34,521 nucleotides of DNA, taken from NCBI GenBank assembly GCA_029063085.1, contig JAIDOW010000089.1:1-34521 (forward strand). Direction: 5' to 3'. A program made the translations under genes and the position numbers. The notes under the pieces are model-generated. The model searched no databases. It was not told where the DNA came from and saw only the letters and a list, made by a program, of their open reading frames with translations. This DNA is from Lachnospiraceae bacterium (GTDB taxonomy: Bacteria > Bacillota > Clostridia > Lachnospirales > Lachnospiraceae). Of the stretch, positions 1 through 34,521 are shown piece after piece (position 1 is the first letter of the stretch; every line of letters begins with the position of its first letter).

Positions 1-314
1 AGGATCTGTGGAATAAAGTTAAAAATCCACATGATCAATGTATTCTTGATGGACATGATGGTCATGGTGTCCAAAAATTTGGCACCCTCAACTACTTTGT
101 ACGAGCTGTCCGTGTTGATCAATACCGACAGATAGTTGCTCAGTCCCACAAACTTCGGTCCCACCTGGGTCAGACCTCTGTAATAGTTTTCCACGAAACT
201 GAGCCATACTGTATAGATCAGCGGATACAGCTGAAAAACTGCATATACGATGAAAAATGGCGCAATGAACAGATATCCATACTTGCCATATTCAACTGTC
301 TTATTTTTTTTCAT
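1..314 (-). CDS. Sugar ABC transporter permease, MalF-type (partial, C-terminus outside window)
   Basis: About 104 N-terminal residues are present and the gene runs off the left edge. Translation starts at the ATG at 312-314, giving MKKNKTVEYGKYGYLFIAPF, followed by a first membrane helix and the segment FQLYPLIYTVWLSF. That pattern (helix, then YPL and a short periplasmic stretch) is typical of MalF/UgpA-type permeases of the carbohydrate uptake CUT1 family. A purine-rich GGGAAG lies upstream of the start. It sits 118 bp downstream of the solute-binding lipoprotein gene on the same strand, so the two form the start of an importer operon; a second permease would be expected beyond the window. 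The sugar cannot be told from the sequence. Confidence 0.85.
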   Translation of the reverse strand, partial: MKKNKTVEYGKYGYLFIAPFFIVYAVFQLYPLIYTVWLSFVENYYRGLTQVGPKFVGLSNYLSVLINTDSSYKVVEGAKFLDTMTIMSIKNTLIMWIFNFIPQI

Positions 315-361
315 GCTCTTCACTTCCCCAAATATTATTTTGCAGCTTAGCCAATGTTTAA

Positions 362-392
362 TTATGCACCGACAAAAACTGCCGGTGCATAA
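362..392 (-). other. Intercistronic hairpin between binding protein and permease
   Basis: TTATGCACCG (362-371) and CGGTGCATAA (383-392) form a perfect 10-bp stem with an 11-nt loop. No T-run follows on the minus strand, so it is more likely an RNA-stabilising or partial-readthrough stem than a full terminator. Such hairpins often give excess binding protein over permease (inference). Confidence 0.6.
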
Positions 393-432
393 CTTAAACT
401 AACTAATTTCAATTTACCCGATTAAAAACTGG

Positions 433-1806
433 TTACTCTACGGTAATGAAGTTATAACCGTCTGCAACCGCATCCTTAACCATCTGGATTGCTGCATCAA
501 TGTCCTTAGCCTCTCCAGAATTATAAGCAGCAGATGCTGTATCAACAAAACCATTGAAAATTGCGTCATAAGATGTAGACTTGCTTAAGTCAATTTTCTC
601 AGCAGCTTCCATGAAAGTAGGGATCGGATCATTGCCACCACACTTCTCTGAATTACCCTTGCCTGCATCACTTACAGCCTTAACAGCAGTCTTGTTATTA
701 ACAAAATCCTTTGTATCTTCACAGATCTTTGTCATAACCTCTGTATCACAGCAAAGTGTTCTTACTATCAATGCAGCCAACGCGGTATCCGGACAATCCT
801 TACCCACTGATAAGTAAGATCCTCCCCAATGATATGGTGTAGGACCTGCGCAAATATTGTAATCATTTGCATGCTCCACCGGATTCAATGTCCAATATAA
901 AAACCATGTACATCCGAAGTAACCGAATACATCCTTATCTACACTAGCCTTCCAAGCATCATCCCACATAGAAGTTTTATTGGTGTAATCTCCATCATAA
1001 AGCTTCTTAGCTGTCTCCAGATACTCCGTTACCCAATCATCAATATTTAACTTATCATTCTCTACCCAAGGTGATTTTTTGGAGTCAGCAATTGCATATT
1101 TAACATCATCCGGACCAGAAAGTATCTTGTAACCAGCTTCTTTTAACTTGTCAGCAGTTTCAAAGAACTTATCCCAGTCATCGATTGCAGCCTGAACGGT
1201 ATCAGGGTCAGAAGCACCTAATACTTCCTCAGCAATATCAGTTCTATAACAGAATACACCAGGAGTTGACTGCCATGTAAGAGCCTTAACAGCTCCATCG
1301 TATGTAGCATAGTCTAAAGTGTACTGATACATTTCAGAGAAGTCATCCCCACCAATACCAATATCTGCCATAGGAATCGTATACTCTGACTCTGCCCAGT
1401 GAAGTGCCACGTCGTTATCTGCTGCGATAATAGAAGGATACTTCTCCGCACCTGCACCAGCCTGAAGCAATGTGTCAATCTGTGTCTGATACTCAATATC
1501 TGTACCACCTAAACCAAGGTTAACATATTCTACTCTGTCGGAATACTGTGGATAAGCATTTCTAAAATATTCTAATCTCTCACCCAGCTCCGTATTCCAG
1601 GAATAAACATAGATTGTTTCTCCCTCTTCTGATGGCATTTCAATTTCCTGAACTTCCTCAGTTGCCGGAGTTGTTGATGAAGTATCATCACCACCGGCAG
1701 TTGTTCCTTCTGTGGTCACTGCATCATCACCGCCACCACAGGCAACAAGTGATAGTCCCATTGCCAAAGCCAATGACAGAGCCATTACTTTCTTGAATTT
1801 TTTCAT
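433..1806 (-). CDS. Extracellular sugar-binding lipoprotein of an ABC importer
   Basis: A 457-residue family-1 solute-binding protein. The N-terminus has a KKFKK basic start, a hydrophobic stretch and lipobox LVAC with Cys23, then a Gly/Asp/Thr/Ser-rich linker to about residue 55, as expected for a lipid-anchored binding protein. The mature domain (YVYSWNTELGERLEYFRNAYPQ and later WQSTPGVFCYRTD) resembles carbohydrate-binding proteins of CUT1 importers. The start is set by a strong AAAGGAGG just upstream. The next gene downstream is the MalF-like permease. No ATPase is present here; in Firmicutes a shared MsmX-type ATPase often serves such importers (known of the group, not shown here). Ligand unknown. 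The 400-bp upstream spacer is rich in inverted repeats. Confidence 0.9.
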   Translation of the reverse strand: MKKFKKVMALSLALAMGLSLVACGGGDDAVTTEGTTAGGDDTSSTTPATEEVQEIEMPSEEGETIYVYSWNTELGERLEYFRNAYPQYSDRVEYVNLGLGGTDIEYQTQIDTLLQAGAGAEKYPSIIAADNDVALHWAESEYTIPMADIGIGGDDFSEMYQYTLDYATYDGAVKALTWQSTPGVFCYRTDIAEEVLGASDPDTVQAAIDDWDKFFETADKLKEAGYKILSGPDDVKYAIADSKKSPWVENDKLNIDDWVTEYLETAKKLYDGDYTNKTSMWDDAWKASVDKDVFGYFGCTWFLYWTLNPVEHANDYNICAGPTPYHWGGSYLSVGKDCPDTALAALIVRTLCCDTEVMTKICEDTKDFVNNKTAVKAVSDAGKGNSEKCGGNDPIPTFMEAAEKIDLSKSTSYDAIFNGFVDTASAAYNSGEAKDIDAAIQMVKDAVADGYNFITVE

Positions 1807-1835
1807 AAAAAAATCCTCCTTTAAAAATGTATTAA

Positions 1836-2158
1836 TCTACCATTCACAATCATTATTTTTGGTAGAAATATTTAAAATGTACCTATATTGACCACACACA
1901 TTATCAATATAGGTACATTCATTGCACCCGTGCTGAACTGAGAAATTCAAACATATAAAATAACACAGGCACATTGGAGGGTACATCAGATAATCATCAA
2001 CATGATTTTTAGAATTTGGTTTCACAACCAGAAAAATCTTAACAATACCTTCTGCCCTTTCCGAGTACAAACATAACATTCTTTGTGCATTTTATTCAAC
2101 CGACCAATGGTAGAATCCCGTTTTTTCGAGTATTTTCAACAATCTACTTATAGTAGAT
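1836..2158. promoter_or_regulatory. Repeat-rich spacer upstream of the binding-protein gene; TCTACCA motif cluster
   Basis: The 406-bp gap 1807-2212 has no convincing gene. The 7-mer TCTACCA or its complement TGGTAGA occurs at 1836-1842, 1860-1866 and 2108-2114, with two more copies in the adjacent terminator (2170-2176, 2199-2205). A related palindrome ATCTACT-TAT-AGTAGAT lies at 2142-2158. The 1836/1860 pair would form a stem just upstream of the ribosome site of the binding-protein gene. They may be operator half-sites; no regulator is identified. No confident -35/-10 pair was found. Confidence 0.4.
1876..1919. repeat. Perfect 16-bp inverted repeat with 12-nt loop
   Basis: AATGTACCTATATTGA (1876-1891) is exactly repeated in inverse at 1904-1919. 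It lies 70-115 bp before the start of the binding-protein gene. There is no T-run after either arm, so it is not a normal terminator; an operator or leader RNA stem is possible. Confidence 0.75.
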
Positions 2159-2162
2159 GTTT

Positions 2163-2207
2163 AAAAAAATGGTAGATTTCCAAGTCATTTACCGAAAATC
2201 TACCATT
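2163..2207 (-). terminator. Intrinsic terminator after the XRE gene
   Basis: On the minus strand AATGGTAGATTT (2207-2196) and AAATCTACCATT (2179-2168) form a perfect 12-bp stem followed by seven T (2169-2163), starting 5 nt after the XRE stop codon. Confidence 0.85.
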
Positions 2208-2212
2208 AGTAC

Positions 2213-2806
2213 TTATTCTTTTCTCTCCTCTTTCAAACTGTTTTCCAATATTTCAAGACGTCTTGTCAGCTTTTCTTCCACTTGGTCTTCCTGATAATCC
2301 TGTACCATCTGATTCAGTGCATCATAAGGATTTACAAAAACCTCATTTCCATTTTCATCCCACGCAGTCCGGTAGGCATCAAGTTCTGTTTGCAGCATCT
2401 GCTCTTCCTTCAATTTCCATTCCCGAAGACTTTGGGCATTCATGACCAAAGTAATACCAAACATAAGCACCATGCAGCAGATTAATATAACGGTTTTACT
2501 TTGTATATGTTTCCTGTCTGCCTCTTTATCTGAAATATTCAGAGATCGTTCCATTATTTTTTGTGTTTCTTCTATAGATATTGCGTTTTCTTCCTGTATT
2601 CGTTCTCCCTGTAGTAATTCCAATATTGTCACACCAAAAATCTCTGCCAACGGCTCGAGCATGGAAATATCAGGAAAGCTTAATCCCCTCTCCCATTTTG
2701 AAACAGCTTTATCTGTTAAACATAATCTCTCTGCCAGATCTTTTTGTGTCATGCCCTGTTCTTTGCGAAGAAATGCCACAAAATTTCCAAACTTTTCCTT
2801 TTCCAT
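2213..2806 (-). CDS. XRE-family HTH regulator with a membrane helix
   Basis: About 197 residues. Residues 1-65 form a classic Cro/CI helix-turn-helix (LRKEQGMTQKDLAERL, then TDKAVSKWERGLSFPDISML). A linker leads to one hydrophobic helix near 103-121 (TVILICCMVLMFGITLVM), then a polar C-terminal part with acidic/basic coiled-coil character (QEDQVEEKLTRRLEILENSL). The start chosen is the ATG at 2804-2806, eight bases after AAAGGA; an ATG three codons earlier would leave the ribosome site touching the start. The layout suggests a DNA-binding domain tethered to the membrane, with a small extracytoplasmic or second cytoplasmic part. Targets unknown; the neighbouring TCTACCA motifs are candidates only. 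It is transcribed alone, since a terminator follows. Confidence 0.85.
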   Translation of the reverse strand: MEKEKFGNFVAFLRKEQGMTQKDLAERLCLTDKAVSKWERGLSFPDISMLEPLAEIFGVTILELLQGERIQEENAISIEETQKIMERSLNISDKEADRKHIQSKTVILICCMVLMFGITLVMNAQSLREWKLKEEQMLQTELDAYRTAWDENGNEVFVNPYDALNQMVQDYQEDQVEEKLTRRLEILENSLKEERKE

Positions 2807-3000
2807 TTCTTTCATCCTTTCTGCTGTTATCTTACTACTTTTCCTTTCTCCTTATCAATCGACTGATGATGGAATCACCTGTTCCGTCTCCTCCACTACC
2901 GGTAGAGTTCCTTTCCGCCATCTTTTCTGGCATCTTATGCAAATTTTTATAAAATGCACATAATAAGCTGTTCCTTCATTAGTCATTTTCACAACAGACA

Positions 3001-3051
3001 AAAATCCCCCTAAAATATCAGCTTTTTTAAGCTGTATACTTTAGGGGGATT
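3001..3051 (-). terminator. Intrinsic terminator after yfhO-like gene
   Basis: AATCCCCCTAAA (3051-3040 read on the minus strand) pairs with TTTAGGGGGATT (3014-3003), with an inner AGCTT/AAGCT stem, and is followed by TTTTTG. It begins 16 nt after the stop codon of the YfhO gene. Confidence 0.9.
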
Positions 3052-3067
3052 ATAGCAAACGGATGTA

Positions 3068-5695
3068 TCAATTTTTTATATTCAGGTAACATATTTTCGG
3101 AATATCACTGCGTATCCGAACCCCTGATACAGAATAAGTTCTTTTTCTTTCCCATACTATAATCAAAACAAACATTGTACAGGATATCGTACTTATAATA
3201 TATCCTACCCTGAATCCGGGAGCTTCAAACGTAATCTCAATTCTGTGATTTCCTGCTTCAATAGGAAACCCTACAAATGCTGTATTAACCTTCCGGGGAG
3301 ATATCCAAACACCGTCCAGCTTAATTTTATAACCTTTTCTATATGGATAAGAGGTAATAAAATATCCGGACTCTTTCATATTGATTTCCCCTTGAAACAC
3401 ATTTCCTTTTTTCTTTGCTGTCTGGCTTTTTACCTGTGGTATTACAATATCCGAATGGTACATCCGTTCTATATCCGCTGTATAAATATTAATATTGTCT
3501 ACCGTATACCTGCCTTTTGAAACTTCTATCTCCAATTCTTCCAATGCACCTTTCGCAGATATCAAATAAGTAAAATCATGATTACGGTTGGGATAAGGAG
3601 CACTTTTTGATGAAAGCTTATTTTTTATACCATTTATACTGATAACCACTTCTCTGCCATCTGTACTTTCCACATGAAATCTCAAAATCAACACCTTTTC
3701 ATAAATCGGTTCGGCAAGCTTTAATTTATAACATTCTTTTTTGCCTGAAGGATGCAGTAATTTTTTTCCTCCATCTTCCAAAAAGAAGCTGTCCAGTTTT
3801 TCCTTCTTTATATGCGAAGCAAATGTTTCTTTCTCCTGAGACAATCCTGCCGTAGCTATTACATCATCTGCGGGTATTACTGCTTTGCTGCACAAAGCTT
3901 CTATCGTATCCGGAAACTCCAGCCGTTTATAATCCTCCTCGCTCAGAACTTCCCCTGTGCCATAACAGACAGGCAGTACATTATCATTTTGGGCTAAAAT
4001 ATAATCTCCTTTCTGTATTATTTTTTTATAACCAGCGGGTAAATTCTCTTTATCCGTCAACAGATATTTTAACCCCATAAAGTATGAAAAACACTCATTT
4101 TTACTTGGCACTAATGCAACCCGGTTATTCAGGCTGATAGGGTTATGCATTATATCATAATAGAACTTTGCATAATCTGTATTGGTAACAGATGAATACA
4201 TAGATGTTTTACTTATCTTTCCATCCGCCAACAAATTACAGTTTACAAAATTATTAGCGAGAACATCAAACCGATAACGTGAATCCGCTGCAAATCCTGC
4301 AATTTCTTCTTTGGTAAAATGCTCCTGCCGGTCATCTCCTGCTTTTAAATACGTACCGTTTGTACCGATTCCCAGTCTGGAACAAACCGGCTTCAGATAA
4401 GAATCGCTCATGTTAATGCCCAAGCTGACAAAAACCGGCAGCACCAGTACCAGCCAAAACGTACACTTTCTTATTTTTTGCCCTGTCCGGTTTGTCCGCT
4501 GTAACAGGCTCCATAATAAAAGCAGCAATCCATCTATCAAAATCAGCGGTTCCCAGCGTGAATGAAAAACCGGTATAAAGCAGCACAATAACGGTAAGAA
4601 ACCATATTTTTTTGTCCCCTGATAAAGTTCCTGCAAAGTATCTGCTGCCACAAGCACAAGCAACAATGTAAACGGAATCAGAATCTTTGCTCTGGAATAT
4701 AAAAATCCATTTAGCACATAGGATACAGCCGGAGACAATATACAAAGCAAAAGAGCTGCGGATAAGAAACGTTTCCTCTTACCGGTTATGGACAACAGCA
4801 GACAATACAGGGTAAGCAATGTCATACCACAGCCATAAGGATTATATAACAATCCCGTCAAACTCCAGTCAGTCAATTTTACCGGAACGGTTACAAAACT
4901 TCCCGAATCCTTCTCATTTGATAAAATGTCAAGCCCTGTCGGAAACAAAAGTACCATTGCCATACCGATGGAAAGAAATACTGCAAACACAAATAATCCC
5001 CAAAAGACTGCATTTCTCACTATCCACTGTTTCCATTTTACTTTCCCAATTTCCATTTTCTCTTTCTGTAAACATTTATGAATCATATAGATTCCTATGA
5101 CAAAAATGCAGGAAATGGAATAATAAAAGCTATGGATATATATCATAAAAAGTGAAAATACCAGCAGAGCAATTCTCTTTTTATCTAAAAGTCTGTCTAC
5201 CCCCATCAACGCAAGAATCAAAAAGGGTATGTAATTCACAAACATAATCTGATGATGTGCATGATAAAAACATGCTGCGGAGGCTAGTAATACTGCTCCG
5301 GCAAATGCAAAGCTATTTAAAAGCTTCTGCTTTTTCAACCATACATAACAGAAATTTACACTGGCTGTCACACCTAATGCTGCGTAACCTGCAATAATAT
5401 ATTTCATCTCTATTTCCGGTACAAGACAGGAAAACAAAATGTCAGGCCGCAATACTCCATAATAGGCAAAATCATAAATGCTGCTCCCACCACCCAAATG
5501 AATATACTGGGGAATCAAAGAACCCGTTTCTAACATGGTCTGTCTTAAACTCTCTGCAATCCCTACATGCTGGCTGTACCAGTCCCCTTCAGAACCAAAA
5601 AACATTCCTGTGCCTAATGGAAAAAACAAAAGCAGCAGGGTAATGATCGTCAATACTATATGACAAAATATAACGGCTGATAGATCCTTCTTCAT
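3068..5695 (-). CDS. YfhO-family polytopic membrane protein
   Basis: 875 residues. A long N-terminal region of about twelve hydrophobic helices (1-450) holds the family hallmark FFGSEGDWYSQHVGIAESLR after the first helix. A large extracytoplasmic domain follows (about 450-830), then a last helix (GYIISTISCTMFVLIIVW) near the C-terminus. YfhO proteins have a GT-C-like architecture and are linked to glycosylation of lipoteichoic acid or other envelope polymers in Bacilli (family knowledge); substrate here unknown. The start is the ATG at 5693-5695, eight bases after AGGAG; an in-frame ATG 11 codons upstream would place that ribosome site inside the gene. Its promoter shares phased repeats with the adjacent VanRS-like system, so it is a likely target of that system. 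Confidence 0.85.
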   Translation of the reverse strand: MKKDLSAVIFCHIVLTIITLLLLFFPLGTGMFFGSEGDWYSQHVGIAESLRQTMLETGSLIPQYIHLGGGSSIYDFAYYGVLRPDILFSCLVPEIEMKYIIAGYAALGVTASVNFCYVWLKKQKLLNSFAFAGAVLLASAACFYHAHHQIMFVNYIPFLILALMGVDRLLDKKRIALLVFSLFMIYIHSFYYSISCIFVIGIYMIHKCLQKEKMEIGKVKWKQWIVRNAVFWGLFVFAVFLSIGMAMVLLFPTGLDILSNEKDSGSFVTVPVKLTDWSLTGLLYNPYGCGMTLLTLYCLLLSITGKRKRFLSAALLLCILSPAVSYVLNGFLYSRAKILIPFTLLLVLVAADTLQELYQGTKKYGFLPLLCCFIPVFHSRWEPLILIDGLLLLLWSLLQRTNRTGQKIRKCTFWLVLVLPVFVSLGINMSDSYLKPVCSRLGIGTNGTYLKAGDDRQEHFTKEEIAGFAADSRYRFDVLANNFVNCNLLADGKISKTSMYSSVTNTDYAKFYYDIMHNPISLNNRVALVPSKNECFSYFMGLKYLLTDKENLPAGYKKIIQKGDYILAQNDNVLPVCYGTGEVLSEEDYKRLEFPDTIEALCSKAVIPADDVIATAGLSQEKETFASHIKKEKLDSFFLEDGGKKLLHPSGKKECYKLKLAEPIYEKVLILRFHVESTDGREVVISINGIKNKLSSKSAPYPNRNHDFTYLISAKGALEELEIEVSKGRYTVDNINIYTADIERMYHSDIVIPQVKSQTAKKKGNVFQGEINMKESGYFITSYPYRKGYKIKLDGVWISPRKVNTAFVGFPIEAGNHRIEITFEAPGFRVGYIISTISCTMFVLIIVWERKRTYSVSGVRIRSDIPKICYLNIKN

Positions 5696-5731
5696 AAATC
5701 CAGCTCCTTTCCCTTTCTTTATCTGCACATA

Positions 5732-5796
5732 ATTCTAAATACAGTTTCTTAAATTTACGAAACTGTATTTCTTAAATTTTCTTATATATTTCTTAA
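5732..5796 (-). promoter_or_regulatory. Promoter of yfhO-like gene with phased direct repeats
   Basis: On the minus strand AAGAAA boxes have their G at 5792, 5781 and 5771 (spacing 11 and 10 bp). They are followed 34 bp later by a -10-like TAGAAT (5737-5732). A fourth AAGAAA has its G at 5748. Helically phased direct repeats are the usual binding mode of OmpR/PhoB-type regulators. A 12-bp inverted repeat, AAATACAGTTTC (5737-5748) and GAAACTGTATTT (5759-5770), overlaps the core promoter. Confidence 0.6.
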
Positions 5797-5910
5797 TATT
5801 ATCATCCGGATCAGCTCAAAATCATTCTTTTCTCGTTATCCATTTAACCCAACGATTTTGTACATTACATATTCTGTGCCAAATCGGTAAATATATGAAT
5901 TATATAAAAA

Positions 5911-5970
5911 TTTTCACACTAACAAGGGCTGCCGCAAAAAGAAAATATTTCTTAATGCAACAGCCCTGTT
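5911..5970 (-). terminator. Probable terminator after the histidine kinase gene
   Basis: On the minus strand AACAGGGCTG (5970-5961) pairs with CAGCCCTTGTT (5931-5921, one-base bulge), with further TGCA/TGC(G)G pairing inside. An A/T-rich stretch with five T follows. It lies about 20 nt past the kinase stop. Confidence 0.6.
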
Positions 5971-5989
5971 TACTTAAATCACCCTGTAT

Positions 5990-7240
5990 TTATTTTTCTT
6001 TTGTATTTTTGGGAAACACCAGCTTTGCCTTAAACTGGTCGCAGTCGATAAAGAGATTAAACTCTCCGCCTAATGCACTGGTATAAGTACTGACAATAGC
6101 AAGTCCCAGCCCATTCCCTTCACTGGTTCTTGCCTGATCTGCCCTGGCAAACCGTTCTACGATATCCTCTTTGTTAAAATCCATAAAATAACCCGCAGTA
6201 TTGGTAATTTCCAGACACAATTTTTCTTTCTCTTCTATATATGTCTTAATGAATACCCTTGTTCCCTTCGCCGAATACTTCAGAGCATTTTCAATCAGAT
6301 TCTGACAAATCCGGTACAAATGCATATTATCTGTCATCATGTCAGTATCTTCTTCCGTAAGCTGTGTCACAAACTGCAAATCGCTTGCTTTTACCCTATC
6401 CTCCATATCCGCAAAAATCTGTTCAATCAAACGATTTAATCCAACGGACTCTATATGAAGTTCAATATTCCCACTGCTTGCCTTTGCCAGTGAAAACAGA
6501 CTTTCTATCATTTCTTTAAGCTTTCCTGCCTTATCGGAAATCACTTCCAGATAATCCCTTGTTATATCATTCAAATCCTCCTTCTTCATCAATTCAATAT
6601 ATCCAACCATAGATGTCAGAGGTGTCTTTAAATCATGGGATACGTTCGTAATCAAATCTACTCTTAACTGATCACTTCTCGATACTTTCTCCAGACTTTT
6701 TTTCTCGATCTCCAATGCATTTTCAAGGCTTTCCCGGTTAATCCTGGCCATTTGTTCCATCAGCATATTAAGTCTTCCCATCATAAAACGGATGACTGCC
6801 ATCTGGCAAACCCCATACTGTATAAGTACCGTACCAAACATGATATAACCCGACGCATAATTACTGAGAGCCCAATATGAAGAATATGAAGAATACTTCA
6901 TATACGTAAAATACCAGCAGGCAGCAATTCCTGCTCCAATTCCCATTACTCCCAATATAATCTGCTGTTTCCTCCACTGCATCCTCCATTCACTATAAAA
7001 TTCCTCTTTTAAAGGAAGCCAGTCAGCATACTTTTTTTGAAGATAAAAACCTAATATCTGTTTTATACCCAGCCCCGTTAAAAGATTCGCAATGACACCA
7101 AAAAACAAGGCTTCTTCCGTCGGATGAGACCACCGGTACGCTATTATAATGAAGAAAACAAACAGCCCCAACATAGTAAAAATAATGCCCAAGAGCAGTT
7201 TTCCATGATTTTTTAAAAATCTGCCTATTTTCTTAATCAT
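5990..7240 (-). CDS. VanS-like sensor histidine kinase
   Basis: 416 residues. Hydrophobic segments lie at about 15-36, 44-65, 95-112 and 130-150, with little extracellular sequence. The H-box SHDLKTPLTS has phospho-acceptor His202, followed by an N-box (CQNLIENALKYS) and a final G-box GNGLGLAI. The usual DxGxG G1 box is replaced by TNTAGYFMDF, as in part of the VanS-like group. The start codon overlaps the regulator's end by 8 nt (ATGATTAA arrangement), showing translational coupling. An in-frame ATG seven codons upstream is possible. With the regulator it forms a two-component system. The signal is unknown; cell-wall-active agents are the usual guess for this family, and no van resistance genes are nearby. 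Confidence 0.9.
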   Translation of the reverse strand: MIKKIGRFLKNHGKLLLGIIFTMLGLFVFFIIIAYRWSHPTEEALFFGVIANLLTGLGIKQILGFYLQKKYADWLPLKEEFYSEWRMQWRKQQIILGVMGIGAGIAACWYFTYMKYSSYSSYWALSNYASGYIMFGTVLIQYGVCQMAVIRFMMGRLNMLMEQMARINRESLENALEIEKKSLEKVSRSDQLRVDLITNVSHDLKTPLTSMVGYIELMKKEDLNDITRDYLEVISDKAGKLKEMIESLFSLAKASSGNIELHIESVGLNRLIEQIFADMEDRVKASDLQFVTQLTEEDTDMMTDNMHLYRICQNLIENALKYSAKGTRVFIKTYIEEKEKLCLEITNTAGYFMDFNKEDIVERFARADQARTSEGNGLGLAIVSTYTSALGGEFNLFIDCDQFKAKLVFPKNTKEK

Positions 7241-7952
7241 ATTTTTCCATTTTGTAACCAATTCCCCACACCACCTTTACATATCTTGGATTTTTTGTGT
7301 CTATTTCAATTTTCTCCCTTATATGCCGGATATGCACCATTACTGTATTCTCAACCGTATAATCTGCTGTTTCTTCCCAGACCTTTTCATAGATCTGCTC
7401 GGCAGAAAATACCTGTCCCGGATGCTCCATTAAAAGAGAAAGTATCTTATATTCTGTTGCTGTAAGCTTCGCTTCTTCCCCTTCTACTACCGCCAGCCGC
7501 TGTTTCTTATCAAGAACCAGTCCCCCGTTTACAATCGTATCCTCATCAGCCTTCGGTGCACTGCCTCCCCAGGTATGATATCTGCGAAGCTGTGCCTTAA
7601 CCCTGGCAATCAGCTCTGCCGGATTGTACGGCTTGCTAATATAATCATCCGCCCCCAGCACCAGTCCGGATACCTTATCGCTCTCCTCTGTCTTAGCAGA
7701 TAAAATAATAGCCGGAATCTTATAATTCTCCCTTATCTTCATTAGTGCTGACAGACCATTCAGCCTGGGCATCATTACATCAAGCAGGATTAAATCAATA
7801 TGGTTACGTTCCAAAGCTTCTAATGCCTCCATGCCATCATAGGCTTTTACAATCTGATATCCCTCGTACTTTAAAAGCTCTCCTAAAGAATATACGATTT
7901 CCCTATTATCATCCACTATTAAAATAGTCTCGGCACACATACCTTTCTTCAT
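7233..7952 (-). CDS. VanR-like OmpR-family response regulator
   Basis: 239 residues. The receiver domain (about 8-122) has the acidic pair in LIVDDN, phospho-acceptor Asp58 in LILLDVMMP, and Lys in YISKPY. The C-terminal winged helix (about 140-236) ends in the family pattern RHIREKIE...RYVKVVWGIGYKM. It is the first gene of a two-gene operon with the kinase. The start is uncertain between 7952 and the ATG four codons later, because the purine-rich AAAGGA sits very close to the first. Its promoter carries phased AAGAAA boxes matching those at the YfhO gene, consistent with autoregulation. Confidence 0.92.
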   Translation of the reverse strand: MKKGMCAETILIVDDNREIVYSLGELLKYEGYQIVKAYDGMEALEALERNHIDLILLDVMMPRLNGLSALMKIRENYKIPAIILSAKTEESDKVSGLVLGADDYISKPYNPAELIARVKAQLRRYHTWGGSAPKADEDTIVNGGLVLDKKQRLAVVEGEEAKLTATEYKILSLLMEHPGQVFSAEQIYEKVWEETADYTVENTVMVHIRHIREKIEIDTKNPRYVKVVWGIGYKMEKYD

Positions 7953-7973
7953 CCTTTCTTTCGTATTACATTC

Positions 7974-8030
7974 AGTATAGCATTCCTTCCTAAAAAATTT
8001 CCCAATAAATTTCTTAAATTTTTCTTAAAA
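7974..8030 (-). promoter_or_regulatory. Promoter of the VanRS-like operon with phased repeats
   Basis: On the minus strand TTTAAGAAA occurs twice with the G at 8024 and 8013 (11-bp period). A weaker third copy (TTGGGAAAT) follows near 8002, then -10 TATACT (7979-7974). The last perfect box is 34 bp from the -10, exactly as at the YfhO promoter. A -35 is not conserved, as expected for an activator-dependent promoter. Confidence 0.65.
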
Positions 8031-8102
8031 CCCAAGTCTGTGAAAACCATTGCAATATCTTTTTACTCTATGAAACATTGCTGTCATAATCCTTCCACAT
8101 GC

Positions 8103-8155
8103 AAAAGGAGCCGTCTCACTAAGTAAAATCTACGTTACTTACATAGGACCGCTCC
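8103..8155 (-). terminator. Probable terminator of the small-protein operon
   Basis: On the minus strand GGAGC (8155-8151) pairs with GCTCC (8111-8107). Internal GTC/GAC and TTACTTA/TAAGTAA pairings interrupted by mismatches follow, and then TTTT. It begins 15 nt after the stop of the last small gene. Confidence 0.6.
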
Positions 8156-8169
8156 CCATTTTAATACTT

Positions 8170-8304
8170 ATCTGTGTATCATGATTTTGACTGATCCTTT
8201 TCTTCGGAATCCTTGTCTTTTTTATTGCTGCCATGTTCCATAATGAAACCAGCTACACCTGCTGCCGCTACGATAACAGCCATAATCATCACTATAATAT
8301 CCAT
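8170..8304 (-). CDS. Small membrane protein, 44 aa
   Basis: Starts MDIIVMIMAVIVAAAGVAGF, a single membrane helix, and ends with a basic tail (RQGFRRKGSVKIMIHR). The ribosome site GGAGAT lies 6 bases before the ATG. It is the last of three minus-strand genes. The tail is odd: adding one A to the AAAA run at 8220-8223 would instead give the acidic/basic KKDKDSEEKDQSKS tail that small membrane proteins more often show. The annotated tail may therefore reflect a real frameshift, slippage or a homopolymer error. No family recognised. Confidence 0.55.
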
Positions 8305-8343
8305 ACTTCTATCTCCTATCCGTTTATAGCAAATGTCCATATC

Positions 8344-8487
8344 CTACTCATAAAAAGAGACATGATATTTGATTTTTCTATAAAATTTGTACACAATCAT
8401 TGCAAATAACGAAACCATTATGTACAGGCAGGAGAATAATCCCGTTCCACCTCCGATAATAATTACAATCCATAATAAAATATTCAT
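8344..8487 (-). CDS. Small membrane protein, 47 aa
   Basis: Starts MNILLWIVIIIGGGTGLFSC. One long or two short helices are followed by a basic tail YKFYRKIKYHVSFYE. AAGGAG lies 10 bases before the ATG. It sits between the 135-aa gene upstream (8580-8987) and the 44-aa gene downstream, on the same strand. Gly-Gly-Gly in the first helix and the basic tail suggest an inside-facing C-terminus. No family recognised; toxin-like or regulatory membrane peptide are equally open. Confidence 0.55.
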   Translation of the reverse strand: MNILLWIVIIIGGGTGLFSCLYIMVSLFAMIVYKFYRKIKYHVSFYE

Positions 8488-8536
8488 ATTCTCATAACTC
8501 CTTTTCTTCACCAATCATATTGTCCAAATCCAAAGG

Positions 8537-8578
8537 AGCCGGTGAAAAAACAGATTGCCGGTCGGCTTTTCACCGGCT
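8537..8578 (-). other. 12-bp hairpin directly after the 135-aa gene
   Basis: AGCCGGTGAAAA (8578-8567 read on the minus strand) pairs perfectly with TTTTCACCGGCT (8548-8537), starting 2 nt after the stop codon. The tail is not T-rich. It may partly terminate transcription or stabilise the upstream mRNA before the two small genes. Confidence 0.55.
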
Positions 8579-8579
8579 G

Positions 8580-8987
8580 TTATGAGAATTTTTTCCGTCC
8601 GTCTGTATCCTGCATAAAAGTAATAATATGAAATCTTTCCCGTATATACAGTCTGCTGTAAAAAGTATATGTCTTTTGTACCAGTCTGAAAACACCTGAT
8701 AAAGATGCCAGAATATATAAGAAAAACAAACCACACCGACAAAAAGAATCCCCGCGGCTGTTCCTAAGACTTCTTAATCCTAAAACAACAGAGGTATTAT
8801 CCTTAACTGCCAGTGTATGCAAACCACTACATGAAATCAGAGACTGTGACTTAAGAACCGCTTCTTCTGTCTGATCACAATTCAAAATAACCTTCTGCCC
8901 CGCATCAAGCCCCATACCACTTCCCGCTATCAGCAGCACAGCCAGAAGCACATATATCATTAAATCTTTAGTCTTCTTATTTATCAT
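8580..8987 (-). CDS. Hypothetical membrane protein, 135 aa
   Basis: Starts MINKKTKDLMIYVLLAVLLIAG with an N-terminal helix or signal anchor. An exported stretch follows with two Cys pairs (LNCDQ; LISCSGLH). A second helix lies near 90-105 (CRCGLFFLYILASLSGVF), and the end is basic (FMQDTDGRKKFS). The start was chosen at 8985-8987 because GAGGCG lies 8 bases upstream; an ATG seven codons earlier has a poorer site. It heads a short operon with two small membrane proteins, next to the VanRS-like system, but no phased AAGAAA boxes were seen in front of it. No family recognised. Confidence 0.65.
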   Translation of the reverse strand: MINKKTKDLMIYVLLAVLLIAGSGMGLDAGQKVILNCDQTEEAVLKSQSLISCSGLHTLAVKDNTSVVLGLRSLRNSRGDSFCRCGLFFLYILASLSGVFRLVQKTYTFYSRLYIRERFHIITFMQDTDGRKKFS

Positions 8988-9062
8988 AGTCTTACGCCTC
9001 ATAAACATCTGCTAGTGTATTTCTCTGAGTTAAATATATCAGAATACATAACAGCATGCAAG

Positions 9063-9119
9063 AAAAAAATAGGGCTGCCGTATTAGAGTTTTATTTTTCG
9101 TTTTACTCAATACGGCAGC
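9063..9119 (-). terminator. Intrinsic terminator after the GH1 gene
   Basis: GCTGCCGTATTGAGT (9119-9105 on the minus strand) pairs with ACTCTAATACGGCAGC (9089-9074, one bulged base), then CCTATTTTTTTC. It begins 17 nt after the GH1 stop. Confidence 0.9.
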
Positions 9120-9136
9120 TCCATTCTGATTACCTG

Positions 9137-10549
9137 TTAATCCGTTAAATCTGTTCCATTTGTCTCAATTACTTTCTTATACCAGTAAAAGGAATCCTTA
9201 CGGTAACGTGCCAGATCCTTTAAATCAAATTCATCACGATTTACATAAATAAACCCGTAACGTTTTACCATTCCTTCATGGGTGGAAATCAAGTCAATCG
9301 CAGACCATGGACAGTACCCCATCATTTCCACACCCTCTGACACAGCAAGCTTAATCTGTTCAATATGGCGACGCAGATACTCAATCCGATAATTATCATG
9401 CACTTTGCCATCATCTGTCAGCTTGTCATAAGCACCAAGACCGTTTTCCGTCACAATCATCGGCAGATGGTATCGGCTGTACATCTCACGCATCGTTGCC
9501 CGGAATCCTTCCGGATCAATCTCCCATCCAAATTCTGTACGAAGCAGATTCGGATTGGCAAAAGAACGATATACCCCCAGTTCACTGCCTCCATTTTGCT
9601 GGTCTACAGAACCTTCCACTCCGCTTCCGTCATCCCACTCCACCGTTGCAGTAGAATAATAATTAAATCCGATAAAGTCGGGATGTCCTTCTTTCATGAT
9701 TTCCATATCATCTTTTTCCATTTCCGGAACAGCATCGTGCTCTTCCAAAAACTTCCATACCAAATTATTATATCTCCCGTATACTGCCATATCCAGATAC
9801 AGCCAGTTACGAATCGCATTAAAATTCTGGGCAGCCAGTACATCCTTTGGTTTACAGCTGGCAGGATATACTAAAGAAATATTAGGTGCCGGGCCAATCT
9901 TGGCACCCGGAAGCATTTCATGACACAGCTTCATCGCCTTTGCCTGGGCAAGCAACATATGATGATTCTCCTGATACAGCTTTTTATATTTATTAGTCAC
10001 ACCATCCAGATTACAGGTTCCGATCACTTCCCCTACAAGCGTAAGCATATTCTGTTCATTAATCGTAAGCCAGTATTTTACTCTGTCACCATAATTCTCA
10101 TACATGATCTTTGCAAAATTTACAAATTCATCCACACTTTCTCTTCTGGACCATCCACCCTTTTTTTCCAAAGCCGCAGGCAGATCAAAATGAAACATGG
10201 TAACAAGCGGTTCTATCCCATACTTAAGGCATTCATCAATCACATTACTGTAAAACTCAATCCCCTCTGGATTGACATCTCCGGTTCCTTCTGGAAGGAT
10301 TCTTGACCATGCAACAGAAAAACGAAAGGTCTTAAATCCCATTTCTGCCATCAGTGCAATATCTTCTTTGTAATGATGATAAAAGTCTGCACATACATCC
10401 AGCTCACTGGTCCCTTCCGGAACTTTCTTAATATCCTGGATGCTGGGACCCTTTCCATGTGTTAAGTTGGCACCTTCTACCTGATAGGCACTGGTAGATG
10501 CCCCCCATAAAAAATTGTCCGGTAATGACTTCTCCTGTGTTAAAATCAT
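9137..10549 (-). CDS. GH1 family (6-phospho-)beta-glucosidase
   Basis: 470 residues, the usual GH1 length, a single (beta/alpha)8 barrel with no signal peptide, so cytosolic. The N-terminal signature FLWGASTSAYQVEGA is present. The acid/base is Glu165 in LTINEQN and the nucleophile Glu368 in IVTENGLG. Near the C-terminus Ser422, Lys429 and Tyr431 in ISTHEGMVKRYGFIYV match the phosphate-binding loop of 6-phospho-beta-glucosidases, so a phosphorylated substrate is likely. The start at 10547-10549 follows AAGGAGG by 8 bases. No PTS gene is near; instead a ROK kinase lies immediately upstream, suggesting intracellular phosphorylation of an imported beta-glucoside before cleavage. Plain beta-glucosidase activity remains possible. 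Confidence 0.92.
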   Translation of the reverse strand: MILTQEKSLPDNFLWGASTSAYQVEGANLTHGKGPSIQDIKKVPEGTSELDVCADFYHHYKEDIALMAEMGFKTFRFSVAWSRILPEGTGDVNPEGIEFYSNVIDECLKYGIEPLVTMFHFDLPAALEKKGGWSRRESVDEFVNFAKIMYENYGDRVKYWLTINEQNMLTLVGEVIGTCNLDGVTNKYKKLYQENHHMLLAQAKAMKLCHEMLPGAKIGPAPNISLVYPASCKPKDVLAAQNFNAIRNWLYLDMAVYGRYNNLVWKFLEEHDAVPEMEKDDMEIMKEGHPDFIGFNYYSTATVEWDDGSGVEGSVDQQNGGSELGVYRSFANPNLLRTEFGWEIDPEGFRATMREMYSRYHLPMIVTENGLGAYDKLTDDGKVHDNYRIEYLRRHIEQIKLAVSEGVEMMGYCPWSAIDLISTHEGMVKRYGFIYVNRDEFDLKDLARYRKDSFYWYKKVIETNGTDLTD

Positions 10550-10568
10550 ATCTGCGTCCTCCTTTTTA

Positions 10569-10687
10569 ATTGTAACCAATTTTATTTTGTAACACTTTAC
10601 ATGCCACGATAATCGTCAGATGCACATGCTGGCCTCCACACCTGACTCGTTATTTGTGAAATTGCTCGTCCGCTGCTCTTTTCAAAC
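10569..10687. repeat. Degenerate intergenic element, copy A
   Basis: Fills the gap between the ROK gene and the GH1 gene. It aligns by eye with the spacer at 20842-20947: shared blocks in order are ATTGTAACCA, CGATA, TCG, TCCACAC, CTCGT and AAATTG. On the minus strand each copy ends in TGGTTACAAT about 20 nt before a start codon. TACAAT could act as a -10 box. Confidence 0.5.
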
Positions 10688-10698
10688 ATAGAACTATT

Positions 10699-11658
10699 TT
10701 ATACATTATATATCTGCTTAAAATTATATAATGCCCCCAATAAATTAGAATCATTCCGATATTTACATACATCAATACTGATTTCCTTGTAAATAATCGA
10801 TAGCCCCTTCAGTTTGTTTACATAACGTTGAATCCCCTCTATAAAGGCAGGCTCAGCACTGATGCCTCCGCCGATCAGAATCACCTCCGGGTCAAAAGCC
10901 ACATAAAGGTTACAGCATTGTTTTGCAATACTGAAATACATATCCTCCAAAGCTTCTTCCGAATCCTTATCACCTGATCTTGCCCACCGGTAAATCTCTT
11001 CCCCCGTCACGTCTCCTGCTTCAAGCCCTTTTTTCTTCGCCAACCAGTAACATACGGATCCGGTTGCCGCATGTGCAGACCACATAAACGGCATCTGCTC
11101 TATCGCATCGTACATACTCATATCTTCACTACACTGTATTCTTGCCAGATCTTCCCTTGTCATGTTCTCCACTATAAAGGATAATTCCCCGGCAAGCATC
11201 CTTTTTCCACGATGAATCTTCCCATCTTTGATGATCCCTCCGCCAATCCCGGTTCCGAATACCAGAACACATGCAGTCTCCACATCCTTAGCATTTCCCA
11301 TCCATACCTCTGCAAGTGCTGCACACTTCCCGTCATTTTCAATAGAAACTTTCACATTATCACACCGTTCGGATAACAGATTCCGCAGTGGCACATTATG
11401 CATATAACGGATTCCTCCGCCACCATAAACAATTCCATTCTCTACATCAACCTGCCCCGGAAGACCCACAGCAATTCCTTCTATTACATCTTTTCCCTTA
11501 TACTTCTCATAAATTTCTGTCAGGGACAATAAAAAATCGTTAATACCCTCGTTCTTTTTATTTCTAGTAGGTATTTTTCCTTTTTCTTTAATACTGCCCT
11601 CCAAAGTCATCCATGCATATTTTACATACGTCGCCCCCACATCAAATACCAGATACAT
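10699..11658 (-). CDS. ROK-family sugar kinase, possibly beta-glucoside kinase
   Basis: 319 residues. The ATP-binding DVGATYVKY lies at 6-14. ENDGKCAALAE holds the catalytic Asp109, and FGTGIGGGIIKDGKIHRG is the second glycine-rich phosphate loop. The region that normally reads GHxx...CxCGxxGC, the ROK zinc site, is absent: AGELSFIVENM is followed by a stretch with a single Cys. Loss of zinc ligands is seen in some ROK branches. The start at 11656-11658 follows GGGGGAAAAAT; an in-frame ATG six codons upstream is less well placed. The GH1 gene lies 149 bp downstream on the same strand, so a joint beta-glucoside kinase plus 6-phospho-beta-glucosidase pathway is the best reading. A glucokinase for the released glucose is the alternative. 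Confidence 0.85.
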   Translation of the reverse strand: MYLVFDVGATYVKYAWMTLEGSIKEKGKIPTRNKKNEGINDFLLSLTEIYEKYKGKDVIEGIAVGLPGQVDVENGIVYGGGGIRYMHNVPLRNLLSERCDNVKVSIENDGKCAALAEVWMGNAKDVETACVLVFGTGIGGGIIKDGKIHRGKRMLAGELSFIVENMTREDLARIQCSEDMSMYDAIEQMPFMWSAHAATGSVCYWLAKKKGLEAGDVTGEEIYRWARSGDKDSEEALEDMYFSIAKQCCNLYVAFDPEVILIGGGISAEPAFIEGIQRYVNKLKGLSIIYKEISIDVCKYRNDSNLLGALYNFKQIYNV

Positions 11659-11817
11659 ATTTTTCCCCCTTTCCATACCATTACATTGTATATTAAGTCC
11701 TGATCATTTTCTATCGTTTTTGTGGTATCTTCTATAACAATTCTATATCCTTCTCCAAATTGTTCCGTTTTGCTTGCTGCCCTTTCCCACTCTGTCAAGT
11801 AATAATCGAACATACTT

Positions 11818-11846
11818 ATTATACATTAAAATCATGCCGTTTCCAA
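11818..11846 (-). promoter_or_regulatory. Promoter of the ROK gene
   Basis: On the minus strand TTGGAA (11846-11841), 17 bp, TATAAT (11823-11818). The transcript would start near 11811, giving a leader of about 150 nt before the ROK start. Confidence 0.65.
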
Positions 11847-11871
11847 CAGCCATTTACCCTTTTATATTGTC

Positions 11872-11898
11872 AAAAAGCCCCGCCGCAAACGACGGGGC
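11872..11898 (-). terminator. Intrinsic terminator of the BceAB-like operon
   Basis: GCCCCGTCG (11898-11890 on the minus strand) pairs with CGGCGGGGC (11885-11877, one mismatch), then TTTTTG. It lies about 55 nt after the permease stop. Confidence 0.9.
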
Positions 11899-11951
11899 AT
11901 CAAATTTGAATACCCTTGCAACTGACCGCAAAGCATGTTTCTCATCACTTA

Positions 11952-13952
11952 TTAATCCAAACAGGTAATCTTATAGTATGTCCTTGCTGTTAAGCTATAG
12001 ACTATGCCATATACAATCATGAAAACTCCTACAGTCGCAATGATACAGATAATAAATACTGCTGTATTGGTAAGTCCCCCTAAAACTAGCATCTTTTTTA
12101 TTGCATTAAACGCAAAACAGATATGAATAAGTGCAAACAAAATCGGCAAAAAGAACATCAACAGAATCTGACTTTTGATCACACCCTTTACCTCTTCTCC
12201 ACTCATTCCAACCTTTTGCAGAATAATAAACCTATCCTTATCATCATAACCTTCTGATACCTGTTTATAATATATGATCATTACAGTTGTACTCATAAAG
12301 AGAATCCCAAGGAATATTCCGATAAAAAATATACTACCGTAAAGTCCCCAAAGAGCATCCCTTTTGGTATAAATATCCTCAATCGTCGCCCAATCAGCAA
12401 TTTCTGCTTTCTGGATTATATTATTTATATCAGCACAAAATGCTTTTTTATCCCTCTCTTTTCCCTTTAGATTAAAATTATAATTATAGAATATTTTATT
12501 GCCTCTGCTTACCTCACTCCTGTCTAATATCGTTTTGATTTCTTCCATTGTCTTTAAATCCGGCACTACCAGCCATAAGTTTTGATATTCATTATATTGT
12601 GACTCCGCCCCCATTCCCGGAACATCCGTCATTCTTCCGCATATCGTATATTCTCTGTCCGATATCTTCATCGTATTTCCTTCAAAATCCCTGTCTTTGG
12701 AGACGTAAATCCATATCTTTCCGGGATAACATTCATAGTCGGTGTTCATCAATTTATTATAATCATCTAAAGTCATTACATCTAGATTAATGCTCCCCTC
12801 AATATTCCGAGGATCCTCCTCATAATCTACACAAAAATCATCCCCTTCTAATATTCCCATTGTATGATAATGATAATATTGTTCCACATCCTCTATCGTA
12901 ACATGGTATTTTGCTGCATATTCCTTTAAAACCTGTTCTAACTTTGTATAATCGCTATTCTCTTCACGATAGTAATCTGTCATGACATCTTTATAAAATG
13001 CAGCCTGCAAAGTATCCTCAGTTCCCACATATAAAGAGCTTGCAAACGTAAGTGCCACCAAAACCATTGTACTTAAAATACAAATATTAGACAATCCTAT
13101 TGCGTTTTGTTTCATCCTGTAAATCATCCCTGAAACCGTTATAAAATGATTTTTCTGGTAATAATAATTTTTATTATTTTTAAGCAGCTTTAACAAAACA
13201 ATGCTCCCGCTTATAAACATAAGATATGTTCCTGCTATCACAAACAAAACTGCCACAAAAAATACTTCAATCGTTTTTAACGGATTTTGTATGGTCAATG
13301 CAAGATAATATCCACTTCCCAGACACATCAATCCCAAAACTGCCATGAATCCCTTTGCTTTTGGCTCCCTTTCTCCTGACCGGCTCTTCCTCATCAAATC
13401 AATAGGCTTTAAACGATAAACCATAATACTGTTTGCTGTCAATACAGTTAAAAATATGGCTATAAACAAAAGAATGGTGATAAAAAGGGAAGCTGTTGAT
13501 ATCGCAAATGTAAAACCTGTCTGTAAATGCACAATTTTTAACAAGAGCATAAATATCAATTTTGAAAACAGTACACCAGCCAGTAACCCTATTAAAATAC
13601 TTCCTATTCCCACGATTCCAATCTCCCAGAAGATTACTTTAGCTATATGCTTTTTTTCCATTCCCAGAACGCTGTATAAGCCCAGTTCCTTAGATCGCTT
13701 TTTCATCAAAAAACTGTTCGTATAGAATATGACCAGCCAAGAAAAGAGACCACAGATAAACGTACCAAATTCCAGTACACTCTTCATTGCGGCTGCACCT
13801 ATAAACTGACTTTCGTTTACTAAATTACTTATGCTATGTATCATGTAAAACATGGCAATCATAACGATACAGGACAATGTAAATGGATAAAATGTATTTC
13901 TGTTTTTTCTGATATTATTTAACGCTAATTTCTGATATAATCCTCTATTCAT
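11952..13952 (-). CDS. bceB: BceB-type ABC transporter permease (antimicrobial peptide detoxification)
   Basis: 666 residues. The N-terminus YQKLALNNIRKNRNTFYPF leads into an FtsX-like four-helix unit (about 15-230), with more helices to about 310. A large extracytoplasmic domain follows (about 315-515, rich in charged and aromatic residues), then three C-terminal helices (about 525-660). This one-large-loop layout between helices VII and VIII is specific to BceB/VraG-type permeases. The start ATG at 13950-13952 overlaps the ATPase stop by 8 nt. With the ATPase it should act on peptide antibiotics bound to lipid-II-cycle intermediates and signal flux to the BceS-like kinase (family knowledge). 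Which peptide is not readable from sequence. Confidence 0.92.
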   Translation of the reverse strand: MNRGLYQKLALNNIRKNRNTFYPFTLSCIVMIAMFYMIHSISNLVNESQFIGAAAMKSVLEFGTFICGLFSWLVIFYTNSFLMKKRSKELGLYSVLGMEKKHIAKVIFWEIGIVGIGSILIGLLAGVLFSKLIFMLLLKIVHLQTGFTFAISTASLFITILLFIAIFLTVLTANSIMVYRLKPIDLMRKSRSGEREPKAKGFMAVLGLMCLGSGYYLALTIQNPLKTIEVFFVAVLFVIAGTYLMFISGSIVLLKLLKNNKNYYYQKNHFITVSGMIYRMKQNAIGLSNICILSTMVLVALTFASSLYVGTEDTLQAAFYKDVMTDYYREENSDYTKLEQVLKEYAAKYHVTIEDVEQYYHYHTMGILEGDDFCVDYEEDPRNIEGSINLDVMTLDDYNKLMNTDYECYPGKIWIYVSKDRDFEGNTMKISDREYTICGRMTDVPGMGAESQYNEYQNLWLVVPDLKTMEEIKTILDRSEVSRGNKIFYNYNFNLKGKERDKKAFCADINNIIQKAEIADWATIEDIYTKRDALWGLYGSIFFIGIFLGILFMSTTVMIIYYKQVSEGYDDKDRFIILQKVGMSGEEVKGVIKSQILLMFFLPILFALIHICFAFNAIKKMLVLGGLTNTAVFIICIIATVGVFMIVYGIVYSLTARTYYKITCLD

Positions 13953-14712
13953 GTATATCACCACCTGCCAATAATACCGTCATTGTATCGGATATTCTTT
14001 TATACATCTCATCATTGCTCATATTAGCCTTGTAAAGCTGATGAAAGATTTCACCATCCTTGATAAACAATACGCGCCCCGCATAGGACGCTGCCCTGAT
14101 ACTATGCGTAACCATAAGGATTGTCTGTCCTTCATCATGAAGCTGGTGGAAAGCTGCAAGCAAATCTCCTGCCGCTTTGGAATCCAGTGCCCCAGTGGGT
14201 TCATCTGCAAGAAGGATATCCGGACTTGTGATCATAGCCCTTGCCACTGCTGCCCTTTGCTTTTGCCCACCAGATACCTCATATGGATATTTTTTTAAGA
14301 TTTCTCCTATTCCCAGCTTATCAGCAATATCATCTAATAAATATTCCATCTGTCTGTGTTTTTTACCTGCCAGTACCAAAGGCAGATAAATGTTATCTTC
14401 TAAAGAAAAGGTATCTAACAGATTAAAATCCTGAAAAACAAATCCCAAATGTTCTCTTCTGAATCTTGCCAATTCATTTTCTTTAATAGTCGTAATATCT
14501 TTATCATTTAACAGAACCTGACCGGATGTAGGACGATCTACGGATGCTAATATATTTAACAAAGTTGTTTTGCCTGATCCAGACTCACCCATAATTGCTA
14601 CATATTCTCCCTCTTCTACAGAAAAATTCACATTTTTCAACGCTTCAACCTTATTTCCCCCAAAACGGGTCGTATATATTTTCTGCAATTCATTAACTTG
14701 TAAAAGTGACAT
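13945..14712 (-). CDS. bceA: BceA-type ABC transporter ATPase
   Basis: 255 residues. Walker A GESGSGKTT lies at 42-50, followed by Q-loop FVFQDFNLLD, signature VSGGQKQRAAVARA, Walker B ILLADEPTGALD and switch His in VTHS. The motif set and the pairing with an FtsX-like permease place it in the MacB/BceA group. The start at 14710-14712 follows GGAGGAAAAAAGAA; an upstream in-frame ATG would put this ribosome site inside the gene. It overlaps the permease start. The gene is separated from the two-component genes by about 250 bp with its own probable operator region. Confidence 0.95.
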   Translation of the reverse strand: MSLLQVNELQKIYTTRFGGNKVEALKNVNFSVEEGEYVAIMGESGSGKTTLLNILASVDRPTSGQVLLNDKDITTIKENELARFRREHLGFVFQDFNLLDTFSLEDNIYLPLVLAGKKHRQMEYLLDDIADKLGIGEILKKYPYEVSGGQKQRAAVARAMITSPDILLADEPTGALDSKAAGDLLAAFHQLHDEGQTILMVTHSIRAASYAGRVLFIKDGEIFHQLYKANMSNDEMYKRISDTMTVLLAGGDIHE

Positions 14713-14841
14713 TTCTTTTTTCCTCCATACTATTTTCCATTTAGGCAATTGCAAAACTCCTGTTTCAAATTTTTGCTATAATTCATCTATATCGTAAGGT
14801 AACCGTCTGCGAAACAGATCTTCTCAATTGTCGGTTTTTTT

Positions 14842-14853
14842 GTTAACGTTAAC
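14842..14853. promoter_or_regulatory. GTTAACGTTAAC palindrome upstream of bceA
   Basis: A perfect 12-bp palindrome in the bceS-bceA gap, about 130 bp before the bceA start. A further TCTG-CGAAA-CAGA hairpin lies downstream near 14806-14818. It could be an operator, but it does not resemble a known BceR site closely. No clear -35/-10 was found for bceAB. Confidence 0.35.
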
Positions 14854-14871
14854 TTTTGTAGTTATTATAAG

Positions 14872-14915
14872 AAAAAAAGAAATGCACTGCCATAACTTTG
14901 CCTTACATTTCTTTT
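14872..14915 (-). terminator. Probable terminator after bceRS
   Basis: AAAAGAAATG (14915-14906 on the minus strand) pairs with CATTTCTTTT (14884-14875) across a 21-nt loop and runs on in T. AT-only stem, so strength is uncertain. It lies about 45 nt after the kinase stop and would separate bceRS from bceAB. Confidence 0.55.
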
Positions 14916-14961
14916 CCAAACCTTACAATTTTTTAAGGTTCCGATATTCATTGTTTCAATA

Positions 14962-15969
14962 TCACAGCTTTGCCCGGTTACCCAAATCCACCAGTACTGT
15001 TGTGCCTGCATTTACCTCCGAGATAATCTCAATACCATGATTTAACTGCCGTAAAATTTGTTTTACCAAAAACAGTCCTAACCCTGTAGCCTTTTTATCC
15101 TTTCTCCCATTATACCCGGTATATCCCCGTTCAAAAATACGGGGCAGATCCTCTGCGGTGATTCCAATTCCTGTATCCTCAATCTTCAAAATCTTCCTTT
15201 CATCCATAGAAATGGTAATATTTCCCTTTTTGGTATATTTAAGTGCATTGGAAATCAACTGCTTTAATACAAACACCATCCATTTCTCATCCGTAACCAC
15301 TTTCATATCCTCTGAAATCTCCACTTTAACCATAATTCTCTTGGAGATAAAAATGCGTGAAAAATACTTTACTGCCTGATTCACCATGGATCTTACCTGA
15401 TATGCTTTCAATACATAATCTGTACTATCCCCCTCCAGCCGGATATATTGCAGCATCATATCACTATACTGTTCAATCTCAAACAAATGCATCAGCACTT
15501 CTGCCTTTCCCGGTTCTTCCATCTCTGCTGCAAGCAACTGCAATGCGGTAAGTGGTGTTTTAATCTGATGTGTCCAAAGTGTTATATATTCCAAAATGTC
15601 TTTTTTAGATGCTTTGATGCTGTTTATTTTCTGATTTTTACGGAACAACAGCTCTGTCAGCAATTCCTGATAATCCCCTTCAATCAAGCTCTCTGGCTCA
15701 GGCATTTTGTCCAGTGTGACATCAATGTGTTTTTTCATCCGGCAAAGTTTCCCGTGCTTTCTGATATATCTGGTGACATCAAAAAAACAATAGCACAAGA
15801 ATATAGCAACACAAATTAATGCCGGATACCATACCAGCTTCAGGGGAATATCTGTCAATGCAAAACAACTAAAAAATACAACTGCCCAAACAATCAAAAA
15901 TCCGAACAGACGACTTTGTTCTTTGACATAATTTCCTAATAAACTCACAACAAACTTCTTATCTTTCAT
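14962..15969 (-). CDS. bceS: BceS-type intramembrane-sensing histidine kinase
   Basis: 335 residues. Two N-terminal helices (about 20-39 and 44-63) are joined by only a few residues, so there is no sensor domain of its own. This is typical of kinases that read the transporter's state. The H-box LWTHQIKTPLTAL has His134, followed by N-box KQLISNALKYT, G1 IEDTGIGI, and the family pattern DLPRIFERGYTGYNGR and ATGLGLFLVKQI. It starts 79 bp after the regulator and has AGGTG eight bases upstream of its ATG. It should phosphorylate the adjacent regulator when the transporter works on its peptide substrate. Confidence 0.94.
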   Translation of the reverse strand: MKDKKFVVSLLGNYVKEQSRLFGFLIVWAVVFFSCFALTDIPLKLVWYPALICVAIFLCYCFFDVTRYIRKHGKLCRMKKHIDVTLDKMPEPESLIEGDYQELLTELLFRKNQKINSIKASKKDILEYITLWTHQIKTPLTALQLLAAEMEEPGKAEVLMHLFEIEQYSDMMLQYIRLEGDSTDYVLKAYQVRSMVNQAVKYFSRIFISKRIMVKVEISEDMKVVTDEKWMVFVLKQLISNALKYTKKGNITISMDERKILKIEDTGIGITAEDLPRIFERGYTGYNGRKDKKATGLGLFLVKQILRQLNHGIEIISEVNAGTTVLVDLGNRAKL

Positions 15970-16048
15970 ATTACCGGCACCTGCTTTTTGTAACTAATTA
16001 TATTTTCATAAACACTTTATTCTGCCCTGTATGCTTTCCACGCTGTAT

Positions 16049-16735
16049 TTATCCAATGATATACCCAATCCCCTTCTTCGTCTTTACAAAATCCTCTAAG
16101 CCGATTTCTTTTAACTTTTTACGGATTCTTGTAATATTTACGGTAAGCGTATTATCATCAATAAAATTATTGCCATCCCAAAGCTGCATCATAATCGTAT
16201 CCCGGCTGACAATCCCCCCTGCATTTTCCATCAGCAGTGCCAGAATCTGAAATTCATTTTTTGAAAACTCTGCCCTTTTTCCTTGATAACTCATGGTCGC
16301 ATCCAACAAATTTAAGATTGCCCCCTGATGTTCGATAACATTTACCTGACCCGCATAAGAATAACTTCTTCTGATAATCGCCCCTACTTTTGCTGTAAGC
16401 ACTGCTAGATCAAAAGGTTTTGCAATAAAATCATCCCCACCCATATCCATCGCCATTACAATATTCATGTTATCATCCGCAGAAGAAATAAATACAATCG
16501 GGATTTTAAATAATTTACGGATTTGGGAACACCAATAAAACCCATTATAGTATGGCAGCATAATATCCATTAATATCAAATCCGGAGAAATACCAGTAAC
16601 CTCACCTAAAATATCCTGAAAATTTTCTGCCAGATACACTTTATATCCCCACTTTTCCAAATGCACTTTCATTTTTTCTCCAATCGTAGCTTCATCCTCT
16701 ACGATTAATATTTTATACTGTACCTGATTCCCCAT
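16049..16735 (-). CDS. bceR: BceR-type OmpR-family response regulator
   Basis: 228 residues. The receiver has phospho-acceptor Asp57 in LILMDIMLPYYNGFYWC and the BceR-type stretch FISSADDNMNIVMAMDMGGDDFIAKP (continuous, about residues 83-108). The C-terminal winged helix ends TRIRKKLKEIG...VKTKKGIGYIIG. AGGAGGAG stands three bases before the ATG, a strong site. First gene of the Bce locus; its expected targets are bceAB and itself. Confidence 0.94.
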   Translation of the reverse strand: MGNQVQYKILIVEDEATIGEKMKVHLEKWGYKVYLAENFQDILGEVTGISPDLILMDIMLPYYNGFYWCSQIRKLFKIPIVFISSADDNMNIVMAMDMGGDDFIAKPFDLAVLTAKVGAIIRRSYSYAGQVNVIEHQGAILNLLDATMSYQGKRAEFSKNEFQILALLMENAGGIVSRDTIMMQLWDGNNFIDDNTLTVNITRIRKKLKEIGLEDFVKTKKGIGYIIG

Positions 16736-16760
16736 ATTCTCCTCCTGTTATATACTCATA

Positions 16761-16789
16761 AATATAGGATTTTTATTGTTTTTTGTCAA
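16761..16789 (-). promoter_or_regulatory. Promoter of bceRS
   Basis: On the minus strand TTGACA (16789-16784), 17 bp, TATATT (16766-16761), 25 bp before the bceR start codon. Near-consensus housekeeping promoter. Confidence 0.8.
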
Positions 16790-16986
16790 CCACAGCTACG
16801 TCATCCAACTTATGCTTCTCCTTCCCTTGTCTTTTTTATCCATATTTTCATTTTCTAAAATACATACTCGTCATCCCCTTTTCAATACATATTTATACTT
16901 CCTTCAAATATTAAAAGTATACCCGAAAAATGTAAGACTTTCAACCAACCATATCAGTTAGTTTGCAGTAATACGGCAAAATTTCA

Positions 16987-17015
16987 TTGACAAGCAAAAT
17001 AGGATATGTTACTGT
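16987..17015 (+). promoter_or_regulatory. Promoter of the ABC-F gene
   Basis: TTGACA (16987-16992), 17 bp, TACTGT (17010-17015) preceded by TGT, i.e. an extended -10. It is divergent from the bceR promoter, which lies about 200 bp away across an AT-rich stretch in which nothing else was recognised. It implies a leader of about 400 nt before the ABC-F start codon. Confidence 0.7.
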
Positions 17016-17044
17016 AAACTCATCTTTAAAAAAGGGGTGAAAAC

Positions 17045-17056
17045 ATGAGGAGATAA
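17045..17056 (+). CDS. Three-codon leader minigene Met-Arg-Arg
   Basis: ATG AGG AGA TAA with GGGGTG five bases upstream, 30 nt after the promoter -10. The stop lies two bases before a long nested hairpin. A ribosome slowed by a peptidyl-transferase-centre drug on so short a frame would cover the foot of that hairpin. Coding is inferred from the strong ribosome site and position only. Confidence 0.45.
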   Translation: MRR

Positions 17057-17180
17057 TTTACTTTTGATTGCGCGAATGTTATTAACAGGATAAAAATGCA
17101 TTATATCCTGTTCTTATTATGTTGCCAAAAGTAGATTATGTGCTCATTAAGGATTTTACTGATGCCTACACGAATTACCA

Positions 17181-17266
17181 GTTGTCAACCTTTGGTTGGT
17201 GACAAATCTTATTCAGGAAGCTCGCTGATTCCTGCGTAGGTTATCAATATTTGATTGATGACAAAT
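17181..17266 (+). repeat. Two tandem related hairpin units, 59 bp apart
   Basis: 27-nt units at 17181-17207 and 17240-17266. Each begins GTTRTCAA, has a TTT loop and ends TGACAAAT. Unit 1 pairs over 10 bp, unit 2 over 9 bp. Differences preserve pairing: a C-G pair became T-A, a G-T pair A-T, and a T-G pair T-A. The 32-nt spacer holds its own CAGGAA/TTCCTG stem. Confidence 0.65.
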
Positions 17267-17347
17267 CCTCTTAACCTCTCTTTTTATATGAAAATGTTTA
17301 TGATAAAAAGACAATTGTATTGGTACACAATGGAGGTAACGTACGTA

Positions 17348-17443
17348 ATGAAACTGTTTGGCAGCAAACAGTTCTTTTTTTGCGTTCAGATGCAGAAATC
17401 AGAACCCTGGAAGGAGGAAACAATATGTCACAAATTAATGTAA
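17348..17443 (+). CDS. Leader reading frame overlapping the attenuator terminator
   Basis: 31 codons starting MKLFGSKQFFF, with GGAGG 11 bases before the ATG. Codons 2-12 read straight through the terminator stem, whose T-run encodes the Phe residues. The frame then runs past the ABC-F ribosome site and stops inside the ABC-F gene in another frame. Translation would disrupt the terminator. Coding is likely but not certain. Confidence 0.4.
   Translation: MKLFGSKQFFFCVQMQKSEPWKEETICHKLM
17352..17381 (+). terminator. Intrinsic terminator inside the ABC-F leader (attenuator)
   Basis: AACTGTTTG (17352-17360), loop GCAG, CAAACAGTT (17365-17373), then C and seven T. It stands 44 bp before the ABC-F start and after the promoter, so transcription must read through it to express the gene. 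Confidence 0.85.
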
Positions 17444-18957
17444 ATAACCTGACTTTCTCTTACGAAGGAAGCTTTGATCAAATTTTTGAAAATGCATCTT
17501 TTTCCATTGATACTGATTGGAAATTAGGATTTATCGGGCGAAACGGAAAGGGGAAAACTACTTTTTTGCAGCTTTTACTCGGAAAATACCCCTATACCGG
17601 AAGTATCCGCACCAATACGGTGTTTGACTATTTCCCATATACCATTACGGAAGAGCAGATGCAGATGCCGGGATCACAATTCATAGAAGAATTAAAATAT
17701 TCTTGTGAACTCTGGCGGGTCATATGTGAACTGGAACAATTACAAGAAACTGCGGAAATTTTGTATAGACCTTTTCACACCCTAAGCCTGGGAGAACGCA
17801 CAAAAATCTTACTGGCGGTATTATTTTCAGGCGAAAATGACTTTCTGCTGATTGATGAGCCAACAAATCATTTGGACCATGAAGCCAGAGAGAATGTAAA
17901 AAATTATTTATCTTCTAAGAAAGGATTTATTCTCGTATCCCATGACAGGGATTTACTGGATGCCTGCATCGACCATGTTCTGGTCTTGAACAGGCAGACC
18001 ATTGAAGTTCAAAGCGGCAATTTTTCCAGCTGGTGGGAAAACAAGCGACGAAAGGATCAGTTTGCAACAGCAGAAAATTTAAAACATCTCAAAGAAATCG
18101 GGAAGTTAAAACAGGCCGCAGCACGTGCTTCCGGATGGGCCGACCAAAACGAAAACTCAAAAATCGGTTTTGATCCCATAAAAGAACCGGATCGAAATAT
18201 AAGTACCAGACCTTATATTGGAGCAAAAACCAAAAAAATGCAGAGTCGGGTGAAATCAATGAAAAACCGGATAAACCGGGAAATAGAAGAAAAAGAAGGG
18301 CTTTTAGTAGATTTAGAAAAACCCGCAGATTTAAAAATCATGCCCCTTATACACCATAAAAAAATACTGGTAAACGCTAGAAATTATTCCCTCACATATA
18401 CAGACGGAAAACAGCCTGTCTTTATGAACCTGACATTTTCCATTTATCAGGGCGACCGGATAGCCATTCACGGTGCAAATGGATGTGGTAAATCTACTCT
18501 GATTAAGATGATCTTACAGCATTCGGGTAATGCAGATACACATCTGCATGTAATGGAATCCGGAATTTGTGAAACAGCCTCCGGACTGGTCATTTCCTAT
18601 GTAAATCAAGATACTTCTATGTTAACAGGCAGTATTCATAAATTCTGCTTCGAGCAGAATCTTGATGAAAGCTTATTTTGTGCAATCCTCAGACAGCTTG
18701 ATATGGAGCGTGTACAATTTCAAAAAAATATGGAAGAATTTTCAGAAGGACAAAAAAAGAAAGTACTAATTGCTGCAAGCCTTCTGACTCCAGCTCATTT
18801 GTATATATGGGATGAACCCCTAAATTATATAGATGTATTTTCCAGAATGCAGATTGAAAAACTGCTGCTGCATTATCAGCCAACCATGCTGTTTGTAGAA
18901 CATGATATAAAATTCCGTGAAACAATAGCAACTTCTGAAATCTGGCTGAATTCATAA
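17425..18957 (+). CDS. ABC-F ribosome-protection ATPase, Lsa-like
   Basis: 510 residues with two ABC domains and no membrane segments. Domain 1 has Walker A GRNGKGKTT (38-46), signature LSLGERTK, Walker B FLLIDEPTNHLD and VSHDRD. A charged linker (about 210-310) follows. Domain 2 has Walker A GANGCGKST, signature FSEGQKKK and Walker B LYIWDEPLNYID. The DEPLNY variant and the linker style match the Lsa/Eat/Vga antibiotic-resistance branch of ABC-F (lincosamides, pleuromutilins, streptogramin A). These proteins bind the ribosomal E site and dislodge drugs. The start follows AAGGAGGAAACAAT; upstream in-frame codons carry no good ribosome site. One of only two plus-strand genes here. The drug range is not deducible; a housekeeping EttA-like role is unlikely given the motifs. 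Confidence 0.9.
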   Translation: MSQINVNNLTFSYEGSFDQIFENASFSIDTDWKLGFIGRNGKGKTTFLQLLLGKYPYTGSIRTNTVFDYFPYTITEEQMQMPGSQFIEELKYSCELWRVICELEQLQETAEILYRPFHTLSLGERTKILLAVLFSGENDFLLIDEPTNHLDHEARENVKNYLSSKKGFILVSHDRDLLDACIDHVLVLNRQTIEVQSGNFSSWWENKRRKDQFATAENLKHLKEIGKLKQAAARASGWADQNENSKIGFDPIKEPDRNISTRPYIGAKTKKMQSRVKSMKNRINREIEEKEGLLVDLEKPADLKIMPLIHHKKILVNARNYSLTYTDGKQPVFMNLTFSIYQGDRIAIHGANGCGKSTLIKMILQHSGNADTHLHVMESGICETASGLVISYVNQDTSMLTGSIHKFCFEQNLDESLFCAILRQLDMERVQFQKNMEEFSEGQKKKVLIAASLLTPAHLYIWDEPLNYIDVFSRMQIEKLLLHYQPTMLFVEHDIKFRETIATSEIWLNS

Positions 18958-18961
18958 ACAT

Positions 18962-18990
18962 TGCCGGCTCCTTATAAACGGGAGCCGGCA
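18962..18990 (+). terminator. GC-rich hairpin after the ABC-F gene
   Basis: TGCCGGCTCC (18962-18971) and GGAGCCGGCA (18981-18990) form a perfect 10-bp stem with a 9-nt loop, 4 nt after the stop. No T-run follows, so it may be a weak or protein-assisted terminator. It lies between convergent genes. Confidence 0.6.
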
Positions 18991-19044
18991 TAATACAGTT
19001 AACTTTCCTTTTATCTATAACTTGCTCTCTTCATTTATCATAAT

Positions 19045-19332
19045 TCATACTGCGCCTGTTATCAGCCTTTCTAACGTATCATCGTGCTTGGCAAGACGCT
19101 CACTATGAACTTCTACCACTGCTTTCAATGGTGCAATACACTCAAGCTTCTTATCTGTCTGCTCTCTGTGCTTTCTGCATTCCATATTCTTTACATAAAA
19201 ATCCGTCATTTCATAAAGTGCAGAAATTTTGGGTATCACTTCATTCTCAATCATGATAAATTTATTATGAGAATAATCCCGCCACTCATATACTTCCTGT
19301 TTTAATTCATTAAACTCTTTTTTGGTCAACAT
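19045..19332 (-). CDS. Small hypothetical coiled-coil protein, 95 aa
   Basis: Starts MLTKKEFNELKQEVYEWRDY. The whole chain is polar and heptad-like (LKAVVEVHSERLAKHDDTLERLI at the C-terminus, about 72-94), predicting an all-helical coiled coil with no membrane segment or signal. The start at 19330-19332 follows AGAGG by nine bases. Much longer readings upstream are low-complexity and cross the promoter, so they were rejected. No family recognised. It stands alone between the ABC-F gene and sfsA. Confidence 0.6.
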   Translation of the reverse strand: MLTKKEFNELKQEVYEWRDYSHNKFIMIENEVIPKISALYEMTDFYVKNMECRKHREQTDKKLECIAPLKAVVEVHSERLAKHDDTLERLITGAV

Positions 19333-19389
19333 AATTATATACCTCTCTAATATATTATCCCCAATCTCAATTCCATTTTCAATAGAATT

Positions 19390-19418
19390 ATTATAACAAG
19401 CACTATTTTGAATAGCAA
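19390..19418 (-). promoter_or_regulatory. Promoter of the 95-aa coiled-coil gene
   Basis: On the minus strand TTGCTA (19418-19413), 17 bp ending in TGT, TATAAT (19395-19390): a good extended -10 promoter, 58 bp before the start codon. Confidence 0.7.
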
Positions 19419-19577
19419 TAAGCATTTTATGAATTATTCTGCCTTTTCTCTGAAAAATTATGAAAATTCTTAGATCTTTTATAAATATTTTATTATAAAA
19501 TAAATATGCGTACATCACAAAACACAAATGATATGATGTATCAGGCAAAACCAACAATCGTCTAAAAGACAAAAGAA

Positions 19578-20264
19578 CTATATCACACAGATCCTTTCCT
19601 GCTCCACCTCCAATGTATCCTCAGTTACTCTGCATCCAAGACAAAGGACTTTCACGCCTGCTGCCTTTGCTACTTCCAGAGCAGTTCCAAACTCTTTATG
19701 GGTTGCCACATTTGCCCGTACTATGTTAATCCCTTCCATCTGAATAACAAATGCTGCATAACAGTGAAATCCCTCTGAAGCTGCTCGCGTAAGTTCCTTT
19801 AAATGCTTCACTCCCCGTATAGTCGGTGCATCCGGAAAATAGCCTACACCCTCTATTTCCAATGTACAGCCTTTGACCTCCATTAAGTATTTTTCCGTTT
19901 TATCCGGTAATTTATCCTTTTCCATATAAAAATCAATTCGTGAATCTCCATAAGTGAATTCCGGTCTTATCAAGGTATAATCCTGCTTTTCCAGCCATTC
20001 CTTTACTACCCTGTTAGGTGCCTGACTGTCAATATTGACCCATCCAAGACCTGATTTATATACACCAACCAAGTCATACTTTGTCTTACGGTTCGGGTTA
20101 TCAGAAACTTCTAAAACTACTTCGGCATCCGGAAGTAACAGTTCTTTACATCTTCCAGTATTTTTCACATGGACAGTCTCTAACTTTTCTTCTATCCATA
20201 CCTTTGCCAAAAACCGATTGGGTCTGCTATGAAATTTACCTCGTATAATATGTTCGTATCTCAT
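19578..20264 (-). CDS. sfsA: SfsA family DNA-binding protein/nuclease
   Basis: 228 residues, normal length. Family motifs are HVKNTGRCKELL near the N-terminus, APNRVVKEWL, SRIDFYM, and the nuclease-like core LMEVKGCTL followed by GVGYFPDAPTIRGVKHLKEL. The Asp (in SRIDF) and Glu-x-Lys (MEVKG) fit the PD-(D/E)xK-like site of SfsA. The name (sugar fermentation stimulation) comes from E. coli; a nucleic-acid-processing role is more likely from the fold. The ribosome site is weak (GGTAAAG). It lies 53 bp downstream of the isochorismatase-family gene, same strand, so co-transcription is likely. Confidence 0.92.
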   Translation of the reverse strand: MRYEHIIRGKFHSRPNRFLAKVWIEEKLETVHVKNTGRCKELLLPDAEVVLEVSDNPNRKTKYDLVGVYKSGLGWVNIDSQAPNRVVKEWLEKQDYTLIRPEFTYGDSRIDFYMEKDKLPDKTEKYLMEVKGCTLEIEGVGYFPDAPTIRGVKHLKELTRAASEGFHCYAAFVIQMEGINIVRANVATHKEFGTALEVAKAAGVKVLCLGCRVTEDTLEVEQERICVI

Positions 20265-20317
20265 CTATCTTTACCGTTTTATTATTTGTGCTAATCCTGT
20301 CATCATTTCAAATTCTA

Positions 20318-20824
20318 TCATTCCCCTATCACATCCACCTGACACATTTTCATGGTTTCCAAAGCTGCCTGATGCGTTTTAGGTGTAACGCCTGCACAAC
20401 ACCCCGCATCTACGGTCACTTTAATTTCCGGATATACTGCTTTCAGAATCAATGCGTTAGAAATCACACAAATATCAGTGCAAAGACCCACCAGTTCCAC
20501 TTCCTCTAATGCATATTTATCCCAGCCCATCCATCCAAAAGCCGGTTTATCTATATATTTTGCATCCGGAACCTCTAAGCCGTCTGCTATTTCCCACCCT
20601 CTGGTTCCGACAATACAATGTTTTACAGGCAAATGCCTCCCCTCATTGGTATTCAGATAATCTTCTGTATGAGTATCTCTGGTAAAAATAATCTCTCCCC
20701 CGTCATTTTGATATTTCTTTATCTTTTCCCTTACCTTTTCCACAATCGCCTGTGCCTCTGAAGTTCCCAGAGTTCCGTCAATAAAATCATTCTGCATATC
20801 AACCACAATCAATGTTTTTTTCAT
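20318..20824 (-). CDS. Isochorismatase-family cysteine hydrolase (nicotinamidase-like)
   Basis: 168 residues. The catalytic triad candidates are Asp in VVDMQNDF, Lys in YIDKPAFG and Cys in LCTDICV. A zinc site typical of nicotinamidases is visible as RDTHTEDY and HLPVKHC (Asp and two His). The fold is cytosolic Rossmann-like. Nicotinamide to nicotinate conversion is the best guess, but other amidases of this family share these motifs, so no symbol is given. AGGAGG lies 9-10 bases upstream of the ATG. The spacer in front of it is the second copy of a degenerate intergenic element also seen before the GH1 gene. Confidence 0.85.
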   Translation of the reverse strand: MKKTLIVVDMQNDFIDGTLGTSEAQAIVEKVREKIKKYQNDGGEIIFTRDTHTEDYLNTNEGRHLPVKHCIVGTRGWEIADGLEVPDAKYIDKPAFGWMGWDKYALEEVELVGLCTDICVISNALILKAVYPEIKVTVDAGCCAGVTPKTHQAALETMKMCQVDVIGE

Positions 20825-20841
20825 TCATCATACCTCCTCGT

Positions 20842-20947
20842 ATTGTAACCAGTTCTGATTTGCAAACTCCGTCTGTTGCGATAGTCGCTAAATATGTGTG
20901 CAAGCATCCACACATGGCTCGTCCTTCGCACAAATTGATTGCCTCTT
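20842..20947. repeat. Degenerate intergenic element, copy B
   Basis: Occupies the spacer between nth and the isochorismatase-family gene. It shares ordered blocks with 10569-10687 and contains its own ATGTGTG/CACACAT inverted repeat near 20894-20915. On the minus strand it ends TGGTTACAAT, 18 nt before the downstream start codon, nearly the same distance as copy A. Confidence 0.5.
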
Positions 20948-21586
20948 TCAGATTATTTTTCTGCATATATTTTTCAAACAGCAGCTTTCACAGTCCGGTT
21001 TACTCCTCGCTGTACATACCGCCCTTCCATGATAAACAAGACGATGGCAGAATGAACTACCCTCTTCAGGAGGAACAATCTTCCATAATGCCATTTCCAC
21101 CTTTTTAGGATCCTTAATGCCATCCACCAGCCCCATACGATTTACCAAACGAATACAATGAGTATCCGTTACAATAGCAGGTTTTCCAAATACATCCCCC
21201 ATAATTAGATTTGCACTCTTTCTTCCTACTCCCGGCAGTCCCAGAAGTGCATCAAAATCATCCGGCACTTTTCCACTATATTTTTCCTCCAGTACCTTCA
21301 TACATGCACTGATATCCCTTGCCTTACTATGCCCCAGCCCGCAGGGCTTTATAATATTCTCAATCTCTTCCACAGACGCTTTTGCCAGTGCATTTACCGT
21401 CGGATACTTTTCATATAATCCCTCTACTACAATATTTACCCTTGCATCCGTACATTGCGCTGCTAATCGGACACTAACCAACAACTTCCATGCATTATCA
21501 TAATCCAGTGTACAACCGGCATCCGGATATTCCTTTTTTAACAGTTCAATAATGTCCAGCGCTCTTTGCTTCTTTGTATATCCCAT
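20948..21586 (-). CDS. nth: Endonuclease III (DNA glycosylase/AP lyase)
   Basis: 212 residues, normal for Nth. The helix-hairpin-helix LPGVGRKSANLIMG contains the catalytic Lys, and VDTHCIRLVNRMGLV the catalytic Asp. The C-terminal iron-sulfur motif is CTARSKPDCESCCLKNIC; its first gap is seven residues rather than the usual six. It removes oxidised pyrimidines and nicks abasic sites. The start at 21584-21586 follows AAGGAG by six bases; an earlier in-frame ATG would swallow that ribosome site. No terminator was recognised after it. Confidence 0.95.
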   Translation of the reverse strand: MGYTKKQRALDIIELLKKEYPDAGCTLDYDNAWKLLVSVRLAAQCTDARVNIVVEGLYEKYPTVNALAKASVEEIENIIKPCGLGHSKARDISACMKVLEEKYSGKVPDDFDALLGLPGVGRKSANLIMGDVFGKPAIVTDTHCIRLVNRMGLVDGIKDPKKVEMALWKIVPPEEGSSFCHRLVYHGRAVCTARSKPDCESCCLKNICRKII

Positions 21587-21679
21587 CCTCTTCTCCTTTT
21601 GTATCTTCATCTGGTTCAACTGATATTAAAATACTGTCATATAAAGATAATATTGTATCTATAATGCTCTGCATATATC

Positions 21680-22465
21680 TTACATGTTCCACTTGTAATT
21701 ATGATAAAGAGGACCTCTCCCTTTTCCCAGATTAAGTTTAGCATCAATTATCTCTGTCACAAAATCCTTTGCTTCTCCTACGCTCTCTTCCATGCTATGT
21801 CCTTTTGCAAGAAATGTGGCAATTGCAGAGGATAAAGTGCATCCTGTACCGTGGGTATTCTCATTCCCAATCCTCCTGCCGGAAAACCAAATAATCTCCT
21901 CATTCTGGTAGAGTAAATCATCTGCTGAATCTGCCAAATGTCCTCCCTTAATCAAAATCGCTCCATTATAATATTCGCCAATTTTTTTTGCTGCTTCTAT
22001 CATATCTTCTTTACCATCTATGGAAATACCACTTAACACTTCTGCTTCACTGATATTAGGGGTAATAATATCCGCGAGCGGAATCAGTCTTTCCTTTAAT
22101 GTACAAACTGTACGATTTTCCATCAGACTGCTTCCACTGGTTGCCACCATTACTGGATCTGCCACAATATTTCGTGCCTGATATTCTGTAAGTTTTTCAC
22201 AAACCGCCTCCATAATATCCGGTGTAGCGATCATCCCCAGTTTTACTGCATCCGGTCGGATATCCTGAAATACCGCATCAATCTGTGCTTTTACCATTTG
22301 CACAGAAACAACTTCCACGCTTTCCACACCCATGGTATTTTGTGCAGTCAGTGCCGTAACAGCCGTCATTCCATACCCCCCTAAACAGGTAATTGTTTTT
22401 AAATCAGCCTGAATCCCTGCTCCTCCGCTGGAATCAGAACCTGCTATACTAAGAATTGTGTGCAT
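21680..22465 (-). CDS. thiD: Hydroxymethylpyrimidine (phosphate) kinase
   Basis: 261 residues, ribokinase fold. The N-terminal signature is ILSIAGSDSSGGAGIQADLKT. KLGMIAT, DPVMVATSG and the catalytic anion-hole motif NTHGTGCTLSSAIA are all present. It phosphorylates HMP and HMP-P to HMP-PP, the pyrimidine half of thiamine. Last gene of the riboswitch-controlled thiamine operon; AAAGGAAAT lies upstream of the start. About 120 bp separate it from the HAD gene, and no strong terminator was found downstream. Confidence 0.96.
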   Translation of the reverse strand: MHTILSIAGSDSSGGAGIQADLKTITCLGGYGMTAVTALTAQNTMGVESVEVVSVQMVKAQIDAVFQDIRPDAVKLGMIATPDIMEAVCEKLTEYQARNIVADPVMVATSGSSLMENRTVCTLKERLIPLADIITPNISEAEVLSGISIDGKEDMIEAAKKIGEYYNGAILIKGGHLADSADDLLYQNEEIIWFSGRRIGNENTHGTGCTLSSAIATFLAKGHSMEESVGEAKDFVTEIIDAKLNLGKGRGPLYHNYKWNM

Positions 22466-22588
22466 ATTTTATTTCCTTTCTTAATGCGACAGCCTCATGC
22501 GGCATCATTCAAATAATTATTTTCATATTATACTATATTTTAAATTCTTTTTCTATGATTTTATATCTGTTCTCAAGCCCAATTTGTC

Positions 22589-23239
22589 TCACAGCCAATC
22601 CTGTAATTGTTCTAACTCCTCCAGATATATATCACATACCTGTTTTATTTCCTTTTCCTTATCTGCGGAAGCTGCCTCATACACACCTATAACGGTAAGC
22701 CCCGCCCTTTTCGCTGTCACCATGGAATGCAGGGAATCCTCAACCATAATAAGTTCTTCACATGATACACCAATGCGTTTCGCAACGGTTTTATAATACT
22801 CTGTATAATTTTTACTATAACCAATCTCTGTACAGGTATATATCTCTTGAAAACAGTCCCACACACCCAGATTCCGCAAAGCACCTTCTACATTCTTTTC
22901 CTCCGAGGCAGTAGCCAGATACATCAAATGTCCCTGTTCCTTTAACCAATGAACCGTCTTAGCCATTCCTTTTTTTTCCGGTACTCCCCAATATCGCTCT
23001 CTGATAAATCCAGCTACACCATCCGCCAGTTCCCTGGCGGATAAAATAATCTGTGGATATAGTTTTTTAATATATGCACCTGACTCTAAAAGGCTCAACG
23101 TTGCACAGTTTTGATCCACCTCTGGCGGTGCATCAATTCCGAGTTCCTCCAATAAATATAAATTAGCAGAATTTTCCCATATGGGCATAGAATCAAGCAG
23201 TACACCGTCCACATCAAATAATATTCTCTTTTTTTTCAT
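22589..23239 (-). CDS. HAD-superfamily phosphatase in the thiamine operon
   Basis: 216 residues. Motif I is FDVDGVLLDSMPIW (nucleophile and acid/base Asp), motif II LATASEEKN, and motif III/IV VEDSLHSMVTAKRAG. The insert after motif I is a helical cap of the beta-phosphoglucomutase/phosphatase type. It lies between thiE and thiD on the same strand, so a role in thiamine-related phosphate removal (for example thiamine monophosphate or an HMP phosphate) is suggested by context only. The start at 23237-23239 follows GGGTG; ATGs four and eleven codons upstream are possible. Confidence 0.88.
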   Translation of the reverse strand: MKKKRILFDVDGVLLDSMPIWENSANLYLLEELGIDAPPEVDQNCATLSLLESGAYIKKLYPQIILSARELADGVAGFIRERYWGVPEKKGMAKTVHWLKEQGHLMYLATASEEKNVEGALRNLGVWDCFQEIYTCTEIGYSKNYTEYYKTVAKRIGVSCEELIMVEDSLHSMVTAKRAGLTVIGVYEAASADKEKEIKQVCDIYLEELEQLQDWL

Positions 23240-23297
23240 ATTCACACCCATTTCATTCCGTATTCCCGCCAATAGCTTCCGTTACAAAAATCCTATA

Positions 23298-23957
23298 TCA
23301 GTCCTCATGTACCAGCTGCTTTGCAATCTTTAATAATTCTGCCGTATCCTTTTTAATATCCTGTGCTGCAAAAATAGCAGATACTACTGCAATGCCGTCC
23401 ACATGAGTCCCATTTAAATCCATAATATTACCTGCATGGATCCCTCCAATGGCAACCACCGGAATGGAAACTGCATCACAGATTGCACGAAGCGTATCTA
23501 AAGACACATCATCCGCATCCGGCTTGGTAGCAGTAGTAAAAACAGACCCCACTCCCAGATAATCAGCTCCGTTTTTCTCTGCCTTTATCGCCTGCTCCAC
23601 CGTCTGAACAGACACACCGATTATTTTATCAGGTCCTAAAATACTTCTGGTTTCCACTAATTCCTTGTCACTTTGCCCGATATGGACACCATCTGCATCA
23701 ACAGCCTTCGCAATTTCAACTGCATCATTTATTACATAAGGTACACGAAATGTATCCGTTACTTTCTTAACTTCCCCTGCCAATGCAAGGAATTTGTCAA
23801 ACGGCAACTCTTTTTCCCGAATCTGCATAAAGGTTGCACCACCCTCTAATGCTTCTTTTACTACTTCTGGAAGTGTTCTATCTTTTAACCACATAGAGTC
23901 TGTTACCGCATAAAGACACATAGCGTCTTTTATTTCCTGTTTCGTATATGACTTCAA
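23298..23957 (-). CDS. thiE: Thiamine phosphate synthase
   Basis: 219 residues, TIM barrel. Diagnostic stretches are MQIREKEL, VINDAVEIAKAVDADGVHIGQSD, GVSVQTVEQA, DYLGVGSVFTTATKPDA and VVAIGGI. It joins HMP-PP and thiazole phosphate to thiamine phosphate. The start codon is TTG at 23955-23957 (TTGAAGTCA), six bases after AAGGA; the first ATG, 12 codons in, would cut into the first strand (LYAVTD). Third gene of the thi operon, 74 bp after thiM. Confidence 0.95.
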   Translation of the reverse strand: MKSYTKQEIKDAMCLYAVTDSMWLKDRTLPEVVKEALEGGATFMQIREKELPFDKFLALAGEVKKVTDTFRVPYVINDAVEIAKAVDADGVHIGQSDKELVETRSILGPDKIIGVSVQTVEQAIKAEKNGADYLGVGSVFTTATKPDADDVSLDTLRAICDAVSIPVVAIGGIHAGNIMDLNGTHVDGIAVVSAIFAAQDIKKDTAELLKIAKQLVHED

Positions 23958-24031
23958 TCTGCTTCCTTCTTTCCATTTTTACCTGAAATCCCAAAATCAG
24001 CTTAACATAACATCTTTACATAAGCTAATTT

Positions 24032-24853
24032 TTATAAGACCTCGACCTTTGCCCCCGCCATAAGCGTTTCACCATCTAAATTGCTCATTGCATCAATTAA
24101 ATGCATACGGAAACTTGAAGTTCCGCTTCCCTCTGCCTCCACCTTTTGGGCAGCGATTTCACCACAAAGTCCTTCTGCTGCAATCGCTGCAAGAACAGCT
24201 TTTACTTTATTATCCGCATTCGCTGTGACATATCCTGCAATAACAGCATCCAGCATACAGCCTGTTCCGGTAATCCGTGACATGACTGCCACACCATTTC
24301 TGACAGCATATGCCTGCTTCTCATCTGCAATAACATCAATAGCACCTGTAATGGCTATAATGGCACCTGTTGTCTTGCTAAGTTCCTTAGCAAATGCCAC
24401 CGTCTCTTCAAGATTATCCTCTGTCACCACATCGGCCACATCTGCGTCTACACCTTTAGTAGAACCACTGCCGGAATATACCGTCTTAATCTCTGAAATG
24501 TTGCCACGGATAACCGTAAACTTAATTTCTTTTAACAGCCTAAACGTCGTCTCTGTACGAAGCTTTGAAGCTCCTGCTCCAACTGGGTCCAATATGACAG
24601 GATGACCTGATTGATTTGCTTTTTTTCCCGCTGCAATCATAGATTCAATTGTATTTTTGTTTAATGTACCAATATTAAGAACCGTTGCATTACAAATAGA
24701 AGTAATATCCTCTACATCCGATATCTCATCACTCATAATTGGCGAACCTCCACAGGCAAGCATCATATTTGCCACATCATTTACAGTAACATAATTGGTA
24801 ATAAAATGCACTAACGGTACATTATTTCTGACATTTTCTAACATTGTTTTCAT
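24032..24853 (-). CDS. thiM: Hydroxyethylthiazole kinase
   Basis: 273 residues. Signature regions are PLVHFITNYVTVNDVANMMLACGGSPIM, running through residues 13-40, then VLDPVGAGASKLR-type substrate site (ILDPVGAGA), GNISEI, and the catalytic GTGCMLDAVIAGYV. It salvages the thiazole moiety by phosphorylation. The start at 24851-24853 was chosen nine bases after GAAGG; a second ATG two codons earlier is almost equal. It stands just after thiC, beyond a spacer holding a perfect 22-bp palindrome. No thiazole biosynthesis gene is in this operon, so ThiM supplies thiazole phosphate by salvage. Confidence 0.96.
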   Translation of the reverse strand: MKTMLENVRNNVPLVHFITNYVTVNDVANMMLACGGSPIMSDEISDVEDITSICNATVLNIGTLNKNTIESMIAAGKKANQSGHPVILDPVGAGASKLRTETTFRLLKEIKFTVIRGNISEIKTVYSGSGSTKGVDADVADVVTEDNLEETVAFAKELSKTTGAIIAITGAIDVIADEKQAYAVRNGVAVMSRITGTGCMLDAVIAGYVTANADNKVKAVLAAIAAEGLCGEIAAQKVEAEGSGTSSFRMHLIDAMSNLDGETLMAGAKVEVL

Positions 24854-24961
24854 AATCATAATCCTTCTTTCTGTAAAATCAATTATAATATTGAATATAA
24901 ACTAATGCCATGACCATCTCGCTTTCGCTCTGCTTCTGCCAGGTGGCGGGCTGCACCCTAT

Positions 24962-25026
24962 ATATCTATCTTTTTATACAGGTTTATGTGAGCGAGCTCC
25001 CAACACCTGTATAAAAAGATAGATAT
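24962..25026. repeat. Perfect 22-bp inverted repeat between thiC and thiM
   Basis: Arms 24962-24983 and 25005-25026 are exact reverse complements (core CTATCTTTTTATACAGGT) around a 21-nt loop containing GAGCTC. There is no T-run after either arm. The flanking 24905-24957 is unusually GC-rich for the window and non-coding. Confidence 0.85.
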
Positions 25027-25038
25027 GCATGGCTTGGC

Positions 25039-26343
25039 TTAATCCATGATGTCAACATCTTCGCCGCGGAGTATTTTATTGATATTTCTTACTGCACACA
25101 TTTTTCCACACATCGTACAGGTATCTTCCCGCTCCGGTGTAGAATCTGCACGGTATCTTCTTGCCTTTTCACCATCCATTGCCAGTTCAAACTGTTTTTC
25201 CCAGTCAAGATTCCTGCGGGCTTCACTCATCTGATAATCCCAGTCCTTTGCTCCCGGTACTCCCTTTGCAATATCTGCGGCATGGGCAGCAATCTTTGAT
25301 GCGATAATGCCTTCTTTCACATCCTCTACTGTCGGAAGACGCAAATGTTCCGCCGGAGTAACATAGCAAAGAAACGAAGCACCGTAAGTTGCCGCAATTG
25401 CACCTCCGATAGCAGCTGTAATATGGTCATACCCCGGTGCCACATCAGTCACCAGCGGGCCTAACACATAAAATGGTGCACCCTTACAGATTGTCTGTTC
25501 AATCTCCATATTGGCACGAATCTGATCAAGCGGCATATGTCCCGGTCCCTCAATCATTACCTGCACATTTCTTTCCCATGCACGCTGTGTCAATTCCCCA
25601 AGCGTTACCAGTTCTTCTATCTGGGAAATATCACCTGCATCCTCAATACTTCCAGGCCGGCAGGCATCCCCAAGACTTAAGGTTACATCATATTCACTAC
25701 AAATATCTAAAATCTCATCATAGTACTCAAAAAAAGGGTTCTCATTTCCTGTCAATTCCATCCATGCAAATATAATAGAACCTCCTCTGGAAACAATATT
25801 TGTATGCCGCTTTGCTTTTTTAAACCGCTTTGCTGTCTCCTTGTTGATTCCACAGTGAATCGTCATAAAATCCACTCCATCTTCGGCATGCATCTTTACA
25901 ATATCAATCCATTCTCTGGAAGTGATACTCTTCAATGCTTTGTTATAATAAACCACTGCATCATAGATTGGGACAGTACCGATTATCGCACTACACTCTG
26001 AAGTCAGCTTTTTACGGAATCTACGGGTATCCCCAAAAGAACTTAAATCCATAATAGATTCTGCACCTAAGCGAATAGATTCTTTTACTTTCTCCATCTC
26101 CATATCCAAATCCAGACAATCCTTGGAAGTTCCTAAATTTACATTAATTTTGGTTTTAAGCTTTGTACCTATTCCATATGGTTTTAAACAGCTATGATTC
26201 TTATTGGCAGGGATTACCACTTTCCCCTTTGCCGCAAGTGCTCTGAGCTCTTCCTCATCTATTCCCTCATATTCCGCAACCACCTTCATTTCCTTTGTGA
26301 TAATGCCTTTTTTGGCAGCATCCATCTGTGTCGTATATATCAT
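25039..26343 (-). CDS. thiC: Phosphomethylpyrimidine synthase
   Basis: 434 residues, the short form common in anaerobes, lacking the long N-terminal domain of the E. coli enzyme. Central barrel motifs are [44 protein letters not shown] and [11 protein letters not shown]. The C-terminal cluster motif is [12 protein letters not shown], binding a radical-SAM 4Fe-4S cluster; the spacing seen is C-x2-C-x3-C. It turns aminoimidazole ribotide into HMP phosphate. First gene of the operon, with GGAAGG upstream of the ATG and a TPP riboswitch about 220 nt further upstream. Confidence 0.97.
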
Positions 26344-26490
26344 CCTGATACCTTCCTTTCCACTTTTTAATCTTTATGACCACTGCCAGAGTTATCCGTC
26401 ATGCCACTGACAAACACCGATGCATCCTTGGAAGTTTCTTTCGTTTGCAGACAATTCCAATACAGCTATTCCATTCCGGCTTATGCTTTC

Positions 26491-26534
26491 TGCATAAAAT
26501 TAGGAGACTCCTAAAATTTGCAGAGAGTCTCCTA
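26491..26534 (-). terminator. Expression-platform terminator of the TPP riboswitch
   Basis: On the minus strand TAGGAGACTC (26534-26525) pairs perfectly with GAGTCTCCTA (26510-26501), followed by ATTTTAT. It sits about 30 nt after the aptamer and about 150 nt before thiC, as expected for a transcription-controlling riboswitch. Confidence 0.8.
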
Positions 26535-26564
26535 AAATCATATAAGATCATATTCACACATATA

Positions 26565-26655
26565 TCTCGAATCCCTACGTTAGCATTACCTAAATCAGGT
26601 TGCGGGTCGAAGTTGATGACTTCCTCTCAGCCTGCTCCACAAGCTCCCCGTTCAT
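26565..26655 (-). promoter_or_regulatory. TPP riboswitch (THI element) controlling the thi operon
   Basis: Minus strand, 5' to 3': GGGGAGC, then GCTGAGAGGAAG, then ACCCGCAACCTGATTTAGG, TAATGCTAACGTAGGGA. These are the conserved CUGAGA, ACCUGAU and GCUAACGUAGGGA elements of the TPP aptamer, in correct order and spacing. TPP binding should favour the downstream terminator and shut off thiC-thiM-thiE-HAD-thiD. Confidence 0.97.
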
Positions 26656-26670
26656 ATTCAATTCTAAGCC

Positions 26671-26699
26671 AGTGTAACACAATCCCGGCTAATTTACAA
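26671..26699 (-). promoter_or_regulatory. Promoter of the thi operon
   Basis: On the minus strand TTGTAA (26699-26694), 17 bp ending TGT, TACACT (26676-26671): an extended -10 promoter about 15-20 bp before the riboswitch aptamer. Confidence 0.7.
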
Positions 26700-26793
26700 C
26701 CAAATTCTAAAAATGGTTTTTCTTTGAAAATATAACATTTTCTTTCCATTTGCATACTTTATAAATAGAAAATTGATGCAAAGGAGATTCCAT

Positions 26794-27441
26794 ATGACAA
26801 AAAACAGTACTCTGCATGGAATAGATATCAGTAAATGGCAGGGAAAAATTGATTTTAGAAGAGTAAAAGAGGCAGGGATCCGGGTAGTCTACATCAAGGC
26901 AACCCAGGGAACCTCCTATGTTGATCCTGATTTCGAACGAAATTACAGGGATGCCGAAAAAGAAGGGCTGGCAATCGGTTTTTATCACTATGTCACAGCA
27001 CGTACCACTGCCGAAGCACGAAATGAAGCCCGTTTTTTCGCCTCACATATTAAAGGAAAAACACAGCATGCAAAACCTGCCATGGATTTCGAGGATTTCG
27101 GGGATTTAACAAGAACAGAAATAAGAGAAATCGCAATACAGTTTCTGATCACCTTGGAACAGGAAACTCATCACGAACCGGTTATATACAGTGACGCTTC
27201 CAATGCCTCCCATAAATTTGCTGATGACCGGCTAAGAAAATATCCTCTCTGGATTGCTGACTATGGAGTGGATCGTCCAGATATGGAAAATATCTGGCAT
27301 TACTGGAGCGGCTGGCAATATACAGACCGCGGAAGGATTGACGGAATCTCTGGCGATGTAGATGAAGATCGCTTCAAAAAAAGCATTCTGTTAGATATCG
27401 ACAATGACACATGTGATGATCCTATAATCACTAATGTCTAA
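26794..27441 (+). CDS. GH25 family muramidase (lysozyme)
   Basis: 215 residues, essentially one GH25 catalytic domain. GIDISKWQGKIDF starts the barrel, followed by VVYIKATQGTSYVDPDF, IGFYHYVTA, and AMDFEDFG carrying the catalytic Asp/Glu, then LWIADYG and WQYTDRGRIDGISGDVDEDRF. No signal peptide, cell-wall-binding repeat or membrane helix is present, so it would need holin-like or lysis release, or acts after cell death; phage-type endolysins look like this, but no phage genes are near. The start at 26794 follows AAGGAG by seven bases; an ATG seven codons upstream is poorly placed. It is divergent from the thi operon. Confidence 0.92.
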   Translation: MTKNSTLHGIDISKWQGKIDFRRVKEAGIRVVYIKATQGTSYVDPDFERNYRDAEKEGLAIGFYHYVTARTTAEARNEARFFASHIKGKTQHAKPAMDFEDFGDLTRTEIREIAIQFLITLEQETHHEPVIYSDASNASHKFADDRLRKYPLWIADYGVDRPDMENIWHYWSGWQYTDRGRIDGISGDVDEDRFKKSILLDIDNDTCDDPIITNV

Positions 27442-27508
27442 ATTCCTCATAAGCCATACTGGCTGATGCCGCATAATATAATCAGTCGATTGTCTACAAA
27501 AACAGCTA

Positions 27509-27555
27509 TGGCGGTTCCCAAAAACTTACCTTTGGAAACCGCCACGATATCTTTT
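27509..27555. terminator. Bidirectional terminator between GH25 and lipoprotein genes
   Basis: TGGCGGTTCCCAAA (27509-27522) and TTTGGAAACCGCCA (27531-27544) form a 14-bp stem with one C-A mismatch (a G-U wobble on the minus strand). CTTTTTA follows on the plus strand and GTTTTTG on the minus strand. It serves two convergent genes. Confidence 0.85.
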
Positions 27556-27574
27556 TAACATTTTTTTACAATAT

Positions 27575-28690
27575 CTACTCTTGTGTTTCTTCTTCCTCTA
27601 TATCAAACTCTTCCGCCTCTTCCGCCTCTAACTGTTCATTATATTCTTTTTCCGTAATTTCTATATATTTAGCATTTTCATAGAGAAAATCAAGTACTTT
27701 TTCATAAATAATCTCATATCCGACTTCTTCTTCGCTGTAATCCTCTAAAAATTCTTCCGGACTTTCATATTCATAATCCTCATAAATTTCCTCCACAAAT
27801 TTCGTAATCTCATCTTTGGAACATTCTATCTTCTCTGCCTGTGCAATGGCACCGATAATCAGTTCCGTGTTCACACTATCCAGAATCTCCTGTTTAACAG
27901 TCTCTTCATCAAGACCAAATAAATCCATATACTCATCTATCTCCATTCCATACATGGATGCATTATACTCATTATTATTTTCATAATCTTCTTTACATTT
28001 TTCATATAACTCGTCCGGATATCCATTAAATTGAGAATTATTTAACAGAAAATCTATAATTTCCCCAATTGCAGCATATTTGTACTCTGTACTTTTCTCA
28101 TCTATCAAATCCTGCTTTACGGATTCTTCATACGCCGCAACAGAATCATAATTCAGATTTTCTTTTACAAAGGAATCATTATATTCAGGAAATTTTTCTA
28201 CACTAATCTCATTTAATGTTACTTCTACGGTTGCCTTCTTGCCAATCTCCTCCTCATCAGCATAATCCTCCGTAAGTTCCACTTCCACTGTCTTTTTTTC
28301 TCCAGTCTTCATTCCCTTCAAGACATCCTCAACTTCAGGATATATATATCCTTCTCCGATCACAATGTCTTCTCCCTCTCCTGAATAATCTTCATTTTCT
28401 TCGCCGTCAATCGTTGCCACATAGTCAATATTCGCATAGTCCCCAATTTCTGCCCCTCGGTCTTCTACAGGATCATACGTTACAAATTCATACATTCCTG
28501 CATTAACCGCTTCTTCAATTTCTTCATCTGTAATATCAAATGTAACTTTTGTGGCTTCAATACCCTTATAATCGCAAAGCTTCACATAATCCGAATATTT
28601 TTCATCCATTAAATAGGATTGGTTTCCACAACCTGCCAATATCGAAATTATCATAATGCCTGCCATCCCCAATGTTATTCTTTTTTTCAT
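27575..28690 (-). CDS. FKBP/trigger-factor-like lipoprotein (extracytoplasmic foldase)
   Basis: 371 residues. Signal peptide with lipobox LAGC, Cys21. Residues about 75-165 form an FKBP-type peptidyl-prolyl isomerase domain (GDYANIDYVATIDGEE, VIGEGYIYPEVEDVLKGMKTGEKKTVEV). Residues about 170-345 resemble the helical C-terminal chaperone arms of trigger factor (FPEYNDSFVKENL; VKQEILDSVNTELIIGAIAQAE). The last 20 residues are nearly all Glu/Asp. Trigger factor is normally cytosolic and ribosome-bound. The lipid anchor and loss of a ribosome-binding domain point to folding of exported proteins, as PrsA does (inference). Monocistronic between terminator and promoter. Confidence 0.85.
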   Translation of the reverse strand: MKKRITLGMAGIMIISILAGCGNQSYLMDEKYSDYVKLCDYKGIEATKVTFDITDEEIEEAVNAGMYEFVTYDPVEDRGAEIGDYANIDYVATIDGEENEDYSGEGEDIVIGEGYIYPEVEDVLKGMKTGEKKTVEVELTEDYADEEEIGKKATVEVTLNEISVEKFPEYNDSFVKENLNYDSVAAYEESVKQDLIDEKSTEYKYAAIGEIIDFLLNNSQFNGYPDELYEKCKEDYENNNEYNASMYGMEIDEYMDLFGLDEETVKQEILDSVNTELIIGAIAQAEKIECSKDEITKFVEEIYEDYEYESPEEFLEDYSEEEVGYEIIYEKVLDFLYENAKYIEITEKEYNEQLEAEEAEEFDIEEEETQE

Positions 28691-28749
28691 TTCTAACTCC
28701 TTTTTATCCTTTATAATAATGTTACAAATTCTTTTTCTCGATACTCAGT

Positions 28750-28778
28750 AATGTAGCATGATTTTGTGAAAAAGTAAA
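28750..28778 (-). promoter_or_regulatory. Promoter of the FKBP-like lipoprotein gene
   Basis: On the minus strand TTTACT (28778-28773), 17 bp ending TGC, TACATT (28755-28750), 60 bp before the start. The extended -10 compensates a weak -35. Confidence 0.5.
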
Positions 28779-28801
28779 GAACTCCATGTAATTTTTACGG
28801 G

Positions 28802-30955
28802 TTATGGCAGTATATTCCCTGCTGCCCGATAAAGTTCATACCATTCTTTCCTGTTTAAATGTATATTTACTGCCTTACACAACTCCTTTAAATGCTCTAT
28901 ATTTGTGGTTCCTGCAATCACCTGAATATTTGCAGGATGTCTTAAAATCCATGCAATTGCGACCGCAGTCTTTGTAACATTAAATTGCTTCGCCAGTCTT
29001 TCCAGTACAACATTTAATTCCGGAAACTTCTCATTATCTACAAAATTACCCTCAAAAAAACCATATTGCAAAGGTGACCAGGCCTGAACTGTAATGCCAT
29101 GAAGACGGCAGTAATCCAATATTGCCGTATCTCTCTGGATACCTCCATCAAATAATGTATTTGCTTCTATCCCGCTGCTCACCATTCCCGCATGCATTAA
29201 ACCAAACTGCATCTGATTCACTAACAGTTTTTCTCTACAGGCTGACTGCAATAATTCCAACTGAAAAGAATTAAAATTACTCACTCCAAATTGCCTTACT
29301 TTTCCACTTCTCTCCAGATGGTGAAAGGTTTCTGCAACCTCATCAGCTTCCATCAATGCGTCTGGTCTGTGCAGTAAAAGCAGATCAATACAATCTGTTT
29401 GCAGCCTCCTCAGGCTGTCTTCCACACAAGACTGGATATACGCTCTTGAAAAATCATAAAATCCTTTTCTGATTCCGCATTTTGTCTGTATCCTCATCCT
29501 CTCCCGCATACCTTTATTTTCAGAAAGCACTTTCCCAAATATTTCTTCACTCCTGCCATCACCATAAATATCAGCGTGATCAAATAGTGTTATCCCTTGT
29601 TCTAATGCAGCATTTACCAGCTTTTCCGCTTCCTGTACTGACAAGGAATCCATCCTCATACAGCCAAGTGCTATACGACTGGCATCCATATCCGATTTCC
29701 CAAGATTCATAGACATTTTCCCGCCTAACGGTTTTACACCTGTACGTTCATATCCAATTTTATCCGCCACTTTATTTGCCATTTTCATGAGAATATGACG
29801 ATGCGTTTTAGTCACATGGAAATAAATATTTTCTACCTTGGTCGCAAATTCTTCGGTGGAAAACCTCTGTGCACTCTCTAATGCATTCTTTGAATAATCA
29901 ATCTGATTTTCATTCCAGAGCACCTGATCCATTCCATATACAAAAGAGTTTCTGTCCACAAACTCATATCCGTTTTCCCCTTGAAACAAAACTCCTTCCA
30001 GACAGGAATCTCTTCTCGCCACAACCGGAAGCCCGGAGGCTAACGCTTCAATATAAGTAAGACCCTGTGTTTCACTTGTAGAACCGGATACAAACACATC
30101 TGCCAACTGATAATAATGGGTAATTTCATCCCATGGTTTTGCTCCGGCAAATACAATTTGTCTTCTGTGCTTCAATCCCCTGGCAATCCGTTCCAATGCA
30201 CCTTTATAAGGCCCGTCACCGACCACCAGAAACGTCACATTTTCGTGCTCTTCCATATAATAGTCCAGATATTGCATAACCTCATTAATATTTTTCTCCT
30301 CCGATATACGTCCAAGATATAAGACAACCTTATTCTCTTTCGGAATACCAAGTGATACTTTCAGCTTCAATTTCTGCACTTCGCTGTCCCGTATTCCAAA
30401 ACGGCTTAAATCAATACCTGTAGGAATTACATTAATATCCGGTTTAACTCCGTAACACTGCATTAAACCTGCCACTTTCTCTGTAGGAACGATCAGTTCC
30501 TCCGCACTACGGACACTGAATTTGCTAAACAATTTCACCAATTGCTTTGCACGTTTTTCACTTGAAATATATTTTTTAATATAGTGCGTATAATCCTCAT
30601 AAATTGTATGATAAGTATGCACGATAGGAATCAACATCTCATGAGCCATAATCCGCCCAAACATACCGATGGCAAACTCTGTATTCGTATGAATAACATC
30701 CAGTTTCATCTTGTGAATCTTCAATGCCATTTTAGGATGATAGAACAATCCCACTCTCCGCTCCGGTACAAACGAACACGCTTTAGACGGCACTCTGAAC
30801 ACTCCCTTTTCATTAGCAGGAGCATCCGGTGTCTTCGTTGTAATCACGTATACATTATGACCTTTCTTTTCTAATTCCTTTTTTAAAAGATAAACAGAAT
30901 TGGCAACTCCATTCAACTCCGGATAATAAGTATCCGTAAATAAACCAATATTCAT
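28802..30955 (-). CDS. Fused GT4 glycosyltransferase and aldo/keto reductase
   Basis: 717 residues in one uninterrupted frame. Residues 1-413 are a GT-B glycosyltransferase of family 4: NIGLFTDTYYPELNGVANSV at the N-terminus, IPTGIDLSRF, YLGRISEEKN, and the donor-site motif SETQGLTYIEALASGLPVV, closest in style to diacylglycerol glucosyltransferases. Residues 414-717 are a complete aldo/keto reductase: MNLGKSDMDASRIALGCMRM, FDHADIYG (Asp, Tyr), QTKCG (Lys), LLLHRPD (His), FGVSNFN, and IQVIAGTTNIEHL for cofactor binding. The junction GGK-MSMNLG has an internal ATG at 29714-29716 preceded by AGGCGGG, so the reductase may also be made separately. The start at 30953-30955 follows GGGAG. No membrane helix. 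Natural substrates unknown. Confidence 0.88.
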   Translation of the reverse strand: MNIGLFTDTYYPELNGVANSVYLLKKELEKKGHNVYVITTKTPDAPANEKGVFRVPSKACSFVPERRVGLFYHPKMALKIHKMKLDVIHTNTEFAIGMFGRIMAHEMLIPIVHTYHTIYEDYTHYIKKYISSEKRAKQLVKLFSKFSVRSAEELIVPTEKVAGLMQCYGVKPDINVIPTGIDLSRFGIRDSEVQKLKLKVSLGIPKENKVVLYLGRISEEKNINEVMQYLDYYMEEHENVTFLVVGDGPYKGALERIARGLKHRRQIVFAGAKPWDEITHYYQLADVFVSGSTSETQGLTYIEALASGLPVVARRDSCLEGVLFQGENGYEFVDRNSFVYGMDQVLWNENQIDYSKNALESAQRFSTEEFATKVENIYFHVTKTHRHILMKMANKVADKIGYERTGVKPLGGKMSMNLGKSDMDASRIALGCMRMDSLSVQEAEKLVNAALEQGITLFDHADIYGDGRSEEIFGKVLSENKGMRERMRIQTKCGIRKGFYDFSRAYIQSCVEDSLRRLQTDCIDLLLLHRPDALMEADEVAETFHHLERSGKVRQFGVSNFNSFQLELLQSACREKLLVNQMQFGLMHAGMVSSGIEANTLFDGGIQRDTAILDYCRLHGITVQAWSPLQYGFFEGNFVDNEKFPELNVVLERLAKQFNVTKTAVAIAWILRHPANIQVIAGTTNIEHLKELCKAVNIHLNRKEWYELYRAAGNILP

Positions 30956-31072
30956 GATACAATTCTCCCTATTCTTTAGATTTATCTCTATTCCTAAATT
31001 ATCTTTCATTGCAAATCATTTTTTTATTCTAATACATTTTATAAAAAAAGTCTTGTGAAATTTTTATGAAAG

Positions 31073-31118
31073 ACAAAAAGAACCGCCTTACAGGATGATC
31101 CCACTTGACAGTTCCTTT
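31073..31118 (-). terminator. Probable terminator after the HD-GYP gene
   Basis: On the minus strand GAACTG (31114-31109) pairs with CGGTTC (31085-31080), extended by wobble and A-T pairs at its base, then TTTTTG. It begins about 7 nt after the HD-GYP stop. Confidence 0.6.
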
Positions 31119-31124
31119 CATATC

Positions 31125-31784
31125 CTATTCAATATATACCAGTTCCAGTACATCTTTAGCTTCCTGAAGACATTCCTTCATTCTTGGTGATAATTCTCCG
31201 CACTTTCCATTCATCAGCATATAAAAAGCTATATCTTTTGAATATGGCTTTTTATTTACTTCTGCATTTACCAGTGCATCATACATGTCTGCCAGACCAA
31301 CCAATTGTGCCTCTAATGGAATCCTGTCCTTTTTGAGCCCATAAGGATATCCTGTCCCATCATATTTTTCATGATGATATAGACACACATTATAGCAAAT
31401 TCTACGATAATCCCTATCCTGAAATTCTGACACAATCTGTATAATCTCGCTCCCCTTAATCGTATGCTCCTTCAGCTGCTCCATTTCCCATTTTGACAGC
31501 TGACCCGGATTCTTTAAAACGGAATCCGGCATTGTAATCTTACCCACATCATGCAGTCCCGCCGCCTGTACGATCAGATTGATCTTATGCCTTGTCATCT
31601 TAGACCTGGGATATAGTTTAGCATACTGCTCCGCCAGAACCCTCGTATATTCCTGCACATACCGGACATGTCTGACAGATTCCATACTGCGGCAGGATAT
31701 AATATCATTTAATATCCTTATCAGATTCTCATGATATTCTTTAAACTGATTTTCTTCCTCCATAATGAAAGCCGTATCACTCAA
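31125..31784 (-). CDS. HD-GYP domain protein (probable cyclic-dinucleotide phosphodiesterase)
   Basis: 219 residues, almost only the HD-GYP domain. His78-Asp79 lie in LHDVGKITMPD and His107 in KEHTIKG. His137-His138 are in YHHEKYDGTGYP, which carries the GYP motif, and VGLADMYDALVN holds the final Asp. No receiver, PAS or membrane part is fused. The start is TTG at 31782-31784, seven bases after AGAGGAG, and it overlaps the end of the upstream gene by 8 nt. The first ATG, seven codons in, lacks such a site. Translational coupling implies that the upstream coiled-coil protein works with it. c-di-GMP hydrolysis is the usual HD-GYP activity; not proven here. Confidence 0.88.
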   Translation of the reverse strand: MSDTAFIMEEENQFKEYHENLIRILNDIISCRSMESVRHVRYVQEYTRVLAEQYAKLYPRSKMTRHKINLIVQAAGLHDVGKITMPDSVLKNPGQLSKWEMEQLKEHTIKGSEIIQIVSEFQDRDYRRICYNVCLYHHEKYDGTGYPYGLKKDRIPLEAQLVGLADMYDALVNAEVNKKPYSKDIAFYMLMNGKCGELSPRMKECLQEAKDVLELVYIE

Positions 31785-32340
31785 TTAATTTCTCCTCTGC
31801 CTTTTGCTTTGCGGCTTCAATCTCGGCCTGTTTTTTTGCCTCATCCTCTGCCGCTTCCCTATTTAGACGTTCAATAATCTCCTGTGCCCGTCTCATCTCT
31901 TCCTGACGCTTTTTCTCTGCCTCTCCTGCATTCCGGTTTTCTTCACCTTCTTTAATAAATGCATTAATATTCACCTTATTCGCATTCATAATGGATGCTA
32001 TCCGTGCCTGCTCCTGAGCCTCCGTTTTTAATCTTTCCATCTCCTTTTGCCGGCGTAACTCCTCTTCATGCCTGACCTGCTCCGCTTTCTGTCTTGCCAG
32101 TTCCAAATCATCCGTTGGGGATTGGGGTGTATCTACTGCCTTATTCCCTGCCAAAGTATGTTCCGGTACCTCCGCTGATTCCACCTTATCCTGCATTATC
32201 TGCTGATCTGCCTGCACTGTGTCCGAAGCACTTCCACGTTCGAGATTAATATGTAAAACAGGCAAAATTACTTGTTGCCACCATTTAATCACATGTCCTT
32301 TTACACTGCTAAAAAAACCACCACTATGCCAAAATCCCAT
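31777..32340 (-). CDS. Hypothetical long coiled-coil protein coupled to HD-GYP gene
   Basis: 187 residues. The N-terminus is amphipathic and aromatic (MGFWHSGGFFSSVKGHVIKWWQQVILPVLH), possibly a membrane-surface anchor. A low-complexity polar linker follows (about 35-78). Then comes a highly charged Glu/Lys/Arg/Gln-rich helix (about 79-187, e.g. RRQKEMERLKTEAQEQARI and EEKLIE at the end), predicting a long single helix or coiled coil. AAAGGAG lies nine bases before the ATG. The stop overlaps the TTG start of the HD-GYP gene. No family recognised. It could be a localisation or scaffold partner for the HD-GYP protein (inference from overlap only). Confidence 0.7.
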   Translation of the reverse strand: MGFWHSGGFFSSVKGHVIKWWQQVILPVLHINLERGSASDTVQADQQIMQDKVESAEVPEHTLAGNKAVDTPQSPTDDLELARQKAEQVRHEEELRRQKEMERLKTEAQEQARIASIMNANKVNINAFIKEGEENRNAGEAEKKRQEEMRRAQEIIERLNREAAEDEAKKQAEIEAAKQKAEEKLIE

Positions 32341-32437
32341 ATTGACGTACTCCTTTTCTTATCATCCTGTATAAATTCTGACAATTCTAATTTTTGTCCC
32401 ATAAACTAATTTTTTGTATTTATTTTACCACGGAAAT

Positions 32438-32460
32438 AATCAAAAAAGAAGAGTTCTTTT
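32438..32460 (-). terminator. Weak hairpin terminator after the antiporter gene
   Basis: On the minus strand AAAAGAA (32460-32454), loop CTC, TTCTTTT (32450-32444) then TTG. The stem is A/T-rich and short, so only a weak terminator about 65 nt past the antiporter stop. Confidence 0.4.
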
Positions 32461-32524
32461 CAACTTCCTGTGGATTTGCATATCACTTTTTTCTTTATTA
32501 GGATCCCTCGTATAAAGAATCATC

Positions 32525-33454
32525 CTAAACTAATAGATATATAAAATAAATTGCATATCCGATTAACATAACTACCCCTGCTGACCGTTTCAATCTCTGT
32601 TCTTTTAAAACACCGATCCACAATAATACTCCCGCTGAAATTGCAACCAAAGAATCAATCAAAAAACTTTCTTTAAACGCTACAGGAGTAATTAATGCTG
32701 TTGTCCCTGCCACAAATAAAATATTAAAGACATTGCTTCCCACTATATTACCGATTGCAATATCTGCCTTTCCTTTTGTTGCCGCAGTTACAGAAGTGAC
32801 CAATTCCGGCAATGAGGTTCCGAATGCCACGATCGTAAGTCCGATCAAACGATCGTCCATTCCCAATACAGATGCAATCTTTGACGCATTATCAACAGTC
32901 AGATCACTGCCAAACACAATACCTGCTACACCTACAAGCAGCATAATAATCTGCATCCAGAGTGCTCTTGGTTTTTCCTCCTCTTCCTCCGCCTGCCCCT
33001 TTTTCGCCATAATAAATAGATATATCAGATAAATAATAAATAATCCCCAAAGTACAATTCCTTCCCAAAATACGATTTCATTGCCCGTCCATCCAAGCCA
33101 CATCAATACTCCGGTAATCACCAACATAAAAGGTATTTCATAACGAACAGTAGATTTTTGTACCGCTATCGCCGTAATAAGAGAAGTAATACCAAGAATA
33201 ACCAATATATTCATAATGTTGCTTCCAAGTACATTTCCGATAGTAATACCTGCATTCCCGGTTTTTGCAGCAGTGATACTAACTGCCGCTTCCGGTGCAG
33301 AAGTGCCCATTGCCACAATCGTAAGCCCTATTACCAGCTGAGGAATACCAAACCTGGAAGCAATTCCTGCTGCACCATCCACAAACCAATCTGCACCTTT
33401 GATCAACAACACAAAACCAATTATTAAAAAAATCAATGCAATTAAAATATCCAT
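32525..33454 (-). CDS. CaCA-family sodium/calcium antiporter (YrbG-like)
   Basis: 309 residues with about ten membrane helices in two homologous halves. Alpha-1 repeat: VIGLTIVAMGTSAPEAAVS with GNVLGSNIMNI. Alpha-2 repeat: LIGLTIVAFGTSLPELVTS with GNIVGSNVFNI. The GTSxPE Glu residues (near 55 and 217) are the ion-binding residues of this family. An acidic loop (EEEEE, about 156-160) lies between the halves. It should exchange Ca2+ for Na+ or H+ at the inner membrane. The start is uncertain: the ATG at 33452-33454 gives the usual N-terminus; a GTG five codons upstream (33469) is possible, and neither has an ideally spaced ribosome site (GGAG lies rather far). It follows the EcsC-family gene by 38 bp, likely co-transcribed. 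Confidence 0.93.
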   Translation of the reverse strand: MDILIALIFLIIGFVLLIKGADWFVDGAAGIASRFGIPQLVIGLTIVAMGTSAPEAAVSITAAKTGNAGITIGNVLGSNIMNILVILGITSLITAIAVQKSTVRYEIPFMLVITGVLMWLGWTGNEIVFWEGIVLWGLFIIYLIYLFIMAKKGQAEEEEEKPRALWMQIIMLLVGVAGIVFGSDLTVDNASKIASVLGMDDRLIGLTIVAFGTSLPELVTSVTAATKGKADIAIGNIVGSNVFNILFVAGTTALITPVAFKESFLIDSLVAISAGVLLWIGVLKEQRLKRSAGVVMLIGYAIYFIYLLV

Positions 33455-33492
33455 TTTCACTTTCTTCACGCATTTATGCGGAATCTCCTTTC

Positions 33493-34332
33493 TTACACAT
33501 CTTCCATATTCTCTGGATTTTGCCGGAGCAAAAAACGCCGTTTATACTTAAGTGCTGCATAATCTGTAATACGTTTCAAGCAGGTAAAGTCCGCTGTTCC
33601 TCCTACCACCCCCACAAAGGTCATACCTTGTACAAACTTTCCATACAAAAGCTCATGAGACAGAGCCTGAGCAGATGTATCAATTTGTCGAATAATTTGA
33701 AGTTCTGTCACGAATTCATCCATTTCTTTTTCCTGCTCCTGACTCCTTTCCTCATTATAATATCTGTCAATCAGTTTATTTACATCCATATTTTTTTTAC
33801 GCAGATCATCTCCGCTTTGTAATGCTGCGTCAATCATCTTTAAAATAAACAATTTTTCTTTCTCTGTGGTATAAGAAAATCCATAGCTGATCGCTATTTC
33901 ATATATGCTTTTTAAGAGTACGGAAACAAAAATAGGAATATCCGGAATTCCCAATCCTACAATTCCAAAACCAATTCCCTCCACTGTAGAAATCGCCAGA
34001 TTTTTGCCCACAGTCCTCTTTGCCTGTCGTTCAAATTTTTTAACAGTTTTACGGTTAAAATTTTCCTTATCCATTTCCCGTGCATTAAATTTGAATTTTA
34101 AAATCTGTTTATCCTTACGATAAGTCTTCTCAATAATGCCTACTCCTTTTTCAAACACTGCAACAAACGCCTTAGTAAATGCCGTCTCTAATGTATGCTG
34201 CAACGTATCCGGCACCTTTTTCTCCACCAGACTGACCCATTTCGGAGTCTTATCCATTACATGCTTAACAACAAAGGATTCTTCTTTTAATTCCTGTAAT
34301 CTCCATTCATTTTCCCATGAAAACCGACTCAT
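33493..34332 (-). CDS. EcsC-family protein
   Basis: 279 residues. The central region (about 105-160) has the EcsC pattern: a Gly-rich hydrophobic hairpin GIGFGIVGLGIPDIPIFVSV followed by LLKSIYEIAISYGFSY. A second Gly-rich patch (about 235-247, GMTFVGVVGGTAD) lies near the C-terminus. The rest is helical and charged, with no signal peptide. In B. subtilis ecsC sits beside the ecsAB transporter genes, but its function is not established; no ABC transporter is next to it here. The ribosome site AGGTG lies six bases before the ATG. First gene of a probable operon with the CaCA antiporter. Confidence 0.85.
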   Translation of the reverse strand: MSRFSWENEWRLQELKEESFVVKHVMDKTPKWVSLVEKKVPDTLQHTLETAFTKAFVAVFEKGVGIIEKTYRKDKQILKFKFNAREMDKENFNRKTVKKFERQAKRTVGKNLAISTVEGIGFGIVGLGIPDIPIFVSVLLKSIYEIAISYGFSYTTEKEKLFILKMIDAALQSGDDLRKKNMDVNKLIDRYYNEERSQEQEKEMDEFVTELQIIRQIDTSAQALSHELLYGKFVQGMTFVGVVGGTADFTCLKRITDYAALKYKRRFLLRQNPENMEDV

Positions 34333-34358
34333 AATGCACCTACCTTTATATAAATAGC

Positions 34359-34387
34359 ATTATATGGATTTTTCTTCCATTTTGCAA
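34359..34387 (-). promoter_or_regulatory. Promoter of the EcsC-CaCA operon
   Basis: On the minus strand TTGCAA (34387-34382), 17 bp, TATAAT (34364-34359), 27 bp before the start codon of the EcsC gene. Confidence 0.8.
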
Positions 34388-34521
34388 TATTAGATAGGAA
34401 ATTCTTGTTTAGCTTACTGGGGACGCTTCCATGGCGGGTGAGGACGGACGCAGGAATCTATGGATATAGGGTTCTACGAAAGACACACTTGCGTTCAATA
34501 TTCCAACGTAACGGTACATAA
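34388..34521. other. Right-end non-coding sequence, nothing recognised
   Basis: From 34415 on the stretch is more GC-rich than the flanking spacer (GGGGACGCTTCC, GGCGGGTGAGGACGGACG). No reading frame with a ribosome site, and no tRNA or terminator was seen. It may belong to an upstream element cut by the window edge. Confidence 0.3.

Follow-up and report, generated by a model that had tools for sequence, protein, structure and literature searches.

The closest described counterparts of the leader considered here are the attenuators of cplR and vmlR. In cplR (Clostridioides difficile and relatives), a three-codon uORF (MR[I/M]) is sequestered in a 5' hairpin and is followed by an antiterminator and by a terminator, ahead of the ARE-ABCF gene, that hides the main Shine-Dalgarno (SD) sequence; its authors tested uORF, terminator and drug induction with reporters, and the leader is induced by retapamulin and lincomycin (PMC10201436). 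The Bacillus subtilis vmlR leader carries a tripeptide uORF (MIN) in an anti-antiterminator hairpin (SL-1), an antiterminator and a terminator (SL-3). The SD of the vmlR uORF is single-stranded and precedes SL-1, which is not described as a terminator in the parts of that report drawn on here, and its authors tested uORF mutations and drug induction (PMC9226507). A very short uORF (MAGN) has also been reported for Lsa(A), and the Listeria lmo0919 leader has been aligned with the uORF and anti-SD elements of cplR (PMC10201436). PLSA drugs act early and with little context dependence (PMC10201436).

The DNA analysed here (the window) comprises 34,521 nt of a Lachnospiraceae bacterium (GCA_029063085.1, contig JAIDOW010000089.1, positions 1-34,521 of the forward strand). 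In it, a leader of about 400 nt lies between a promoter and a gene for an ABC-F ribosomal protection protein. The leader folds with z = -5.0, none of 100 shuffles being equally stable. The ABC-F product passes NF000355, the general ribosomal-protection ABC-F model, with 436.6 bits (cut-off 380). Its top-scoring model is NF000167, of the Lsa family, at 623.8 bits, which is under the curated cut-off of 750; the protein is called Lsa-like here. The features of the locus are as follows.

16987-17015, plus strand: promoter, with -35 TTGACA (16987-16992), a 17-nt spacer and an extended -10, TG-T-TACTGT (17007-17015); from sequence, position kept in relatives
17033-17038, plus strand: SD of the uORF, GGGGTG, also strand 1 of the anti-SD helix; from sequence and SD:anti-SD pairing in relatives
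17045-17056, plus strand: uORF (minigene) ATG AGG AGA TAA, Met-Arg-Arg, within the 5' arm of hairpin T1; from sequence and conserved frames
17045-17147, plus strand: core of hairpin T1, putative anti-antiterminator, terminator-like too in relatives; arms 17045-17066 / 17126-17147, distal hairpin 17084-17112; from complementarity and covariation
17121-17147, plus strand: T1 3' arm GTTGCCAAAAGTAGATTATGTGCTCAT, proposed antiterminator strand (strand 2); from complementarity to parts of 17333-17366, covariation and the window fold
17148-17272, plus strand: insertion with an interspersed palindromic repeat of 59-nt period (hairpins 17181-17203 and 17240-17262); edges placed by comparison with relatives
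17273-17285, plus strand: displaced anti-SD of T1, AACCTCTC, and U-tract; from sequence and predicted pairing with 17030-17040
17333-17366, plus strand: lead strand of T2 (strand 3), GAGGTAACGTACGTAATGAAACTGTTTGGCAGCA; a conserved module in relatives, predicted to pair with the T1 3' arm under a ribosome footprint
17352-17381, plus strand: intrinsic terminator T2, AACTGTTTGGCAGCAAACAGTT and U-tract (stem 17352-17373, then U7); from sequence and T2 in relatives
17411-17417, plus strand: SD of the ABC-F gene, AAGGAGG; from sequence
17425-18957, plus strand: gene for the Lsa-like ABC-F ribosomal protection protein, 510 aa; from profile scores

Adjoining the ABC-F gene on the minus strand (11952-16735) are a response regulator, a histidine kinase, an ABC ATPase and a 670-aa frame, which we take to resemble a two-component/ABC transporter system of the peptide-antibiotic kind. 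Elsewhere in the window, also on the minus strand, are a TPP riboswitch (26555-26660, 68.2 bits) upstream of a ThiC radical SAM gene (25039-26343) and a single 735-aa frame with glycosyltransferase and aldo/keto reductase domains (28802-31009).

As in cplR and vmlR, a very short uORF with its own SD lies upstream of an ARE-ABCF-like gene, the uORF is placed within a predicted and covarying anti-antiterminator hairpin, and an antiterminator and an intrinsic terminator, recognised from sequence only, would exclude one another. The first-pass annotation had suggested an undescribed type of attenuator; that suggestion fails, since cplR and vmlR both have the tripeptide uORF, anti-antiterminator hairpin, antiterminator and terminator (PMC10201436, PMC9226507). 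The design is theirs, in what appears to be a variant of its own. T2 stands apart from the ABC-F SD, whereas the cplR terminator covers the main SD; T1 appears terminator-like itself, with the uORF SD in its stem, unlike what the consulted parts of the cplR and vmlR reports describe; and, unlike in cplR, the target gene is Lsa-like. With Lsa(A) the leader has a very short uORF in common, encoding a different peptide. A search of mostly open-access literature found, among the papers listed, no description of a leader of this type in Lachnospiraceae.

Conservation was assessed in the best 80 of 519 ABC-F loci found by peptide patterns, a sample that therefore leans to close relatives. The elements used for a covariance model, R1, numbered 57, with 56 taken from the relatives' loci and one from a MATE locus of the source genome. 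It matches 74 of the 80 loci (sense strand, E 0.01), 56 of which had helped to build it, and the window itself at 75.7 bits (E 2.6e-15); such a search of related ABC-F leaders had been proposed in the first-pass annotation. Six relatives are unmatched (L007, L011, L016, L052, L076 and L078), of which L076 has only 57 nt upstream. Antisense matches of R1 reflect the palindromic element.

The promoter, earlier called good, scores only 9/12 in the window, but the best site reaches 10-12/12 in 67 of 74 leaders (window counted in), with a mean best score of 10.7 versus 7.6 in letter shuffles, and in these 67 leaders with sites of at least 10/12 the -10 end stands a median of 13 nt (IQR 13-14) upstream of the element. 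The 12-nt frame behind GGGGTG is likewise as first annotated. Read by script, exactly three-codon frames are present in 66 of 75 element matches (74 plus the window), and 64 of the 75 encode M[RK][RKI], divided among MRR (26), MKR (20), MRI (7), MRK (6) and MKK (5); MKE and MQR occur once each as three-codon frames outside this pattern. Inspection finds the frame retained in L009 and L026, starting with TTG and GTG, respectively, reduced to two codons in L031, extended in L033 and L039, and reading MRTQR in L064 and L070. The element matches of L041 and L054 start at model position 19, where the scripted reading of frames is not meaningful.

That codons 2 and 3 are mostly Arg or Lys is what would be expected of amino-acid attenuation, in which translation of these codons would gauge the charging of arginyl- or lysyl-tRNA, as trp-type leaders do for theirs. 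We regard this as very unlikely, because Arg and Lys swap freely, MRI and MKE occur too, and the genes downstream (ABC-F, MATE, GNAT, kinase and metallophosphoesterase) are not those of arginine or lysine metabolism; a purine-rich second codon also fits the ATGAG:CTCAT pairing. That Arg, Lys and Ile replace one another speaks against a strictly coded peptide and would fit a uORF that responds to early-acting drugs with little context dependence.

The uORF is enclosed in T1. A nested hairpin in this position was recognised at first pass, and it exists; it does not start two bases past the uORF stop, as was then thought, and its pairing begins inside the minigene. In the window the 22-nt arms are 86% complementary. 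Among the relatives T1 pairs are kept in 98.0% of cells, 25 cells have changed on both sides versus 6.2 in shuffles (none of 500 as high), and sliding the pairing register lowers the paired cells to 41-63%. T1 is closed by an SD:anti-SD helix, with at least five expected pairs in 74 of 74 relatives and two of eight pairs changed on both sides, and a U-tract follows this helix in most relatives. The relatives' T1 thus looks like an intrinsic terminator in its own right, one that holds the uORF's own SD and start.

Both T1 arms contain many invariant or near-invariant columns, exceeding what a plain hairpin needs, and this could point to a ligand-binding riboswitch, in which the arms would build an aptamer that binds a drug or metabolite, the uORF being incidental. 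Such a riboswitch is very unlikely. The uORF start, stop and three-codon length are kept in the same 66 of 75, the apical part of T1 is variable, and the need for the 3' arm to pair with either of two partners accounts for the conservation of the arms. Nor does the leader match any family of Rfam 15 at gathering score; at E 5 only two chance snoRNA matches appear.

The intrinsic terminator first annotated 44 bp before the ABC-F start is upheld, the end of T2 lying 44 nt from the ATG. The terminator scan by itself is not above chance (2 found versus 1.8 expected), and it is conservation that makes T2 credible. In the relatives a second conserved module, typically GAGGTTATAGTATGTAATGGAACTGTTTGGCAACAAATGGTTCC plus a U-tract, lies downstream of T1, and its lead strand is complementary to the T1 3' arm (GTTGCCAAA...ATAACCTC). 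An AUG-UAA start-stop frame in the T2 modules (GTATGTAATGG, with an SD-spaced look) was considered and rejected; its AUG varies (ACG in the window, GCG in L040), and pairing with ATTATGT of the T1 arm accounts for the remainder of GTATGTAATGG.

By the script's rule, a terminator-type T2 is present in 57 of 75 leaders including the window, with a U-tract after T2, and 18 of 75 are without one. In two leaders, L012 and L074, the ABC-F SD is covered by the fold at the T2 position (pairing 0.99 and 0.89), which lacks a terminal U-tract, and cplR uses both levels of control (PMC10201436). Both points would suit control at translation only, in which T1 and T2 are inefficient terminators and the leader hides or exposes ribosome-binding sites. 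The U-tract in those 57 leaders and the position of the window's ABC-F SD outside T2 make this improbable, though less so than the riboswitch.

Covariation supports an alternative pairing of the T1 3' arm (strand 2) with the T2 lead strand (strand 3), the putative antiterminator. Among 81 leaders, those of the window and the 80 relatives, the script located both strands in 60; nine of the 21 dropped are without a T1 arm and 12 without T2. The set of 60 keeps weak or spurious T2 picks (L014, L020 and L023, by inspection), and block B includes the window's displaced arm. In both blocks the cognate 2:3 duplex energy beats 10000 of 10000 shuffles (-13.4 versus -12.2 and -11.1 versus -9.8 kcal/mol). 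With the window left out (n=59), the z value for block B is -7.8 and none of 5000 shuffles is as good; thinning the set to 19 leaders, each with a distinct arm, still leaves 0/5000. Of four control segments from these loci, three are flat (z -0.7 to -0.8); the reversed T2 lead strand, as a control, gives a weak signal (z -2.9, 12/5000). Examples of the covariation are GCCGCC/GGTGGC in L018, CACCTC/GAGGTG in L035 and AGCCTC/GAGGCT in L031.

Folding with and without a ribosome footprint, a check named at first pass, favors the same switch. With a ribosome covering -14 to +16 of the uORF AUG in 56 leaders (L005, L009, L064 and L070 skipped), expected 2:3 pairs rise from 2.3 to 26.5 in RNA that stops short of the T2 3' arm (0 to 20.3 in the window) and from 0.8 to 15.5 in the full RNA (0 to 13.9 in the window). 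Once T2 is complete, equilibrium folding lowers its mean probability under the footprint only from 0.87 to 0.71 across the 56 leaders; the drop exceeds 0.2 in 15 of them, and in the window T2 falls from 1.0 to 0.53. Since T2 mostly persists at equilibrium, the attenuation model needs co-transcriptional order.

Very probably, the leader is a transcription attenuator in which a tripeptide uORF senses a drug-stalled ribosome. Strand 1 would be the SD and three-codon uORF, strand 2 the T1 3' arm, and strands 3 and 4 the terminator T2. In the absence of drug, the ribosome would translate Met-Arg-Arg and depart at once, strands 1 and 2 would shut into T1, and any polymerase getting past T1 would encounter T2. 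A drug that blocks the first peptide bonds (a lincosamide, pleuromutilin or streptogramin A would be expected) would hold the ribosome on the minigene, so that T1 could not close and its 3' arm would be released; if that arm paired with strand 3 before strand 4 was synthesized, T2 would fail and the ABC-F gene would be transcribed. Probably, then, ABC-F transcription occurs only when a drug stalls the ribosome on the minigene. Sequence comparison backs the uORF, both pairings (1:2 and 2:3), the terminator-like ends and the position of the promoter; that the ribosome stalls, which drugs make it do so, how efficiently T1 and T2 terminate and that the gene is induced is inferred. The central proposal of the first-pass annotation, attenuation by a leader peptide whose frame is a minimal sensor, gains strong support from the occurrence of the leader in 74 of 80 relatives, the 64 of 75 conserved frames and the 2:3 covariation.

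The window's own leader departs from this plan at one point. Between CTCAT (ending at 17147) and AACCTCTCTTTTT (17273-17285) lies an insertion of 125 nt containing two hairpins 59 nt apart. These are the two further related hairpins of the first-pass annotation; they exist, and they belong to an interspersed repeat, so they were rejected as parts of the device. A two-unit probe of the repeat finds seven places in the source genome (the window being one), 35 in G025, 23 in G020, seven in G022 and one in G009; the repeat is present in 5 of 26 genus genomes, and at E 0.01 no copy was detected in any leader of the 80 relatives. In G022 the 59-nt unit is in tandem, in G025 the ABC-F leader has a further copy immediately after its T1 element, and a copy is also present at L214 (1454-1571). 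The displaced anti-SD is predicted to make 8.9 expected pairs with 17030-17040 if the RNA ends at 17290, and 1.5 in longer RNA. The closing helix of T1 may thus form around the insert and face competition later, so that T1 may terminate poorly here and T2 would be the surer terminator in the window.

R1 gives no match at E 0.01 in ten more distant ABC-F loci of at most 55% identity (L101-L108, L110 and L111). Genome searches, independent of the loci that built the model, place the element in 14 of 98 relatives' genomes, all 14 among the 60 of the window's family and none among the 38 outside it. With the best eight candidates per genome scored, so that copies can be missed, it is present in at least 49 of 396 family genomes; scored in the same way, at least 2 of 392 class genomes have it, namely the source genome and G121 of the same family. 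Two records of Ruminococcus flavefaciens carry it (L071 and L077). Fifteen genomes encode an ABC-F protein at least 62% identical to that of the window, and nine have a clear R1 match at the locus (75.7 bits for the window's own, at least 96 for the others). Matches are weak in L095, L096, L097 and L098 (24.7, 17.4, 20.3 and 18.7 bits), whose leaders have four-codon frames by eye, such as ATG AAG AAT AGA TAA in L095 and ATG TTT ATA AGA TAA in L096 and L097. L088, with an ABC-F protein 73% identical, has no R1 match, keeps the AACCTCTCTTTTTT stretch alone and shows no short frame by script; L094 has upstream sequence from which the R1 element is absent. With matches weak or missing in such close ABC-F relatives, divergence or loss of the leader has happened on more than one occasion. 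The leaders of L095-L098 have the look of a divergent sister leader, with frames ending AGA TAA and a different terminator-like end.

Against 12 CplR-like loci, all below the CplR cut-off, R1 gives two weak matches (E 0.008 and 0.014) and none at E 10 in the other ten. Some of these leaders start like the one described here, L225 having ATGAGAATATAATCCGCTT with AGTGGATTATT and L223 having ATGAAGAAGTAATCCATTTTG with GAGTGGATAATG. By eye, a three-codon M[KR] frame with TAATCC behind it can be read in L221, L223, L224, L225 and L227; the remaining loci have a longer frame or none that is obvious. The shared frames and weak R1 matches suggest, but do not prove, a common origin. A mobile element was also considered and is unlikely: viral contigs contain no exact copy of a 28-base pattern from the conserved 3' arm, plasmids and phages yield no match to the L057 leader, and the pattern, with up to three mismatches allowed, turns up 27 times among 397 family genomes, in 27 of them and once in each.

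Downstream of 58 examined sense R1 matches, the gene is an ABC-F gene in 53. The ABC-F proteins of L176, L181 and L182 are only about 24% identical to that of the window, and the one in L176 passes no cut-off among the 25 models listed. In the other five it encodes a MATE transporter (in the source genome), a metallophosphoesterase, a GNAT, a kinase-GNAT fusion or a PRK06761-related P-loop kinase (126.9 bits, short of the 270 cut-off); the kinase of L153 matches no Pfam family. The source genome itself carries a second copy of the attenuator, on contig C35 (L003 1813-3415), before this MATE transporter gene (TIGR00797, 192.9 bits, over the cut-off) and with no ABC-F gene between. In L204, 12 residues of an ABC-F frame start, followed by a stop, lie between leader and MATE gene, and in L092 a MATE gene follows the ABC-F gene on the same strand. 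The kinase gene follows the ABC-F gene in 7 of the 80 loci (L014, L020, L041, L048 in two pieces, L055, L065 and L069), and L091 has it behind the ABC-F gene and then a GNAT. The simplest reading is that the leader-MATE, -GNAT and -kinase arrangements apparently arose by loss of the ABC-F gene from operons of leader, ABC-F gene and partner. The MATE, kinase and GNAT genes behind the leader may then respond to drugs as well. PRK06761-related kinases, again below the cut-off, occur in or behind the ABC-F operons of L091, L149, L153 and L176, those of L149 and L091 being accompanied by a GNAT domain or gene.

A broader reading is offered tentatively, at somewhat less than even confidence: the leader may represent a distinct Lachnospiraceae RNA family in which one hairpin serves as drug sensor, as first terminator and as reservoir of the antiterminator that acts on a second terminator, so that a single stalled ribosome would open two serial locks. 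It might also control a wider set of genes inducible by PTC drugs (a MATE pump, the PRK06761-like P-loop kinase, GNAT and metallophosphoesterase), some of them kept after loss of the ABC-F gene. For a major group of gut commensals the leader provides a covariation-backed and testable model of inducible tolerance to lincosamides, pleuromutilins and streptogramin A. It suggests that the tripeptide-uORF design extends to Lsa-like genes in these commensals, and it draws attention, as candidates for drug-inducible functions, to kinase and acetyltransferase genes that are uncharacterised.
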